DNA of 64,000 bases, taken from the NCBI RefSeq assembly GCF_003261175.1, contig NZ_QLNP01000090.1, forward strand, positions 1-64,000, given 5' to 3'. This document shows, one piece after another, positions 1-64,000 of the stretch; the stretch's first letter is position 1, and each line of letters opens with the position of its first letter. Both the position numbers and the translations under genes were made by a program. The notes below the pieces were generated by a model, which was not told where the DNA came from, did not search any database, and saw only the letters and a list, made by a program, of their open reading frames with translations. The DNA comes from Arthrobacter globiformis (lineage in GTDB: Bacteria; Actinomycetota; Actinomycetes; Actinomycetales; Micrococcaceae).

Positions 1-1173
1 ATGGGCAAGCCGCTGGCCGAAGCACGCGGCGAAGTCACCTATGGCGCCGAGTTTCTGCGCTGGTTCTCCGAGGAAGCCGTCCGCGCCTTCGGCCGCTACT
101 CCGTCTCCCCGGATGGCAAGTCCCGGCTGCTGGTGACCAAGAAGCCGGTGGGCCCGTGCCTGCTGATCACGCCGTGGAACTTCCCGCTGGCCATGGCCAC
201 CCGCAAGATTGCCCCCGCCGTCGCCGCCGGCTGCACCATGGTCCTCAAACCCGCGAAGCTCACCCCTTTGACGTCGATGCTGTTCGCCGCCGTGATGCAG
301 GAGGCCGGCCTCCCAGCCGGGGTGCTCAACGTGATTCCGTCCTCCAGCGCAGGGGCCACCACCGGGCCGCTGATCAAGGACTCCCGGCTGCGGAAGCTCT
401 CCTTCACCGGTTCCACCGAGGTGGGCCGCCGGCTGCTGTCCGACGCCTCCGAGACGGTCCTGCGGACCTCGATGGAACTGGGCGGCAACGCCCCGTTCGT
501 GGTGTTTGAAGACGCCGACGTCGATGCCGCCGTCGCCGGCGCCATGCTGGCCAAGCTGCGGAACATGGGCGAGGCCTGCACCGCCGCGAACCGCTTCATC
601 GTGCACGAGTCCGTCGCCGACGAATTCGCCGAGAAGTTCGCCGCGAAGATGAAGGACATGACCACCGCCCGCGGCACCGAGCCCGAGTCCAAGGTGGGCC
701 CGCTGATCGACGCGAAGAGCCGGGACAAGGTCCACGAACTGGTCACCGATGCCGTCTCCGCGGGTGCCACCACCGTGGTGGGCGGCGCGCCCGTGGACGG
801 GCCGGGCTACTTCTACCAGCCCACCATCCTTAAGGGCGTCACCGAGGGAACCCGGATCCTGTCCGAGGAGATCTTCGGCCCGGTCGCCCCGATCATCACG
901 TTCTCCTCCGAGGACGAGGCCGTGCGCCTGGCCAACAACACCGAATACGGGCTGGTGGCCTACGTCTTCACGAAGGACCTCAACCGCGGCATCCGGATGG
1001 GCGAGCGGCTCGAGACCGGCATGCTGGGCCTGAACGCCGGCGTCGTCTCCAACGCCGCGGCACCCTTCGGCGGCGTCAAGCAGTCCGGCCTGGGCCGTGA
1101 AGGCGGCCTCGAAGGCATCGAGGAATACCTCTACACCCAGTACATCGGCATCGCCGACCCCTACGCCGGCTAA
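1..1173 (+). CDS. NAD(P)-dependent aldehyde dehydrogenase, succinate-semialdehyde type (5' truncated by window edge)
   Basis: This is the C-terminal part of an ALDH-superfamily enzyme that oxidises an aldehyde such as succinate semialdehyde to the acid. The first codon in the window is an internal Met: the complete paralogue at 10269-11750 has the same MGKPLAEARGEV stretch about 100 residues into the protein. Visible motifs are the PWNFPLAM cofactor-site region, FTGSTEVG, the catalytic-Glu motif MELGGNAPF and the catalytic Cys in GEACTAANR. The C-terminus is FGGVKQSGLGREGG, typical of the gabD-like branch. The true start lies upstream of the window. The exact substrate is not determined by sequence. 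Confidence 0.93.
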   Translation: MGKPLAEARGEVTYGAEFLRWFSEEAVRAFGRYSVSPDGKSRLLVTKKPVGPCLLITPWNFPLAMATRKIAPAVAAGCTMVLKPAKLTPLTSMLFAAVMQEAGLPAGVLNVIPSSSAGATTGPLIKDSRLRKLSFTGSTEVGRRLLSDASETVLRTSMELGGNAPFVVFEDADVDAAVAGAMLAKLRNMGEACTAANRFIVHESVADEFAEKFAAKMKDMTTARGTEPESKVGPLIDAKSRDKVHELVTDAVSAGATTVVGGAPVDGPGYFYQPTILKGVTEGTRILSEEIFGPVAPIITFSSEDEAVRLANNTEYGLVAYVFTKDLNRGIRMGERLETGMLGLNAGVVSNAAAPFGGVKQSGLGREGGLEGIEEYLYTQYIGIADPYAG

Positions 1174-1409
1174 CAAGCCAGGCGCCGGCCAGCGGGCGGG
1201 GCAGACCTCCGGCAGAGACGATCCGGCACCCGTTTGCATTCGGCAGCCCTTTTAGACCACAAGCTGGGCTGGGGATGGAATGACAAATGCTCTGGGAACC
1301 GCAGTCCTGATCGCGGTCTCCATCAACTTGGTCACGAATCTGGGCCAGGATGACGTGGGGATGTCACCCGCACACGCGCTGCCGGTGACACCCTTCGACC
1401 CCTGGCAGA
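1174..1409. other. Intergenic gap between convergent genes
   Basis: About 240 bases separate the stop of the aldehyde dehydrogenase from the stop of the minus-strand hypothetical gene. A short plus-strand reading frame starts at 1280 with a hydrophobic N-terminus, but it runs antisense into the downstream gene and has no recognisable domain. I see no convincing gene or terminator here. Confidence 0.4.
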
Positions 1410-2003
1410 TCAGTCGTCAGCCTGTGTGCGCCCCTTTCGCAAGGTCTTATAGGCCGTTGCGAGCCCTACGGCCGCCAGCACCCAGGGTCCGGCGACGATG
1501 ATTGGGTCGATCCATTGGTGGTTGGTGTCGGCGCGTTTTTGTCCGTATCGGGACTGGATGGGGTGGTGGGAGAACTCGCTGAGCACTCCGGTTTCGGTGA
1601 TGGGGTTGTCCGGGTGCAGGGTCGCCAGAGACTTCAGGTGGTGTTCCGTGGCGTCCACGCGGTCAGCGGCGATGAGCAGCAGCCAATGCGCGGCCCGGCC
1701 TTCGCTGTATTTGTAGGCGTATTTCCGGATGGCGCCGGAGACCCCGGCGGGAGGCGTGGAGGTCCCGAAGACCGGGGGTAGGAATGCGTGTTCGACGGAG
1801 CGTTCCCGGGGCCATTTTTCGGGTTGGCGTTCGGGGAAGTCCCAACGCGCGCCTGTCTCGATTCCGGGTTGTTCGCGGGGGTAGGAGGGGCGGTCTGCGT
1901 GGTCGAGGTCTGCGCCCCATCCTGGGATTTGGGCCCGGAGGTCTTCGGCGGACCTGGGTGGGATGCGTTTGTTGGCAATGTATGGTGTGGCTGTCTCGGT
2001 CAT
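1410..2003 (-). CDS. Conserved protein of unknown function linked to zinc dehydrogenases
   Basis: A 197-residue protein starting MTETATPYIANKR, with a good ribosome binding site (AAAGGAG) ahead of the ATG at 2003. Its start is only 15 bases after the stop of the upstream zinc dehydrogenase, so it is very likely the last gene of that operon. The body is rich in Pro, Trp and His (IPGWGADLD, RWDFPERQPEKWPRE, VFGTSTPPAGVSG) and contains SEGRAAHWLLLIAADRVD. A single hydrophobic segment near residues 168-186 is followed by basic residues, which suggests a C-terminal membrane anchor facing the cytoplasm. I recognise it as a recurring companion of such dehydrogenases but know no function for it. Confidence 0.75.
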   Translation of the reverse strand: MTETATPYIANKRIPPRSAEDLRAQIPGWGADLDHADRPSYPREQPGIETGARWDFPERQPEKWPRERSVEHAFLPPVFGTSTPPAGVSGAIRKYAYKYSEGRAAHWLLLIAADRVDATEHHLKSLATLHPDNPITETGVLSEFSHHPIQSRYGQKRADTNHQWIDPIIVAGPWVLAAVGLATAYKTLRKGRTQADD

Positions 2004-2018
2004 GGTGCAGGTCTCCTT

Positions 2019-3167
2019 TCAGGACTGGCCGGCGACTACGAGCGGCTTGATGATGTTGTCCAGTTTGGCGGAGAAGATGTGGTATCCCTCTGCGATGTGT
2101 TCCAAGGGGATGCGGTGGGTGACGATGTCGCTGGGTTTCAGGTAGCCGTTACGGATGTGCTCGAAGAGCCGCGGCCATTGGCGTTTGACCGGGCACTGGT
2201 TCATCCGCAGGGTCAGGCCCTTGTTCATGGCGTCGCCGAACTTCACGGCGCTGAAGAGCGGTCCGTAGGCCCCCACCACGGATACCGTCCCGCCTTTCCG
2301 GACCGAATCGATAGCCCAGTTCAGGGCAATGGGGGAGCCGCCCTGCAGCTTCAGTTTCGCGGCGGTCACGTGCTGGAGGAAGTTGCCGTCCGCTTCGGCC
2401 CCCACTGCGTCAATGACGACGTCGGCGCCCAGGTAGTCGGTCTCCTTCTTCAGGTGCACCACGATGTCGTCGTACTCGGTGAAGTTGTACGTCTCGGCGT
2501 GCGCGAAGGTCCGCGCCTTTTCCAGCCGGTACTCCAGGTGGTCGATGACGATCACGCGCCCTGCGCCCATCAGCCAGGAGGACTTGGCCGCGAACAGGCC
2601 GACGGGCCCGGCCCCGAACACCACCACGGTGTCGCCCTCAACGATGTCGCCCAGTTGGGCGCCGAAGTAGCCGGTGGGGCAGGCGTCGGTGAGCAGCACG
2701 GCGTCCTCTTCGTCCATCCAGTCAGGAATCTTCGAAGGCCCCACGTCCGCGAAGGGGACACGGACGAATTCTGCCTGGCCGCCGTCGTAGCCTCCGCAGG
2801 TGTGGGAGTAGCCGTAGATGCCGCCCACCGCCGTGGCGTTGGGGTTCACGTTGTGGCAGTTGGAGTACAGGCCACGGGAGCAGAAGTAGCAGGAGCCGCA
2901 GTAGACGTTGAACGGCACCATCACCCGGTCGCCCACCGACACGTTCTGCACCGAGGAGCCCACTTCATGCACAGTGCCCACGAACTCGTGCCCGAACGTC
3001 ATCCCCACCCGGGTGTCCGGCATCATGCCGTGATAAAGGTGCAGGTCCGACCCGCAAATGGCGCCCCTGCTCACCCTCACGATCGCGTCGTTCGGGTGCT
3101 CGATCTTCGGAATGTCTTTTTCTTCGACCCGTACTTTGTACGGTCCGCGGTAAACCATTGCCCGCAT
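2019..3167 (-). CDS. Zinc-dependent alcohol dehydrogenase, MDR superfamily
   Basis: A medium-chain dehydrogenase (about 382 residues from the ATG at 3167) expected to oxidise an alcohol or aldehyde with NAD(P). The N-terminal GroES-like domain carries the catalytic zinc ligands in GAICGSDLHLYHG and GHEFVG. A structural-zinc cysteine cluster follows in the CGSCYFCSRGLYSNC region. The Rossmann motif is VVFGAGPVGLFAA. The family includes threonine- and glutathione-independent formaldehyde-dehydrogenase-like enzymes, so the substrate is uncertain. I chose the ATG at 3167 because it overlaps the stop of a tiny leader frame (TGATG); a GTG nine bases upstream is the alternative. It lies between a second paralogous dehydrogenase and the hypothetical gene, all on one strand. 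Confidence 0.9.
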   Translation of the reverse strand: MRAMVYRGPYKVRVEEKDIPKIEHPNDAIVRVSRGAICGSDLHLYHGMMPDTRVGMTFGHEFVGTVHEVGSSVQNVSVGDRVMVPFNVYCGSCYFCSRGLYSNCHNVNPNATAVGGIYGYSHTCGGYDGGQAEFVRVPFADVGPSKIPDWMDEEDAVLLTDACPTGYFGAQLGDIVEGDTVVVFGAGPVGLFAAKSSWLMGAGRVIVIDHLEYRLEKARTFAHAETYNFTEYDDIVVHLKKETDYLGADVVIDAVGAEADGNFLQHVTAAKLKLQGGSPIALNWAIDSVRKGGTVSVVGAYGPLFSAVKFGDAMNKGLTLRMNQCPVKRQWPRLFEHIRNGYLKPSDIVTHRIPLEHIAEGYHIFSAKLDNIIKPLVVAGQS

Positions 3168-3202
3168 CAGTACCACGTCCTGTAAATCGTTCGTTTCAAC
3201 AT
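3167..3202 (-). CDS. Possible 11-residue leader peptide
   Basis: In the gap between the two zinc dehydrogenases, an AGGAG ribosome binding site (3211-3215) sits eight bases ahead of an ATG at 3202. This opens a frame MLKRTIYRTWY whose TGA overlaps the ATG of the next dehydrogenase. The downstream ATG has only a weaker site of its own, so this frame may couple its translation. It could equally be chance; no attenuator structure is obvious. Confidence 0.3.
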   Translation of the reverse strand: MLKRTIYRTWY

Positions 3203-3227
3203 CGAAGGTTCTCCTGTCCGGGTTCTG

Positions 3228-4376
3228 TCAGGTTCCGGCCGGGTGGAGGACGACTTTGGTCCAGCCGTCTTCGCGGCTGTCAAAGTTCCGGTAGCCCTCG
3301 GGGGCCTGATCCAGCGGCAGTTCGTGGCTGACGATGAAGGAGGGGCTGGCCTTTCCGCCCGCGATGAGGTCGCGCAGGGCCCGGTTGTACTTCTTGACCG
3401 GGCACTGACCCGATCCCATCGTCTGTCCCTTGAACCAGAAGTTTCCGTAGTCGAAGGCCAGCTTGCCCTGCTGGGCGAGCTTGTCGGGGGACCCAGGGTC
3501 CTGGGGAATGAACACGCCTACCACGCCGATGCCGCCGACGAACCGGACGGAGTCCACGAGCCGGTTCAGGGTCAGGTTGGGCTGTTCGTTTCCGGCCGGG
3601 TCGTGCGCCTGGTAGCCGACGCATTCACAGCCCCGGTCGGCCCCGAATCCCATGGTCTGGTCCTTGACGAACTCGACAGGGTCCACCGCGGAATCGTCCA
3701 CCGGGATGGCGCCGATCTGTTCCGCCAGCTTCAGGCGGTCTTTTTGGCGGTCCACCACCATGACCTTGCCGGCGCCCTTGATAATGGCCGAGTAGGCGGC
3801 CATCAGTCCGACGGGTCCTGCACCGTAAATGACGACGGAGTCGCCCGGGTAGACTCCGGCCATCTCGGTGGCGTGCCAGCCCGTGGGGAAGATGTCGGCG
3901 ACCATGACGTAGTCGAGTTCTTTCTCCGCTGCGTCTTCGCCCAGGCGCAGGCAGTTGAAGTCCCCATAGGGCACGCGCAAGTACTCGGCCTGGCCGCCCT
4001 GGTACGGGCCCATGTCCGCGAACCCGTAGGCCGCGCCGGCGAGCTTGGGTTCGGGCTGCATGGTGAGGCAGTAGTTGGTGAAGCCGCGTTCGCAGTTTTT
4101 ACAGAATCCGCAGGCGATGTTGAACGGCAGCACGACACGCTCGCCCACCTTTACTTTGCTCACCGCCGGGCCGACCTCCACCACCTCACCCAGGTTTTCG
4201 TGCCCGAAGGAGCGGCCGGGTTCAAAGCTCGTGCGGCCTTCGTACATGTGCAGGTCCGAACCGCAGATGTTAGTCGTAGTGATCCGCACCAGCACGTCGG
4301 CGGGGTGCTCAATTTTGGCGTCGGGGATCTCCTCGACACTGACGTCTTTCGGTCCTTTGTAAACTACTGCTTTCAC
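3228..4376 (-). CDS. Zinc-dependent dehydrogenase, glutathione-independent formaldehyde dehydrogenase-like
   Basis: A 382-residue MDR-superfamily dehydrogenase, first gene of the minus-strand operon. Zinc-binding motifs are visible (NICGSDLHMYEG, GHENLGE, and CGFCKNCERGFTNYC), followed by a Rossmann motif VVIYGAGPVGLMAA. The insert with MADIFPTGWHATEMAG and the C-terminal SPSFIVSHELPLDQAPEGY are typical of the formaldehyde-dehydrogenase-like branch (FdhA type), whose members act on formaldehyde or other aldehydes without glutathione. The GTG at 4376 is preferred over an in-frame ATG 66 bases upstream because homologues begin VKAVVYKGP and an AGGAAG site precedes it. It is paralogous to the next gene, from the same length and motif layout. 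Confidence 0.9.
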   Translation of the reverse strand: MKAVVYKGPKDVSVEEIPDAKIEHPADVLVRITTTNICGSDLHMYEGRTSFEPGRSFGHENLGEVVEVGPAVSKVKVGERVVLPFNIACGFCKNCERGFTNYCLTMQPEPKLAGAAYGFADMGPYQGGQAEYLRVPYGDFNCLRLGEDAAEKELDYVMVADIFPTGWHATEMAGVYPGDSVVIYGAGPVGLMAAYSAIIKGAGKVMVVDRQKDRLKLAEQIGAIPVDDSAVDPVEFVKDQTMGFGADRGCECVGYQAHDPAGNEQPNLTLNRLVDSVRFVGGIGVVGVFIPQDPGSPDKLAQQGKLAFDYGNFWFKGQTMGSGQCPVKKYNRALRDLIAGGKASPSFIVSHELPLDQAPEGYRNFDSREDGWTKVVLHPAGT

Positions 4377-4600
4377 TGTTCCGCTCTCTTCCTGTGTCCA
4401 CCCTGCGGGGCGCGGACGTGTGCCGTCCAGGGCGCACGTCACCCGGGTACGCGTACGTGAGCCGCAAGGGAGTGGGGATACTATTTGGACCTCTGAGTCC
4501 CCCCAAAAATGGGCGGGAGGCCCAGGATTAAGGCGGCTGGCATTCCCGGAAAACCGGGCTGACAGACACCTTTGCGAAATAGGTACCTAAGGAGCCTCAA

Positions 4601-4618
4601 TACTAAGCACCCTTAGTA
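4601..4618. promoter_or_regulatory. Palindrome TACTAAG-CACC-CTTAGTA
   Basis: Two perfect 7-base arms separated by four bases form a dyad in the gap between the dehydrogenase operon and the transposase remnant. Nearly the same sequence recurs at 47655-47670 and 52118-52135, ahead of other genes, so it is probably a binding site for a shared regulator. The regulator is not identified. Which flanking gene it serves here is unclear. Confidence 0.5.
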
Positions 4619-4647
4619 GGGATGTCGAGGGGTCGCGTTGACTCATG

Positions 4648-4694
4648 GGAAAAGGTCCGCGTAGCGGGATACATTGCCTTATTGGAAAAGGTCC
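4648..4694. repeat. Direct repeat GGAAAAGGTCC x2, probable IS end
   Basis: The 11-base word GGAAAAGGTCC occurs at 4648-4658 and again at 4684-4694, just upstream of the transposase remnant. Repeated words at one end of an insertion sequence usually are transposase binding sites. I read this as the remaining left end of the element. No matching right end is seen. Confidence 0.45.
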
Positions 4695-4724
4695 AGAAAG
4701 AGGCGGGACGGACATCCTTGAGGG

Positions 4725-5240
4725 ATGGGACTGACGATGAGCCAGCGTAAGGCCGTCACGGTGATCAAGGCCCGGGCGTATGCCCGCGGGAGCAGGACAG
4801 AGAAGGTGCGGATCCTGGATGAGTTTGTGGAGCTGACGGGCTGGAACCGGGACTATGCGCGGCGGGCTTTGCGGGAGGCTTTGGAACTAAGCCCTGTGCG
4901 GGCCCGTCCGCTTCGGCCCCCGGTTTATGGTCCGCGGGTGATCGAGGCGCTGGTGGTCTGCTGGGCGGTGCTGCGGGCTCCTGCCGGCAAGAGATTCGCG
5001 CCGAGGCTGCCGATGCTCGTGCCCTTGCTGCGCCGGGACGGGAACTGGACCGGCATGCTGTCAGTGCCAGGCAGCATTGAGATGCTCGACAGGAAGCAGA
5101 AGACGACGACGATGATGGAGCCGCTGTTCGTCCGGGACCTGGGACTACTGATCGCCCTCCCGCTGCGGACTGGCGAGCCGTCCACAGCGGCCGCCCCTCG
5201 CAACTCGCTCAAAACGCGCTTCCTGGCCGCACATTTTTGA
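4725..5240 (+). pseudogene. Transposase/integrase N-terminal remnant
   Basis: The first 105 or so residues look like the N-terminal DNA-binding region of an actinobacterial DDE integrase/transposase: MSQRKAVTVIKARAYARGSRTEKVRILDEFVELTGWNRDYARRALREAL, then a CWAVLRAPAGKRFAPRLPMLVPLLRRDG block. (That is two separate motifs, each conserved in the family.) After RRDG the resemblance stops and the frame continues through unrelated sequence to a stop at 5240. The catalytic DDE core is absent, and the product is about a third of the usual length. It is therefore a deleted, non-functional copy. Translation would start at 4725 or at the ATG at 4737. Confidence 0.7.
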
Positions 5241-5607
5241 TTTCGGACAGCGCCGGAGGTGCTGTCTGGGTTTTTGTTTGTTGACCCGGTGCAGGCGGAG
5301 TTGTAAGGCCCTGCCGTGGGAGGTGCGGGATCCTAGGTCCCCGAAGAACTCGTCCACGGATTTGAGGGCATATCAGCTTGATGCGCTCCAGCCTAGAGGG
5401 GCTGGCCGGTAGGACCTGCGGGCAGCCCCCGCCGGCCAGTCTCAGGGCGTTTGCGCACGTAACAGGCAATTTTTCTGCTTCAACTGACGCGGTACCGGGT
5501 GGCAGTGGGCGGAGGAGGAGTGATCGTTCATCTGATGCAATAGTCACTGTTCTACTAGACATAAGATCCAGTGCTGGCGATCCGAAAAACGGTCGGGGGG
5601 CGCGCGT
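5241..5607. other. Intergenic region downstream of the transposase remnant
   Basis: This stretch holds the hairpin at 5246-5276 and several short overlapping reading frames on both strands, none with a recognisable domain or good ribosome binding site. It may contain debris of the insertion sequence. I annotate no gene. Confidence 0.4.
5246..5276 (+). terminator. Intrinsic terminator-like hairpin
   Basis: GACAGCGCC pairs with GGTGCTGTC (one G-T pair) around a GGA loop at 5246-5266 and is followed by TGGGTTTTTGTTTG. A 9-base stem plus a T-rich tail is a canonical rho-independent terminator on the plus strand, positioned just after the transposase remnant. Confidence 0.65.
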
Positions 5608-5649
5608 GGGGCCGCCCATGGCTACGCCCCGCCAGCCATGGGCGGCCCC
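5608..5649 (-). terminator. Strong hairpin downstream of lhgO
   Basis: Perfect 16-base arms at 5608-5623 and 5634-5649 (GGGGCCGCCCATGGCT and its complement) enclose a 10-base loop. The structure lies about 30 bases after the stop of the minus-strand oxidase gene. There is no T-tract immediately after it, as is common for terminators in high-GC actinobacteria. Confidence 0.6.
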
Positions 5650-5678
5650 GCAAAGAATTGGTACACCGCGTCCCGTTC

Positions 5679-6911
5679 CTATGCCACTTGGGCGAGGGCT
5701 TCCTCGACGATGTGTTCGGCGATGGCGAGGGAAGCCGTCGCCCCGGGGGAAGGTGCGTTGCGAACCTGAACGAGCCTGCCGGTGGAGCGGATAACGAAGT
5801 CGTCTACAAGGCTTCCGTCCGAGTTGAGGGCCTGCGCGCGGATACCGCGCACGCCCTTGACCACATCGGCTGACTCGATGGCCGGCACGAACTTGCGGGC
5901 TTCCTCAACAAAGGCTTTCTTGCTGACCGCAGTGCGGACCTGTTGGAGCGTCGCGGGAATGTTATCGGCAGCGAATTTCCAGAAGCCCGGGTACGTGAGC
6001 GTGTCTGCGAGGTCGCGGAGGTTGGGTGCATTGTTCCGGTAGTTTTCCCGGGCAAGTGACAGGAAGGCGTTGGGGCCGAGCATGACGGCGCCGTCCACGC
6101 GCTTGGTCAGGTGCACGCCGAGGAAGGGGTACCGGGGGTCCGGGACAGGGTAGATGAGCCCGTTGACCAGTGAGGAGCGCTCGGGCCGGAGCAGGAAGTA
6201 GTCGCCGTAGAACGGCACGATCTGCGGTCCGTCGTCCTTCTTCCCGGGGGTACCCGTCCGGCCAGTGACGGTGTTGGCGAGCCTGTCGGACTGCAGGCCG
6301 GCGCACGTGATGACGAGGTCGAAGGCCTCAGTGTCGAAGCCGGAGCCGGAGACCCTGACCTCGGATCCGGTCACGTCCAGCCCGGTGACAAAGGCGCCGA
6401 GACGGATCTGGCCGCCGTTGGCCTCGACGTCCTTGCCGAGCGACCGGGTCAGTGCGGGGTAGTCGATGATGGCGGTGTGAGGGGAGTGCAGCGCGGCGAT
6501 GCCTCCGGTGCAGGCGGGTTCCAGCTCACGCAGCCGGTCGCGGTCGATAATGGCGACGTCCGGGACGCCGTTAGCCTTGGCCCGCTCGAAGATGCTGTGC
6601 AGCCGGTCGAGCTCGAGGCTGTTGTGCGCTACGACCACCTTTCCGCACTCGTCGTAGGCGATGTTGTTCTCGGCGGCGTATTCGGCCAGCAGATCAACCC
6701 CGCGGCGGCAGAGCCGGGCCTTGAGCGACCCGGGTTCGTAGTAGAGGCCGGCGTGGACGACGCCGGAGTTGTGGCCGGTCTGGTGTCCGGCCAGGTCGGA
6801 CTCTTTCTCAAAGAGGGTGACCTGGGCGCCGTCGACCATCCGGGACAGCTGCCTGGCCACGGCGGTGCCAATGATTCCGCCGCCGATCACTGCAATTCGA
6901 TTCGTTGTCAT
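5679..6911 (-). CDS. lhgO: L-2-hydroxyglutarate oxidase family FAD enzyme
   Basis: A 410-residue flavoprotein of the DAO superfamily. The N-terminal FAD-binding motif is IAVIGGGIIGTAVARQL and the family signature GHQTGHNSGVVHAGLYYEPG follows near residue 45. LhgO enzymes oxidise L-2-hydroxyglutarate to 2-oxoglutarate and pass electrons to oxygen or the quinone pool. The ATG at 6911 has a GGAAG site seven bases upstream. It is divergent from a GntR regulator whose start is only 32 bases away, which suggests control by that protein. The glutarate hydroxylase (csiD) that often accompanies lhgO is absent here, so the physiological substrate could be another 2-hydroxy acid. Confidence 0.85.
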   Translation of the reverse strand: MTTNRIAVIGGGIIGTAVARQLSRMVDGAQVTLFEKESDLAGHQTGHNSGVVHAGLYYEPGSLKARLCRRGVDLLAEYAAENNIAYDECGKVVVAHNSLELDRLHSIFERAKANGVPDVAIIDRDRLRELEPACTGGIAALHSPHTAIIDYPALTRSLGKDVEANGGQIRLGAFVTGLDVTGSEVRVSGSGFDTEAFDLVITCAGLQSDRLANTVTGRTGTPGKKDDGPQIVPFYGDYFLLRPERSSLVNGLIYPVPDPRYPFLGVHLTKRVDGAVMLGPNAFLSLARENYRNNAPNLRDLADTLTYPGFWKFAADNIPATLQQVRTAVSKKAFVEEARKFVPAIESADVVKGVRGIRAQALNSDGSLVDDFVIRSTGRLVQVRNAPSPGATASLAIAEHIVEEALAQVA

Positions 6912-6943
6912 TACTTTTCTTCCGTTGCTGAAATGATGGTGAA

Positions 6944-7660
6944 GTGAAAAAACTGAGCCGTAGTACGTCCCTTACCGATCAAGCCGTGGAGCTTTTTCGT
7001 GAAGCGATCACTTCCGGCGAGTTGGTTGCAGGCGAAACGTATTCGGCCAACAGCCTGGGTGAGCGCATCGGCGTCTCCAGAACCCCGGCCCGCGAGGCCC
7101 TGCTTCAGCTGGCCCGGGCGGGGATGATCCGGATTGACAAGAACAAGGGGGCCACGATCCTCGCGACCACGCTCACCGATCTGGTGGAGGTCTTCCAGAT
7201 CCGGATGATGCTTGAAGTACCCGCCGCGGCCAGGGTCGCCCGGACCGTTTCCGAGGCGGGATTGAGCCGCATCCTCGAGTGTTTCGCCGATATGCAGGCC
7301 GCTGCCGACGTGGATGACGCCCAGGCAACCCTTCGGGCCGACCGCGATTTCCACCTGCAGATTATGGAGAATGCAGGCAACAAGAAACTGGTCGACGTCC
7401 TTGAAAACCTCCGCAATTTGGTGCTGACGAGGGGGGTGGGGACCGCCCCGGCCGCCCGATCCTGCCAGGACGTCGTCGATGACCACCTCGACATTGTCGA
7501 AGCGATCTCAGCGCATGACGGACCGGCGGCCGCAGCCGCCATGCGCCGCCACATCCTCAATACGGCAGAGCTGCTGATCGCGCAGGAAGCCGGGGACAAC
7601 CAGGAGTTCGACGCCGCCGCCGTCACCGAGGCCCTGCGGTGGCCCAACGTCTATTCCTGA
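6944..7660 (+). CDS. GntR-family transcriptional regulator, FCD (FadR) subfamily
   Basis: A 238-residue regulator. The N-terminal winged helix-turn-helix is visible (YSANSLGERIGVSRTPAREA, residues about 30-50), followed by an all-helical FCD effector domain with the metal-site pattern of the subfamily (DRDFHLQIMENAG, DDHLDIVEAI, and RRHI near the end). FCD members sense small carboxylic acids and usually repress adjacent catabolic genes. It starts with a GTG at 6944 with little ribosome binding site. It is divergent from lhgO and is the only regulator in the 5679-12611 cluster, so it is the likely controller of the dehydrogenase and transporter genes there. Confidence 0.88.
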   Translation: MKKLSRSTSLTDQAVELFREAITSGELVAGETYSANSLGERIGVSRTPAREALLQLARAGMIRIDKNKGATILATTLTDLVEVFQIRMMLEVPAAARVARTVSEAGLSRILECFADMQAAADVDDAQATLRADRDFHLQIMENAGNKKLVDVLENLRNLVLTRGVGTAPAARSCQDVVDDHLDIVEAISAHDGPAAAAAMRRHILNTAELLIAQEAGDNQEFDAAAVTEALRWPNVYS

Positions 7661-7674
7661 GCCGCCTGTGAGGA

Positions 7675-8781
7675 TCAGGGCCTGAGCACTGCCTTAGTGC
7701 ACTGTCCCGCGGCGACGGTATCCATTGCATCATTGACGTCTTCGAGGGCGAAGACAGTCAAGAGCGCGCCCAGGTCATGCCGTTTGCGGAGCTGGGAAAG
7801 CGACTCCACATATTTCACGTAATGGGCTTCAGCGAAACCCCATGAGCCGAAGATCTTGAGCTGCTTTTTCGTGATGTAGTGCGGATTGATGGGCGTGGCC
7901 CCGTGGTCGGTGTATTGTCCCAGAACCAGGACCTGTCCGTTGGGGCGGGCCAAGTCCAGGCTTTCTGCCACCGCTGCCGGCACCCCGGCGCATTCGATAA
8001 CTACGTCCGCGCCCCGTTCCTGCGGGGTCATCTGCCGAAGCTTCTCCAGGCGCGCGGCGGGGTCCGTGTAGATGCCCATGTCTATGACCTCGTCGCAAGC
8101 GCCGATCTCAAGGGCCAGTTCAAGGCGGGACGCCGGTGCGCCGAGGAGGATGACCTTGTCCGCGCCCATTTGCTTGGCGTAGATCGCTGCGGCAAGTCCA
8201 ACGGGGCCGCTGCCTTGCACTGCTACCGTGTCTCCAGGGTGGATCGTGAGGTTTTCCAGCATGCCGTGGAGAGCGGTGGGGCCGGCGCAGCCCAGAGCGA
8301 TCACTTCCTCGAAGGTCACATCATCGGGGATCCGGATGATCGCCGTGCCGGCTTCGAGGGCGATCTGGCCGGCCATCCCGCCGAGCAAATGCGGGGCGTC
8401 GCTGCTGGTCCGGTTGATGCCGTAGATTTTGCGGGATTTACACAGGGTGCGTTCTTTGAGGACGAGGCACTCATGGCAACGGCCGCAGGGAATGTTGTTG
8501 GACCAGACAACTCTGTCGCCCACCCGGAGCGGCGCGCCATTGATGTCGGTCGACAGCGCCGGATCGAGAGCCGCGATGGTGCCGACGGCTTCGTGGCCCA
8601 TGACGATGGGCATGGGAACAGGGAGATTCCCTGACTTTAGATGGATGTCGGTGCCGCAGATGCCCGCGTAGGCCACCGCGACCACGGCGCCTCCGCTAGA
8701 CGGGGCGGGTGCAGGGAATTCCTGCAGTTCCAGCGGCTTGTTCACAGCCGTGAGGACAGCGGCCTTGATGAGCTCGGTCAC
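7675..8781 (-). CDS. Zinc-binding alcohol dehydrogenase, MDR superfamily
   Basis: A 368-residue medium-chain dehydrogenase. The catalytic-zinc motifs are YAGICGTDIHLKSG and MGHEAVGTI; the structural-zinc cysteines are in NNIPCGRCHECLVLKERTLC. The cofactor motif is VAVQGSGPVGLAAAIYA. It starts at a GTG (8781) with AAAGGA eight bases before it and follows the MHS-type transporter by 21 bases in the same operon. It probably oxidises a hydroxy-compound imported by that transporter, passing the aldehyde to the divergent aldehyde dehydrogenase. The substrate is not known. It is only distantly like the two dehydrogenases at 2019-4376. Confidence 0.88.
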   Translation of the reverse strand: MTELIKAAVLTAVNKPLELQEFPAPAPSSGGAVVAVAYAGICGTDIHLKSGNLPVPMPIVMGHEAVGTIAALDPALSTDINGAPLRVGDRVVWSNNIPCGRCHECLVLKERTLCKSRKIYGINRTSSDAPHLLGGMAGQIALEAGTAIIRIPDDVTFEEVIALGCAGPTALHGMLENLTIHPGDTVAVQGSGPVGLAAAIYAKQMGADKVILLGAPASRLELALEIGACDEVIDMGIYTDPAARLEKLRQMTPQERGADVVIECAGVPAAVAESLDLARPNGQVLVLGQYTDHGATPINPHYITKKQLKIFGSWGFAEAHYVKYVESLSQLRKRHDLGALLTVFALEDVNDAMDTVAAGQCTKAVLRP

Positions 8782-8802
8782 GAAATTTTCCTTTTACGAT
8801 CT

Positions 8803-10116
8803 TTAGATGTGTGTGAGTTCTTCGGCCCGGAGGGCCGTTGCGCCCTTGCGTTCCTTGCCGAGGGTGATCGCGAGCAGCCCGATGAGCGCGGCTCCCGCGA
8901 TGTAGAGCGCGACACCCCAAGACGCGCCTGTTTCCGTGTACAGCAGGGCAGCCAGGAAGGGGGCCGGTGCCGAGGTGATGATGCCGCCGATCTGGTAGGC
9001 CAGCGAGGCACCTGTGAAACGAACCTCCGGCTCGAAAAGCTCGGGGATAAAGCTCGCGATGACGGAATATGCCATGGCATGGGCCACGGGCAGGGCGAGG
9101 ACCATGGCCAGGACGATCAGGAGTGTCTCTCCCGTGTCGACCAGCAGGAATACCGGGTAGGCCAAGACGGCGACGGCCAGGGCTCCGGCCTGGAGGACCT
9201 TCTTCTTGCCAAGCCTGTCCGCCACTGTAGCGACCAGGGGGATGGTGAAGACCTGGATAAAGGCGGCGAAGATAACGGAGAGGAAAATGACGTCCCGGCT
9301 GACCCCGACTACTCCGGGGCCGTAGCTGAGCATGTAGACGGAACAGATGTAGAAGATGATGTTCGGCGAGGCCATGGCCAGGGAGCCCAGGATGAGCGGC
9401 TTCTTGGCGCTCCGGAATACTTCGAGGAAGGGCACCCGGACGTCTTTCTCGTCCGACTTCATCTTGAGGAACTCCGGCGATTCGGAGACGCGCAGCCGGA
9501 TGAAGAGTCCCACCACGATCAACAGTGCCGAGAGGAGGAATGGGATGCGCCAGCCCCAGGTGTTGAAGAACTCGGCCGGGGTCTTCTGCATGAGGAAGAA
9601 GATGCCGCTGGAGAGCACGAGGGCCGCAGGTACGCCGCACTGGGTCCACGAGGCGTAGAAGGCGCGGCGGTTTGCGGGAGCGTGCTCAAGTGCCATCAGC
9701 ACGGCCCCGCCCCATTCACCGCCGACGGCAAGGCCCTGCAGGAAGCGCAGGGCAACGAGGATGATCGGCGCAGCGATGCCGATCGCGTCGTAGTTTGGGA
9801 GGAGGCCGACGATAAACGTTGATGCACCCATCATCAGGAGGGACCACACCAGCATCTTCTTGCGACTGTACTTGTCGCCGAAATGCCCGAAGATGGCGCC
9901 CCCGAAGGGGCGGGCAATGAAAGCGACAGCGAACGTGGCGAGGGACGCGAGGGTGGCCGCTGCCGGATCGAGCGTGGGGAAGAACTGGTTGTTCAGGACC
10001 AGTACGGCAGCGGTGCCGAAGATGTAGTAGTCGTACCACTCAATGGTGGTGCCGATCATCGAAGCCGCTGCGACTCTCCGGGGAATAGCGCTGGCTGAAT
10101 CGGTCTTAGTACTCAT
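8803..10116 (-). CDS. MFS transporter, metabolite:H+ symporter (MHS) type
   Basis: A 437-residue major facilitator with about 12 membrane helices. The MHS hallmark GTTIEWYDYYIFGTAAVLV is near the N-terminus, and the loop 2-3 motif GHFGDKYSRKK follows. Relatives carry dicarboxylates, 2-oxoglutarate, shikimate or osmolytes with protons. I chose the ATG at 10116 (GGAG five bases upstream) over an in-frame start 75 bases earlier because homologues begin just before AIPRRVAAASMIGTTIEWYDYY. It is the first gene of the minus-strand operon with the zinc dehydrogenase and is divergent from the aldehyde dehydrogenase at 10269. Confidence 0.9.
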   Translation of the reverse strand: MSTKTDSASAIPRRVAAASMIGTTIEWYDYYIFGTAAVLVLNNQFFPTLDPAAATLASLATFAVAFIARPFGGAIFGHFGDKYSRKKMLVWSLLMMGASTFIVGLLPNYDAIGIAAPIILVALRFLQGLAVGGEWGGAVLMALEHAPANRRAFYASWTQCGVPAALVLSSGIFFLMQKTPAEFFNTWGWRIPFLLSALLIVVGLFIRLRVSESPEFLKMKSDEKDVRVPFLEVFRSAKKPLILGSLAMASPNIIFYICSVYMLSYGPGVVGVSRDVIFLSVIFAAFIQVFTIPLVATVADRLGKKKVLQAGALAVAVLAYPVFLLVDTGETLLIVLAMVLALPVAHAMAYSVIASFIPELFEPEVRFTGASLAYQIGGIITSAPAPFLAALLYTETGASWGVALYIAGAALIGLLAITLGKERKGATALRAEELTHI

Positions 10117-10172
10117 GGAGGCTCCATTGCCTTTCGGTGCTGGGGAGTTAATTACCTCACACAGGATGTCTG

Positions 10173-10186
10173 CATGTAACATGTAA
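10173..10186. promoter_or_regulatory. CATGTAA tandem repeat, candidate GntR operator
   Basis: CATGTAA is repeated twice without a gap and contains the 9-base palindrome ATGT-A-ACAT (10174-10182). It lies in the divergent gap between the transporter and the aldehyde dehydrogenase. Short AT-rich dyads of this kind are typical for FCD-type GntR proteins, so the cluster's own regulator is a candidate binder. This is inference. Confidence 0.35.
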
Positions 10187-10268
10187 GTCAACCGCAGGCC
10201 TCATATTTCATGGTTGGACGCCTTCAATTTGCGGACTTGACACCTTCAACAGGGAGCAGAGCACTCAC

Positions 10269-11750
10269 ATGGTTGAGATCCCAAGCACCACAAAACTTAA
10301 CGCCGATCACGGTACCTTCAGTATCCCCACAGGCCTCTTCCTCAATGGAGAGTGGCGGCCCGCGCAGGACGGGGCACTCATCCCGGTGATCAATCCGGCC
10401 ACCGGTGAAGAGTTTGCAGCCGTCTCCGACGCCTCCCTCAAAGACGCGGCAGACGCCCTCGACGCCGCCTCCGGGGCCCAGGAAACATGGGGGCTCACTA
10501 AGCCGCGCGTGCGGGCCGAGCTCCTGCGTAAGGCCTTCGACGCCGTCATCGCCCGCACGGAAGACTTCGCATGGACCGTGGCCACCGAAATGGGCAAGCC
10601 CCTGGCGGAGGCCAGAGGCGAAGTAGCGTACGCGGCAGAGTTTCTCCGCTGGTTCTCCGAACAAGTGCCGTCCCAGACCGGCAATTACGGGCCCGCGCCC
10701 GATGGTGACTACAGGATAATCACCACTTACCAGCCAGTGGGCCCGTCATTGCTGATCACGCCTTGGAATTTCCCCCTCGCCATGGGAACCCGGAAAGTCG
10801 GAGCAGCATTGGCCGCCGGCTGCACTGTGATCATCAAGCCGGCCTCCCAGACCCCGTTGACCATGCACCTCTTCGTGGAGGTCCTGCGTTCGGTCGGTAT
10901 CCCCGATGGCGTGGTTAACCTCGTCACCACCAGCAGGTCAGGGGCACAGTCTTCGGCCCTGATGAGCGATCGGCGCCTGCGCAAAGTCAGCTTTACCGGC
11001 TCCACCGGGGTCGGCACGGCACTGCTTAAGCAGGCGGCGGACAACGTCATGGCATCCTCCATGGAGCTGGGGGGCAACGGGCCATTCCTGGTCCTCTCTG
11101 ACGCCGACGTCGAGGCGGCCGCGGAGGGGGCGGTCACCGCGAAGTTCCGCAATGCGGGCCAGGCATGCGTCGCGGCCAACCGGATCATTGTTCACAAGGA
11201 TGTGCTGCCTGCCTTCCGGGAAAGCTTCCTGAAGCGGGTGACCGAACTCCGCATCGGCGCCGGCACAGCCGCCGGAACCACGGTTGGTCCGCTCATCGAC
11301 GCCAAACAGCGGGACTCCGTGCTGAATCTCCTGGAAACGGCCAAGGGCGAGGGTGCAAATGTTCTCGCGGGCGGCCATGCGATCGAAGGGGAAGGCTTCT
11401 TTATGGAGCCCACCGTTATCGACGGGGTGGCGCCGGGCTCCACGATCGCGCGAGCAGAAATCTTTGGTCCCGTCGCTGTTCTTTATGCGGCCGAGTCCGA
11501 CGACGATGCCATCGACATGGCGAACGACACCGAGTACGGGCTCGTGGCATACCTGTACACCCAGAATCTCAGCAAGGCGATGAGGGCGGCCGAACGCCTG
11601 GAGACAGGAATGGTGGGCATCAACAGAGCGATTATTTCCGAGGCGGCCTCACCGTTCGGCGGCATCAAGTCATCGGGTCTCGGCCGCGAAGGTGGACCCA
11701 CAGGGATCGAGGAATACCAGGACATGAAATACATCGCCCTGACCCTTTGA
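10269..11750 (+). CDS. NAD(P)-dependent aldehyde dehydrogenase, succinate-semialdehyde type
   Basis: A complete 493-residue ALDH. The cofactor region reads LLITPWNFPLAMGTRK. The catalytic Glu sits in MELGGNGPFLV and the catalytic Cys in NAGQACVAANR, and the C-terminus ends SPFGGIKSSGLGREGG. It belongs to the gabD-like branch and is a paralogue of the truncated gene at the start of the window. It starts at an ATG preceded by GGGAG. It is divergent from the MHS transporter/zinc dehydrogenase operon and followed by an SDR, so it likely completes oxidation of the aldehyde made by the zinc dehydrogenase. Substrate assignment beyond a semialdehyde is inference. Confidence 0.92.
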   Translation: MVEIPSTTKLNADHGTFSIPTGLFLNGEWRPAQDGALIPVINPATGEEFAAVSDASLKDAADALDAASGAQETWGLTKPRVRAELLRKAFDAVIARTEDFAWTVATEMGKPLAEARGEVAYAAEFLRWFSEQVPSQTGNYGPAPDGDYRIITTYQPVGPSLLITPWNFPLAMGTRKVGAALAAGCTVIIKPASQTPLTMHLFVEVLRSVGIPDGVVNLVTTSRSGAQSSALMSDRRLRKVSFTGSTGVGTALLKQAADNVMASSMELGGNGPFLVLSDADVEAAAEGAVTAKFRNAGQACVAANRIIVHKDVLPAFRESFLKRVTELRIGAGTAAGTTVGPLIDAKQRDSVLNLLETAKGEGANVLAGGHAIEGEGFFMEPTVIDGVAPGSTIARAEIFGPVAVLYAAESDDDAIDMANDTEYGLVAYLYTQNLSKAMRAAERLETGMVGINRAIISEAASPFGGIKSSGLGREGGPTGIEEYQDMKYIALTL

Positions 11751-11769
11751 CGCCAAGGAGGCACGCTAC

Positions 11770-11835
11770 GTGAATGCATCAGGACAAGCCCGGATCCACG
11801 CCCTTGCACTGCCCCCGGGACGAGGGGCTTCCTAA
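11770..11835 (+). CDS. Possible 21-residue microprotein upstream of the SDR gene
   Basis: An AAGGAGG site seven to eight bases ahead of a GTG opens a frame beginning VNASGQARIHALALPPGR and ending in TAA, which overlaps the ATG of the SDR (TAATG). The ribosome binding site is stronger than that of most genes in the window. It may be a translated leader that couples the SDR to the aldehyde dehydrogenase mRNA. No domain can be recognised. Confidence 0.4.
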   Translation: MNASGQARIHALALPPGRGAS

Positions 11836-12611
11836 TGGATCTCGGCATTCAGGGGAAAACAGCCTTCGTGGCGGCATCTACCGGCGGCCTGGGATTGGCC
11901 GTCGCCTCGGCACTAGCCGGGGAAGGTGCCAATCTCGTTATTACGGGCCGACGCGGCGAGGAGGCCAGATGCATCGCAGCAGAGTTACCAGCCGCAGCGA
12001 TCGGTGTTGAGGCGGATCTCTGCACGCATGACGGCCTCACCGCGGCTGTTGCAGCCGCTAACGCACGCTTTGGGTCGGTGGACATCCTTGTGCTTAACGG
12101 ACCCGGGCCGGCCCCGGGAACAGCGGCTGGCCTCAGCAGTGCAGATATGTCCTCCGCGTTTGATCTCTTGCTTCGGCCCCAGCACGCACTCGTAAGCAGT
12201 TTTCTGCCCGGCATGAGAAACCGTCGTTGGGGCCGGGTTCTGGCAATAGGTTCAAGTGGCGTGGCCGCCCCATTGCCAAATCTGGCGCTGTCCAACACCG
12301 GCCGGGCCGCCCTGGCCGGGTACCTGAAAACGCTCGCGGCGGAGGTGGCTTCGGACGATGTCACAGTCAACATGCTGCTTCCTGGACGAATCGCGACGGA
12401 GCGGACCCGTTGCCTTGACCAGGCCGCGGCTCGACGGCGCGGAGTCACGGCTGAGGTGATCGAGGCAGAATCGCGTGCATCCATACCGGCGGGGCGCTAC
12501 GGAAGCACCGAGGAGTTCGGAGCGACGGCGGCTTTTCTGTGCAGCGGTCTTGCCTCGTATGTCACTGGCACAGCGCTTCGCTGCGACGGAGGGCTAGTCC
12601 GGACCCTGTGA
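11835..12611 (+). CDS. Atypical SDR-family oxidoreductase (lacks Tyr-x-x-x-Lys)
   Basis: A 258-residue short-chain dehydrogenase fold protein: the nucleotide-binding region (AASTGGLGLAVASALAGEGA) is at the N-terminus, and the late motif VNMLLPGRIATER is present. At the active site the usual Tyr-x-x-x-Lys is replaced by Ser-x-x-x-Arg in LSNTGRAALAGYLKTLA, while an upstream Ser pair remains (IGSSGVA). This matches a known divergent SDR clade with LSNxxR in place of the catalytic pair, whose chemistry is unclear. It follows the aldehyde dehydrogenase on the same strand and is probably co-transcribed. It may bind a ligand or use different catalysis. Confidence 0.85.
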   Translation: MDLGIQGKTAFVAASTGGLGLAVASALAGEGANLVITGRRGEEARCIAAELPAAAIGVEADLCTHDGLTAAVAAANARFGSVDILVLNGPGPAPGTAAGLSSADMSSAFDLLLRPQHALVSSFLPGMRNRRWGRVLAIGSSGVAAPLPNLALSNTGRAALAGYLKTLAAEVASDDVTVNMLLPGRIATERTRCLDQAAARRRGVTAEVIEAESRASIPAGRYGSTEEFGATAAFLCSGLASYVTGTALRCDGGLVRTL

Positions 12612-12618
12612 ATGGCAG

Positions 12619-12908
12619 TTGGCGCTTTCGACCGCGGCTTCGCGTGCGGTCGAAAGCGCCTGCACCCCTGTTCTTCAGGAATTTAACATGACGCATCGGC
12701 AATATTTGGTGGCGCTCGCCCTGTGGGAGAAAAGCCCCCGTCCGGGCCGGGAGATCAGTGAGCTGTTGCCGGAACCGGAAGCCTTTCGCCAGTGCTCCTG
12801 CAGCTTGAAGAAGTCGGCTACATCCATAACGTGCCCGTTCAGGACCACAAGGATCCATCGACGGTAAGCCTCACCGCCCAAGGGGTGGCCTCCACAGGAG
12901 ACTGCTAG
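12619..12908 (+). pseudogene. MarR-family regulator, frameshifted remnant
   Basis: The first frame reads ALSTAASRAVESACTPVLQEF then MTHRQYLVALALWEKSPRPG and ISELL, a clear MarR/OhrR-type N-terminus. Near 12785 the similarity moves to another frame: SPVLLQLEEVGYIH, then DPSTVSLTAQGVA, ending at a TAG at 12906-12908. A single frameshift therefore splits the winged-helix domain, and the C-terminal dimerisation helix is missing. The 5' end also overlaps the long hairpin at 12621-12660 and no plausible start with a ribosome binding site remains. It probably once regulated the preceding cluster. Confidence 0.7.
12621..12660 (+). terminator. Perfect 15-base inverted repeat after the SDR gene
   Basis: GGCGCTTTCGACCGC (12621-12635) and its exact complement (12646-12660) flank a 10-base loop, ten bases after the SDR stop. 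It would form a very stable hairpin and is best read as the transcription end of the cluster. There is no T-tract. It lies within the 5' part of the MarR remnant. Confidence 0.55.
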
Positions 12909-13377
12909 TGATTTCGGCAAAAGCGCCACGAGCGACGGCCCGAATCAGCCCCTTTTACAGGCGCTCCCCCGCCTGCTTTGTATTGGCAAGCACGGTTATT
13001 CGTGAGCCGGGAGTAAACCCCGCCGCCTAACGGCTTGCCTTAGTTTCGGCCGCGATGGCAAACGCAGACTGGGAGCGCCTTCGCGAGGCTGCTTTGGAGG
13101 CCCAAAATCAGGCAGTCATCCTCTTCGTTGTCGATCCCGCCGCTCTCGACCGGGTTATCCGATTTTGGTTGCGGACCTTGCTGAGGCCTCTCGCCAGCCG
13201 TTTCGGTGCGTGGCGCGCGAGTCGTCAAGGAACTTAGGTGGGGGCGCGCAACCTGGAGTCCCGATCTGATCTCCCGTTGACCCGACTTCCTTCATACCCT
13301 TGAATCGACGCCCAAAATAGCTCATCATTTCGCTTCACGACGGTACGACCGACCGATCAGCAGGCAAAGCGAGGAAA
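12909..13377. other. Intergenic region before the rhodanese gene
   Basis: About 470 bases with no recognised gene. A 60-codon plus-strand frame (13055-13237) begins MANADWERLREAALEAQNQA with no ribosome binding site and an overlapping frame on the other strand. I cannot support either. No RNA gene or repeat was seen. Confidence 0.4.
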
Positions 13378-13830
13378 ATGGTGAAGCGGTGTCATATCTC
13401 CGAGGACGGCGTCGCGATCTGCCAAGGCAGTTTAGATTCGAGCGATTCCCCCGGGACTTTTACGATCAACGAATTACTACTTGAGAGCCGCATCGGGCTC
13501 GAGCGTGTTCACGCTTCGGATCTTGAGCGGGAGATGGCCGCGGGCGCCCTTGTTGTTGACACACGGCCGGTCGATCAGCGAGACCGCGACGGTGGCATTC
13601 CGGGAGCGGTCGTCATTGACCGAAACGTTCTCGAGTGGCGGCTCGATCCTTCCAGCCCGCACCGGCTCCCGATTGCTGGCGACCCCGCTCGGCGTATCGT
13701 AATCGTCTGCAATGAGGGCTACAGCTCCAGCCTCGCAGCACACACCCTGCAGCGGCTGGGGCTGACACGCGCGACCGACCTTATCGGCGGTTTCCAAGCC
13801 TGGGCAGCACTGCGCAAGCAGTCCGACTAA
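13378..13830 (+). CDS. Rhodanese-like domain protein
   Basis: A small single-domain rhodanese-like protein. The N-terminal CH2A-like part reads ALVVDTRPVDQRDRDGGIPGAVVIDRNVLEWRL (shown as one conserved block split around the GGIPGA turn), and the active-site loop is CNEGYSSSLAA with the sulfur-carrying Cys near residue 113. Rhodaneses carry a persulfide and act in sulfur transfer or in detoxification. The start is uncertain: the ATG at 13378 has a close GAGG, but the first 27 residues are not typical, so translation may begin further in. It lies alone upstream of metH. Confidence 0.75.
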   Translation: MVKRCHISEDGVAICQGSLDSSDSPGTFTINELLLESRIGLERVHASDLEREMAAGALVVDTRPVDQRDRDGGIPGAVVIDRNVLEWRLDPSSPHRLPIAGDPARRIVIVCNEGYSSSLAAHTLQRLGLTRATDLIGGFQAWAALRKQSD

Positions 13831-13958
13831 ACAACTTGCCTGAGCTAAAGACATCGACGATGCGCTAGCAGCGGCGAGCCTGACTTCGGTGCGCCCCCCA
13901 GGGCGTAGCACATGGAAATACGGCGCACTGTTACAGGCCCCGGCCGTAGTCTGTTTAT

Positions 13959-16900
13959 ATGCCTCGTTTTGCGCTTGATATCGACTCCGTCCCCCGCCCC
14001 GACCGTTCGCAGGAGCTTCTCGATGCAGTGAACCAACGGGTCGTCATTGCCGACGGGGCGATGGGCACCATGCTGCAGGACCGCGAACTGTCGCTCGAGG
14101 CCGACTTCCAGAACCTCGAGGGCTGCAACGAGATCCTCAACGACACGCGCCCTGATGTCATCGGGGACATCCACGACGCCTACTTCGCCACAGGCATCGA
14201 CGCGGTCGAAACCAACACCTTCGGTGCGAACTGGTCAAATCTCTCCGACTACGGCATCGACGACCGGATCGAGGAGCTCGCGCGGAAGGGCGCAGAGATC
14301 GCCCGCGAGCGTGCCGAAGCGGCAGAAAAAACGGACGGACGCATGCGCTGGGTCCTGGGTTCGATGGGTCCGGGCACGAAGCTGCCCAGCCTGGGACACA
14401 CCAGCTATGACTACCTCAAGCAGACGTTCGCGCTGCAGGCCCAAGGCCTCATCGACGGCGGGGCGGACGCCTTCCTCATCGAGACGAGCCAGGACCTCCT
14501 GCAGACCAAGGCTGCGGTCAACGGCTGCAAGCAGGCCATCGTGGCCCGCGGCATCCGCCTCCCGATTTTCGTCGAGGTGACCGTCGAGACCACCGGAACC
14601 ATGCTGATGGGATCCGAAATCGGCGCGGCCCTCACCGCGCTCGAACCCCTCGGCGTCGACGCCATCGGCCTGAACTGCGCCACCGGGCCGGACGAGATGA
14701 GCGAGCACCTGCGCCACCTGTCCAAGCAGTCCTCCGTGGCGATCGCCTGCATGCCCAACGCAGGCCTGCCCGTGCTTACCGCAGACGGCGCGCACTATCC
14801 ACTGTCGCCTTCCGAACTCGCCACCTCGCACGAGCAGTTCGTACGGGAGTTCGGTCTGGGCCTGGTGGGCGGATGTTGCGGTACGACGCCGGAGCACATG
14901 GCCGCCGTCGTCGAACGTCTTGCGCCCTTCCGCACGGCAGCCCCGGGCACCAACGCTGGTACCAGCGCCGCCAGCGGGAGCAAAACAGCCGGCCGCGTTC
15001 CCACCGAACGGGAAGCGGGCATCGCCTCCCTCTACCAGCATGTGAACTTCGACCAGGAATCGTCGTACCTCGCCATCGGTGAGCGCACCAACGCCAACGG
15101 TTCGAAGGCGTTCCGCCAGGCGATGCTTGAGGAGCGCTGGGATGACTGCGTCGATATTGCCCGCGAGCAGATCCGCGTCGGTGCACACCTGCTCGACGTG
15201 TGCATTGACTACGTGGGGCGCGACGGCGTCGCGGACATCAAGGAGGTCGTCTCACGTTTCGCTTCGGCCTCCACGCTCCCGCTGGTGATCGACTCCACCG
15301 AACCGCCCGTGCTGCAGGCCGGGCTCGAACACATCGGCGGGCGTCCGGTCATCAACTCCGTCAACTATGAGGACGGCGACGGCCCGGACAGCCGTTTCGC
15401 ACGCATCATGCCGCTCGTGAAGGAACACGGCACCGCCGTGATCGCCCTGACCATCGACGAGCACGGCCAGGCACGCACCACCGAGGGCAAGGTGGCGATC
15501 GCCTCGCGCCTCATCGACGCCCTGGTGGGTGAATGGGGGATGCGCGTCGAAGACATCATCGTCGACGCCCTGACCTTCCCCATCGCCACCGGCCAGGAGG
15601 AGACCCGCCGGGACGGCATCGAAACGATCGAGGCCATCCGCCAGATCACCACGAAGTACCCCGGCGTCCACACCACCCTCGGCGTCTCGAATGTATCTTT
15701 CGGCCTGAACCCCGCAGCGCGCATCGTCCTGAACTCGGTGTTCCTGCACGAAGCCGTGGAGGCGGGCCTGTCCAGCGGCATCATCGACGCCGCCAAGATC
15801 GTGCCGCTTGCTTCACTGCCGGAGGAGCAGCGCAAGGTGGCACTGGACCTCGTCTGGGACCGCCGCGAATACGACGCCGACGGCAATGTCACGTACGACC
15901 CCCTGGCCAGCATGCTGGACATGTTCGCCGGCGTCGACACCGCGGCGCTGCGCGACCAGCGCGCAGCGGAACTTGCTGCGCTGCCCACCGGCGAACGCCT
16001 GCAGCGGCGCATCATCGACGGCGAGGGCAAGGGCCTCGAGGAGGACCTCGACCTCGCACGCAGCGAAGGCATGACCCCGCTTGGCATCATCAACGACCAG
16101 CTGCTTGAAGGCATGAAGGTGGTGGGCGAACGCTTCGGGGCCGGCGAGATGCAGCTGCCGTTCGTGCTGCAGTCCGCCGAAGTAATGAAGAACGCGGTCG
16201 CGCTGCTCGAGCCGCACATGGAGAAATCGGACGCGTCCGGCAAGGGCACCATGGTGATCGCCACCGTGCGCGGCGACGTGCACGACATCGGCAAGAACCT
16301 GGTGGACATCATCCTCACCAACAACGGCTACAAGGTGATCAACCTTGGCATCAAGCAGCCGATCGCCGACATCATCGCTGCGGCCGAGGAGCACAATGCC
16401 GACGTCATCGGCATGTCCGGGCTGCTGGTGAAGTCCACCGTGGTGATGAAAGAGAACCTGGCCGAGCTGCAGTCCCGTGGCCTCGGGAAGAAGTGGCCGG
16501 TGATCCTCGGTGGAGCTGCCCTGACCCGTGCCTACGTCGAGCAGGACCTGGCGGGCCAGTTCGACGGCGAGGTGCGTTACGCGAAGGATGCCTTCGAAGG
16601 CCTTTCGCTGATGGAGCCGCTGGTGCGCGTTGCCCGGGGCGAGGCGCCGGACGCCGTCGGCCTCCCCGCTTTGAAGAAGCGCCTCCATCGAACGGGTGCG
16701 AAGGTCACGTTGACCGAGCCTGAGGCCATGCCCGGGCGTTCCGACGTGGCCTCCGACAACACCGTGCCTTCGCCGCCGTTCTGGGGTACGCGCATCGTGC
16801 GCGGTGTGGCCCTCCACGACTTCGCGGCGTTCCTCGATGAGCGCGCCACGTTCATGGGACAGTGGGGGCTCAAGCCCGGCCGCGGCGAGGACGGCGCCTC

Positions 16901-17624
16901 CTATGAGGAGCTGGTGGAACGCGAGGGCCGGCCGCGCCTGCGGTACTGGATGGACCGCATCCTCGGCGAGGGCATGCTCGACGCGTCCGTCGCCTACGGC
17001 TATTTCCCGGTGGTTTCCGAGGGCGAGCAGGTGGTGGTGCTGCACCACGGTACGGATCCCGACGGCGTCCTCGGCACCCCGGGGCTCCTCGCCCCGGACG
17101 GCGGGTCAGGCGGTCCGATCGGCACCGAGCGGCTGCGGTTTGACTTCCCGCGCCAGCGCCGCGACCGGCACCTGTGCCTCGCCGACTTCGTCCGCTCGCG
17201 CGAAGCGGGTCAGATCGACGTGCTGCCGGTGCAGCTGGTCACCGCAGGCGGCAACGTCGATGAGGTGACTGCCAAACTTTTCGCCGGCGATCACTACCGG
17301 GACTACTACGAGCTCAACGGCCTGGTCATGCAGCTCACGGAGGCGCTCGCGGAGTTCTGGCATGCGCGCATCCGCTCGGAGTTGGGCTTTGCGGCCGAGG
17401 AGCCGAAGGACAAGGCCGGGCTGTTCAAGCTCGACTACCGTGGTGCGCGGTTCTCGCTCGGATACCCCGCATGCCCGGACATGGAGGACCGCCGCAAGGT
17501 GGTGGAGCTGCTGCACCCCGAGCGGATGGGCGTGGTCCTGAGCGACGAGCTGATGCTGCACCCCGAACAGTCCACCGACGCCTTCGTGTTCCACCACCCG
17601 GAGGCGAAGTACTTCAAGGTGTGA
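13959..17624 (+). CDS. metH: Cobalamin-dependent methionine synthase
   Basis: A 1221-residue, full-length MetH that transfers a methyl group from methyltetrahydrofolate via cobalamin to homocysteine. The homocysteine domain (about 1-330) has its zinc cysteines in GLNCATGP (near 239) and GGCCGTTP (306-307). The pterin domain starts at YLAIGERTNANGS (about 367). The cobalamin domain carries the DxHxxG motif DVHDIGKN (about 772-779). The C-terminal AdoMet reactivation domain contains FSLGYPACPDMEDR. There is no cobalamin riboswitch in the 128 bases upstream. The gene overlaps by 11 bases the convergent ECF transporter gene, a possible supplier of its cofactor. Confidence 0.97.
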   Translation: MPRFALDIDSVPRPDRSQELLDAVNQRVVIADGAMGTMLQDRELSLEADFQNLEGCNEILNDTRPDVIGDIHDAYFATGIDAVETNTFGANWSNLSDYGIDDRIEELARKGAEIARERAEAAEKTDGRMRWVLGSMGPGTKLPSLGHTSYDYLKQTFALQAQGLIDGGADAFLIETSQDLLQTKAAVNGCKQAIVARGIRLPIFVEVTVETTGTMLMGSEIGAALTALEPLGVDAIGLNCATGPDEMSEHLRHLSKQSSVAIACMPNAGLPVLTADGAHYPLSPSELATSHEQFVREFGLGLVGGCCGTTPEHMAAVVERLAPFRTAAPGTNAGTSAASGSKTAGRVPTEREAGIASLYQHVNFDQESSYLAIGERTNANGSKAFRQAMLEERWDDCVDIAREQIRVGAHLLDVCIDYVGRDGVADIKEVVSRFASASTLPLVIDSTEPPVLQAGLEHIGGRPVINSVNYEDGDGPDSRFARIMPLVKEHGTAVIALTIDEHGQARTTEGKVAIASRLIDALVGEWGMRVEDIIVDALTFPIATGQEETRRDGIETIEAIRQITTKYPGVHTTLGVSNVSFGLNPAARIVLNSVFLHEAVEAGLSSGIIDAAKIVPLASLPEEQRKVALDLVWDRREYDADGNVTYDPLASMLDMFAGVDTAALRDQRAAELAALPTGERLQRRIIDGEGKGLEEDLDLARSEGMTPLGIINDQLLEGMKVVGERFGAGEMQLPFVLQSAEVMKNAVALLEPHMEKSDASGKGTMVIATVRGDVHDIGKNLVDIILTNNGYKVINLGIKQPIADIIAAAEEHNADVIGMSGLLVKSTVVMKENLAELQSRGLGKKWPVILGGAALTRAYVEQDLAGQFDGEVRYAKDAFEGLSLMEPLVRVARGEAPDAVGLPALKKRLHRTGAKVTLTEPEAMPGRSDVASDNTVPSPPFWGTRIVRGVALHDFAAFLDERATFMGQWGLKPGRGEDGASYEELVEREGRPRLRYWMDRILGEGMLDASVAYGYFPVVSEGEQVVVLHHGTDPDGVLGTPGLLAPDGGSGGPIGTERLRFDFPRQRRDRHLCLADFVRSREAGQIDVLPVQLVTAGGNVDEVTAKLFAGDHYRDYYELNGLVMQLTEALAEFWHARIRSELGFAAEEPKDKAGLFKLDYRGARFSLGYPACPDMEDRRKVVELLHPERMGVVLSDELMLHPEQSTDAFVFHHPEAKYFKV

Positions 17625-20508
17625 GCTGACGCCCGTCCCTGTCCTGTACAGATTGAGCCCGGGCAGGTAGCCCGCCCGGGCTTCCACCCGGGCCGGAGAC
17701 CGGCTTTACCCGCCGCAGTGCGGCCAGGATTGCCCGCCCCACCACGGTGATTCCGATGATCGTGGTGACGGCGCGAAGGGTGTCCCAGCCCGCCGTCGAG
17801 GTCAAAAGCGAGTAGAGCAGGAAGCTGCTGAGGTTGGTGGCCAGCGGCGCGCCGGGCTGGTAGGAGATGCCGGTGCCGGCGCCCACCGCGAAGGGCCAGA
17901 ACCACAGATTGGTCAGCAGGCCGAACACGTAGGACGCCAGGACGCCGTAGCCGCAAAGCATCCAGAGTTCGGCCCCCCCGCGCACCCGCCGGGGGAGCAG
18001 GCCTGCCCCGGCGCCCACCCACGCACAGGCGAAAATCTGGAATGGTGACCACGGGCCGATACCGCTCCACAAGGCGCTTGAGACGGCGATGGTGGCGGCG
18101 CCGAGGAGCATGCCGAAACGGGCGCCGAAGGCCCGGCCGGCCAGGATCAGCAGGATAAAGACTGCCTCCACACCCCCGACGCCGGTGCTGGCCACCCGCA
18201 CCGCCGATCCGACGGCTGCCAGGACGCCGAGCAATGCCACCGTGTGTGCGGAGCGGACCGAGCCGTCGAGGGACACCACGATGGCCACGACGGCCAGGGG
18301 GGCAATGGCCAGGGCCGCGTAGGGGACGGCCGCTGCGGCATCCTCGGGGAGTGCCGCAGCGAGCAATGGCCAGCAGAATGCACCGAGAGCCAGAAGGTTT
18401 GCAGCCGCGAGGACGATGAGCTCCGCAGTCCGTGGCATGCGGAAGCGGCGGGCTTTCTCCGTAGCTGGAATGTCTGTTCGCCGGTCGATGAACGCTGGTG
18501 CTGTGATGCCTGGTGCTGTGATGCGCTGTGGTGTGGCCGGACCGGCCGGGGTGGCGCCGATCGGGACGGCTTCTGCAGACGTTGCTTCTGTCAGGGTTGC
18601 GGGGGCGACGCCGTCACGCATCGGGAGGATCCGGGCGCCGAGGCGGTGCGCAAAATCGTGGTCGTGGGTGGCGATCAGGACCGCCGCGCCCTCATCCGCT
18701 GCGGCCCGCAGCGCCGCCGAGACTGCTGTGCGTGCCGCAGGATCGAGTCCGCGGGTGGGCTCATCGATCAGGAGTACCTCCGGGCTGTCCATGGTCTGCA
18801 GCGCGATGGCGAGGATACGGCGTTCGCCTGCGGAGAGGTCCCGGGGATGCTCGTGCCCAATGGGGATTCGAACGTCTCCCCGCAACCGGGCAAGGTGAGA
18901 CTCCGCAGACCTTGGACGAATGCGGTCACTGCCGGAGCGACGCAAAGCGCGCGCCTGGCGCCTGTCGGCCGCGCGGAGCTCTGCGGCGACGGTGTCCCTG
19001 GTAAAGAGGTCATCGGAGGCGTCCGGCACAAGGGCGACCCGCCCGCCGTCGGCCGTTTTTCCATCGGGCCTGCCTTTACCGAGCGCGAGTGACACAAGCA
19101 GGGACGACTTCCCGGCGCCGTTCGGTCCCACCAAGGCGACCACTTCACCGCGGTGCAGGGTCAGGGATGCGCTGCGCACGACCGGCTTGCCCTCGCGGTG
19201 CACCGCGAGGTTCGTCGCAGTCAGCACGGGCGCGTGCTGCAGTTGCTGGACGACCGGCTGCGCCGGCGTCGGACGTTCCCTCGCCGGGTGCGAAGGTACG
19301 GGCGCCACGCCCGGCACCAGGGCGCCGTCGTCGATGGCCCACCACGAGTCGGCGACGGGCACGAGCGGTTCCGCCCGGTGCTCCGCCACGATAACGCAGA
19401 CGCCGTCGCGGGCGAGGGCGTTGAGCACCGCAATGACGCGGGTGCGTGCTGCGGTGTCGAGGTCGGCCAGGGGCTCGTCAACCAGGAGGAGGGCCGGGTG
19501 CTCCACCACCGCGGCCGCGATGGCTACGAGCGCTGCCTCACCCGCCGAGAGCGTGCTGACATTCCGGTCCAGCAGGGCCGACACTCCGATGCGCTCCGCT
19601 ACCTCCAGCACGCGGGCTTTGGCGGTGCCGGATGCCACGCCGCGAAGGTCAAGTGCGAGGGCGATTTCGTCCCGGACCCGGGTGGTGGCGAATGCGGCGC
19701 GGGGATTCTGCAGGACGACGCCGACGAGGCGGGCGGTATCGCGCGGCGGTGCGGTGGCACGGTCCGTTCCGGCCACGCATACCGTCCCGGAAATTTCCCC
19801 GCCGTCAATGTGTGAGAGGAGGCCCGCGAAGCCCCGAAGGATCGTGGACTTGCCGGAGCCGGTGGGCCCGGTAATGGCCGTGATTGAACCGCTCGGCGGC
19901 GCAAAATCGGCAACGTGCACCTGCGCGTTACCGATACGGAATCGTGCGCCCCGGACGAGAACCGGTGCTTCGATGCCGCGGACGGGTTGCTGTGCTGCCC
20001 GGCTCCCGAAGCCGCGCAGCTCCAGGGCAGCGGCAACCCGGCTTGCGTGCTCGAGGGTGCGCTCGAGCACGGGGACCAGGGCGCGGGGCCCGAAGCGTTC
20101 GCCCCGCAACCGAAAAGCGAGGCGCACGGACTTCACGGCGTCGGAGAGCGCCGGGAGCGCCGCCCAGGCCACCACAAGCATCCGGGCGATGCCCTGCATG
20201 GGGCCGCCACGGGCCAGGTGCACGAAGCCGCGGGCCACATCCACCCAGGCGTTGAGCACGCCGAAACCAAGGATCATCCCGGCAATAGGCAGGGCGGACA
20301 GGACCGCCTCCCACAGGCCGGATGCTGTGACCGGACCGAGGAGGACCACATGGGCGTACGGGGCAGGCAGCGGCACCGGCGGAATGTCGAGCAGAACCGG
20401 GCCATCGGTGCCCGCCCCGTTGAAAAGGATGCGGTAGATGACCCGCGCCGCGATGAAGACGACGGCGAGAGCCGCCGCTGCGCGTAACGGCGCGGGTCGA
20501 AAGGTCAC
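17614..20508 (-). CDS. Single-chain ECF transporter (T-A-A-S fusion)
   Basis: A 964-residue protein that appears to hold a whole energy-coupling-factor importer. Residues 1-180 contain two or three membrane helices and an EcfT-like ALELRGFGSR motif. The first ATPase follows with Walker A GPTGSGKS (214-221), LSAGE (320-324) and DEPLADLD (344-351). The second has GPNGAGKS (461-468), LSAGE (558-562) and DEPTRGLD (582-589). Residues 690-935 form about six membrane helices with the substrate-subunit-like segment GIGPWSPFQIFACAWVG. Its GTG start overlaps the stop of the lipoprotein gene (GTGA). The transported compound is unknown; a cobalamin-type vitamin is suggested by the neighbouring metH. Confidence 0.85.
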   Translation of the reverse strand: MTFRPAPLRAAAALAVVFIAARVIYRILFNGAGTDGPVLLDIPPVPLPAPYAHVVLLGPVTASGLWEAVLSALPIAGMILGFGVLNAWVDVARGFVHLARGGPMQGIARMLVVAWAALPALSDAVKSVRLAFRLRGERFGPRALVPVLERTLEHASRVAAALELRGFGSRAAQQPVRGIEAPVLVRGARFRIGNAQVHVADFAPPSGSITAITGPTGSGKSTILRGFAGLLSHIDGGEISGTVCVAGTDRATAPPRDTARLVGVVLQNPRAAFATTRVRDEIALALDLRGVASGTAKARVLEVAERIGVSALLDRNVSTLSAGEAALVAIAAAVVEHPALLLVDEPLADLDTAARTRVIAVLNALARDGVCVIVAEHRAEPLVPVADSWWAIDDGALVPGVAPVPSHPARERPTPAQPVVQQLQHAPVLTATNLAVHREGKPVVRSASLTLHRGEVVALVGPNGAGKSSLLVSLALGKGRPDGKTADGGRVALVPDASDDLFTRDTVAAELRAADRRQARALRRSGSDRIRPRSAESHLARLRGDVRIPIGHEHPRDLSAGERRILAIALQTMDSPEVLLIDEPTRGLDPAARTAVSAALRAAADEGAAVLIATHDHDFAHRLGARILPMRDGVAPATLTEATSAEAVPIGATPAGPATPQRITAPGITAPAFIDRRTDIPATEKARRFRMPRTAELIVLAAANLLALGAFCWPLLAAALPEDAAAAVPYAALAIAPLAVVAIVVSLDGSVRSAHTVALLGVLAAVGSAVRVASTGVGGVEAVFILLILAGRAFGARFGMLLGAATIAVSSALWSGIGPWSPFQIFACAWVGAGAGLLPRRVRGGAELWMLCGYGVLASYVFGLLTNLWFWPFAVGAGTGISYQPGAPLATNLSSFLLYSLLTSTAGWDTLRAVTTIIGITVVGRAILAALRRVKPVSGPGGSPGGLPARAQSVQDRDGRQLTP
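17656..17682 (+). terminator. Hairpin after metH
   Basis: AGCCCGGGC (17656-17664) pairs perfectly with 17674-17682 around a 9-base loop, about 30 bases past the metH stop. It lies inside the 3' end of the opposing ECF gene, so it could end metH transcription but must be read through on the other strand. No T-tract follows. Confidence 0.4.
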
Positions 20509-21062
20509 GCGGCGGGTGTGGCCGGCGCGCCGTCGACCGTGTAGAGCAGTTCCAGGCTCTGTCCCGGGCTGACCTTCAGGGTGGCGAGGCCTTCCTGCGC
20601 GTATGCCCAGGCGCCGGAGGCCGGCTTAACCCACAGCGACCAGTAGGCAAAGGCGGCCGGCATCTTCTTGCATTCTTCCCGGTACGTGCCGCCCTTGTGG
20701 GTGATGTCGAAGTCTGCGGCCGGCACACCGTTCACACGGCACACCAGTTCCTTGGGATATTGGTCAGTGCCCTCGGTCTTCACCTTGGCCTCGTCGAGCA
20801 CCTTGGACGCGAGAGTCGGCGCGTCTACAGGCACGCAAACAGAAGTATCAGCAGCGGCCTGCTTCAGGGCGCCCGAAGCGACGACGACCTTCACGCCGGC
20901 GCAGGGCCCGGCCGCGGCGCTGGACGAAGCCGCTGCCGTGGAAGCGGGTGCTGAGGTGGACGGCTGGGTGGCGGCCGGCGCGGAGCAGGCGGCGAGAGTA
21001 AACAGGAGACCTGCGGCGGCGAGGGAGCTCGCGGCGGCGGTGCGGATCTTAGTCAAAGTCAC
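20505..21062 (-). CDS. Lipoprotein with a DUF4430/transcobalamin-like C-terminal region
   Basis: A 185-residue secreted lipoprotein with a signal peptide and lipobox LAAC near residues 23-26, then an Ala/Ser/Pro/Thr-rich linker. The C-terminal half resembles the DUF4430 (transcobalamin C-terminal-like) fold by its pattern of VCRVNGVPAADF and YWSLWVKPASGAWAYAQEG followed by a VSPGQSLELLY strand. Such proteins often sit beside ECF transporters and are thought to present or sense ligand outside the membrane. Its stop overlaps the start of the ECF gene, so the two are translationally coupled. The family assignment is by eye. Confidence 0.7.
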   Translation of the reverse strand: MTLTKIRTAAASSLAAAGLLFTLAACSAPAATQPSTSAPASTAAASSSAAAGPCAGVKVVVASGALKQAAADTSVCVPVDAPTLASKVLDEAKVKTEGTDQYPKELVCRVNGVPAADFDITHKGGTYREECKKMPAAFAYWSLWVKPASGAWAYAQEGLATLKVSPGQSLELLYTVDGAPATPAA

Positions 21063-21150
21063 CAGTCAAGGGTAGGACGCAGCTGGTCCGGATCCGGATG
21101 CCGTCGCGTTGTGTGACGTTGGATGGGGGCAAATAAGAATCCGCCGCTCC

Positions 21151-22071
21151 CTACCCCGCAGCCCAGGCAACCACCAGCAGCGCCCCCACGCACAGGATGG
21201 TGGTGCAGAGAATCACGTCGCGGGCCACGGTCATGCCCCGGCCGTAGGGGGAGGCGAAGAGGAAGACGTTCTGCGCGGTGGGCAGCGTCCCCATGATCAC
21301 ACTGGCCAGCAGATGCTGCCCCTCCAGGCCAAAGACATAACGTCCCAGCAGCCAGACAATCGCAGGCATGCCGGCGATCTTCAGAAAGGTTGCCACGAGA
21401 GTCTCGGTCCGGCCGTCGTCTTTCTGCAGCGGTGCCCTCCCGGCAAGTGACAGGCCAAAGGCGAGAAGCACCATGGGAACCGCGCCGCCTGCCAGCATGT
21501 CGATGGGTTTCTGCAGCAAGTCGGGTTCCTGCCAGCCTGTCAGTGCCACGACGACGCCGAGTGCCGAGGCGATGATCATGGGGTTGGACAGTGGCTGGAG
21601 GAGCACCTTCTTCCACGAAATCCGGGCCCCGCCGAAGATCCCCAGCAGCGTGAGGTAGAACGGGGCCAGAACCAGGAGCTGAACCAGCAGCACCGGCGCC
21701 ACGTGCTGGGCGGTGCCGACAGCGTACAGCGAGACCGGAATGCCGATGTTGTTGGCGTTGGCGTAGCTGCTGGCCATCGCGCCGACGGCGGTCTCCGCAG
21801 CAGGGCGCCGGAAGAACAGGAAGCTGAGCAGCCAGTAAAGAAGCCCCACTGCCGCTGCAGAAAGCAGCGCCAGCGGGGCATCGGTGCCGAGGGCCGCCCG
21901 GATGTCCGAACCGGCTACCACGGTGTAAAGCAGGGCGGGGTTGGTGATGTAGAAGGCAGTGCGGGTCAGTGCGCCCTGGACTTCCGGCCCCAGAATGCGG
22001 AACCTGGCAGCGAGGTAACCGACGGCGATGACTGCCGAAACGATGAGTATTCCGGAGACAACGCCGCCCAC
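21151..22071 (-). CDS. AEC-family transporter
   Basis: A 306-residue membrane protein with about ten helices in two repeats. It starts MGGVVSGILIVSAVIAVGYLAARF and has the conserved ASSYANANNIGIPVSLYAVG and GTLPTAQNVFLFASPYG motifs of the auxin-efflux-carrier family. Bacterial members move malate, malonate or other organic acids. It lies downstream of gudD on the same strand, separated by a hairpin, so it may be a weakly expressed last gene of the glucarate operon. A paralogue lies at 50755-51678. Confidence 0.88.
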   Translation of the reverse strand: MGGVVSGILIVSAVIAVGYLAARFRILGPEVQGALTRTAFYITNPALLYTVVAGSDIRAALGTDAPLALLSAAAVGLLYWLLSFLFFRRPAAETAVGAMASSYANANNIGIPVSLYAVGTAQHVAPVLLVQLLVLAPFYLTLLGIFGGARISWKKVLLQPLSNPMIIASALGVVVALTGWQEPDLLQKPIDMLAGGAVPMVLLAFGLSLAGRAPLQKDDGRTETLVATFLKIAGMPAIVWLLGRYVFGLEGQHLLASVIMGTLPTAQNVFLFASPYGRGMTVARDVILCTTILCVGALLVVAWAAG

Positions 22072-22097
22072 TCTTGACCCTTCTGTTCATGTGCACC

Positions 22098-22142
22098 CCG
22101 CACGGCCGTCTCCCCGTTTGCGGAGGAAGGGCGGCCGTGCGG
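22098..22142 (-). terminator. Hairpin between gudD and the AEC transporter
   Basis: CCGCACGGCCG (22098-22108) is exactly complementary to 22132-22142, with a 23-base loop. It begins 13 bases after the gudD stop and lies between gudD and the transporter gene. It may end or attenuate the glucarate operon. There is no T-tract. Confidence 0.5.
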
Positions 22143-22154
22143 AAGTCTAATAAC

Positions 22155-23483
22155 CTACCTGACCAGGCAGGGGCGCTTCGGGTCGAAGGACCAGCCGTCG
22201 ATGTAGTACTGCATGCCGATGCTGTCGTCGCGGGCATCCAGGCCGTGCTGCAGGTACAGCTGGTGCGCCTTGTCCAGCGCCTCGCGGTCCAGCTCGATGC
22301 CCAGTCCGGGCGCAGCAGGAACCTCGATGGCACCGCCCTTGATCTGCAGGGGGTTCTTGGTGAGGCCCTGCCCGTCCTGCCAGATCCAGTGCGTGTCCAG
22401 CGCGGTGATCTCGCCGGGGGCCGCCGCGCCGGTATGCGTGAACATGGCCAGCGAGATGTCGAAGTGGTTGTTCGAGTGGGAGCCCCAGGTCAGCCCGAAC
22501 TCGTTGCACAGCTGCGCCACGCGGACAGAACCGTGCATGGTCCAGAAGTGCGGGTCGGCCAGCGGGATGTCCACGGCGTTGCTGCGGATGGCGTGCGCCA
22601 TTTCGCGCCAGTCCGTGGCGATCATGTTGGTGGCCGTCTTCAGGCCGGTGGCACGGCGGAACTCGGCCATGACCTCGCGTCCGGAGAAGCGGCCTTCGGC
22701 GCCGCAGGGGTCCTCGGCGTAGGCCACGACGCCCTGCATCCGCTTGCCCAGCCGGATGGCTTCCTCGAGCAGCCAGCCGCCGTTCGGGTCAAGCGTGACG
22801 CGGGCATCGGGGAAGCGCTTGGCCAGTGCGGTGACCACGTCCACTTCGTCGTCGCCGGACAGCACGCCGCCCTTGAGCTTGAAGTCGCTGAAGCCGTAGC
22901 GCTCCTGCGCTGCTTCGGCCAGGGCAACGACGGCCTCGGGGGTCATTGCCTCCTGGCGGCGCAGTTCCTCCCAGCGGTCCGACGGCGCGTCCTCCACGAG
23001 GTACGGCAGATCCGTCCGCTTGTGGTCACCAACGAAGAACAGGTAGCCCAGCATCGGCACGGAGGTGCGCTGCTGGCCGTCGCCCAGCAGTTCTGCCACC
23101 GGAACGCCAAGGAACTGGCCATGCAGGTCCAGCAGTGCGGACTCGACGGCGGTGACGGCGTGGACGGTGGTGCGCAGGTCGAAGGTCTGCAGGCCGCGGC
23201 CGCCGGCGTCGCGGTCTGCGAACTCCGCGGCGATCTCGCGCAGCAGCGAACGGTAGCGGGCCACCGGCCTGCCGGCAATCAGCGCCCCGGCTTCCTCGAT
23301 GGTGGTGCGGATCTTCTCGCCGCCCGGGACCTCGCCGAGGCCGGTCCGGCCGTCGGAGTCGGTCACGATGACCACGTTCCGGGTGAAGAACGGCCCGTGG
23401 GCGCCGCTGAGGTTCATCAGCATGCTGTCGTAGCCCGCAACCGGGACTACCTCCACGCGGGCGATTGTCGGCTGGGCGGTCAT
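22155..23483 (-). CDS. gudD: Glucarate dehydratase
   Basis: A 442-residue enolase-superfamily enzyme that dehydrates D-glucarate (and L-idarate) to 5-keto-4-deoxyglucarate. The KxK catalytic motif is in FKLKGG (around residue 205), the metal/active-site segment DPNGGW follows, and the His base lies in [16 protein letters not shown]. The C-terminus [13 protein letters not shown] is typical of the family. Its ATG overlaps the stop of the upstream aldehyde dehydrogenase (ATGA), so it is the third gene of the operon kdgD-aldehyde dehydrogenase-gudD. With its neighbours it converts glucarate to 2-oxoglutarate. Confidence 0.96.
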
Positions 23484-25108
23484 GCGTTGACCTCCTCTTT
23501 CTCTGTCCGAGCGGCGTCAGCGGCGGGGACCACGACGCCGTCGATCCGGCGGTTCAGCTGCCACGGGTTGGCGTCCTGGAGCGGTGCGGGCAGCAGTTCC
23601 TGGGGCATGTTCTGGTAGGCGACCGGCCGGATGAACCGGTTGATGGCCAGCGTACCCACGGAGGTGGTGCGCGTGTCAGAGGTGGCGGGGAAAGGTCCGC
23701 CGTGGACCATGGCGTGCCCAACCTCGACGCCGGTGGGCCAGCCGTTCACGATGATGCGCCCCACCTTCTGTTCCAGCGCCGGGATCAGCTGTGCCGCCGT
23801 CGGGTAGTCCTCTTCGGTGAGCTGCAGGGAAGCGGTGAGCTGCCCCTCGATCCGGTGGGTGGCCTCCACCAGTTCCTCGGCGGAGGAGTAGCGGATGACC
23901 AGGCTGGCCGCGCCGAAGATTTCCGCGTGCAGCACCTCGTTGCTGATGAAGTCGCGGATTTCGGTGCCGTAGATGGCGGGTGCGGGTGCGTTTTCGGTGG
24001 GGCCGGGGGTTCCGGTGCCGACGACGGTCACGTTCTCGGCGGCGCCAAGTGCCTCGGTCCCGGAGGTCCAGGAGCCGGCGATGCCGGCGGTGAGCATGGT
24101 CTGGCCGGCGCAGGCGGAAACAGCGCGGCCGACGGCGGCAGCCAGTTTGTCGCCCGCCTCATCGGCGGGGGCGAACAGCAGGCCGGGGGAGGTGCAGAGC
24201 TGGCCGGAGCTGCCGGTGACGGCGGTGACGTACTGCTGTGCCAGGGCGTCAATCTGCTCGGCGGAGCCGTTCAGGGCGCCGGGGAAGACGAAGACCGGGT
24301 TGAGCGAGGACATCTCCGCGTACACGGGGATGGGTTCCGGGCGGGCGGCGGCGGCGCGCATCAGGGCGATGCCGGCGCTCTGCGAGCCGGTGAAGCCCAC
24401 GGCCTTGATGGCCGGGTCCGCCACGAGGGCCTGGCCGATGCTGCTGCCCGGGCCGTAGATGAGGGAGAAAACGCCCGGGTGCAGGCCGAGGTCAGCAACG
24501 GCCTTGGCGATTGCCTGGCCTACGAGTTCGCTGGTGCCCGGGTGGGCGTTGTGGGCCTTGAAAACGACGGGGCAGCCGGCGGCGAGGGCAGAAGCGGTGT
24601 CTCCACCCGCCGTCGAGAAGGCCAGCGGAAAGTTGCTGGCACCGAAGACGGCGACAGGACCGAGCGGGATCTGGCGCTGGCGGATGTCGGCGCGCGGCAA
24701 AGGCGTGCGGTCGGGGATCGCCGGATCGATGCGAACGCCGCGGAAGTCGCCCTGGCGGACCACGTTCGCGAAGAGCCGCAGCTGGCCGGTGGTGCGGGCG
24801 CGTTCACCCGTGAGGCGGGCTGCGGGCAAGCCCGTCTCTTGGCCCGCGCGGACAATCAGTTCGTCGCCAATGGCTTCGATGTTGTCCGCAATGGCGTCCA
24901 GGAACGCGGCGTGGGTTTCGGGGTCAAGCGTGCTGAACGAGGCGAAGGCCTCGGCGGCCGCGGCAGTGGCGGCCTTGAGCTGCTCCTCGGTGAGCAGGGT
25001 GTAGGCGGGCTCGAGCTGTTCGTTGCTGGCCGGGTTGAAGGCGAAGGTGGTCTTGCCTTCGCCTGCAACGGTTTGTCCGGCGATCAGAGAGTGTCCGGTG
25101 AGGGTCAC
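23480..25108 (-). CDS. 2,5-dioxovalerate (ketoglutarate semialdehyde) dehydrogenase
   Basis: A 542-residue aldehyde dehydrogenase of the NADP-type KGSADH branch, which oxidises 2-oxoglutarate semialdehyde to 2-oxoglutarate, the last step of the pathway. It has the branch motif [25 protein letters not shown] (written here as the two parts GASNFPLAF and [11 protein letters not shown]), a catalytic Glu in [10 protein letters not shown] and a catalytic Cys in [14 protein letters not shown]. The GTG at 25108 has AGGAGG eight bases upstream. The gene sits between kdgD and gudD, which fixes its role better than sequence alone would. Confidence 0.92.
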
Positions 25109-25144
25109 AGTTTGTTCCTCCTGGGTTAAGGTGTGGGCCAGCGG

Positions 25145-26059
25145 TTAGGAGACCTTGGCGATGAGTGCCTTGAGGTCGGCCAGGTCCTGCGGCGCAAGGT
25201 TCTGCAGCGGGGGACGGACGCCGCCGGCCGAGCGGCCGATCGCGTCGAGACCGCCCTTGACGATGGAGACGGCGTAGCCCTTCACGCGGTCGCGGATGTC
25301 CAGGTACGGGATAACGAAGTCGTTGAGCTTCTGGTTGACGGCCACGCGGTCCTGGTTGCGAACGTCCTGGTAGAAGTCGAGCGCGAACTGCGGGACGAAG
25401 TTGTACATGGCGCTGGAGTAGGTGCTCATGCCCAGCTGCAGGAGCGGCAGTGCGAAGGTCTCTGCCGTGGGAAGGCCACCCAGGTAAAACAGACGGTCGC
25501 CGAGCTTGGCATAGACGCGGGCGTCGTGCTCGAGGTCGCCCACGCCGTCCTTGAAGCCGATCAGGTTTTCGTGGCGGTCGGCCAGGGTGGCCACGGTGGT
25601 GTCCTTGTAGATGGCGTTGGCGCGGTTGTAAATGATGACGCCGAGGGACGTTGAGCTGCAGACCGCGCTGACGTGCTCGATCAGGCCGCCCTGGTCGGCT
25701 TCGGTCAGGTACGGCGGCAGGAGCAGGATTCCCTCGGCACCGGCGGCCTCGGCAGCCTTGGCGTTCTCGATGGCCTGGGCGGTGGATCCGCCGGCAGAGG
25801 CCAGGACGGGAACGGTGCTGCCGACTTCTTCGACGGCGGCACGGACCACGCGGGCCGACTCCGCGGGGGTGAGGGAGAAGCCCTCACCCGTGCCGCCGGC
25901 GGCGAAGAGGCCGGCAACGGGGTAGCTGGCCTGCCAGGCCAGGTGCTTGCGGTAGTTTTCCTCGTCGAACTGCAGCTCTGCATCGAAGGAGGTCACGGGG
26001 AAGGACAGCAGCCCGTCCTTGAGGGTGTTGGCGAGTTCCTGGGGTGAAAGTTTAGCCAC
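25145..26059 (-). CDS. kdgD: 5-dehydro-4-deoxyglucarate dehydratase
   Basis: A 304-residue class I aldolase-fold enzyme of the DHDPS/NAL family that dehydrates and decarboxylates 5-keto-4-deoxyglucarate to 2-oxoglutarate semialdehyde. The N-terminal region [17 protein letters not shown] and the Schiff-base lysine in [14 protein letters not shown] (about residue 168) are visible. The GTG start at 26059 has AAGGA seven bases upstream. It is the first gene of the operon. A promoter with a likely LysR site lies at 26115-26161. Confidence 0.95.
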
Positions 26060-26114
26060 GGGATTGTCCTTGGAGTCGGTGCCGGGGGCGGCGGAGGCGG
26101 TGTGCTTCCTTTTC

Positions 26115-26161
26115 AGCCTAGGGACTGCCGCTATGCCTGTCTAAGTGCATTTTTGTATCCA
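26115..26161 (-). promoter_or_regulatory. kdgD promoter with LysR-type element
   Basis: On the minus strand a -35 TAGACA (26138-26143) and -10 TAGGCT (26115-26120) are 17 bases apart, 55 bases ahead of kdgD. The -35 is embedded in CTTAGACAGGCAT (26133-26145), which differs by one base from CTTAGACATGCAT at 27124-27136 ahead of tctC. Over 31 bases (26131-26161) the two sites match at about two thirds of positions, including T-GAT-CA upstream. This is probably a site for the LysR regulator encoded between the two operons. Confidence 0.6.
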
Positions 26162-26168
26162 TTGATAC
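26155..26168. promoter_or_regulatory. GTATC-CATT-GATAC dyad
   Basis: A perfect 5-base inverted repeat with a four-base spacer lies just upstream of the kdgD promoter and overlaps the distal part of the 31-base element. It could be the upstream recognition half for the LysR protein. Confidence 0.35.
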
Positions 26169-26203
26169 CCTCCGTGCATGGAGCGGGCCGCGACCGGACG
26201 AGT

Positions 26204-27088
26204 TTAGTTGGCGGCAAATTCCAGGTCGCGCAGCAGGCGAACCAACGCAGGGTTCTTGGCATCCCGGTTCCAGATGGCATGCAACTCCACGGGCTCCTCT
26301 TCCCCGCTGGCCAGCCGCAGGAACGACACCCCGCGGATTCCAAGGGCTGTTGCCGAGTGCGGCACGAAGGCCACCCCGCGCTTGGCCGCCACGAGCGAGA
26401 CCATGGTGAGGATCTGGCTGACGGTGTGCACCACGTTCTCGTGCCGGATGTCGTGCAGGCGGACCACGAGGTCGTAGAAGTACCTGGCCTGTGTGGGGGA
26501 GTGCATAATGAGCGGCTCGTCCTTGAGGTCCTCGTTCCGGATGTCCCGGTTGAGGTCCGCGAGGGAGTGTGATGCCGGTACCGCCAGCACCATCGACTCG
26601 CGGTACAGCAGGTGGGAGTCGAAAACTGCAGTATCGAAGGGTGGCCGCGCTAGGCCGAGATCCAGTTCTCCGGTGAGCAGGCCTTGGATCTGCTCGCCCG
26701 TGACCAGCTCCTGCAGGTCGATGTCCACGTCGGGCACGATTGCACCGATTTCTTCCAGCAGCGGGCCCAGAATGCTGAAGCCGCTCGCGGCCGTGAAACC
26801 GATGCGGAGATGGCCCTGCCGGCCGGAGGCAATACGCCGCGCCGTCACGGGAGCCCTGCTGGCCAGCGCCATGAGCCTGCGGGCCTCGTCAAGGAAGGCG
26901 CGTCCGGCTGCGGTCAGCTCAACCCGGCGGTTATCCCGTTCGAGCAGTTCGGCACCCACGGTCTTCTCCAGCTTCTGGATCTGGCGGCTGAGCGGCGGCT
27001 GGGTCATGTTGAGGCGTTCGGCGGCCCGGCCGAAGTGCAGTTCCTCGGCGACGGCGATGAAGCCGGTCAGCTGGTCGAAGGTAAACAT
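26204..27088 (-). CDS. LysR-family transcriptional regulator of the glucarate locus
   Basis: A 294-residue LysR-type regulator. The N-terminal winged helix is clear (FIAVAEELHFGRAAERLNMTQPPLSRQIQKLE, conserved core AERLNMTQPPLSRQI), followed by a periplasmic-binding-protein-like effector domain with IGFTAASGFSILGPLL. It lies between the catabolic operon and the TctCBA transporter and is divergent from tctC. The two similar elements on either side are plausible binding sites. By location the inducer would be D-glucarate, galactarate or a breakdown product. Confidence 0.92.
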   Translation of the reverse strand: MFTFDQLTGFIAVAEELHFGRAAERLNMTQPPLSRQIQKLEKTVGAELLERDNRRVELTAAGRAFLDEARRLMALASRAPVTARRIASGRQGHLRIGFTAASGFSILGPLLEEIGAIVPDVDIDLQELVTGEQIQGLLTGELDLGLARPPFDTAVFDSHLLYRESMVLAVPASHSLADLNRDIRNEDLKDEPLIMHSPTQARYFYDLVVRLHDIRHENVVHTVSQILTMVSLVAAKRGVAFVPHSATALGIRGVSFLRLASGEEEPVELHAIWNRDAKNPALVRLLRDLEFAAN

Positions 27089-27107
27089 GATGCCCTCCCG
27101 GTATTAC

Positions 27108-27155
27108 TTGATGCATATTTGGGCTTAGACATGCATCATAACGCCTCCCTACACT
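27108..27155 (+). promoter_or_regulatory. tctC promoter with LysR-type operator
   Basis: TGATGCAT (27109-27116) and its complement ATGCATCA (27131-27138) form a perfect inverted repeat with a 14-base spacer. The -35 TAGACA (27126-27131) lies at its edge and a -10 TACACT (27150-27155) follows after 18 bases. The sequence CTTAGACATGCAT recurs with one change at the kdgD promoter. The dyad is 20 bases from the LysR start and 97 from tctC, a typical LysR divergent-promoter arrangement. Confidence 0.65.
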
Positions 27156-27193
27156 CGACCTAGCGAACCGGCAGTGACGCGGTTCACACAGAC

Positions 27194-27216
27194 CTGCGGG
27201 CTGAGGCAGCCCGCAG
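27194..27216 (+). promoter_or_regulatory. Hairpin in the tctC leader
   Basis: CTGCGGGCT (27194-27202) pairs perfectly with AGCCCGCAG (27208-27216) around a 5-base loop, ending eight bases before the GAGGAG ribosome binding site. It may stabilise the mRNA of the binding protein or modulate initiation. It has no T-tract, so termination is less likely. Confidence 0.4.
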
Positions 27217-27234
27217 TGCAAACGAGGAGTTTCA

Positions 27235-28236
27235 ATGATGCACTTCCCCACCCGCCGCGCCGTTCTCGGAGCGGCGTCGGCCATCACCCTGCTGGCCATG
27301 ACCGCGTGCGGCAACGTTTCCGGCGGCACCGCCGATTCATCGAAGTACCCGAATGGCCCGGTCACCCTGACCGTGGGCCAGGCGCCCGGCGGCAGCACCG
27401 ACCTCATCGCTCGCGCCGTCTCCGAAGGAGCGGCAAAGACCCTCGGCGCCCCGATGCCCGTGGTGAACAAGCCCGGCGCCAACGGCGCACTCGCCAGCAA
27501 GGAGGTGGCGGGTAAGCCGGCCGACGGCCAGAACCTGCTGCTGCTCACCGCTTCCCTGATCACGATCACCCCGCTGGCCGTGACCGCGGACGAGGCCGTC
27601 AACATCGATGACTTCGACATCATCTCGGGCCTGTCCCAGGACGACTACGTGCTGGTTGCCAGCGAGAAGTCCGGTTTCAAGTCCATCAAGGACGTGACCT
27701 CGGCCGGCCGCAACATCACGTACGGCACCACCGGCGTCGGCACCGGCAGCCAGCTCGCCCAGACCGTTCTCTTCAAGCAGGCCAACGTGAAGGGCACCGA
27801 CGTGCCGTTCGACAGTGGCAAGCCCGCCCTGACTGCTGTCCTGGGCAACCAGGTGGAACTGGCAACCATCCAGCTCGGCGAGGCCATGCCGCAGATTGAG
27901 GCCGGCAAGGTATCCCCGCTGCTCGTCTTCTCGGAAGAGCGCAACTCCTTCCTGCCGGACACGCCCACCGCCAAGGAATCCGGCTACGACGTTCCGGTTG
28001 CGCAGTACCGCGCCGTCGCCGCCCCCAAGGGAACCCCGAAGGAAGTCAAGGACAAGCTCGTTGCCGCCATCCAGGAAACCCTGAAGTCGGATTCCTACAA
28101 GGAGTTCAACAAGAAGAACATGCTGACTCCGAAGGAAATCTCGGGTGAAGAAGTTGTCACCCAGTGGAAGGACTACGCAGCCAAGTACAAGGCCCTGGTG
28201 GAGAAGTACGACATCAGCCTCGCCGGGAACAAGTGA
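27235..28236 (+). CDS. tctC: Tripartite tricarboxylate transporter substrate-binding protein
   Basis: A 333-residue lipoprotein of the TctC (Bug) family that captures a carboxylate outside the membrane. The signal peptide ends in a lipobox-like LLAMTAC near residues 17-23. The mature part has the family motifs VTLTVGQAPGGSTDLIARAV and YGTTGVGTGSQLAQ. GAGGAG precedes the ATG pair. By its place beside the glucarate genes and shared promoter element it probably binds D-glucarate or galactarate, which is inference. It is followed at once by tctB and tctA. Confidence 0.93.
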   Translation: MMHFPTRRAVLGAASAITLLAMTACGNVSGGTADSSKYPNGPVTLTVGQAPGGSTDLIARAVSEGAAKTLGAPMPVVNKPGANGALASKEVAGKPADGQNLLLLTASLITITPLAVTADEAVNIDDFDIISGLSQDDYVLVASEKSGFKSIKDVTSAGRNITYGTTGVGTGSQLAQTVLFKQANVKGTDVPFDSGKPALTAVLGNQVELATIQLGEAMPQIEAGKVSPLLVFSEERNSFLPDTPTAKESGYDVPVAQYRAVAAPKGTPKEVKDKLVAAIQETLKSDSYKEFNKKNMLTPKEISGEEVVTQWKDYAAKYKALVEKYDISLAGNK

Positions 28237-28844
28237 TTCCAGTGCAGGCAGCATTCCCGGTATCCGGCGGAGGGAACAGCTCCAACGCTGTTTCCTCCGC
28301 CGGGAACGGCACCAATGACCTTCCCGGTAGCGATCTTTCCGGTACCGAGGTGGATGACCTCACTCCAGAACAGCTGGCAGCCCAGTGGGAGGAAGAAAAG
28401 CCTCCGGCCGCCGGCGCGCTTGCCAATGTCGGATCCTCGCTCGTGGTCATCGGCGTCGGCATCGGAGCCGTGGTCCTGTCCATCGCCATGGGCCTGGGCA
28501 CGCCGTCCGCCCCGCAGCCCGGCCTTTGGCCGTTCATGATCAGCTGCGTCATGGTGGCCCTCGGGCTGTTCCAGCTGATCATGGGCCGTCACAACCGGGA
28601 CGCGGAGAAGTTCACCCGCATGTCCGCGGCCCCGCTGACCGGGCTGGTCACGCTTGCCGCCATGGTGGCCCTCATGCCAATCGCCGGTTTCGAGCTGCCG
28701 GCCCTGGTGCTGTGCATCATCTGGATGCGCTTCCTCGGCGGTGAAACCTGGCGCTCCACGCTCCTGGTCAGCGCCGTCGTCGTGGCAGCTTTCTACGGCA
28801 TCTTCGTGATGGCGCTCAACACTTCCATCCCCCACCTCTTCTAG
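28233..28844 (+). CDS. tctB: Tripartite tricarboxylate transporter small membrane subunit
   Basis: A TctB-family protein of about 203 residues with four predicted membrane helices (GSSLVVIGVGIGAVVLSIAMG to the C-terminal FYGIFVMALN). The best start is the GTG at 28233, whose last bases overlap the tctC stop (GTGA); a GTG at 28242 is possible. The first 65 or so residues form an unusual Ser/Gly/Asn-rich then acidic tail ahead of the first helix, not part of the usual domain. It partners TctA and TctC. Confidence 0.85.
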   Translation: MIPVQAAFPVSGGGNSSNAVSSAGNGTNDLPGSDLSGTEVDDLTPEQLAAQWEEEKPPAAGALANVGSSLVVIGVGIGAVVLSIAMGLGTPSAPQPGLWPFMISCVMVALGLFQLIMGRHNRDAEKFTRMSAAPLTGLVTLAAMVALMPIAGFELPALVLCIIWMRFLGGETWRSTLLVSAVVVAAFYGIFVMALNTSIPHLF

Positions 28845-28853
28845 GAGACCACC

Positions 28854-30386
28854 GTGGATTTTCTGAATCCCGTGATCAACGGATTTGCAGTCGTCCTGGA
28901 GCCAATGAACCTCCTGTACTGCCTGATTGGCGTCGTCATCGGCATGCTGATCGGTGTATTGCCCGGTCTGGGGCCCGCGGCAACCATCGCCATCCTGCTT
29001 CCGCTCACCTACAACGTTGAGCCCGTCACCGCCATCATCATGCTGGCCGGCATCTTCTACGGTGCCCAGTACGGCGGCACCATCACCTCTGTGCTCCTGC
29101 GCCTGCCCGGCGAGGCGTCCTCGGTGGTCACCGTCTTCGACGGTTACCAGATGGCCAAGCAAGGACGGGCCGGCACGGCACTGGGCCTGGCATCGATCGG
29201 TTCTTTTATCGGAGGTACCGCATCGATCATCGGACTGACGTTCCTGGCTCCGATCGTGGCGAGCTTCGCCCTGGACTTCGGTCCCGCCGAGTACACCGCC
29301 TTGGCGCTGCTCGGCATCCTGCTGGTGGCCACCATCAGCAGCGGCTCCAAGACCAAGGCACTCATCGCGGCCGCCCTCGGCCTGCTGCTGGCAACCGTTG
29401 GCCGGGACATCTTCACCGGCGAAAACCGCTTCACCTTCGGCAGTTTGGAGCTGGCCGACGGCATCGACTTCGTGCCGATCGCCATGGGCATCTTCGGCCT
29501 CGGCGAGATCATGTACAACCTCGAGGAGCGCCACCGCGCCGCCAAGGCGCCCTCCGCCGTCGCAAACGTCAGGCCCTCCCGGCGTGACCTCAAGCAGGCG
29601 TCCGGTGCCATCGGGCGCGGCTCGGTCCTCGGCTTCTTCCTGGGCATCCTGCCCGGTGGCGGCGCCACCATCGCCTCGATGGCCTCCTATGCCATGGAGA
29701 AGAAGCGGGCCAAGCAGCCCGAGCGCTTCGGCAAGGGTGCGCCGGAAGGCGTGGCCGGGCCGGAAACCGCCAACAACGCCGCGGCGACGTCCTCCTTCAT
29801 CCCGCTGCTCACCCTCGGCATTCCGGCCAACGCCACCATGGCACTGATGTTCGGCGCGCTGCTGATCCAGGGCGTCACTCCTGGCCCGCAGCTCGTGGAA
29901 CAGGACCCTGGACTGTTCTGGGGCGTGGTGAACTCCATGTACATCGGCAACATCCTGCTGCTGATCATGAGCCTGCCGCTGGTGGGGATCTTCGTGAAGA
30001 TCCTCCGCGTCCGCGCCGCCATCCTGGCGCCCATCACGGCGCTGATCACCCTGCTCGGCGCGTACACGATCAACAACAGCATGTTCGACGTCACGCTCGT
30101 GGTGGTCTTCGGCATCGTGGGCTACCTGATGAAGAAATTCGGCTTCGAGCCCGGCCCGCTGGTGCTGGCCTTCGTGCTCGGCTCCCTGCTCGAGAGCTCG
30201 CTGCGCCGCGCCCTGCTGGTGTTCGGCGGTGACCCGCTGGGCTTCTTCGGCCGGCCCATCTCCGCCACGCTCCTCATTGTGTTCGTCCTCGTGGCCGCGC
30301 TGCCGGGCATCCGCTCCGCGCTGGCCAAGCGCAAGGCCATCGTCCCCGCGGGAACCGCCGCCACAGAAATCAAGGAGAAGGTATGA
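28854..30386 (+). CDS. tctA: Tripartite tricarboxylate transporter large permease subunit
   Basis: A 510-residue membrane protein with about 12 helices. The conserved TctA motifs GVLPGLGPAATIAILLPLTY, GAQYGGTITSVLL and LGILPGGGATIASMASY are all present. The GTG start has AGGAG upstream. It forms the sodium- or proton-coupled transport channel of the TctCBA system and lies in one operon with tctC, tctB and a UspA gene. The likely cargo is an aldarate. Confidence 0.95.
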   Translation: MDFLNPVINGFAVVLEPMNLLYCLIGVVIGMLIGVLPGLGPAATIAILLPLTYNVEPVTAIIMLAGIFYGAQYGGTITSVLLRLPGEASSVVTVFDGYQMAKQGRAGTALGLASIGSFIGGTASIIGLTFLAPIVASFALDFGPAEYTALALLGILLVATISSGSKTKALIAAALGLLLATVGRDIFTGENRFTFGSLELADGIDFVPIAMGIFGLGEIMYNLEERHRAAKAPSAVANVRPSRRDLKQASGAIGRGSVLGFFLGILPGGGATIASMASYAMEKKRAKQPERFGKGAPEGVAGPETANNAAATSSFIPLLTLGIPANATMALMFGALLIQGVTPGPQLVEQDPGLFWGVVNSMYIGNILLLIMSLPLVGIFVKILRVRAAILAPITALITLLGAYTINNSMFDVTLVVVFGIVGYLMKKFGFEPGPLVLAFVLGSLLESSLRRALLVFGGDPLGFFGRPISATLLIVFVLVAALPGIRSALAKRKAIVPAGTAATEIKEKV

Positions 30387-30787
30387 GCATCATCGTTGGA
30401 TTTGTTCCCACGCCGGCGGGGGAGGCGGCCCTCGCGGCTGGCATTGCGGAGGCCCGCCTCCGCAACCAGGACCTGGTCATCGTCAACTCCGCCCGTGAAG
30501 GCGCCCTGGTGGACAAATCGGTGGCACCCGACGACGTGCTGGCCAAGGCCTCCAAGCAGGCGGCAGAGGCCGGCGTGACCGCAAGGGTGATCCAGCCTCC
30601 CTACCAGCACGACCTGGCGGATGAGTTCCTCGACGTCGCCCGCGAGGAAAACGCCTCCCTGATTGTCATCGGGCTGCGGCACCGCACGCAGGTGGGCAAG
30701 TTCATCCTTGGCAGCCACGCCCAGCGCATCCTTATGCAGTCTGACCGTCCCGTATTGGCCGTCAAGGCCGACGGCGGCCAGTTTTAG
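30383..30787 (+). CDS. Universal stress protein (UspA family)
   Basis: A 134-residue single-domain Usp protein. The ATP-binding pattern G-x2-G-x9-G(S/T) is recognisable around IVIGLRHRTQVGKFILGSHAQRIL and the end reads DRPVLAVKADGG. Its ATG overlaps the tctA stop (ATGA), so it is translationally coupled to the transporter. Usp genes are often found at the end of TTT and TRAP transporter operons, where they may modulate the transporter according to energy state. Confidence 0.9.
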   Translation: MSIIVGFVPTPAGEAALAAGIAEARLRNQDLVIVNSAREGALVDKSVAPDDVLAKASKQAAEAGVTARVIQPPYQHDLADEFLDVAREENASLIVIGLRHRTQVGKFILGSHAQRILMQSDRPVLAVKADGGQF

Positions 30788-30809
30788 TACCCGAAGCACC
30801 GTTTGGTAA

Positions 30810-30848
30810 GAGGCGGGCCGGCACCCGTACGGGATCCCGGCCCGCCTC
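30810..30848 (+). terminator. Hairpin ending the tct operon
   Basis: GAGGCGGGCCGG (30810-30821) is exactly complementary to 30837-30848, with a 15-base loop, starting about 20 bases after the UspA stop. It probably ends the tctCBA-usp transcript; no T-tract follows. Confidence 0.6.
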
Positions 30849-30882
30849 AGCCATATCCCGCACTCTTCAAAAGGAAAGCCCC

Positions 30883-31200
30883 ATGTCCACTCTGATCGCA
30901 CCCACTCCCCGCCTGCACCGTCTGCGGCAGCGGACCGTCGCCGCAGGCGAGCCCGCCCGCCTCAACCCGCTCGAGCCCGTCCCCAACTGGTGCAAGCTTT
31001 CGCGTGCCGACGAGGTGACCGTGTGCCGCAACCGCCGGAAGGTGGCAGCCGGCCGCGTTGACATGGTGGCCCTGGACGGCAGCGTTTTCTGGATCCTCCA
31101 GGAGGACGGCAAGGGCCGCGCCATGGTCCACCAGAAGGACGGGCTGACGGTGTTCCGGAAAGCCGGCAACGACCGCCGTCCCCGGCACTGCAGGACCTAG
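30883..31200 (+). CDS. Small conserved-looking hypothetical protein
   Basis: A 105-residue basic protein starting MSTLIAPTPRLHRLRQRTV, with AAAAGGAAAGCCCC upstream of the ATG. The central part ADEVTVCRNRRKVAAGRVDMVALDGSVFWILQEDGKGRAMVHQKDG (here the core VDMVALDGSVFWILQ) looks like a small beta-rich domain. I do not recognise a family. It lies between the transporter operon and other small genes, with hairpins before and after. Confidence 0.65.
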   Translation: MSTLIAPTPRLHRLRQRTVAAGEPARLNPLEPVPNWCKLSRADEVTVCRNRRKVAAGRVDMVALDGSVFWILQEDGKGRAMVHQKDGLTVFRKAGNDRRPRHCRT

Positions 31201-31332
31201 CTCGCCACCGCGCGGCCAGGTTCCCCCTGCCGTGACGTCGGACTCTTAACCTGCTTCAGCGGAATACCAACGGCCGAAGGGACCTTGTTCTAAGCGGGCG
31301 CCGACAACCGGCTGCCCCGCGAAAGGACATTT

Positions 31333-31605
31333 TTGCCTGCCTTCATCCCATTCACCATGTGCGCCACGGTCCGCGACGACCACAGCCGCTCCTTCGGCAC
31401 CGACTTGGAACGCCTTACTTCCACCCACCGTGGTTGGGCGCCGTTGGACGTGGTCAAGTCCACCAACACCAAGGCTCTCCTCCGCGGTGCGATCCCGCAA
31501 AGCGCTCATACTGCCACCGACGCGAGTCTTGCCCGCTACCTCCAGACCCGCCTTGCCGCCGACACGGACATCCACCTGGATCTCACCGTCAGCATCGAGC
31601 GATAA
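31333..31605 (+). CDS. Small hypothetical protein with its own terminator
   Basis: A 90-residue frame from a TTG at 31333 with AAGGA seven bases upstream, or from the ATG at 31357. The sequence contains CATVRDDHSRSFGTDLERLTS and a C-terminal DTDIHLDLTVSIER. No family is recognised. A canonical terminator follows 13 bases after the stop, which supports this strand over a longer frame on the opposite strand (31246-31680). Confidence 0.5.
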   Translation: MPAFIPFTMCATVRDDHSRSFGTDLERLTSTHRGWAPLDVVKSTNTKALLRGAIPQSAHTATDASLARYLQTRLAADTDIHLDLTVSIER

Positions 31606-31618
31606 CGCAACCTTGTGC

Positions 31619-31648
31619 AGCCCCGGACCTTTGGGTCCGGGGCTTTTC
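31619..31648 (+). terminator. Canonical intrinsic terminator
   Basis: AGCCCCGGACC (31619-31629) pairs perfectly with 31634-31644 around a TTTG tetraloop and runs into TTTTCTG. It is one of the clearest rho-independent terminators in the window. Confidence 0.8.
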
Positions 31649-31723
31649 TGTGCAGCGACACAAACGTTTCCGGCAGGCATAAGCTAATACCAGAAGGTCG
31701 CTTCCAGCACCGGGGAGCTCATC

Positions 31724-32047
31724 GTGGACACTGAAACCGCCGACGTGACCGGTCATGACGTCACCACCATCACCTGCGTGTGCGGCAACACCGTCAGCAG
31801 GGACGGATTGATCCAGGCCAACTCACAGGGCGTGCCCGTTTACGCCGGCGCGAACGCCTCCATCCCCGCGGAGCTGGCGCAATGGCCCGCCGATGAGGAT
31901 CTTTACACGCTCTGTCCCTCATGCGGCCGCGTGTACCGTGACTCGGTAATCGAAGAGACAGGAACCGCGCCCGTTGCTTTCCGGGTGGACGTCACCGTTA
32001 GTCCGATTGCAGAGGCAATCCGGGCCCACTGGAACCTCAGCACATAA
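31724..32047 (+). CDS. Small zinc-ribbon-like hypothetical protein
   Basis: A 107-residue protein from a GTG at 31724. It has a CVCGN motif near residue 18 and a CPSCGR motif near residue 65, which together could bind one zinc ion. The rest is acidic (ELAQWPADEDLYTL) and ends AIRAHWNLST. No function can be assigned. It is upstream of the GH13 gene but separated by 160 bases, so it is probably a separate transcript. Confidence 0.6.
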   Translation: MDTETADVTGHDVTTITCVCGNTVSRDGLIQANSQGVPVYAGANASIPAELAQWPADEDLYTLCPSCGRVYRDSVIEETGTAPVAFRVDVTVSPIAEAIRAHWNLST

Positions 32048-32207
32048 GAACCGCACCCGTAAAACAATCGTGATTCCCGTCGTCGTCGGCATAGGGTGGG
32101 CGAAGCGGACAAGCGTGAATACTCTCCCGACGCCGGGGTACGGAAGGACTTGAAGAAACACCCCCGGGGGAGGTGCCACGCCGGAACCACCGATAAAGGA
32201 GAACTCT

Positions 32208-34568
32208 GTGCGGGAAGCAAGCTTCAACAACAGCGTTTCAGCAGCCGATGAGTTTGACGGCGAGAGCAACGGATTCGGACCCGAGGCAGGAGCGGTCCCA
32301 GCCGACGAAGCGGTTAAGGCTGACTCAGTAGCCGAAGCGCCAGAATCGGCCGAAGCAGGCGAAGCGCCCGAAGTCACTGAGGCAGCCGACATCACCTACG
32401 ACGAGCAGTTCTATCCCGCCCGTCCCAAGGCGCTGAGGCCGATCGCCCGCCGTCGCCAGTTCTTTGCCGACCGCCCATCGCTGGAGTTTGACGGGCGCAA
32501 CGCGGCCTACGTCGAGTGGCTGCGGAACCAGGCGATGCTGGGGGACGCGAACGTCATGGCGCGGCAGCTCTCAGGGCAGGCCAGCATGTGGCAGAACTCG
32601 TATGCCCATCCCAACCCGCGGGCGGCCGTGGAACGCGCACCCGTCTGGTTTACCGCCTACCCGCTGTCCTTCATCACCCGGCCGGGTCAGTCCTTCCTCT
32701 CGGCTTTGGGAGATCCTGAGTTGTGGGATGCTTTCCGCGAGATCGGGATCAGGGGCCTGCACACCGGCCCGGTCAAGCTCGCCGGCGGCATCAGCGGCTG
32801 GTCCCAGACGCCGAGTGTGGACGGGCACTTCGACCGCATCAGCATGGCAATCGACCCGGTGTTCGGCACCGAGGACGAATTCCGCAAAATGTGCGAGGTC
32901 GCGGCCAGCCACGAAGGCACGGTGATCGATGACATCGTTCCCGGCCACACCGGCAAGGGAGCCGACTTCCGCCTGGCCGAGATGAACTTCCGGGACTACC
33001 CCGGCATCTATCACATGATCGATATCCCGGAAGAGGACTGGCACCTGCTGCCGGACGTTCCCGAAGGCGAAGACTCGGTCAACATCAGCCCCGACGCGGA
33101 GCAGGCACTGCAGAAGGCCGGGTACATCATCGGCCGGCTGCAACGCGTGATCTTCTACGAGCCGGGGGTCAAGGAGACAAACTGGAGCGCCACCCGGGCG
33201 ATCGTGGACACGGCCGGGAAAACCCGGCGCTGGGTCTACCTTCACTACTTCAAGGCCGGGCAGCCGTCCATCAACTGGCTGGACCCAACGTTTGCGGGCA
33301 TGCGCCTGGTGGTCGGGGATGCGCTGCACTCGCTGCTCGACCTGGGCACGGGGGCGCTGCGGCTGGACGCGAACGGGTTCCTGGGCGTGGAGAAGAGCGC
33401 CGAGGAGCAGCCTGGCTGGTCGGAGGGGCACCCGCTGTCCGAAGCTGCCAACCAGCTGATCGGGTCCATGATCCGCAAGGTGGGCGGGTTCTCCTTTCAG
33501 GAACTCAACCTGACCATCGACGACATCAAGGCCACCTCGGAGGCGGGTCCCGACCTTTCTTACGACTTCGTCACCAGGCCGGCCTACCACTACGCGCTCG
33601 TGACCGCCGATACGGAGTTCCTGCGCCTGACCCTGCGGCTCGCCATGGACATCGGCGTGGACCAGGCGTCACTGGTCCATGCCCTGCAGAACCACGATGA
33701 ACTGACCTATGAGCTGGTCCATTTCGCCGCCGGCCACCGGGACGACGTCTTCGAACTCAACGGCCAGGAGCTCACCGGCGCCGAACTGGCAGAGCACGTC
33801 CAGCAAACCCTGCGGGACCGGCTGACGGGCCCGAACGCTCCGTACAACGCGTTGTTCACCACCAACGGCATCGCCTGCACGACGGCGAGCGTCATCATGG
33901 CCGCCCTGGGCATCCAGGACCCGGAAAACCTCACGGAGGAACAGCGGGCCCAGATCCTGGACGTCCATGTCCTGCTGTCCATGTACAACGCCCTGCAGCC
34001 CGGCGTCTTTGCCCTGTCCGGCTGGGACCTCACCGGCATAGTCACCCTTGACCGCCAGAAGGTAGGGGAGCTCACCGCGCAGGGAGACACCCGCTGGATC
34101 AACCGCGGCGCACACGACATCATGGGCACCAGCCCCGACGCGACGGCCTCCTCCGCCGGCATGCCGCGTGCCCGCAGCCTGTACGGCCCCTTGCCCGACC
34201 AGCTCAAGGACCCGGCTTCGTTCGCCCGGCGGCTGCAGAAAATCCTTGCCGTCCGGGAACAGAGCGGCATTGCCACCAGCACCCTGCTGGACGTGCCGGA
34301 GGTTTCCCACCGCGGCCTGCTGGTCCTGGTCAACCGGCTGGGGGACGGGAACCTTCAGGCCACGGTGCTCAACTTCTCCGGCCAGGACATCGCGGGCAGC
34401 ATCCAATCGACCCACCTGGTTCCCGGCAGCAGCGTCCACGACCTCTTCAGCGGCGAGGCCGTGGGGCAGGTCGACGACCTGCACAGCTTCTTCCTGGAGC
34501 TGGGCGCCTATCAGGGCACGGCACTGGTCCTCAAGGAAGGGGAGAAGGACGACGACGCCGCCGAGTGA
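32208..34568 (+). CDS. GH13 alpha-glucan enzyme (trehalose synthase/alpha-amylase-like)
   Basis: A 786-residue glycoside hydrolase family 13 protein. An acidic Ala/Glu-rich tail of about 60 residues precedes the barrel. Conserved regions are [13 protein letters not shown] (about 240), the nucleophile in [11 protein letters not shown] (about 386), the acid/base Glu in [11 protein letters not shown] (about 431) and [10 protein letters not shown] (about 495). The last matches the maltose glucosyltransferase (TreS-like) branch, which interconverts maltose and trehalose. AAAGGAG precedes the GTG start. Its end overlaps the convergent lacI gene by 58 bases. Substrate assignment is tentative. Confidence 0.8.
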
Positions 34569-35644
34569 GCCGGCTCTGAGTCCGGCACCGCGCCTACCGA
34601 GCCCCGGCGGACCAGCGTGGCGTTGAACTCCGGCGCCGGGGCCAGAGGCGGGCGGCCCTCGATCTGCCTGATCAGGGCGCTCGCCGCCGCGGCCCCCATC
34701 TCGTAGACAGGCTGCGCCACCACCGTCAGGGGTGGCGTGGTCAGGCGGGTCCAGGCGAAGTCGTCGTACATCAGGAACGACACGTCATCCGGGATTCGGA
34801 GCCCCATCTCCTGGATGGCTTCCACCACGCTGAGGGCAATCAGTCCGTCTGAAGCCACGACGGCGGTGGCCGGGTCTCCGCCGAGCAGCACCTCACGCGT
34901 GAGGTTCCGGATGGAACCGGCATCGCCGGCGTTGAGCCGCACGAGGTCCCCCGGGAACTCGCGCCCCGCGTCAGCATAGGCCCGCCGCATCCCCGCCAGG
35001 CGGTCCGAGATTTGCGATGAATCCAGCCGAGTCTCCTCGGAGTACTCAGCGTCGGTGCGCAGCGTCGAGATGAAGGCGATCCTTCGGTGCCCGGCATCCA
35101 GAAGGTAGCGCGTTGATTCATACGATATGGCGGCCATGTCGACGGCGACCGTCTCCAGCGCGAGGCCATCGGCAGAGCGGTCCAGGAGCACCAGCGGGCG
35201 GCCTGATTCGTGGACCCGCCGCAGGTGCTGCGTCTCCACCGACGAGGCCGGCGCGACGATCAGGCCGTCCACCCGCTTGTCGAGCAGCACGCGGACAGCG
35301 TCGACTTCTGCCGCGGTGTTCTCGTCCGTGTTGACCAGGATGACGTTGTACCCGCTCTTCTTCGCGGTGTCCGTGATCCCCCTGGTGGCCAGGCCGAAAT
35401 GCGGGTTCTCGATGTCGCCCACCACTACGCCGATGGTGTGCGATTTCCCGGTATTCATGCTGCGTGCCAGCTCGTTGGGCCGGTACTCCAGCTCTTCCGC
35501 GGCGGCAAGAACCCGCTCGCGGACGTCGTCGCTGACGGCACCGTAGTTGCCCAGCGCACGGGCCGCCTGGGCTTTGGAGACCTGGGCAGCTTTTGCGACG
35601 TCGGCAACTGTTACGTCCCGCCGTCTTGCTCCGTCACTGCTCAT
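34511..35644 (-). CDS. LacI-family transcriptional regulator
   Basis: A 377-residue regulator from the ATG at 35644 (AAAGG upstream). The N-terminal helix-turn-helix [21 protein letters not shown] is followed by the hinge [13 protein letters not shown] and a sugar-binding-protein-like domain ([14 protein letters not shown]). The end has an extra Ser/Ala-rich tail that overlaps the GH13 gene. It is divergent from an ABC importer whose promoter is followed by two LacI-type palindromes, so it very likely represses that operon. Confidence 0.93.
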
Positions 35645-35665
35645 GTTCACCTTTCAGAGGGGCTG

Positions 35666-35694
35666 TTGACGCGGCGTGTGAGTTCCGCTACATT
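35666..35694 (+). promoter_or_regulatory. Promoter of the amino-acid-type ABC operon
   Basis: A -35 TTGACG (35666-35671) and a -10 TACATT (35689-35694) are separated by 17 bases, close to the sigma-70 consensus. Transcription would begin near 35701, just before the tandem palindromes at 35709-35747. Confidence 0.65.
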
Positions 35695-35708
35695 TCTAGC
35701 AATCGATG

Positions 35709-35747
35709 TGAGTCCGGTCTCAATCGTAGGGACTGAGACCGGACTCA
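35709..35747. promoter_or_regulatory. Tandem LacI-type operators
   Basis: TGAGTCCGGTCTCA (35709-35722) and TGAGACCGGACTCA (35734-35747) are each near-palindromic with a central CG and are exact inverted copies of each other, 25 bases centre to centre. They lie immediately downstream of the promoter, where a bound LacI protein would block transcription. The adjacent lacI product is the obvious ligand. Confidence 0.75.
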
Positions 35748-35821
35748 GCAAGAGCTTCATCGACCAAATCCTTCGGCGGCCCCTGACAGCACCGCTTTCC
35801 CTCCCACGATTGGACAACGCT

Positions 35822-36688
35822 GTGATCAAACTGAACTTCCGCCCTGCCGCGGTGGCTGCGGCCGCCCTGGCGGCCATCCTGGCTCTCTCGGGCTGTGGCG
35901 GGTCCTCCTCCGCGACCTCGAGTCCGGCCGAGAACCCGTACGGGCTGATTGAACCGGGCACCATCCGGGTGGCCAGCCTGGGTGACTCGAAGCCGTACAC
36001 CTTCACCGATGCGCAGGGTAACTTCACCGGCTTCGACGTCGAACTGTTCAAGGACGTGGCCCACCGGGCCGGCGTAGACAAAGTGGTCTTCACCGGCCAG
36101 GACTTCTCCGGGCTGCTTTCCGCCGTGGCCAACGGCCAGTTCGACGTTGGCGTGGCAGCCATCGGCATCACGGACAAGCGCAAGGAAACCGTCGACTTCT
36201 CCAGCGGCTACCTCGCCGGCTACCTGACCGTCATCACCACCAAGACCTCCGGCATCAAGGACGTCGACGGCCTCAACGGCAAGCGCCTGGGCGTAGTCCA
36301 GGGAACGCTGCAGGAAGCCTACGCGGTGAAGAACTTCACCTCCGCCAACCTGGTGCGGTTTCCGGACAACAACACCGCTGTCTCGGCCGTCAACAGCGGC
36401 TCGGTGGACGCGCACTTCCTCGACTACGAGGCCGCCAAAGCCTACCAGGAGCAGTACGGCCTGGTCAGTGCAGCTGACATCCCCTCCTTCGACGCCCCCG
36501 CGGGTTTCGCCATCGCCAAGGACAAGCCCGCCTTCAAGGAAGCGCTGAACAAGGGCCTGGCCGCAGCCATGGAAGACGGCACCTGGAAGAAGCTCTACCA
36601 AAAGTGGTTCCCGGGCTCGCCGATGCCGGAGCAGTACCTGCCCAAGGCCGAGCAGACCGCCACCCCTGTCCCGACGGCAAGCAAGTAA
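35822..36688 (+). CDS. Amino-acid-type ABC transporter substrate-binding protein
   Basis: A 288-residue lipoprotein of the SBP_bac_3 family from the GTG at 35822 (start inferred from the signal peptide; ribosome binding site weak). The lipobox is LALSGC. The mature part begins [29 protein letters not shown], with the typical core [18 protein letters not shown], and ends [14 protein letters not shown]. It captures a polar amino acid or derivative for the following permease and ATPase. The exact ligand is unknown. Confidence 0.9.
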
Positions 36689-36712
36689 GCCGGATCGATT
36701 CACCACGATCCA

Positions 36713-36747
36713 TGCCGGGCGGGCGGCACTCCACCACCCGCCCGGCA
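36713..36747 (+). promoter_or_regulatory. Intercistronic hairpin after the binding-protein gene
   Basis: TGCCGGGCGGG (36713-36723) is exactly complementary to 36737-36747 with a 13-base loop, between the binding protein and permease genes. Such hairpins commonly stabilise the upstream message or end part of the transcripts, giving more binding protein than permease. Confidence 0.5.
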
Positions 36748-36781
36748 CCCGAAGCAAACAACTAACGTCTGAGAGCACTCA

Positions 36782-37570
36782 ATGGACTGGCTCAACATCA
36801 TCGGCCGCACCTTCTTCGACTTTGAAGCCATGCTCGAGGTGCTGCCCCAACTCCTCGGGGTTGGCCTCCTGAACACCCTGATCATCTCCGTCGCCGCCAC
36901 CATCCTTGGCGTGGTGCTCGGCATGGTGGTGGCCGTCATGGGCATCTCGCGGTCCCGCTGGCTGCGCATTCCGGCCCGGATCTACACCGACCTTTTCCGT
37001 GGCCTGCCGGCCATCCTCACCATCCTGCTGATCGGCCAGGGTTTCGCCCGGTTCAGCCAGTCGGTGTTCGGGCCCTCGCCCTACCCGCTGGGAATCATCG
37101 CGTTGAGCCTCATCGCCAGCGCCTACATCGGCGAGATCTTCCGCGCCGGCATCCTCAGCGTGGACAAGGGCCAGGGCGAGGCTTGCCGGGCCCTGGGCAT
37201 GAGCTACGCCAAGTCCATGGCCCTCGTGGTGGTCCCGCAGGGCGTCCGCCGGGTCCTGCCGGCCCTGGTGAACCAGTTCATCGCCATCGTCAAGGACTCC
37301 TCCCTGGTCTACTTCCTGGGCCTGCTGGTCAGCGAACGTGAACTCTTCCGCGTGGGCCAGGACGCCGCCGTGCTCTCAGGAAACCTCTCGCCCCTGGTCA
37401 TGGCCGGCATCTTCTACCTGGTGATCACCGTGCCCCTGACCCATTTGGTCAACTACTTCGACAACAGGTTCCGGACCGGCCGCCGGCGGCCCACTCCGCC
37501 CACGTCCGGCCTGAAGGAAGTCACCGAACTCGACGCGGCCTCGCCGCTGATCACCGGGAGCAACACATGA
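36782..37570 (+). CDS. Amino-acid-type ABC transporter permease
   Basis: A 262-residue inner-membrane permease of the HisM/GlnP type with about five helices. The family motif is visible (YTDLFRGLPAILTILLIGQG) and the ATPase-contact loop reads GEACRALGMSYAKSMALVVVPQGVRRVLPALVNQF (core EACRALGMSYAKSM). It forms the channel with the downstream ATPase, whose ATG overlaps its stop. Confidence 0.92.
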   Translation: MDWLNIIGRTFFDFEAMLEVLPQLLGVGLLNTLIISVAATILGVVLGMVVAVMGISRSRWLRIPARIYTDLFRGLPAILTILLIGQGFARFSQSVFGPSPYPLGIIALSLIASAYIGEIFRAGILSVDKGQGEACRALGMSYAKSMALVVVPQGVRRVLPALVNQFIAIVKDSSLVYFLGLLVSERELFRVGQDAAVLSGNLSPLVMAGIFYLVITVPLTHLVNYFDNRFRTGRRRPTPPTSGLKEVTELDAASPLITGSNT

Positions 37571-38352
37571 ACCTCGCAAGCAACACCGCCAGCACCAACA
37601 AGACGGTCGCGGGAAGCCATACCTTCCACGGCTCCAGCCTGGAGCTTATGAACCTGACCATGGCCTACGGGGACATTGAGGTCCTCCGCAACGTCAGCCT
37701 CTCAGTCGCCCCGGGCACCACCACCTGCATCATCGGGCCCTCGGGCTCGGGCAAGTCCACGCTGCTGCGCGGCGTCAACCGGCTGCATGAGCCCAAGAGC
37801 GGGGACGTGCTGCTGGCCGGCGAAAGTGCCCTGCAGGTCAAGCCGGACATCCTGCGCGCCCGCATCGGGATGGTCTTCCAGCACTTCAACCTCTTCCCGG
37901 ACCACACGGCACTCGAAAACGTGGCGCTGGCCCTCTGGAGCGTCAAAGGAATGTCCAAGGCAGAAGCGAGGGAACGCGCCAGCCGCGGCCTGGCCGAAGT
38001 AGGCCTGGCCGAACGGGCCGACCACCGGCCCCGTGACCTGTCCGGCGGCCAGCAGCAGCGCGTGGCAATCGCCCGGGCGCTGGCCATGGAACCGGAAGTG
38101 ATGCTGTTCGACGAGGCCACCAGCGCCCTGGACCCCGAACTGGTCAAGGGCGTCCTGAACCTGATGGCCGGGCTCGGCCGGCGCGGCATGACCATGCTGG
38201 TGGTCACCCATGAAATGGGCTTCGCCCGCAAGGTCGCCGACCAGGTGGTCTTCATGGACGAAGGGGAAGTCGTTGAGGCCGGGACCCCGGCCGAACTGTT
38301 CGACAACCCGCGCAGCGAACGCCTGCAGCGCTTCCTCTCGGAGGTGCTGTGA
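37567..38352 (+). CDS. Amino-acid-type ABC transporter ATP-binding protein
   Basis: A 261-residue ATPase of the GlnQ/HisP type. Walker A is GPSGSGKST, the Q-loop reads GMVFQHFNLFPDHTALENV, the signature is LSGGQQQRVAIARAL, and Walker B is VMLFDEATSALDPE. An extra 20-residue polar N-terminus precedes the domain. It overlaps both neighbours by a few bases (ATGA before, TGATG after), so the operon is tightly coupled. Confidence 0.94.
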   Translation: MNLASNTASTNKTVAGSHTFHGSSLELMNLTMAYGDIEVLRNVSLSVAPGTTTCIIGPSGSGKSTLLRGVNRLHEPKSGDVLLAGESALQVKPDILRARIGMVFQHFNLFPDHTALENVALALWSVKGMSKAEARERASRGLAEVGLAERADHRPRDLSGGQQQRVAIARALAMEPEVMLFDEATSALDPELVKGVLNLMAGLGRRGMTMLVVTHEMGFARKVADQVVFMDEGEVVEAGTPAELFDNPRSERLQRFLSEVL

Positions 38353-39395
38353 TGGGGAACGCTACAGCGGCATCCATCCGGACCGCCGTCGTCGGCTTTG
38401 GAATCTCCGGCAAGGTTTTCCACGCCCCGCTGCTCGCGGCGGATCCGCAGTATTCACTGGACGTGATCGTGACGGCGGACCCGGCACGTGCCGCCGAGGC
38501 GGCGCGGCTCTACCCGCAGGCGCGGATCGTTCCGACGCCGGAGGCGATGTTTGCCCGGGCCGGGGAGCTGGACCTCGTCATCCTGGGCACCCCGCCGCAC
38601 ACGCACTTCGACCTCGCGGCTGCAGCCATCGCCCACGGCCTCAACGTGGTGGTGGACAAGCCCTTCGTGCCAACCTCCGCCCAGGGGACGGAGCTGATCG
38701 CACTGGCGTCCGACGGCGGGGTGCAGCTCACGGTGTTCCAGAACCGCCGGTGGGACGCCGATTTCCTGACCCTGCAGAAGCTGCTCCGGCAGCAGGCCTT
38801 AGGTGAGGTGCGCACCTTCGAATCACGGTTCGAATGGTGGCGGCCGGAGGGATTTGGAAACTGGCGGGACCGCGTCTCCCTGGCCCAGGGCGGCGGAATC
38901 CTCCACGACCTTGGCGCGCACCTGATTGACCAGGCCGTCCAGCTGTTCGGGCCGGTGGAACAGAGCTACGGCGAGACCGCCAATCGGGGGTCCGAGCCCG
39001 GCGCCGCCGACACGGAGGCATTCGTCTCCCTGCTGCACGAGTCCGGCGTCCGCACCAGGCTGTGGATGAACGGCATGGCAGCACAGGTGGGCCCCCGCTT
39101 CCACGTCCTCGGATCGGAATCCGGCTACACCAAGTGGGGTCTGGACGGCCAGGAACCCGCGCTCGCAGCCGGCATGATGCCGTCGGATCCGACTTACGGT
39201 GTTGATCCGCAGGAGTCCTGGGGTCTTCTGGGCGTGGATGGCGCCGCCGATCCGGTTCCCGCAGAGCGCGGCGCGTACCCCGAGTTCTACGTCCGACTCG
39301 CCGCCGCCCTGCGGGGGGAGGGGCCGCTGCCCGTCGACCCTGCTGAACCGCTCGAGGTCCTCAAAATCATCGAAGGCATCCACGCCGTCGTCTAG
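38352..39395 (+). CDS. Gfo/Idh/MocA-family oxidoreductase
   Basis: A 347-residue NAD(P)-dependent dehydrogenase. The Rossmann region reads TAVVGFGISGKVFHAPLL and the conserved catalytic-Lys motif is VVVDKPFVPT. The C-terminal domain has the active-site His segment GGGILHDLGAHLIDQAVQLFG. Relatives act on inositol, sugars or sugar-amine conjugates, including the opine mannopine (MocA). Its ATG overlaps the ATPase stop, tying it to the transporter. Confidence 0.9.
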   Translation: MGNATAASIRTAVVGFGISGKVFHAPLLAADPQYSLDVIVTADPARAAEAARLYPQARIVPTPEAMFARAGELDLVILGTPPHTHFDLAAAAIAHGLNVVVDKPFVPTSAQGTELIALASDGGVQLTVFQNRRWDADFLTLQKLLRQQALGEVRTFESRFEWWRPEGFGNWRDRVSLAQGGGILHDLGAHLIDQAVQLFGPVEQSYGETANRGSEPGAADTEAFVSLLHESGVRTRLWMNGMAAQVGPRFHVLGSESGYTKWGLDGQEPALAAGMMPSDPTYGVDPQESWGLLGVDGAADPVPAERGAYPEFYVRLAAALRGEGPLPVDPAEPLEVLKIIEGIHAVV

Positions 39396-39428
39396 GGTCT
39401 GGCCTGACCCTCATCGCCTGAATATTCC

Positions 39429-39456
39429 GGACGCGGCGGAACCCAAAGCCGCGTCC
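39429..39456 (+). terminator. Hairpin between the Gfo/Idh gene and the FAD oxidase
   Basis: GGACGCGGC (39429-39437) pairs perfectly with GCCGCGTCC (39448-39456) and is followed by TTATC. It may reduce read-through from the ABC operon into the oxidase gene. Confidence 0.45.
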
Positions 39457-39494
39457 TTATCAACCGTGTCCAAAGCCATAGAAAGGGAGAACTC

Positions 39495-40613
39495 ATGTCC
39501 TCCACCGCCACCAAGAACGTCGCCATCATCGGCGGCGGCATCCTGGGCGTCTCCACCGCTGTCCACCTGCTCCGCGAAGGCGCCTCCGTCACGCTGCTGA
39601 CCGAGAAGGGGCTGGCGAGCGAAGCCACCGGCCGTTCGCTCTCCTGGCTCAACTCCGCCGGTGAACGCTCCGCGCCCTACCACCAGCTCCGCCTCGCCGG
39701 AGTGGACCGGTACCGCACCCTGTTCGCTGCGGACCCCAGCCGGGAGTGGCTGCAGTTCTGCGGCGGGCTGATGTGGAACGCCGAAGGCCAGCGGGAGGTC
39801 ACAGAGGCCCGCCATGCCTACGAGAAGTCCATCGGCTACGACTCCAAGCTCCTGGCCCCGAAGGACATTGCCGCCTTCACTCCGGGCATCGATTCGGCCG
39901 CTGTTCCGGAAAATGCGATCTTCAACCCGGGCGAGGGCTGGGTCAGCCTGCCGGACCTGGTGGAGTTCCTGATGGAGGAGTTCCACGAGCGCGGCGGCCG
40001 GCTGGTGCTGAGTGCCGGCAAGTCCTCCGTGGTGGTCGACGGCGGCCGGGCCGTCGGCGTCGAGACGGAGGCGGGAGAGACGTACGACGCCGACGCGGTA
40101 CTGGTGGCGTGCGGGGCGGCGACGCCCGCCGTCGTCGCGCCCCTCGGCGTGGACATCCCCAACGGTTCGCCGGTGTCCATGCTGGTGCTGACCAAGCCGG
40201 TGGAGCACGACGTCCGAACGGTGATGAACACGCCGCGGGCCGCCGTGCGACCCAACCCGGGCGGCACCTTTGCCCTGGACCACGACTGGTACGAGGAGCA
40301 CATCACGGAACACGGGGACGGTTCGTTCAGCATCCCGGACGACGTGGTCCAGGAACTCGCCGACGAGGCCTCCAAGCTCATTGCCGGCAACCCTGAGCTG
40401 AAGCCCGCGAGCTGGAAGATCGGCTACAAACCCATTCCGGGTGACGGTGAGCCGGTGCTGGGCGAGCTCGGCCAGGTCCCCGGCTGCTTCGTGGCGTTCA
40501 CCCACTCAGGAGCCACCCTGGGCCTCGTTGTCGGCGAACTGCTGGCCGGCGAGATCCTGAGCGGCAACAGGCACCCCATGCTGTCCACGTTCCGTCCGGC
40601 CCGGTTCTCCTGA
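39495..40613 (+). CDS. FAD-dependent amine/D-amino-acid oxidase family protein
   Basis: A 372-residue DAO-superfamily flavoprotein. The FAD motif VAIIGGGILGVSTAVHLLREGA is followed by GLASEATGRSLSWLNS. The C-terminal IGYKPIPGDGEPVLGELGQVPG and FTHSGATLGLVVGELLAGEI are typical of DadA/sarcosine-oxidase relatives. GAAAGGGAGA precedes the ATG. It probably cleaves a C-N bond in the compound imported by the ABC system upstream. Confidence 0.9.
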   Translation: MSSTATKNVAIIGGGILGVSTAVHLLREGASVTLLTEKGLASEATGRSLSWLNSAGERSAPYHQLRLAGVDRYRTLFAADPSREWLQFCGGLMWNAEGQREVTEARHAYEKSIGYDSKLLAPKDIAAFTPGIDSAAVPENAIFNPGEGWVSLPDLVEFLMEEFHERGGRLVLSAGKSSVVVDGGRAVGVETEAGETYDADAVLVACGAATPAVVAPLGVDIPNGSPVSMLVLTKPVEHDVRTVMNTPRAAVRPNPGGTFALDHDWYEEHITEHGDGSFSIPDDVVQELADEASKLIAGNPELKPASWKIGYKPIPGDGEPVLGELGQVPGCFVAFTHSGATLGLVVGELLAGEILSGNRHPMLSTFRPARFS

Positions 40614-40642
40614 CAGGACGGTTTTCCTGAGCTGGGAAAGCG

Positions 40643-40685
40643 GAAGCCCCGTACCGTCCGTGACAGGGCGGTGCGGGGCTTCTTT
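40643..40685 (+). terminator. Intrinsic terminator after the FAD oxidase
   Basis: A 14-base stem with one G-T pair (40643-40656 with 40669-40682) encloses a 12-base loop and is followed by TTT. It marks the end of the LacI-controlled locus. Confidence 0.7.
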
Positions 40686-40876
40686 GGCGCATCCTCCGGG
40701 TATCTGGGGTCCCGGAGCGCTTCCCTAAAGCTACCGTCCGGTAACCAGAAGTCAAGAGGCGGTCACAATCACGAGACGGCTATCGGATGGAACCTGCACG
40801 TGCCGTACGATACGAGTCACATGTGGTTGCCTGTACCCGTCGGGTGCTGTGGGGCGCATCTGATGCTGGGGGGCGG

Positions 40877-43138
40877 ATGAAAGCAGGCGTGATTCCAAAC
40901 GGCCATCCACTGGGCCTAGGGAAGGGTCCGCGGCGCAGCCTGTTGTGGCTCATGTGGGTGTTGCTGGGCCTGTACCTGGCTGGCCTGCTGCTGGACAGCG
41001 ACGGGTTCAGTCCGCTTGTAAATGTCTGGATCGGGGTACCCGCGGCGTGGGCGCCCGCGGCCGTGGCCTGGCTGGCGGCCTACCGCGCCAGGGACCACTG
41101 GGCCCTCGCCCTGGTGGCGATGGCGTTGTCTGCGTTTGCGGCGGGGAGCACCTACTACGTGGCCGCGCTCGCGGGGGCCAGCTCGCTGCCCTTCCCGTCG
41201 CCTGCGGATACCGGCTACCTGCTGTTTTATCCGCTCGCACTTGGCGGATTGTTCGTCTATTTGCTCCCGGTCCGCCAGCGGCTGGCGCGCTCCGTGCTGC
41301 TGGACGCCGTCGTCGGCTCACTCGGTGCCGCCTCCGTCCTGGTGGTTCTGCTCAGCCCGCTGCTCTCGGCCGCCGGCGGGTTTTCCTCTCTGGCTACGGC
41401 CGTGGCCGTGGCCTACCCTCTCCTGGATCTCATCGTCCTTGCCGTGACCGCCGGAATGGCGGCAGTACCTGGCCTTGCCACGGCCCGTACCGGGCCAACT
41501 CTGATGCTGGGGCTCACGGTGTTCGCCGCCGCTGACGTTGTGTACGCCTCCATGCTGGCCACGGACGCTTACGTCCTCGGCACGCCGCTGGATGCCGGCT
41601 GGACAGCGGGTTTGTGCCTCATTGCAACCTGGGCGGACGGGTTCGCCCGGCAGGAGGAGAAAGCCCAGGGAACCAGTGAAGGCTCGTGGACGCCGGCGGT
41701 TCCGATGGTTGCCACCGCCGCCGGGCTCGGGGTCCTGATCGTGGGCACTGGAATACCGGTGCCGGAACTCGCCGTCGGGCTCGCCGCAGCCACCCTGGTG
41801 TCAGCGGGCATCAGGACCCAGTTGGCCTTCCGCCAGCTGGTCACCCTCGCCGAGGTGCGCCGGCAGTCCAGGACGGATGAACTGACGGCGCTGCCGAACC
41901 GGCGGGCGCTGTACACCGACGCTCCCGCCGTGCTCGAGGCGCGGCAGGGTGCGCCGTGCGCCTTCCTCCTGCTGGACGCAGACAGATTCAAGGAAATCAA
42001 CGACAGCCTCGGCCATGATGTGGGGGACCGCTTGCTGATCCAGGTCAGCGAACGGCTTCGCCGCTGCCTGGGCCCCGACGACCTCATAGCCCGGTTGGGC
42101 GGGGATGAATTCGCCATCCTCCTCCTTGACGCCGGCGAGCACGAGGCCCTTCAGCTCGCCGACCGGCTCCGGGCAGCGCTCAGTGAGCCCCTCACGCTGA
42201 GGGGCATTGCCCTTCAGGTCGGTGTCAGCGTCGGCATCGCCCTGTTCCCGGAGCAGGGAGAGGACCTGAAGACGCTGCTGCGCAAGGCGGACACGGCCAT
42301 GTACCGGGCCAAAGCCTCGCGCAGTGGCAGGCACGTGTACGCCAGCGAGGACCACAGTCCCGGGGAAGAGCGGCTGAGGATGCTCCAGGAGCTCCGCGCC
42401 GCGCTCATCGAGGACCAGCTCGTGCTGCATTACCAGCCCAAGGTGGACGCGCTCACGGGGGAAGCGAAGGGCGTGGAAGCGCTGGTCCGCTGGAACCATC
42501 CCCGGCACGGACTGCTGGCCCCCGCTTCGTTCCTCCTGCTGGCAGAGGAGGGCGGGCTCATGAACGCGCTGAATGACCGCGTGCTCACCCTGGCCCTGGA
42601 CCAGGCAGCCGTCTGGCATTCGCAAGGCAGGCCAATGACCGTGGCTGCGAACCTCTCGGCCAGCTCACTCATCGACGCCGAACTGCCGGACCGGATTGCT
42701 GCCATGATCAAGGAGCGGGGCCTCGCGGAGTCGGCCCTGATGGTCGAGATCACTGAGGATTTCATGATGCCTGACCGGGTCCGCGCCAGGGACATCCTGT
42801 CCGGGCTGCAGTCCCGCGGCATACGGGTGGCCATTGACGACTTCGGCACGGGCTACAGCTCGCTGGCCTACCTCCGGGACCTCCCCATCAACGAGCTGAA
42901 GCTTGACCGCTCCTTCGTCGTTTCGATGACACAGGACCCGCGGGCTGCTGCCCTGGTGGCCTCCACGATCAACCTTGCGCACAGCCTTGGCCTGACGGTG
43001 GTCGCCGAAGGGGTGGAGGACGGCGGTGCGCTGGAGCAGCTGGGCAGCTACGGCTGCGACCAGGCGCAGGGGTTCCATATCCTCCGCCCCGTACCTGCCG
43101 CCGAACTGGACGACTGGTTCACGGTGTCGGCGCTGTAG
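40877..43138 (+). CDS. Membrane-anchored GGDEF-EAL protein (c-di-GMP turnover)
   Basis: A 753-residue protein with eight or nine N-terminal helices (about 20-310), then GGDEF and EAL domains. The cyclase motif is intact in RLGGDEFAIL (about 408-412), and the phosphodiesterase motif is intact in KGVEALVRWNHP (about 534-536), with DDFGTGYSSLAYL further on. It may both make and break cyclic di-GMP, controlled by the membrane domain. The ATG at 40877 is chosen because it sits just before the first helix; an in-frame ATG at 40787 would add 30 residues. It stands alone after a terminator. Confidence 0.93.
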   Translation: MKAGVIPNGHPLGLGKGPRRSLLWLMWVLLGLYLAGLLLDSDGFSPLVNVWIGVPAAWAPAAVAWLAAYRARDHWALALVAMALSAFAAGSTYYVAALAGASSLPFPSPADTGYLLFYPLALGGLFVYLLPVRQRLARSVLLDAVVGSLGAASVLVVLLSPLLSAAGGFSSLATAVAVAYPLLDLIVLAVTAGMAAVPGLATARTGPTLMLGLTVFAAADVVYASMLATDAYVLGTPLDAGWTAGLCLIATWADGFARQEEKAQGTSEGSWTPAVPMVATAAGLGVLIVGTGIPVPELAVGLAAATLVSAGIRTQLAFRQLVTLAEVRRQSRTDELTALPNRRALYTDAPAVLEARQGAPCAFLLLDADRFKEINDSLGHDVGDRLLIQVSERLRRCLGPDDLIARLGGDEFAILLLDAGEHEALQLADRLRAALSEPLTLRGIALQVGVSVGIALFPEQGEDLKTLLRKADTAMYRAKASRSGRHVYASEDHSPGEERLRMLQELRAALIEDQLVLHYQPKVDALTGEAKGVEALVRWNHPRHGLLAPASFLLLAEEGGLMNALNDRVLTLALDQAAVWHSQGRPMTVAANLSASSLIDAELPDRIAAMIKERGLAESALMVEITEDFMMPDRVRARDILSGLQSRGIRVAIDDFGTGYSSLAYLRDLPINELKLDRSFVVSMTQDPRAAALVASTINLAHSLGLTVVAEGVEDGGALEQLGSYGCDQAQGFHILRPVPAAELDDWFTVSAL

Positions 43139-43149
43139 CCGGCGTGTTG

Positions 43150-43734
43150 TCAGGCCAGGATCTTCTTGTGGAAGAACACGAGGTAGTCGCCCGTGGCGTC
43201 CTCGAACCCGAAGTCCTTCCAATACGCCCGCAGAGCCGATTTGGCCTCGTCATACGCCAGCGAGCCCTCGGGCGGGGATCCTTCGCCGTCCGTCGGCGCG
43301 GCGTGGACCACCACCAGGTTTACGGACCGGCCCACCGTTTCGACGACGGCGTTGAGCACCGAGTAGCCCGTCCTGCCGCCGCGGTACTCCGGGAAGATCT
43401 CGAGCGCGGAGACGATCATCAGGTCCCCGCCGTCCTGCAGGTACTCCCTGATCAGGTCCGGACGGTCCACGGTGAGCATCTTAACGGCCTTGGCCATCTC
43501 CCGGTCGGCCGTGCCGGTGGTGAGGAAGAGATTGATCATGCCGGCTTTGGGAACAACCTGGACGACGGCGCTCCCCAGCTGCCGCTCCCCGTCGCCGCCG
43601 GGAGTGGGACTTGGACAGCTCACCGCCACTTCCCAGCGCAGCGGGTAGTCCGCGGGGTCATGCTCCAGTCCCGGTGTGCCGCGGTACCGGAGCTTGTACT
43701 CAAAGAACAGCGATTCCGGGTCGAACACGGTCAT
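43150..43734 (-). CDS. Hypothetical protein, GNAT-like
   Basis: A 194-residue protein starting MTVFDPESLFFEYKLRYRG. The segment LEIFPEYRGGRTGYSVLNAVVETVGR and the later LRAYWKDFGFEDATGDYLVFF resemble the acetyl-CoA-binding and final strands of a GNAT acetyltransferase, but the match is loose. Convergent with the GGDEF-EAL gene. A 12-base palindrome lies just upstream of its start. Confidence 0.6.
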   Translation of the reverse strand: MTVFDPESLFFEYKLRYRGTPGLEHDPADYPLRWEVAVSCPSPTPGGDGERQLGSAVVQVVPKAGMINLFLTTGTADREMAKAVKMLTVDRPDLIREYLQDGGDLMIVSALEIFPEYRGGRTGYSVLNAVVETVGRSVNLVVVHAAPTDGEGSPPEGSLAYDEAKSALRAYWKDFGFEDATGDYLVFFHKKILA

Positions 43735-43751
43735 GGCGCCGTCCTTGAGCT

Positions 43752-43763
43752 CGCAACGTTGCG
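43752..43763. promoter_or_regulatory. Palindrome CGCAACGTTGCG
   Basis: A perfect 12-base palindrome sits 17 bases upstream of the GNAT-like gene and between it and the TetR gene. It could be an operator. Nothing identifies the protein that binds it. Confidence 0.4.
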
Positions 43764-43806
43764 TATTAAGGAATTTTAGTCGTCTTGGACGGTGTGGGAA
43801 ATGGGA

Positions 43807-44514
43807 TCAGCCGCGCAGCCCGCCCAGTCCGCTGATCAGTGCCTCAAGGCCGAGACCGAAGGCGACGTCGGCCGGCCGTTCGTGCCCCTGCTCGGCCAGG
43901 CTCCGGACGGCACCAGTGAAGCTGGGTGTCGCCTCCGCCATGCTTCCGGGATCAAAGATGTCCGCCGGTGCCGTTACGTCGTAGGCCGAGCCGAAGATGA
44001 AGGATTCCAGCGCGACGATGGAGGAAACGATGCGCTCCTCGGGAAAACCGGCGTCACGGAAGCCGGCGCTGACCGTTTCATACATGGCCAGGGTCTGCGG
44101 CGCGTCGGTTACCGGCAGTACGGCAATGACCGGAATCAGCGGGGTGTGCTGGGAGAACACGTCGCGGTAGCTCCAGGCCCACGTCCGGACGGCATCCTCC
44201 CACTGGCCGACGCCGAACGCCGAGACATCCACGAGGGAGGCGAGATGGTCCTCCAGCAGCAGGAGCACGTCCCGCTTGGATTTCACATGGTTATAAAGGG
44301 CCGACGGCGCGACGTTGAGTGAGCGGGCCAGCGCGGCCATGGTCAGGCCGTCGTAGCCCTTTTTCTCGATCAGCCGCAGCGCGGCTTCCGTGATGCCAGC
44401 CTTGTCCAGCACGCCTCCCACGGGGCGTCCGGCGCGGCGCCGGCTGCCCTGCGCATCTTTTGCTGAGCCAGCTGTGGCTGAACCGGCTGTTGCTACGGCT
44501 GGTGATGCCGGCAT
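43807..44514 (-). CDS. TetR/AcrR-family regulator of putrescine oxidase
   Basis: A 235-residue regulator from the ATG at 44514 (AAAGG upstream). After an Ala/Gly-rich tail, the helix-turn-helix reads LTMAALARSLNVAPSALYNHVKSK, and a C-terminal TetR_C-like ligand domain follows. It is divergent from the putrescine oxidase gene, with a 19-base palindrome between them. It probably represses the oxidase and permease until a polyamine or product is present. Confidence 0.88.
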   Translation of the reverse strand: MPASPAVATAGSATAGSAKDAQGSRRRAGRPVGGVLDKAGITEAALRLIEKKGYDGLTMAALARSLNVAPSALYNHVKSKRDVLLLLEDHLASLVDVSAFGVGQWEDAVRTWAWSYRDVFSQHTPLIPVIAVLPVTDAPQTLAMYETVSAGFRDAGFPEERIVSSIVALESFIFGSAYDVTAPADIFDPGSMAEATPSFTGAVRSLAEQGHERPADVAFGLGLEALISGLGGLRG

Positions 44515-44599
44515 GGCTGACCTTTCTGCGGGTGAACGTCCTTCGCATTATTCCATCAGCCTCTTCCGCTCCCTCGCCAAAGGCTCTATAGTTCTTTGT

Positions 44600-44618
44600 A
44601 AATGAATGGCATTCATTT
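44600..44618. promoter_or_regulatory. TetR operator AAATGAATG-G-CATTCATTT
   Basis: Two exact 9-base arms around a single G lie between the divergent tetR and putrescine oxidase genes, about 40 bases before the oxidase start. Size and symmetry fit a TetR dimer site. Confidence 0.75.
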
Positions 44619-44657
44619 AGTGGTTCGCATCACTCGCGGCCACAGAGAGAGGACATC

Positions 44658-46082
44658 ATGCTGAATCTTGACCGCGACGTAGTGATCGTCGGTGCCGGCC
44701 CCTCCGGCCTCACCGCCGCCCGCGAATTGAAAAACGCCGGCCTGACCGTCGCCGTGCTGGAAGCCCGAGACCGCGTGGGCGGCCGGACCTGGACCGAAAC
44801 CGTGGACGGAGCCATGCTCGAGGTCGGCGGCCAGTGGGTATCGCCGGACCAGACCGCACTGCTAGCCCTGCTGGAGGAGCTCGGCCTGAAAACGTACTCC
44901 CGCTACCGTGAAGGCGAGTCCGTCTACGTCGGGGCGGACGGCGCGCCGGTCCGCTATACCGGGGACATGTTTCCGGTCAGCGCCACCACGGCTGCCGAGA
45001 TGGACAAGCTCATCGCACTGCTGGACGAACTGGCGGCCGAGGTCGGCGCTACCGAACCCTGGGCGCACCCCAAGGCGCGGGAGCTGGACACCATCTCCTT
45101 CCACCACTGGCTGCGCCAGAACTCCCCGGACGAGGAAGCCTGCAACAACATCGGGCTCTTCATCGCCGGCGGCATGCTCACCAAGCCCGCGCACGCGTTC
45201 TCCGCCCTGCAAGCCGTCCTGATGGCCGCCTCCGCGGGTTCCTTCACCCACCTGACAGATGAGGACTTTATTCTGGACAAGCGGGTGATCGGCGGGATGC
45301 AGCAGGTCTCGCTGCTTCAGGCAGCGGAACTCGGGGCCGACGTCGTCCTTAACAGCCCGGTGCGCACCATCAACTGGGAGGCCGACGGCGAAAACGGCCA
45401 CCGTGTCACCGCCGTCTCTGACCGGGCCACGGTGAACGCGCGCTTCGTGATCATGGCCGTGCCGCCCAACCTGTACTCCCGGGTCTCCTTCAACCCGCCG
45501 CTGCCGCGCCGCCAGCACCAGATGCACCAGCACCAGTCCCTGGGCCTGGTCATTAAGGTCCACGCCGTCTACAGCACGCCGTTCTGGCGCGAGGACGGGC
45601 TCTCCGGCACCGGATTCGGCGCCGGCTCGCTGGTCCAGGAGGTCTACGACAACACCAACCACGGCGACACCCGCGGAACACTCGTCGGCTTCATCTCCGA
45701 CGAAAAGGCCGACGCCGTCTTCGAACTGAGCGCCGGGGAGCGCAAGAAGGCCATCCTGGAGTCGATCGCCGGCTTCCTGGGGGACAAGGCCCTCGAGCCC
45801 GAGGTGTACTACGAATCCGACTGGGGTTCCGAGGAGTGGACTCGCGGCGCCTACGCCGCGAGCTACGACCTCGGCGGGCTGCACCGGTACGGCAAGGACC
45901 AGCACGCAGCTGTCGGCCCCATCTACTGGTGCTCCTCCGACCTCGCCGCCGAAGGGTACCAGCACGTGGACGGGGCGGTCCGCATGGGCCAGTCAACGGC
46001 CGCCCGCATTGCCGCAGCTGCGGCGTCCGCCGAAGCGCAGGGTGCACCTGAACTGGCGAACGCAACGGCCGCCGCCGGCTAA
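44658..46082 (+). CDS. puo: Putrescine oxidase / flavin monoamine oxidase
   Basis: A 474-residue flavin amine oxidase. It begins DVVIVGAGPSGLTAARELKNAG and has VLEARDRVGGRTWTETVDG and the family's LEVGGQWVSPDQTALLALLEELGL (core GGQWVSPDQTALLA). The C-terminus reads IYWCSSDLAAEGYQHVDGAVRMGQ. It closely resembles the actinobacterial putrescine oxidase that turns putrescine into 4-aminobutanal (cyclising to pyrroline) and peroxide. GAGAGGAC precedes the ATG. It is followed by an APC permease, probably for polyamines. Confidence 0.88.
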   Translation: MLNLDRDVVIVGAGPSGLTAARELKNAGLTVAVLEARDRVGGRTWTETVDGAMLEVGGQWVSPDQTALLALLEELGLKTYSRYREGESVYVGADGAPVRYTGDMFPVSATTAAEMDKLIALLDELAAEVGATEPWAHPKARELDTISFHHWLRQNSPDEEACNNIGLFIAGGMLTKPAHAFSALQAVLMAASAGSFTHLTDEDFILDKRVIGGMQQVSLLQAAELGADVVLNSPVRTINWEADGENGHRVTAVSDRATVNARFVIMAVPPNLYSRVSFNPPLPRRQHQMHQHQSLGLVIKVHAVYSTPFWREDGLSGTGFGAGSLVQEVYDNTNHGDTRGTLVGFISDEKADAVFELSAGERKKAILESIAGFLGDKALEPEVYYESDWGSEEWTRGAYAASYDLGGLHRYGKDQHAAVGPIYWCSSDLAAEGYQHVDGAVRMGQSTAARIAAAAASAEAQGAPELANATAAAG

Positions 46083-46133
46083 CAGCGCAGCCGCGCATTT
46101 CCCATTCAACGATGAATGACAAGAGGCAATCCC

Positions 46134-47648
46134 ATGAGTACAAAAGCCGCAGTCACCCCCGACGCGCACAAGAGCCTGAGTGAAAAGGGCCTCAAGGCAG
46201 GGTCCGTCGGGCTGATCGGCGCGGTGGTGATCGGGGTGTCCTGCATCGCGCCGGCGTACACGCTCACCGCGGCCCTCGGCCCCACCGTGTCCGAGGTGGG
46301 TGTGCACCTGCCGGCGGTCTTCCTCGTGGGCTTCATCCCCATGCTGCTCGTGGCGCTGGGCTACCGGGAGCTGAACAACGCAATGCCCGACGCCGGAACC
46401 TCCTTCACGTGGGCAACGCGCGCCTTTGGTCCGTGGATCGGCTGGATGGGAGGGTGGGGGCTGATCGCCGCCACCATTATCGTGCTGTCCAACCTGGCGG
46501 CGGTCGCCGTCGACTTCTTCTACCTGATGCTCGCCCAGCTGCTCGGCAACCCCGGGATCGCTGAGCTGTCTAAGAACCTGCCGCTGAACATCGCCACCAC
46601 CCTGGTGTTCATCGCGGCGGCGTGCTGGATCTCCTACCGCGGCATGGAAACCACCAAGGGCGTCCAGTACGTCCTGGTGGGGTTCCAGCTGCTGGTGCTG
46701 GGGTGGTTCGCCGCCTCCGCGTTCGTGCACGTGGCCAACGGGACCGCCTTCGACGCCACGGCCATCTCGCCGGACTGGTTCAACCCCTTCGCCGTGGACT
46801 CCTTCTCAGCCTTCGCGGCCGGGGTGTCACTGTCGATCTTCATCTACTGGGGCTGGGACGTGACCCTGACCATGAACGAGGAGACGCGGAACCCTGAGAA
46901 GACCCCCGGGCGGGCGGCGACCGTGACCGTCGTCGTCATCGTGGCCATCTACATGACGGCCGCGCTGGCCACCCTGTCCTTCGCAGGCGTGGGGGAGGCT
47001 GGCTTGGGCACCGGCAATCCGGACAACCAGTCCAGCATCTTCGCGGTCCTGTCCGGGCCGGTCATGGGGCCGTTCGCCATCCTTATGTCGCTGGCCATCC
47101 TGAGCAGTTCCGCGGCGTCGCTGCAGTCCACGTTCGTCTCCCCGGCCCGGACGCTGCTGGCCATGGGCCACTACAAAGCCCTGCCGGGGAAGTTCGGCAA
47201 GGTCAGCCCCACCTTCAAGTCACCGAGCTACGCCACGATTGCGGCGGCTGTTGCCGCGGCGGCGTTCTACGTGATCACCCGGACCACGTCCGAGAATGCG
47301 CTGTGGGACACTATCACGGCGCTGGGCATGATGATCTGCTTCTACTACGGGATCACGGCGCTCGCGTGTGTCTGGTTCTTCCGTGCCATGGCGTTCAGCA
47401 GCGCCCGGGCTTTCCTCTTCAAGTTCCTGGCCCCGCTGCTGGGCGGGGTGATTCTGCTGGTGATGTTCGTCAAAACCGCGTACGACTCCATGGACCCCGA
47501 GTACGGTTCCGGTTCATCCGTGGGCGGGGTGGGCATGGTGTTCATCCTGGGCATGGGCGTCATCCTGCTCGGCGTGGTCAGCATGCTGGTGATGGCCCGG
47601 GTCCGGCCCGAGTTCTTCAAGGGCAAGGTGCTGGCGCGGGGACTCTGA
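46134..47648 (+). CDS. APC-family amino acid/polyamine permease
   Basis: A 504-residue permease with about 12 helices. The APC hallmark VGLIGAVVIGVSCIAPAYTLTAA is near the N-terminus and NNAMPDAGTSFTWATRAFGPW follows. The ATG at 46134 has AGAGG seven bases upstream and is preferred over a start 18 bases earlier. It is co-directional with the putrescine oxidase 50 bases before it, so it probably imports its substrate. Polyamine specificity is inference from context. Confidence 0.9.
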   Translation: MSTKAAVTPDAHKSLSEKGLKAGSVGLIGAVVIGVSCIAPAYTLTAALGPTVSEVGVHLPAVFLVGFIPMLLVALGYRELNNAMPDAGTSFTWATRAFGPWIGWMGGWGLIAATIIVLSNLAAVAVDFFYLMLAQLLGNPGIAELSKNLPLNIATTLVFIAAACWISYRGMETTKGVQYVLVGFQLLVLGWFAASAFVHVANGTAFDATAISPDWFNPFAVDSFSAFAAGVSLSIFIYWGWDVTLTMNEETRNPEKTPGRAATVTVVVIVAIYMTAALATLSFAGVGEAGLGTGNPDNQSSIFAVLSGPVMGPFAILMSLAILSSSAASLQSTFVSPARTLLAMGHYKALPGKFGKVSPTFKSPSYATIAAAVAAAAFYVITRTTSENALWDTITALGMMICFYYGITALACVWFFRAMAFSSARAFLFKFLAPLLGGVILLVMFVKTAYDSMDPEYGSGSSVGGVGMVFILGMGVILLGVVSMLVMARVRPEFFKGKVLARGL

Positions 47649-47654
47649 CTGGAA

Positions 47655-47670
47655 ACTAAGCACACTTACT
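47655..47670. promoter_or_regulatory. Palindrome ACTAAG-CACA-CTTACT
   Basis: An imperfect copy of the TAAGCAC(N)CTTA dyad, 79 bases upstream of the PNPOx-like gene. It shares TAAGCAC and CTTA at the same spacing with the copies at 4601 and 52118. It may be bound by a common stress regulator. Confidence 0.5.
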
Positions 47671-47748
47671 AATAGAGTGGCCGCCAGGGCATTGACCCGG
47701 TCCAACTGAACGTACTGAGAACGAACTCGAGCAGAACGAGGTGACAGC

Positions 47749-48231
47749 ATGACGGGCACGGAAAGCATCAGCAAGGTCACGGACATCATCAACGATTCCC
47801 ACATCGGAATGTTCACCACCATCAACGGAGAAGGCGCCCTGGTCAGCCGGCCGCTGGCAGTCCAGGACGTGAAGGACGACGGCGACATGTGGTTCTTCAC
47901 AGGGGAGGGAACCTCCCAGGTGGCCCACGTGACTGCGGACGCCAGGGTCAATGTGTCCTTCGGCAAGCGGGCCGAGTGGGTCTCGGTCGCCGGGACCGCC
48001 GAAGTGGTGCGCGACCGGGCCAAGATCCGCGAACTATGGAACCAGTCCGTCGATGCCTGGTTCCCGGACGGGCCGGACACCCCAGAGGTGGTCCTGCTGC
48101 GCGTGGACTCCGACTCCGCGGAGTACTGGACCAGCCCGGGCGGGACTGCGGCGACTGTCCTGCAGTGGGTCAAGTCGAAGGTCACCCACAGCCGCATGAG
48201 CGTCGGCGAAAGCGGCACGGTGGAGCTGTAA
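47749..48231 (+). CDS. Pyridoxamine 5'-phosphate oxidase-fold general stress protein
   Basis: A 160-residue flavin-binding split-barrel protein. It starts with TDIINDSHIGMFTTINGEGALVSRPLAV and contains MWFFTGEGTSQVAHVTADARVNVSF, the pattern of general stress protein 26. These proteins bind FMN or F420 and lack a proven reaction. It stands alone with a palindrome upstream. Induction by stress is inference from the family. Confidence 0.88.
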   Translation: MTGTESISKVTDIINDSHIGMFTTINGEGALVSRPLAVQDVKDDGDMWFFTGEGTSQVAHVTADARVNVSFGKRAEWVSVAGTAEVVRDRAKIRELWNQSVDAWFPDGPDTPEVVLLRVDSDSAEYWTSPGGTAATVLQWVKSKVTHSRMSVGESGTVEL

Positions 48232-48409
48232 CTCCGCAACGGTCAGGCTGGAGTAGGCCACGGACAGCAGGGCGAGGGCCATCCACGGCGCCCTCATCAA
48301 CCGGGTCGGCGCGGCAGAGGAACTCCCGGAGCAGACCTTCGGACCCCCGGCAGCTGTTCGGCTACCTCGAGGAGCAGCGGCAGTCGGCAGCTCACTTTGA
48401 CCTCGGAAG

Positions 48410-49210
48410 TCAGATACAGGAGTAGTCGTAGTCGAAGCCGCCGGAGACGTACTGGGTTAGCGAGACTGAGCCGCCGCCCGTCAGCGCGGCATTGGAGCAG
48501 TTGCGGGCGGCAGCGTTTAGGGTGCGTGCCCCGGCCAGCCAGCTGGGGAGCGTGAACAGCGGGCTGGTAGCCCGGACGGTGCCGGCGATCTGTGACCACT
48601 GGGTGGCGGTGGAGTAGATGCCTGTCCTCGCGTTGATGCTGCCGAAGTAGGCGACCATTCCCTCCAGATCAGCCCGGTTCGCCACCTTGTCACCCGACCA
48701 GGAGTTCCCGGTTTCCACATCCAGCCACCACGTGTAGCCGGACGGGTTGCTGATGCCGCGGATGTTCGCGTCGTCGTAGGCCTTGGCCCAGCCGTACATA
48801 TAGGAGCAGGCCGGACCGACGTCGTTCGCTTTGCAGTCGCCGTAGGGGTTGAAGACCTTGGTTCCGGCGTAGGCGTTGCTGGTGGGCCACCAGCTGCCGG
48901 CCAGTCCAGGGTTTGCGGTGTTGACGTACAGCTGCACCTTGGGCTGTCCTGTGGTGCCGGACGACGAACCCGCCCATGTCAGCTGCGGGGCCAGGCACGG
49001 GTTCGTGGTGTTTGCGAGGCCGTTGTTGACTCCCACGATGCCGAAAGCCGGCCCCTTCGGCAGGGCCTTGCCACACTGGGGCCACGACACATCATTGCCT
49101 ACGCCCGCGGTGGCTGCCTCGGCCGGTACGGCCTGAAGCATCAGCAGAACGGTGGCGGCCAACGCCGGAAGCCACCGGAGTTTTAACAGAGCAGATCGAG
49201 TAGCGGACAT
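48410..49210 (-). CDS. Secreted protein with a glycoside-hydrolase-like (GH25/DUF1906-type) fold
   Basis: A 266-residue exported protein from the ATG at 49210 (AGGAAGG upstream). The signal peptide ends VPAEAA. The mature part starts GVGNDVSWPQCGKALPKG and has FGIVGVNNGLANTTNPCLAPQL, YTWWLDVETGNSW and an end YVSGGFDYDYSCI. The DVSWPQC and LDVET segments resemble the first and second acidic positions of GH25-like barrels. Several Cys residues suggest disulfides. Function unknown; common in Arthrobacter-like genomes as far as I recognise it. Confidence 0.75.
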   Translation of the reverse strand: MSATRSALLKLRWLPALAATVLLMLQAVPAEAATAGVGNDVSWPQCGKALPKGPAFGIVGVNNGLANTTNPCLAPQLTWAGSSSGTTGQPKVQLYVNTANPGLAGSWWPTSNAYAGTKVFNPYGDCKANDVGPACSYMYGWAKAYDDANIRGISNPSGYTWWLDVETGNSWSGDKVANRADLEGMVAYFGSINARTGIYSTATQWSQIAGTVRATSPLFTLPSWLAGARTLNAAARNCSNAALTGGGSVSLTQYVSGGFDYDYSCI

Positions 49211-49301
49211 GATCGGCCTTCCTCGCGCGGTGACAAAACGAAGAACAAGCATCCGTTCCACGGGCTGCCGAGGTCAAGAGGCCGCGGGGTCGACCTGCCT
49301 T

Positions 49302-49530
49302 TCAGCGGCCGCCCTTTTCCGTGTAGTCGGCGGCGTCGTAATGCAAGCGCAGGGCAGCAATTAATGCCTTCCGCACCTGTGCGTCTGCCGGCCAAGGGCC
49401 CTTCAAACTCCAGGTCGTCCGCGAGGAGCGTCCACAATTCGCCGGCCGGATCGTAGGTCCCCATTCCTGCACCGAGGATGCGGTAGTAGGCCTGGAGCAC
49501 TCCGGGCGCGTCGTCGCTGAGCGCAGTCAC
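49302..49530 (-). pseudogene. Truncated/frameshifted NTF2-like (SnoaL-type) gene
   Basis: From a GTG at 49530 the frame reads VLQAYYRILGAGMGTYDPAGELWTLLADDLEFEGPLAGRRTGAE, a clear N-terminal half of a SnoaL/NTF2-like domain (core WTLLADDLEFEGPLAGRRTG). Resemblance then stops. Another frame continues KALIAALRLHYDAADYTEKGGR to a TGA at 49302. The domain is therefore broken by a frameshift or deletion. Its start overlaps the P450 stop (GTGA), so an intact version would have been co-expressed with the P450. Confidence 0.6.
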
Positions 49531-50705
49531 TGCTGCTCATTTGACGCCTGCCAAGAGACAGGCAGCTCCTTGACTCCGTAAATAATGGTGCTGTCCATCC
49601 GTTCGAGGCGGGTTCCCGGTGCGAGGGTAAGCCCGGGGAGCCGGTCCAGAATGCCCTGCAGCGCTATCTTGGCTTCGAGCCTGGCCAGCGGGGCGCCGAG
49701 GCAGAAATGGATGCCGTGGCCGAAGGCGAGATGCCGGTTCGGTGTCCGGTCTATATCGAACTGTTCTGGACGTTGGAATTGGTGCTCATCACGGTTGGCT
49801 GAGCCGATCCAGGCGACCAGCGGGGCGCCGGCCGGGACCTGGACGGCGCCTACCGTGGTGTCAGCAGCTGTCACCCGGTACATCGACTGGACGGGAGAGC
49901 GGTAGCGCAGCACTTCTTCTATGGCCTGGGTGAGCAGGGACGGCTCGGCCCGGAGCCGTTCCATCGTTCCGGGCTGTTCGGTGAAACTGAGGACCGCGTT
50001 GCCGATGAGGTTGGTGGTGGTTTCATTGCCGGCCACGAGCAGGAGGCTGCAGAAGCCGAGCAGTTCGGCCACGCTCAGCTTCTGCCCTTCGATCTCTGCC
50101 ACCAGAAGGTTGCTGATCAGATCAGTTCCGGGCTGGCGTCTGCGGCGTTCGATGAGGGCCAGGAAGTACTCGGTCATTTCCCGGTTGGTGGAACTGTGGT
50201 CGGCAGTCTGCGCACCGGTCTGCGTCTGGCTGACGATCACATCGGACCAGTGCTTAAAGCGGTCGCGGTCCTCGGCGGGGATGCCCATGAGCTCGGCGAT
50301 CACAATCACCGGCAGCGGGTAGGCCAGCTCGTCGATGAGGTCTGCCGAACCCCGGGAAGCAATCCCGTCCAGCAGTTCGTCCGTCAGCGCCGAGATGCGC
50401 GGCGCAAGGGCGTCCACTGCTTTCGGGGTGAACGCCTGGGTCACCAGCGAACGCAGCTGCCGGTGCCGCGGCGGATCGGCGGTGATCAGGCTCGCCGCGA
50501 ACAGCTGGCCCGTCTCGGATGGATCGTCGCCTCCCATCCTCGAAGAGAACGTCCCGTGTTCGGACAGAACCCGCTGGACGTCGTCGTACCGGAACACATG
50601 CCAGCTTCCGGATTGCTCGTCGTGGAAGACGGGAGCGGCTTCCCGCATCTTTTCGTACTGCGGGAAGGGATCCAGCGAAGGCCCATCACTGTTCACGAAG
50701 TCCAT
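49527..50705 (-). CDS. Cytochrome P450
   Basis: A 392-residue bacterial class I P450 from the ATG at 50705. The I-helix motif is AGNETTTN (225-232), the ExxR pair is E264-R267 in EEVLRYRSP, and the haem Cys is C335 in FGHGIHFCLGAPLARLEAK. A start further upstream would overlap the AEC gene and adds no conserved residues. No ferredoxin or reductase gene is adjacent. The substrate is unknown. The following gene is a broken NTF2-like protein. Confidence 0.94.
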   Translation of the reverse strand: MDFVNSDGPSLDPFPQYEKMREAAPVFHDEQSGSWHVFRYDDVQRVLSEHGTFSSRMGGDDPSETGQLFAASLITADPPRHRQLRSLVTQAFTPKAVDALAPRISALTDELLDGIASRGSADLIDELAYPLPVIVIAELMGIPAEDRDRFKHWSDVIVSQTQTGAQTADHSSTNREMTEYFLALIERRRRQPGTDLISNLLVAEIEGQKLSVAELLGFCSLLLVAGNETTTNLIGNAVLSFTEQPGTMERLRAEPSLLTQAIEEVLRYRSPVQSMYRVTAADTTVGAVQVPAGAPLVAWIGSANRDEHQFQRPEQFDIDRTPNRHLAFGHGIHFCLGAPLARLEAKIALQGILDRLPGLTLAPGTRLERMDSTIIYGVKELPVSWQASNEQQ

Positions 50706-50754
50706 GGCAGAGTTTATGCCGGGAATGCGCCCGCCGTCAGCAGCTGGGCAGGAC

Positions 50755-51678
50755 TCAGCCAAACAGCCAGGCCGCCCCCAGAAGCAGGGGGATTGCCAAA
50801 GCCGAGGTAATGACGGCCGTGGATTGCGCAAGGTTCTGGCCTACGCCGTACCGGACGGCGTAAAGGACCACGTTCTGCCCGGTGGGAAGGATCGCGCAGG
50901 CCGTGACAACGAAGGTGCTGAAGGTGTCGAGGTGGAACACAAACACGGCCAGCAGCCACGCGAGAGCCGGTTGGACGGCTGACTTGAGAATGACGGCGAA
51001 CAGGGTGGGGACGCGGTCCACCGAGTCTTGGCGCGGTGACAGGCCGTGGAGCGACATGCCGAAGATGATCAGCATCAGCGGAACCGTCAGCTGGGCCACC
51101 AGCTTCAGGGGATCCAGCACCAGGTCCGGAAGCTCAATCCCGGCTGCGCTGACGATGACGCCGAGGATGGCTGCCACGGTAACAGGGTTGCGCAGGGGAG
51201 TGGACAGGATGCTCCACATAGACGTCTTTTTCCCGTCAGGATCGGTCAGGTCCAGGATGGTCAGCGCCACCGGCGTCACAAGCGCCAGTTGGAACAACAT
51301 GATCGGCGTGACGAACGTGGCACTGCCGAGAATGTACAGGGACAGCGGAACGCCGAGGTTCGTGGAATTGACGATTCCCGTGGCCAGCGCGCCGACGGTG
51401 GTGCGCCGCACGCCCCACCTGCCGATTGCCCCGCTGAGCGCGAACAGCGCCATGCAGCAAAGTGCTGTGACGACGGAGATGAGGCCTGTCTGGCTGAGGA
51501 CTTCGGAGATGTGCCGCGAAGCGATCGTGGAGAACATCAGGCTCGGCAGCCCGACCATGAAGGTCAGGGTGGACAGCACCTTCGTCCCGTGCGGCCCAAG
51601 GGCGTTTGTCCTGGCCAAGATGTAGCCGACGAGCAGGACCATGCCCACCACAAAGAATCCCTTTAAGACTCCATCCAA
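50755..51678 (-). CDS. AEC-family transporter
   Basis: A 307-residue membrane protein with ten helices in two halves, paralogous to that at 21151-22071. It shows NSTNLGVPLSLYILGSATFV and ILPTGQNVVLYAVRYGVGQN. It probably moves an organic acid. It ends 50 bases before the P450 start and may be co-transcribed with it. A long palindrome lies directly upstream of its start. Confidence 0.9.
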   Translation of the reverse strand: MDGVLKGFFVVGMVLLVGYILARTNALGPHGTKVLSTLTFMVGLPSLMFSTIASRHISEVLSQTGLISVVTALCCMALFALSGAIGRWGVRRTTVGALATGIVNSTNLGVPLSLYILGSATFVTPIMLFQLALVTPVALTILDLTDPDGKKTSMWSILSTPLRNPVTVAAILGVIVSAAGIELPDLVLDPLKLVAQLTVPLMLIIFGMSLHGLSPRQDSVDRVPTLFAVILKSAVQPALAWLLAVFVFHLDTFSTFVVTACAILPTGQNVVLYAVRYGVGQNLAQSTAVITSALAIPLLLGAAWLFG

Positions 51679-51694
51679 GCCGCTGTCCTCAATT

Positions 51695-51716
51695 CGTTCC
51701 GCTCGCGAGCCGAACG
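51695..51716. promoter_or_regulatory. 22-base palindrome ahead of the AEC transporter
   Basis: CGTTC-C-GCTCGCGAGC-C-GAACG is symmetrical except for one C/C pair and lies 16 bases upstream of the transporter start. It is a good operator candidate. No adjacent regulator gene is present. Confidence 0.5.
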
Positions 51717-51883
51717 AGGTTGGACCCGCCCGCTGGTACGTCGTCTAAGACTATATTTTCTCCGTGATGCCGCCGGACGGGTGGCATGGCCGGGCAACAT
51801 ACGGACGACGGGCCCCTTGAGGGAACCCGTCGCCCATGTACTGCAGTCCGGCCGGAGCCGGTTCGAGCTAGACCTCGGTCCGG

Positions 51884-52090
51884 CTACAGCCCGAGGCCCC
51901 CAAGCTTGTCCCCCAACCCGCCGGGAAGCTTCCCCAGCAGGTCCGCAGGATTGATGCCGAACTTGGAGAGGAGGCCGGCGTGCTGGTCGGTGTCCACCTG
52001 GTCCGGCAGCTCGTTTTCGGCCTGTGCGGCCTTGTCGTTGTCGCCTCGGGACTTGAGGAATTCGAGGATCTGGGACTTGTCGATCTGCAT
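51884..52090 (-). CDS. Small hypothetical protein (68 residues)
   Basis: A short acidic protein starting MQIDKSQILEFLKSRGDND, with AAAGGAG before the ATG. The N-terminal half is helical and charged; the C-terminal half is Gly/Leu-rich (ADLLGKLPGGLGDKLGG). No family is recognised. A conserved palindrome (52118-52135) lies 28 bases upstream, as for a PNPOx-like stress protein elsewhere in the window, so a stress-related role is possible. Confidence 0.7.
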   Translation of the reverse strand: MQIDKSQILEFLKSRGDNDKAAQAENELPDQVDTDQHAGLLSKFGINPADLLGKLPGGLGDKLGGLGL

Positions 52091-52117
52091 GGTGTTCTCC
52101 TTTGCGATTTCCGGAAC

Positions 52118-52135
52118 TGCTAAGGGTGCTTACTA
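52118..52135. promoter_or_regulatory. Palindrome TAGTAAG-CACC-CTTAGCA (minus strand)
   Basis: Third copy of the TAAGCAC(N)CTTA dyad, 28 bases before the start of the 68-residue protein. Its core TAAGCACCCTTA is identical to that of the copy at 4601. The position fits an operator overlapping the promoter or leader. Confidence 0.55.
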
Positions 52136-52197
52136 CCTTTCCGGAAAAAGGCCCTTCGAACAAGGGCTGTCAAGAACCGTAGCCGAGGAACCGCAGA

Positions 52198-52665
52198 CTA
52201 AGCCGGCCGGCTCCCGACGGCTGCAGCCAGCGACGCCAGGCCCTTCTCAAAGTCGCCGCCCACCATCTTGTCCATGTTCATGAACAGCGCAAAAACCTTG
52301 CCGATGCCCTTGTGCTCGCCGACCATGGTCCAGGTGACACGGGTTCCTCCACCCTCCGGAACGAAAGTAAAGGCAGTGGGGTTGACTGCGGCGAACGGCT
52401 TACTGAACTCAAGCCGGATCCGGATCTCGTCAGGTTCCCGCGATTCAGTGATCTCCATGTTGCCGGCACCGGCCTTGCGGTTGCCGCTCCAGGCATACTT
52501 GGCGCCGACGCCGGCTTCCGCGCCGGAGTAAGTCCGCTTCATGTCCGGGTCCACAGACTCCCAGGGCGACCACTTGGGCCACTCGCGGAAGCTGTTGACC
52601 AGTGGAAACACGTCCTTGGCGGGGGCGGGGATGACTGTGCTGCGCGTGACGGAGTACGTTGACAT
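52198..52665 (-). CDS. SRPBCC-family protein
   Basis: A 155-residue START/Bet v1-like fold protein. It begins YSVTRSTVIPAPAKDVFPLVNSFREWPKWSPWE and has FTFVPEGGGTRVTWTMVGEH, typical of polyketide-cyclase-like SRPBCC proteins that bind hydrophobic ligands. It follows the membrane protein gene by 9 bases, so both form an operon. No specific function can be given. Confidence 0.88.
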   Translation of the reverse strand: MSTYSVTRSTVIPAPAKDVFPLVNSFREWPKWSPWESVDPDMKRTYSGAEAGVGAKYAWSGNRKAGAGNMEITESREPDEIRIRLEFSKPFAAVNPTAFTFVPEGGGTRVTWTMVGEHKGIGKVFALFMNMDKMVGGDFEKGLASLAAAVGSRPA

Positions 52666-52674
52666 GGCCCCATC

Positions 52675-53268
52675 CTACGGCCGCAGGCCCGCCGGGACCC
52701 CCGCTGCGGTTTCGGCGCGCTCGAGCGCCTTGCCGAGGCGATCCACGGCACGCGGATACCCCGAATCCCCGACAGTCTTCAGCGTCTCCGCCTCCCGCAG
52801 GGCCTTCACCAAAGCAGCGGTCTCAGGCCGTGCGACGTCCGCAAGGTCCGGATAACTGATGGCGAGTGCGGGGTCGAGCTCGTAGCGCGCCCAGCGGCCC
52901 AGGATTTCGTCATGCACGACGGCGGCCGCCCGGCAGAGTGGGTCGTCCACCCGCCGGCGCCGCCGGGTTTCGTACCAAGACAGCACCGCAGGGCTGCCGC
53001 GGTAGGCGGCAACGCCGCTCAGCACCGCCACGGCCACCATGGCCAGGCCTGCCGCCGGCGAGGCCACCGCAGGGATGAGCAGCGCAGGGGCGATCACTGC
53101 GGCGCCACCGAAAAGGTCCCAGAACAACAAATCTGGACTGTCGCCGTCGGGCGTCCCTAAATGGTGCCGGACAACTAAAACCGTGCAGGCGACGGCGGCC
53201 GCCAGTACTGCGCTCCAGAGGACCAGTTGCAGCAGCCCCAACGGGGCGGCTTCGGAAACTGCGGGCAC
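52675..53268 (-). CDS. Hypothetical membrane protein
   Basis: A protein of about 197 residues with three N-terminal helices (LLQLVLWSAVLAAAVACTVLVV; FGGAAVIAPALLIPAVA; AGLAMVAVAVLSGVAAY) and a cytoplasmic helical domain of about 100 residues. The GTG at 53268 has GGGAGG seven bases upstream; a TTG at 53283 is less likely. It is the first gene of a pair with the SRPBCC protein. No domain is recognised. Confidence 0.7.
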   Translation of the reverse strand: MPAVSEAAPLGLLQLVLWSAVLAAAVACTVLVVRHHLGTPDGDSPDLLFWDLFGGAAVIAPALLIPAVASPAAGLAMVAVAVLSGVAAYRGSPAVLSWYETRRRRRVDDPLCRAAAVVHDEILGRWARYELDPALAISYPDLADVARPETAALVKALREAETLKTVGDSGYPRAVDRLGKALERAETAAGVPAGLRP

Positions 53269-53390
53269 CACTGCACCTCCCAAGGACGGGCGCTGCCCGG
53301 CATTTCGGGCCGCACTTAAATTGCATCCTGTACTGAAGCGCTGGTCAATGGGCTGGTTTGCAGCGGCGGCCGCGGCGTAGCGTAGGCGCC

Positions 53391-53768
53391 ATGCGACTCA
53401 AAATGTGCAGCATCCACGTCCAAGACCCTGCCGCAGCGCACTCCTTTTACACGGAGACCCTCGGCTTCGAAACGCTCATGGCCATGCCGGAACACAACCT
53501 CTTCATCGTCAAGGACCCCGGAGCGGCCGGCACCGTGGGCCTGCTGCTGGAGCCCAGCGACAATCCCATCGCCGCGGCCTACAGCAAGGGACTGCGCGAG
53601 GCCGGGCTCCCTGCCATAGTCTTCGGAACCCCGGATGTGCGGGCTGAATATGAGCGGCTGACCGCTGCCGGCGTCCAGTTCCAGGGCGAGCCCGCGGAGG
53701 ACCCCTTCGGGATTACCGCCGTGTTCGACGACGGCTGCGGCAACTACATCCAGCTGCACCAGGACTAG
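53391..53768 (+). CDS. VOC-family (glyoxalase-like) protein
   Basis: A 125-residue vicinal-oxygen-chelate protein from the ATG at 53391. It starts MRLKMCSIHVQDPAAAHSFYTETLGF and ends GITAVFDDGCGNYIQLHQ with the metal-site Glu replaced by Gln in the last motif. Such proteins include glyoxalases, antibiotic-resistance proteins and isomerases. It directly precedes the PHP gene (7 bases) on the same strand. No substrate is indicated. Confidence 0.88.
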   Translation: MRLKMCSIHVQDPAAAHSFYTETLGFETLMAMPEHNLFIVKDPGAAGTVGLLLEPSDNPIAAAYSKGLREAGLPAIVFGTPDVRAEYERLTAAGVQFQGEPAEDPFGITAVFDDGCGNYIQLHQD

Positions 53769-53774
53769 CACTGA

Positions 53775-54797
53775 ATGGACGCCGCCGACGCCCTCAACGA
53801 GATCGCCTTCTGGCTCGAGCGCTCCGCCGCGCCGACGTTCAAGGTCCAGGCCTTCCGGAAGGCGGCCGGCGTCATCAGCGGACTGACACCTGATGAGGTG
53901 GCGGAGCGCACCCGCGACGGCAGGCTCAAGCGAACGAAGGGGATCGGGGACACCACCTTCAACGTCATTCGGCAGGCTGTGGAGGGCGATGTGCCCGACT
54001 ACCTGGACAAGCTGCGGCAGGGCGGCACCAAGCCACTCGCGGCCGGGGGAGACGGGCTCCGTGCGCAGCTCCGCGGCGACCTGCACAGCCACAGTGACTG
54101 GTCCGACGGCGGTTCCCCTCCCGATCTGATGGCGGCCGCCGCGCGGCACCTGGGCCGCGAATACCTGGCCCTGACGGACCACTCGCCGAACCTCAAAATC
54201 GCCAACGGGCTGACGGCCGAGCGGCTCACCGAACAGCTGGACGTCGTGGCCGGGCTGAACGGCGACGCCGACGGCGGCTTCCGGCTGCTGTCCGGCATCG
54301 AGGTGGACATCCTGGAAAACGGCGAGCTGGACCAGACGCCGGAGATGCTGGACCGGCTGGACGTGGTTGTGGCCAGCGTGCACTCCAAGCTCCGCTCGGA
54401 CCGGCGCACCATGACGGAGCGGATGCTCGGCGGCATCTCCGATCCGCACACCAACGTGCTGGGCCACTGCACCGGCCGCCTGCTGCAGGGGTCCCGCGGG
54501 ACCCGTCCCGAGTCAGAATTCGATGCCGAGCGGGTCTTCGCGGCCTGCGCGGAAGCCAATGTCGCCGTCGAAATTAACTCCCGGCCGGAGCGGCAGGACC
54601 CGCCGGACAACCTGCTGCAGCTGGCGCTCGAGGCAGGCTGCCTTTTCAGCATCGACAGTGACGCCCACGCGCCGGGGCAGCTCGACTTCCTGCAGTACGG
54701 CGCCGAGCGGGCCGAACGCAATGGGGTTCCGGCTGAACGCGTCATCACCACCTGGCCGCTGGACCGGCTGCTGGGATGGCTGAACAGCAGGAAATAG
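53775..54797 (+). CDS. PHP-domain protein with a PolX-like N-terminal region
   Basis: A 340-residue protein. Residues 1-85 resemble the helix-hairpin-helix lyase-type domain of family X polymerases (LNEIAFWLE, FKVQAFRKAAGVI, KRTKGIGDTTFNVI). Residues 97-335 form a PHP metal-dependent phosphoesterase domain with RGDLHSHSDWSDGG, ALTDHSPNLKIANGL, GIEVDILENGELD and SIDSDAHAPGQLDFL. The polymerase palm is missing. It may be a nuclease or phosphatase in DNA repair, which is inference. It is coupled to the VOC gene. Confidence 0.85.
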   Translation: MDAADALNEIAFWLERSAAPTFKVQAFRKAAGVISGLTPDEVAERTRDGRLKRTKGIGDTTFNVIRQAVEGDVPDYLDKLRQGGTKPLAAGGDGLRAQLRGDLHSHSDWSDGGSPPDLMAAAARHLGREYLALTDHSPNLKIANGLTAERLTEQLDVVAGLNGDADGGFRLLSGIEVDILENGELDQTPEMLDRLDVVVASVHSKLRSDRRTMTERMLGGISDPHTNVLGHCTGRLLQGSRGTRPESEFDAERVFAACAEANVAVEINSRPERQDPPDNLLQLALEAGCLFSIDSDAHAPGQLDFLQYGAERAERNGVPAERVITTWPLDRLLGWLNSRK

Positions 54798-54926
54798 CAT
54801 TCATTGGAAGGGGAGCGCTCGCTCAAGAATTTAGTAAGCATAATGACTATCTGCGCGTTGAGTGGTAAACATTAATTGTTCCGCCGAGGAACCCCGGCGG
54901 CCCCGTCTCTCCCTGCGAGGTGCACC
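54798..54926. promoter_or_regulatory. Upstream region of the MFS gene
   Basis: A TAGTAAGCATAATGACTA stretch at 54832-54849 contains the half-site TAGTAAGCA of the recurring palindrome but not its second half. AACA-TTAAT-TGTT lies at 54868-54880. Both are weak dyads in the only regulatory space ahead of the sugar-acid cluster. Confidence 0.3.
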
Positions 54927-56309
54927 ATGAGCGCTGCGAATCCCGCGAACCACCTGGACGAACTGGGCCAGCGGACCCTTCGAAAAGTGCGCGGCCGCCT
55001 CATGCCGCTCATTGTGCTGCTCTACTTCGTGGCGTACCTGGACCGGAACAACGTGGGGTTCGCCAAGCTGACCATGAGCGAGGACATCGGCCTCAGTGCT
55101 GCAGCCTACGGCCTCGGTGCGGGCATGTTCTTCATCGGCTACGCGTTGCTGGAAATCCCCAGCAACGCCGGCATGTACAGGTTTGGCGCCCGGAAGTGGA
55201 TCGCCCGCATCCTGATCTCGTGGGGCATCTTCGCCACGGCCATGGCGCTGGTGAACGGGGAGACCACCTTCTACATCATCCGCTTCCTGCTCGGAGCGGC
55301 CGAGGCCGGGTTCTTCCCGGCCATCCTGTTCTACCTGACGCTGTGGTTCCCCGCCGCGCAACGTGTGCTGGTGCTGGGCATCTTCATCCTCGCCCAGCCA
55401 GTCTCCAACGCGCTCGGCGCCCCGGTGTCCGGCCTTCTGCTGCAAATGGAAGGCATCGCAGGCCTGCACGGCTGGCAGTGGCTGTACATCATCGAAGGCA
55501 TCCCGGCCATCCTCCTCGGTCTGCTCACCCCGGTGCTGATGACGGACAAGCCAAGCCACGCCCAGTGGCTCGCCGCGGATGAACGGGAATGGCTCACCCG
55601 GACCATGGACGAGGAACTGGCCCACAAGCAAAAGGGCCAGCCTCACCACTTCCTCGCCGGCCTGAAGGATTCCCGGACCATCGCCTACTCGGCGCTGTAC
55701 TTCGGCCTGGTCTGCGGCATCTACGGCCTGGGCCTGTGGATGCCCACCATCGTCGCCGCGCTCGGCAAGTTCAGCACTACGGAGGTGGGCTTCATCGTCG
55801 CCGTCCCGTACACGATTGCGGCGGTGTTCGTGTACTACTGGGGCAGGCGGTCCGACCGCACCGGCAACCGCGTGCTGCACGCCAGCATCAGCATGGTGAT
55901 GGCCGCCGTCGGCCTGGTAGCTGCCGGCAGCCTGGTGCAGGTCAACGCCATCCTGGCCTTGATCGCCCTGACCCTCGCGGCCATGGGCATCTACTCGGCC
56001 ATTGCCCCGTTCCTGGCGATGCCTTCCACCGCGCTGGTGGGAGCGGCCGCCGCGGCCGGCCTCGCGATGGTGAATTCGCTCGGCAACCTGGGCGGGTTCG
56101 TGGCGCCGTACATCGTGGGTGTGCTCAATGATGCCACCGGCGACAACCGGTCCGGCCTCCTCTTCCTGTCCGCCTGCCTCGCTATTACCGCCGTCGCCAC
56201 CTTCCTGTACGCCCGCAAACGTCCCGAAGGGCATGTGAAGCCGGGCACCCACGCTGCTGTCGGTGAAGAGGCAGTCGCCGCCGACGAGTTCGACGACACC
56301 AAGTACTGA
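54927..56309 (+). CDS. MFS transporter, anion:cation symporter (ACS) type
   Basis: A 460-residue major facilitator with 12 helices. The ACS family signature is LMPLIVLLYFVAYLDRNNVGFAKL near the N-terminus (core YFVAYLDRNNVGFAKL), and the central GAAEAGFFPAILFYLTLWFP is also diagnostic. Members carry hexonates, glucarate and other sugar acids. The ATG at 54927 is chosen because homologues begin a few residues before the first helix. It is followed by an SDR and lies beside the threonate-type kinase/dehydrogenase, so it probably imports a sugar acid. Confidence 0.92.
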   Translation: MSAANPANHLDELGQRTLRKVRGRLMPLIVLLYFVAYLDRNNVGFAKLTMSEDIGLSAAAYGLGAGMFFIGYALLEIPSNAGMYRFGARKWIARILISWGIFATAMALVNGETTFYIIRFLLGAAEAGFFPAILFYLTLWFPAAQRVLVLGIFILAQPVSNALGAPVSGLLLQMEGIAGLHGWQWLYIIEGIPAILLGLLTPVLMTDKPSHAQWLAADEREWLTRTMDEELAHKQKGQPHHFLAGLKDSRTIAYSALYFGLVCGIYGLGLWMPTIVAALGKFSTTEVGFIVAVPYTIAAVFVYYWGRRSDRTGNRVLHASISMVMAAVGLVAAGSLVQVNAILALIALTLAAMGIYSAIAPFLAMPSTALVGAAAAAGLAMVNSLGNLGGFVAPYIVGVLNDATGDNRSGLLFLSACLAITAVATFLYARKRPEGHVKPGTHAAVGEEAVAADEFDDTKY

Positions 56310-56340
56310 CGCTGCAGCTAACGACGAGGGGATCACGGAC

Positions 56341-57117
56341 ATGACGCACCACGACAAGTTCCCGGCCGAACGCACCGCGGTGCTGACCGGGGCCGCCTCC
56401 GCACGGGGCATTGGCCGCGCAACGGCGGAAATGCTCGCCAGCCAGGGCTGGTCCGTGGCCATCCTCGATATCGACGGCGACGCTGCACGGCGCGCGGCGG
56501 AGGATATCTCCTCGGTGTACGGGGGGGAGGCCAGGGGCGTGGGCGCCGACGTCTCCGACCAAGCCGCCGTGAACGCCGCCATCGACGAAGTGGAGGCCAA
56601 CCTGCCGCCCATTGTGGGACTGGCCAACCTGGCAGGCATCAGCTCGCCCACGGAGTTCATGGACGAGACGCTCGAGGCGTGGGAGCGGGTGTTCCGGATC
56701 AACATGACCGGCACGTTCCTGGTCACGCAGCGCGTGCTCCGCGGCATGATCGAACGCAGGCTCGGCCGGGTGGTCAGCGTCTCCTCCATCTCCGCGCAGC
56801 GCGGTGGCGGCACGTACTCCAAGGTGGCCTACAGCGCATCGAAGGCAGCCATCATCGGCTTCACCCGGGCGCTGGCACGGGAAATGGGCCAGTACAACAT
56901 CACCGTCAACTGCATCGCCCCCGGCCCCGTGGACACCGACATCATGGGCGGCACCCTGACCGATGAACGCAAGACCGACATGTCCAGGGACATCCTCATG
57001 GGCCGGGTGGGCACAGTCCGCGACATCGCCGCCCTCATGGCATTCCTGATGGGGGAAGACGCCGGATACATCACCGCCGCTACGTACGACATCAACGGCG
57101 GCCTGCAGGTTTCCTGA
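56341..57117 (+). CDS. SDR-family oxidoreductase
   Basis: A 258-residue short-chain dehydrogenase with an intact active site. The nucleotide motif is LTGAASARGIGRATAEMLA, the catalytic Ser lies in VSSISAQRGG and Tyr-x-x-x-Lys in VAYSASKAAIIGF. The ATG at 56341 is preferred over an upstream start inside the MFS gene. It probably oxidises or reduces a sugar-acid hydroxyl in the same pathway. It is convergent with the kinase-PdxA2 gene. Confidence 0.92.
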   Translation: MTHHDKFPAERTAVLTGAASARGIGRATAEMLASQGWSVAILDIDGDAARRAAEDISSVYGGEARGVGADVSDQAAVNAAIDEVEANLPPIVGLANLAGISSPTEFMDETLEAWERVFRINMTGTFLVTQRVLRGMIERRLGRVVSVSSISAQRGGGTYSKVAYSASKAAIIGFTRALAREMGQYNITVNCIAPGPVDTDIMGGTLTDERKTDMSRDILMGRVGTVRDIAALMAFLMGEDAGYITAATYDINGGLQVS

Positions 57118-57160
57118 CAGTCAGCCCTGCGCGGCAGTGCTCAGGCTGCGGCGGGCCCGA

Positions 57161-59521
57161 CTAGGCTGCCGCGGGACTGGGCGACATTTCCGCCGCCTGG
57201 CGCAGCGCCTCGATCATGCTGCGCACGTCCACGATGCCCTTGCCCGCGATGTCGAACGCCGTGCCGTGGTCCACTGACGTGCGGATGACGGGCAGGCCCA
57301 CCGTGATGTTGACGCCTGCCTCGATGCCCAGTACCTTGACCGGCCCGTGGCCCTGGTCGTGGTACATGGCCACTATGAGGTCGTAGTCGCCACGGCCCGC
57401 CAGGAAGAACGCGGTGTCGGCCGGGAGCGGGCCGACCGCGTCGATGCCGTCGGCCTGCAGCTTCTCGATGGCCGGGGTGATTTTCTCCGCTTCCTCGCCG
57501 TAGCCGAAGAGGCCGTTCTCGCCGGCGTGCGGGTTGATGGCGCAGACGCCGATCTTCGGGGTGGCAATGCCGGCGCGCTGCATGGCGCTGTTGCCGCGGC
57601 GCACCGTCCGCTCCACCAGGCCCGGCTCGATCCTGTTGATGGCGTCGATGAGGCCGATGTGCGTGGTGACGTGGATCACCTTGACCTTGGGCGTGGACAG
57701 CATCATGGACACTTCCTCGATGCCCATGAAGTGCGCGAGCAGCTCGGTGTGGCCGGGGTAGATGTGCCCGGCCTTGTGCAGCGCCGCCTTGTTCAGCGGT
57801 GCCGTGCAGATGCCTTGGACCTGGCCGCTCATACCCAGCTCGCAGGCGATCCGGATGTAGTGGTAGGCCGCGTTGCCGGCCTCGGCGGACTCCTGGCCCC
57901 ACGGCAGGTCGGCCGAAAGCAGCTTCGGATCGATCACGTTGATCCGGCCGGCCTCGAAGACCGCGTCGCCCACCGTCCCCACCTCCACGATGTTGGCTTC
58001 CACGCCCAGCGCTTTCGCGCCCAATTGCAGCCGGTGGACGTCGCCGACCACCACGGGGCGGCAGGCGCGGTAGGCGTTTCCGTCGAGAAGGGCGCCCACG
58101 GTCACCTCGGGGCCGACGCCGGCACCGTCACCCATGGTCACGGCGATGAAGGGCCGGGTGTCCTGTTCGGTTGCGTTCACTGCTGATGTCATTGGAGCTC
58201 CAGATGTGTGGGAGGGATGGGAAATGCTGTTGGAAGACCGGAGGTCTTTGATGGCGGAGTAAAGCTGGACGAGCGCGTCGTTGTCGCCGAAGCTGCCGGG
58301 CTTGGTGCCCACCAGCCGCCCGTCGTCGGAAAGGCTGACCACGGCGCCGTGCTGCACGGACGCCAGCGGGGTCAGCGATCGGATGCCGAGGGCGTCTATT
58401 ACCTCGCGGGCGGTTTCGCCCCCGGTGAGGATCAGGTCCGCTGCCTCGGGACCGGACGCCGCCGGACCCGCTGCCGCGCCGGCAGCCAGCCGCGCCAGGT
58501 TCCGCACGATCCTGCCGGACTCCTGCGGATTGACGACGTCGGCGCTGACCGTCAGGGCTGTTGGCTCGCCGGCCGCCAGGAGCTGCCACGCTTCCGCGAG
58601 CCTCGGGCGGAAATCTTCGGGACGCTGCAGTTCGGCGGGTGCGATGCCCAGGGTGGTGAAACCGGCGGCCTCCAGGTTCCGCAGCTGCGCCGCGGCCCTT
58701 GCCGAGGCGGTGCCGGCGGCGGCCAGCACCGGCCGGGCTGCGCCCGCTGCGCCCGCTGCTGCCGTCAGGCCCTGAGGCGCCGAGGGTTGCGCGTTTCGCG
58801 CAGCGGTAACGGCCAGTTTCGCCGCCAGCAGCAGGGCCATGCCGCCGGTCCCGGCAAGCACGATGCGCCGCCCGCCGGCCCTGAAGTCCAGGTCCAGCAG
58901 CGCGTCGGCGGCCTTCTCCAGATCAGCCGGAGTCTCGCCGTCGACGATCACGGTGGCGGGAGCGGCGCTGGATGGCGTTCCGGAAAAGGCGGCGCCGAGG
59001 ACGGCCGGCAGGCCGCCGGCCCGTACCGTGGCCAGGTCCACAAGCTGCACCGGGGCGGAGCCCAGCAGCTGCGCAATTTCCGCGGGCGGCGCAGCCGCCT
59101 CTGCCCGCCACAGGTCCGTGCTGTCCAGCCGGACGCCGTCGGCAAAGGGCCGGCCGCCTACGACGGCCCGGTTCAGCTGGGGGAGTGCGCCGGCCACCAC
59201 AACGTGGTGCCCCAGGGCCGAAAGTGCTGCGAGTTCCGGGCCAATATTGCCCCGCCACAGCGAATCGATTTTCTTGAATAGGACGGTCGCGCCGTGTGCG
59301 GTGGGGCTGTCGAAGACGGCTGCCGCAGCCGCTGCGGCGGACTCCGGAGCCACGGCCCGCGAATGCGTATCGACCACCACGACTTCGGCGCCGCTGCCAG
59401 TGGCAGCGCCTTCCTCGGGGGCGGACAGGAGGAGGCATGTGTCCAGCCCCTGGGTTGCAAAGCATTGCCCCACTTCTGCTGCGCCGGAAAAGTCATCGGC
59501 CTGGATAAGGACTGCAGCCAC
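57161..59521 (-). CDS. Fused four-carbon acid-sugar kinase and PdxA2-type dehydrogenase
   Basis: A 786-residue fusion. Residues 1-425 are a DUF1537 kinase (DtnK/OtnK type): QADDFSGAAEVG at the N-terminus, FKKIDSLWRGNIGPEL, and LTGGETAREV with PGSFGDND at the end. Residues 444-786 are a PdxA2 dehydrogenase: VTMGDGAGVGPE, GICTAPLNKAALHKAGHIYPGHTE, MYHDQGHGPVKVLG and VDHGTAFDIAGKG. The pair would phosphorylate D-threonate or D-erythronate, then oxidise and decarboxylate it to dihydroxyacetone phosphate. The GTG at 59521 has GGGAGG five bases upstream. A GGAG and an ATG (58192) at the junction could also start PdxA2 alone. Confidence 0.9.
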   Translation of the reverse strand: MAAVLIQADDFSGAAEVGQCFATQGLDTCLLLSAPEEGAATGSGAEVVVVDTHSRAVAPESAAAAAAAVFDSPTAHGATVLFKKIDSLWRGNIGPELAALSALGHHVVVAGALPQLNRAVVGGRPFADGVRLDSTDLWRAEAAAPPAEIAQLLGSAPVQLVDLATVRAGGLPAVLGAAFSGTPSSAAPATVIVDGETPADLEKAADALLDLDFRAGGRRIVLAGTGGMALLLAAKLAVTAARNAQPSAPQGLTAAAGAAGAARPVLAAAGTASARAAAQLRNLEAAGFTTLGIAPAELQRPEDFRPRLAEAWQLLAAGEPTALTVSADVVNPQESGRIVRNLARLAAGAAAGPAASGPEAADLILTGGETAREVIDALGIRSLTPLASVQHGAVVSLSDDGRLVGTKPGSFGDNDALVQLYSAIKDLRSSNSISHPSHTSGAPMTSAVNATEQDTRPFIAVTMGDGAGVGPEVTVGALLDGNAYRACRPVVVGDVHRLQLGAKALGVEANIVEVGTVGDAVFEAGRINVIDPKLLSADLPWGQESAEAGNAAYHYIRIACELGMSGQVQGICTAPLNKAALHKAGHIYPGHTELLAHFMGIEEVSMMLSTPKVKVIHVTTHIGLIDAINRIEPGLVERTVRRGNSAMQRAGIATPKIGVCAINPHAGENGLFGYGEEAEKITPAIEKLQADGIDAVGPLPADTAFFLAGRGDYDLIVAMYHDQGHGPVKVLGIEAGVNITVGLPVIRTSVDHGTAFDIAGKGIVDVRSMIEALRQAAEMSPSPAAA

Positions 59522-59540
59522 GTTGTCCTCCCTTCGTTTA

Positions 59541-59557
59541 TGGATCAGGTGGATCCA
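59541..59557. promoter_or_regulatory. Dyad TGGATC-AGGTG-GATCCA
   Basis: Perfect 6-base arms with a 5-base spacer lie 20 bases upstream of the kinase-PdxA2 start, with a further TGATCCA at 59620-59626 on the other side of the gap. It is a candidate operator for the divergent sugar-acid genes. Confidence 0.45.
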
Positions 59558-59568
59558 TTCTGGCATGA

Positions 59569-59608
59569 CTGCGCGAAGTGCGCTAGAGCAGTTGCGCATT
59601 TCGCGCAG
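59569..59608. promoter_or_regulatory. 15-base inverted repeat in the divergent promoter region
   Basis: CTGCGCGAAGTGCGC (59569-59583) and GCGCATTTCGCGCAG (59594-59608) are complementary at 14 of 15 positions with a 10-base spacer, midway between the divergent genes. Each arm contains TGCGC/GCGCA words typical of IclR- or GntR-type sites. No regulator gene lies within the window on this side. Confidence 0.5.
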
Positions 59609-59684
59609 AGCTGGCAGAGTGATCCATGTAACACGGCGCAGGCCATCCGGCCGCCAGCCGTCCCAATCAACCGAGAGGTCAACG

Positions 59685-61259
59685 ATGACCGTTCTTCCTC
59701 AAGGAAGTGAGATCTCACGGCGCCGCCTCCTGCAGTTCGGCGCAGCCGCCGGATTTCTCCTGGGCACAGGCTCCCTGGCCGGGTGTGCCGGCCCCACAGG
59801 CCTGCCGGGACCCAGCACCCTGACGCTGGCCCTCAACAGGTCCCTCGTCAGCCTGGACAACAAGCTCAACCAGTTCGACGCCGCCGTCACCGTCCAGCGC
59901 TCCGTGCGCCAGGGACTGACAGCCATCGGCCCCGAAACCAAGCCGGTCCTGGTCCTCGCGGACCGCTTTGAGATGACCTCGCCCACCGCCTGGACCGTGC
60001 GGCTGCGCGAAGGCGTCAAGTACTCCGACGGCACGCCGCTGCAGATCGAGGACGTGGCCACGGCACTGAAGATGTACCAGCAGGTGCAGGGTTCCTTTGT
60101 TGCCGGGTTCTTCCCCGAATTCCCCACCGTTGTCCCGGTGGATGACCGGACGTTCCGGATGGAATCCAAGAACCCCATCCCCGTCCTCGACTCCCTCATG
60201 AGCATGATCCTGATCAGCCCGGCAGCCAAGAACAAGCCGGAGGAGCTGCAGGAAGGCGTGGGCACCGGGCCGTACGTCGTGACCAAGTTCAACCGCGGCG
60301 CCGGCACCTACAGCCTCAAGCGCAACGAGAACTACTGGGGCCCCGCCCCCAAGGTGGACAACGTCGAGGTCCGCTTCCTGCCGGAGGAATCCAGCCGCGT
60401 CATTGCCCTGCGCAGCGGCGAGGTGGACGTCATTGACTCCATCACGCCCGACTCCCGCGAACAGCTGGCAGGACTTCCCGGCGTCGTCCTGGCTGAGGCG
60501 TCCAGCCTCCGCCTGAACCAGATCTTCTACAACTTCCGCAAGCCCGCTAGCCACCCGCTGTCCGACGTCCGGGTCCGCCAGGCCCTCAGCTGGGCGGTCG
60601 ACGGCGAGTCCCTGGTCAAGGATGTCCTGGTCGATTCGGTCAGCGAGGCCGAAGGCGTGGTGCCGTCCAGCCTCACCGGCTTCGCCAAGACCGGCAACTA
60701 CACCTTTGACCCGGACAAGGCCAAGGCCACTCTGAAGAGCCTGGGTGTCACCGACCTGAACCTCAAGATCATTTGGGAAACCGGCGAGTTCGCCTCCGAC
60801 ACCTCCGTGATGGAGGCGCTCGTGGAGATGTTCGGCAACATCGGGGTGAAAACCCAGCTGCAGCAGTTCGAGCCCGGCGGCAACATCCTGGCCTGGCGCC
60901 AGGGCAAGCAGGGCGACTGGGACCTGCTGGGCAACGGCTTCAGCAGCCCCACCGGCCTGGCCATCACCATGATGCAGGGCATGTACGCCGGAACCGCGGA
61001 GAAGGAAAAGACCCGCGACACCTACCAGGGCTACGTGGTCCCGGACGTGCAGGCCAAGATCCAGGCCGCCTCCTCCGAGGTGGACCCGGTCCGCCGCGAG
61101 CAGCTGCTCGCCACCGCGCAGAAGGCCATCTGGGATACCTGGCCGTGTGCCTGGGCCTTCGTGCCGAAGTCCGTGCTGGCCCACCAGAAGCGCGTGGCAG
61201 GCCTGGCGCTGGCGCCCACCAACTCCTACCCCCTCGTTGACGTCCGGCTGGAGGCCTGA
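59685..61259 (+). CDS. Family 5 ABC transporter substrate-binding protein (Dpp/Opp type)
   Basis: A 524-residue lipoprotein. The N-terminus has a twin-arginine pattern SRRRLLQFG, then a lipobox SLAGC, so it may be exported by Tat and lipidated. The mature part has the SBP_bac_5 motifs LREGVKYSDGTPLQIEDV and GTGPYVVTKFNRGAGTYSLKRNENYWG. GAGAGG precedes the ATG. It starts a Dpp-type operon. Members bind peptides, nickel or sugar conjugates, and by context a sugar acid or its conjugate is possible. Confidence 0.9.
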   Translation: MTVLPQGSEISRRRLLQFGAAAGFLLGTGSLAGCAGPTGLPGPSTLTLALNRSLVSLDNKLNQFDAAVTVQRSVRQGLTAIGPETKPVLVLADRFEMTSPTAWTVRLREGVKYSDGTPLQIEDVATALKMYQQVQGSFVAGFFPEFPTVVPVDDRTFRMESKNPIPVLDSLMSMILISPAAKNKPEELQEGVGTGPYVVTKFNRGAGTYSLKRNENYWGPAPKVDNVEVRFLPEESSRVIALRSGEVDVIDSITPDSREQLAGLPGVVLAEASSLRLNQIFYNFRKPASHPLSDVRVRQALSWAVDGESLVKDVLVDSVSEAEGVVPSSLTGFAKTGNYTFDPDKAKATLKSLGVTDLNLKIIWETGEFASDTSVMEALVEMFGNIGVKTQLQQFEPGGNILAWRQGKQGDWDLLGNGFSSPTGLAITMMQGMYAGTAEKEKTRDTYQGYVVPDVQAKIQAASSEVDPVRREQLLATAQKAIWDTWPCAWAFVPKSVLAHQKRVAGLALAPTNSYPLVDVRLEA

Positions 61260-61262
61260 GTC

Positions 61263-62198
61263 ATGACCACGTACATCCTCAAGCGGCTGGGCCAAGGCCT
61301 GCTGACCGTGTTCCTGACGGTCTCCACGGTCTTCGTCCTGATCCGCCTCGCCCCCGGTGATCCGGCCGTATCCTACGCTGGCCCGCTGGCCACCACCGAG
61401 CAGCTGGCCAAGGTCCGCGAACAGTTCGGCCTGGACCGTCCCGTGCTGGAGCAGTACTGGATCTTCCTGCAGCAGCTGTTCACCGGCAACCTCGGCACCT
61501 CCTACTCCTTCCAGGCGCCGGCCATGCAGGTGGTGGCGGAGCGGATGCCGTACACGCTGACCCTCGCCACGGCGTCCATCCTCCTCACCGCCGTGGTGGC
61601 CATCCCGCTGGGCGTGTGGATGGCCCGCCGCCCGGACACCAACCGCGAACTCGGCGTCAACGTCCTCACCATCGCAGGGCAGTCCATGCCGGACTTCTGG
61701 ACCGGCATCATGCTTCTCACCGGCTTCGCCGTCCTGATCCCGCTGTTCCCGGCCTCCGGCTTCGCCACCTGGGGCGGGCTTGTCCTCCCCACCGTCACCA
61801 TCGCCATCCTTCAGATCGCGCTGATCTCCCGGATGGTGCGGCGGGAGATGACGTCCAACTTCGCCGCCCCCTACCTGACCGTGGCGCGGTCCAGGGGGGT
61901 GGGCAGTCCGGCGCTGACGTGGCGCTATGCCATGGGCAACTCCGCCATCCCGGTCTTCACCGCCCTGGGCACCCGTTTCGCCGCCATGCTCAACGGTGTG
62001 GTGGTGGTGGAAGTGGTGTTCGCCTGGCCCGGCGTCGGCTCCCTCATTGTCCGTGCCCTCGAAACCCGCGACTACCCCCTCATCCAGGCGACCGTCCTCC
62101 TGACGGCACTGCTGGCCGTGGCCGTCCAGCTGGTCATCGACCTCGCCTACCCGCTTCTTGATCCCCGCGTTCGTCTTGGAAAGGCGGCAGCAGCATGA
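61263..62198 (+). CDS. ABC transporter permease (DppB type)
   Basis: A 311-residue permease with six helices. The start MTTYILKRLGQGLLTVFLTVSTVFVLIRLAPGDP is diagnostic of DppB (core LIRLAPGDPA), and the ATPase-contact loop is YLTVARSRGVGSPALTWRYA. It begins three bases after the binding-protein gene and overlaps the next permease (ATGA). Confidence 0.94.
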   Translation: MTTYILKRLGQGLLTVFLTVSTVFVLIRLAPGDPAVSYAGPLATTEQLAKVREQFGLDRPVLEQYWIFLQQLFTGNLGTSYSFQAPAMQVVAERMPYTLTLATASILLTAVVAIPLGVWMARRPDTNRELGVNVLTIAGQSMPDFWTGIMLLTGFAVLIPLFPASGFATWGGLVLPTVTIAILQIALISRMVRREMTSNFAAPYLTVARSRGVGSPALTWRYAMGNSAIPVFTALGTRFAAMLNGVVVVEVVFAWPGVGSLIVRALETRDYPLIQATVLLTALLAVAVQLVIDLAYPLLDPRVRLGKAAAA

Positions 62199-63127
62199 GC
62201 CTCAGCGACACCGCAACGCCGGCGGCCTCGGCCGCACAACCGCCCCGGACACCGTCGGCCAGCGCCGTCACGAAGGAGCTCGTCGCAAAGGCCGGCGCCA
62301 CCCGCCGACGCAACGCGGCCAAGTGGAAGCTGCGCATCGGCGCCGTCTGTACGCTGATCGTGATCATTCCCATCCTGCTGGCCCAAGTGCTTCCGCTTCC
62401 TGACGCCAACCACCAGGACCTGTCCGCCCGCCGCCTGGCGCCCCTGGTGGACGGCCACCTGTTCGGCACCGACCAGCTGGGCCGCGACCTGCTCTCCCGG
62501 GTCCTGCACGGCGGCCAGGTGTCCCTGACCATCGGCATCCTGGCCGTGGTGGTCTCCGGCGCCATCGGCATCATCCTCGGTGCCGCCGCCGGCTACTTCG
62601 GCGGCTGGGTGGACACCGTGGTCTCGCGGGTCCTCGAGGCCCAGATGTCCCTGCCGCTCCTCATGATGCTGTTGCTGGTGGTGGCGCTCTTCGGCCCGTC
62701 GATCCCGGTGATCACCTTCGTCATTGCCATTGCCCAATGGCCCGAAGTGGCCAGGCTGACCCGATCCATGGTGCTCGTGGAACGGGAAAAGCCGTACGTC
62801 TCCGCGGCGCGCATCCTGGGCCTGCACCGCATCCAGATCCTCATCCAGCACATCATCCCGAACGTCATCAAGCAGGCAACCCTCGTGGTGCTGCTGCTCC
62901 TGGCCCAGGCCGTCCTGCTCGAGAGCGCCCTCAGCTTCCTCGGCGCCGGCCCCCAGCGTCCGTTTGCCACCTGGGGACGAATCATCTCCGACGGCCAGGA
63001 CTACATCACCACCTCCTGGTGGATGGTCACCCTGCCCGGCCTGGTGATCGTGCTGATGGTGGTGGGCGTGAACCTGCTGGGCGACGGCCTCCGCGACCGT
63101 CCCCGCCGCAAGAAGAAGGGTGCCTGA
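62195..63127 (+). CDS. ABC transporter permease (DppC type)
   Basis: A 310-residue permease with six helices. The N-terminal 60 residues are polar; then come FGTDQLGRDLLSRVLHGGQVSL and VEREKPYVSAARILGLHRIQILIQHIIPN (contact-loop core YVSAARILGLHRIQ), standard for DppC. It pairs with the DppB-type protein to form the channel and overlaps that gene by four bases. Confidence 0.94.
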   Translation: MSLSDTATPAASAAQPPRTPSASAVTKELVAKAGATRRRNAAKWKLRIGAVCTLIVIIPILLAQVLPLPDANHQDLSARRLAPLVDGHLFGTDQLGRDLLSRVLHGGQVSLTIGILAVVVSGAIGIILGAAAGYFGGWVDTVVSRVLEAQMSLPLLMMLLLVVALFGPSIPVITFVIAIAQWPEVARLTRSMVLVEREKPYVSAARILGLHRIQILIQHIIPNVIKQATLVVLLLLAQAVLLESALSFLGAGPQRPFATWGRIISDGQDYITTSWWMVTLPGLVIVLMVVGVNLLGDGLRDRPRRKKKGA

Positions 63128-63128
63128 C

Positions 63129-64000
63129 ATGACCGCAGAAGCAAGCCACGCTGACTCCGGCCACGCCGCCAAGGATCACACCGCCGAGCCGGCCCTGCTC
63201 GAGGTCCGCGACTTCCAGGTGGAGCTAATCACCGACGCCGGCATCATCCGGGCCGTCGATTCGGTGAACTTCAGCATCCACCGCGGCGAAACGGTCACCA
63301 TCATCGGTGAGTCCGGTTCGGGGAAATCGACGACGGCGATGGGCATCCTCCGCCTGCTCCCGGACGATCTGGCGGTGCTTTCCGGCACCGTGCTCATCGA
63401 CGGCGTGGACGTGGTGGCCGCACCCAAGGCCATCGACAAGGTCCGCGGCCGGACAGTAGCGCTCATCCCGCAGGACCCCATGACCGCGCTGAGCCCCGTG
63501 CACTCCATCGGCAGCCAGCTCTCCGAGGCCATCCGGATTGCCGGCGCCGCCTCCAAGGAGAAGGACGCGGTCCGGGCACGCGCCATCCGGCTTTTGGAAC
63601 AGGTCCATATTCCGACGCCGGAAGTGCAGCTGAAGAAGTACCCGCACCAACTCTCCGGCGGCATGCTCCAGCGCGTGCTGATCGCCATCGCCCTCGCCAG
63701 CGAACCGCAGCTCCTGGTGGCGGACGAACCCACCTCGGCGCTGGACGTCACGGTGCAGGCCGGCATCCTGGACCTCCTGCTGGAACTTCAGGAGCAGCGC
63801 GGCATCGGCATCCTGATGATCACGCACGACCTCGGCGTCGCCCGGCTCATCTCGGACCGCATCCACGTGATGAAGGACGGTTCCTTCGTGGAGTCCGGGG
63901 ACGTCCAGCAGGTCGTGGAGCAACCGGCCACGGAGTACACCCGCAACCTGCTGGCGGCCGTGCCGGTCCTGGGGCCCTGGGACGAAACCCCCGCCGGCAA
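63129..64000 (+). CDS. ABC transporter ATP-binding protein (DppD type), cut by window end
   Basis: An ATPase from the ATG at 63129, one base after the DppC stop, running past the window end (about 290 residues visible). Walker A is GESGSGKSTTA, the Q-loop is ALIPQDPMTALSP, the signature is LSGGMLQRVLIAIAL, and Walker B is LLVADEPTSALDVTVQ, with the H-loop in MITHDLG. The oligopeptide-ATPase C-terminal region starts at YTRNLLAAVPVLG. A second ATPase is usually fused or next. Confidence 0.93.
   Translation, partial: MTAEASHADSGHAAKDHTAEPALLEVRDFQVELITDAGIIRAVDSVNFSIHRGETVTIIGESGSGKSTTAMGILRLLPDDLAVLSGTVLIDGVDVVAAPKAIDKVRGRTVALIPQDPMTALSPVHSIGSQLSEAIRIAGAASKEKDAVRARAIRLLEQVHIPTPEVQLKKYPHQLSGGMLQRVLIAIALASEPQLLVADEPTSALDVTVQAGILDLLLELQEQRGIGILMITHDLGVARLISDRIHVMKDGSFVESGDVQQVVEQPATEYTRNLLAAVPVLGPWDETPAG

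Follow-up and report, generated by a model that had tools for sequence, protein, structure and literature searches.

A single gene of Arthrobacter globiformis encodes EcfT, two ABC ATPases and an S-component in one chain, and we conclude that, with the lipoprotein encoded just ahead of it, this chain very probably constitutes a self-contained ECF-type importer of cobalamin (B12 or a corrinoid) with the methionine synthase MetH as its main or only client. The gene lies in a window, i.e. the whole stretch of DNA analyzed, of 64,000 nt (contig NZ_QLNP01000090.1, positions 1 to 64,000; Table 1). Importers of this class are ordinarily assembled from three or four proteins. The initial annotation had proposed an importer for cobalamin or another vitamin. 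Cobalamin is now well supported because cobalamin riboswitches precede unfused relatives, the partner lipoprotein has a fold like the transcobalamin beta domain and MetH alone emerges as B12 enzyme from the genomic profile.

Table 1 Features of the window and of related loci (positions refer to the window unless a locus is named)
Feature	Position	Strand	Details
metH, cobalamin-dependent methionine synthase	13959..17624	+	TIGR02082 1334 bits; presumed client
TAGTCT, -10-like box	13947..13952	+	6 nt before metH ATG; promoter reading inferred
ecfT-ecfA-ecfA-S fusion gene	17614..20508	-	964 aa, GTG start; predicted one-chain cobalamin ECF importer
EcfT part, residues 1-175	19984..20508	-	CbiQ, BLAST to unfused T, alignment, hydropathy
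First ABC ATPase, residues 176-420	19249..19983	-	ABC_tran and motif alignment
Second ABC ATPase, residues 421-640	18589..19248	-	ABC_tran and motif alignment
Variable Ala/Pro/Thr-rich linker ABC2-S, residues 641-690	18439..18588	-	lowest conservation in chain
S-component domain, residues 691-945	17674..18438	-	fold match to FolT/ThiT/RibU
Lipoprotein gene	20505..21062	-	185 aa; lipobox LAAC at residues 23-26
TACCCT, -10-like (TAnnnT) box	21069..21074	-	6 nt before lipoprotein GTG; kept in most aligned rows
Conserved 12-nt cis element CGTCACACAACG	21107..21118	-	upstream of lipoprotein; exact in window
Half fusions, T-A-A one chain, S separate	L127:4998-7777; L129:4389-7756
Second secreted proteins before unfused importers	L132:1405-2904; L133:11590-12942; L138:1723-3327; L141:11254-12558; L144:2376-3473

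Organization of the locus

The lipoprotein and fusion frames of the window have 4 nt (GTGA) in common according to their ORF coordinates. That the lipoprotein overlaps the start of the fusion had been noted initially and was borne out by the same 4-nt overlap of stop and start in 68 of 77 loci examined. At the other end, the fusion gene and metH are convergent and their 3' ends overlap by 11 nt. The convergent MetH neighbor, likewise part of the initial annotation, recurs in all 57 of the 80 fetched loci that have metH in the fetched stretch, and in 33 of the 80 metH is at most 300 nt away. Beyond the lipoprotein gene, a membrane-protein-like frame of 306 aa (21151-22071, minus strand) that resembles an AEC-type permease by eye had no NCBIfam match at E<=1e-20. 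It separates the lipoprotein gene from D-glucarate breakdown genes (22155-26059, minus strand), comprising a 5-dehydro-4-deoxyglucarate dehydratase over its cut-off, a glucarate dehydratase just below the cut-off and an aldehyde dehydrogenase.

Domains of the fusion protein

A domain scan of the fusion chain yielded two ABC_tran stretches (E 6e-40) preceded by a weak CbiQ stretch (residues 60-169, E 0.0013, 18.8 bits vs a cut-off of 25). BLAST relates this N-terminal part to the T proteins of unfused loci, two of which were scanned and both exceeded the CbiQ cut-off. It retains RLRG (133-136) and ELRGFG (163-168), which we take to be the two EcfT coupling motifs; both motifs persist in the fused lineage. 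The part thus belongs to EcfT by CbiQ family and both coupling motifs, in shortened form. Hydropathy revealed two clear hydrophobic segments and a third, weaker one that was visible at a lower threshold alone. In an alignment with 12 of the 17 T proteins from unfused loci, the fused T proved shorter by about 60 residues at the N-terminus and about 140 at the C-terminus, a loss that takes away one early segment (the first) and three or four late ones; the unfused T of locus L139 is likewise short at its C-terminus. The short EcfT-like part of the initial annotation is therefore present and short, with the correction that it is cut at both ends relative to unfused relatives. A start-site error was considered as the source of the missing N-terminus and ruled out, because the open frame (1003) extends by only 39 codons ahead of the GTG.

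The first ABC ATPase possesses Walker A, the Q-loop Gln, LSAGE, Walker B with the catalytic Glu, and the H-loop. Walker A, LSAGE, Walker B and H-loop are also found in the second, which carries VPD at the Q-loop. This position reads VPD in the fused lineage, VPE in L127, L128 and L129 and VPQ in the 17 unfused relatives. The chain hence has the two ABC ATPases of ECF transporters (Walker A/B, signature, H-loop), with the Q-loop Gln of the second replaced. Both halves match the BtuD model, among many others, below its cut-off.

The C-terminal part adopts an S-component fold in the predicted structure, a model of moderate confidence that fits the FolT, ThiT and RibU folds, with FolT as the best fold row. 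The initial annotation had tied its reading to this fold; its six helices had to be revised, as nine helical stretches appear in the model, including a low-confidence pair ahead of the S core. By sequence, the window's own S part matched no Pfam model at E<=0.1, two Pfam S-component models matched 6 and 5 of 33 S homologues, and a search of PDB sequences with the S-family profile gave no match at E<=1.

Conservation and origin of the one-chain form

Scanning a single genome for each species, we obtained 173 relatives of the S part and fetched the best 80. These best 80 come from Arthrobacter, Pseudarthrobacter, Microbacterium and other Microbacteriaceae. In 76 of the 80 loci a single ORF contains all four domains, which establishes the four-domain single chain of the initial annotation as real; three loci are split and one is on a 3-kb contig. 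Lipoprotein homologues were present in 79 of the 80. An artefact of sequencing or gene calling, in which a frameshift joins two or three adjacent genes, is conceivable in principle since adjacent genes of such operons share a few nt in certain relatives, but with the single ORF recurring in 76 of 80 loci across many assemblies, a distance of 83 to 135 residues from the second H-loop to the start of S in the 66 rows with both landmarks, and a T part that is shortened and not just joined, we give this explanation practically no weight.

Across 77 homologues and the window, conservation per 20-residue block amounts to 0.83-0.96 in the S part, which is among the most conserved regions, and to 0.27-0.58 in the linker, the least conserved one. 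The chain could be made and then cut in this poorly conserved linker to give an ordinary multi-subunit importer, and S is in fact encoded separately in the related loci L127 and L129. However, the linker has no well conserved stretch as a possible cleavage site and two families have retained the single chain, so we judge such processing improbable.

At the level of the class, the S-part profile matched 159 of 296 sampled genomes. Among 65 loci that were read, T, AA and S are three genes in 55, the full fusion occurs in six, T-AA is fused with S separate in two and no T lies within the stretch in another two. All eight fused or half-fused loci belong to the window's family (Micrococcaceae) and presumed Microbacteriaceae; the remaining 57 of the 65 loci contained no fusion. 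A tree of 38 S rows places all fused and half-fused ones, 21 in number, behind one fully supported branch with a length of 1.12 changes. The two half fusions can be either intermediates toward the full fusion or later splits.

Riboswitches and upstream elements

Upstream of S on the same strand, nine of 17 loci of unfused relatives have a cobalamin-family riboswitch over the Rfam curated score. At E<=0.001 and within 8 kb, RF00174 was matched upstream of S in 15 of the 17 unfused genomes, nine times over the cut-off and six times at 24-29 bits, with two of the six exceeding the cut-off of the AdoCbl model; for G416 and G410 no upstream RF00174 match was found near S. The 17 genomes contain 78 RF00174 matches in roughly 78 Mb; an even spread would put fewer than 0.1 of them at the S places. 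RF00174 had no match in the window or its genome, which places the importer outside a cobalamin riboswitch regulon, nor anywhere in the nine fused-lineage genomes searched.

Instead of a riboswitch, the region ahead of the lipoprotein gene contains CGTCACACAACG, whose core pattern has 57 matches in 79 loci, 56 of them upstream of the lipoprotein. Judged from sequence, the combination of this element with the TACCCT box suggests a leaderless promoter with an operator. If the mRNA is leaderless, no leader appears to be left in the fused lineage to house a riboswitch. The metH gene, too, is preceded by a conserved block, which differs from that of the lipoprotein.

MetH as probable client

We compared 41 genomes of the two families, 27 of them chosen from the genomes that lack S and the other 14 comprising all that have it. 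MetH was over its cut-off in all 14 genomes with the importer and in none of the 27 without, and this split falls within three genera. Twelve of the 14 have the full fusion, or apparently so (open frames of at least 964 codons, some read at S only), and the two others, those of L127 and L129, the half fusion. A sample of 149 genomes of the window's family contained S in eight, each of which also encodes MetH (8/8), and MetH in two of the 141 S-less genomes, there in a diverged form (71% identity). These two genomes (L147 and L148; G020 and G092) have no importer near metH; another B12 route may exist there.

The B12-binding domain PF02310 occurs once, inside MetH, in 14 of 14 importer genomes and in none of 11 others; the only match in the window's genome is MetH. 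Class II ribonucleotide reductase was over its cut-off in none of 25 genomes. CobI/CbiL exceeded its cut-off in none of the 14 importer genomes and in nine of the 17 unfused relatives. The co-occurrence with vitamin-related genes that the initial annotation had looked to thus holds for the B12 enzyme (14/14 vs 0/27) but not for B12 synthesis (0/14). MetE was over its cut-off in 12 of the 14, just below in one and a partial match in one. The dependence on B12 therefore had to be amended: because the window's genome also encodes MetE, import is probably optional for methionine synthesis. The 14 importer genomes are probably opportunistic users that do not make B12 from scratch and possess a single, mostly dispensable enzyme with a B12-binding domain.

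An importer that feeds salvage with a precursor of B12 or with a different corrinoid (cobinamide, cobyrinate, other cobamides) is rather unlikely. Any corrinoid would agree with the riboswitches of the relatives and with a partner that resembles transcobalamin, and cbrUVT, listed for corrinoid uptake, is glossed as cobyrinate diamide uptake in a review (PMC8123684). On the other hand, MetH as the sole B12-binding-domain protein found needs a complete cobamide, a weak argument against precursors. Far less likely still is an importer of a different vitamin that lies beside metH by chance gene order: folate, thiamine, riboflavin and biotin importers share the S fold, FolT gives the best fold row and MetH uses folate too, yet against this reading stand the cobalamin riboswitches that precede the unfused relatives, a partner with the transcobalamin-beta fold and the joint presence or absence with MetH inside three genera.

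The lipoprotein and its partners

In fold comparison the lipoprotein is similar to the transcobalamin beta domain. Of its initial annotation as a DUF4430/transcobalamin-like lipoprotein, the likeness to transcobalamin holds by fold, but the DUF4430 Pfam model was not matched by any of 34 family members at E<=0.1. BLAST detected a lipoprotein-like frame in part of the unfused loci only, ahead of T in most of them. Second secreted proteins are found before some unfused importers. Of five that were scanned, four had toroid-type matches (Prenyltrans or SQHop), one over the cut-off, and the fifth had none. The alpha domain of transcobalamin has a fold of this toroid class, and the toroid-type and beta-like proteins of unfused loci resemble the two transcobalamin halves as separate genes. 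A profile of these second secreted proteins, supplied by five unfused genomes, matched in 12 of the 17, with the best match adjoining the importer in each, and in none of the 14 fused-lineage genomes.

Proposed mechanism

From domain make-up, model fold matches, conservation, co-occurrence and the relatives' riboswitch linkage we infer transport, substrate, hand-over and undocking as follows. The surface lipoprotein, a beta-domain-only relative of transcobalamin, would catch the corrinoid outside and hand it to the S domain. ATP hydrolysis by the two ABC halves, transmitted by the two EcfT coupling motifs, would topple the S domain, which would release B12 inside for use by MetH. The variable linker of about 50 residues would tie S to the motor and permit movement, perhaps local undocking, without diffusion or exchange. 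Module and S-component are encoded as one chain, from which a dedicated and not a shared energising module, perhaps of group I type, would follow. That a complete ECF transporter works as one covalent chain, with S never expelled beyond linker reach, an EcfT reduced to the coupling helices and about three membrane segments, and a Q-loop glutamine missing from one ATPase, is a tentative proposal whose chances we put somewhat below even. If the one-chain transporter is active, ECF transport needs no full release or exchange of the S-component, and a natural importer with a non-leaving S makes the S-release requirement of the ECF cycle testable. The fusion would also be a compact B12 importer for heterologous use, soil actinobacteria gain an assignable B12 uptake gene, and transcobalamin, the B12 carrier of animals, is linked by its fold to bacterial B12 capture.

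Comparison with known systems

ECF-type B12 importers are known (PMC5997447), and ECF-CbrT of Lactobacillus delbrueckii likewise combines an S fold, two ABC ATPases and EcfT (PMC5997447, PMC12075633, PMC10368641). Its substrate is B12 and its gene lies beside a B12 enzyme, as predicted and seen, respectively, for the fusion. CbrT, however, is a separate protein that uses a motor common to other S-components and leaves it under ATP, whereas the S domain of the fusion is covalently tied, and the fusion, unlike CbrT, has a lipoprotein encoded alongside. A single-molecule study of ECF-CbrT reported that S dissociates under ATP and deemed dissociation most likely part of the mechanism, with expulsion not formally shown to be essential (PMC12075633). 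According to a 2023 paper on expulsion, group I S-components may not separate to a great extent (PMC10368641).

In acI genomes, an actinobacterial ECF module under cobalamin/AdoCbl riboswitches has been predicted as B12 importer (PMC5301498). Its S-component probably belongs to the S family of the fusion, as judged through a 1.3-Mb genome presumed to be acI (G172/L139) that has an S-profile match, the gene order T-AA-S and an AdoCbl riboswitch. The acI module consists of separate genes with a riboswitch, whereas the window has one chain without it.

The beta domain of transcobalamin, haptocorrin and intrinsic factor is comparable with the window's protein, which differs as a bacterial lipoprotein with the beta domain only; no alpha-toroid partner was found in the 14 fused-lineage genomes. 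The naming of a Lacticaseibacillus protein in a published table, 'Additional lipoprotein component of putative cobalamin ECF transporter', already pairs a lipoprotein with a cobalamin ECF importer (PMC9963975). In EetB-EcfT and EetB-EcfA an S-like subunit is fused to a module subunit as in the window's chain, but these are two-domain proteins of a flavin system and not a complete T-A-A-S chain (PMC9973259). No paper on a full T-A-A-S chain was found in a literature search that covered few subscription journals. B12 ECF importers and a riboswitch-linked actinobacterial module are thus known, and what appears to be new here is the complete T-A-A-S chain.
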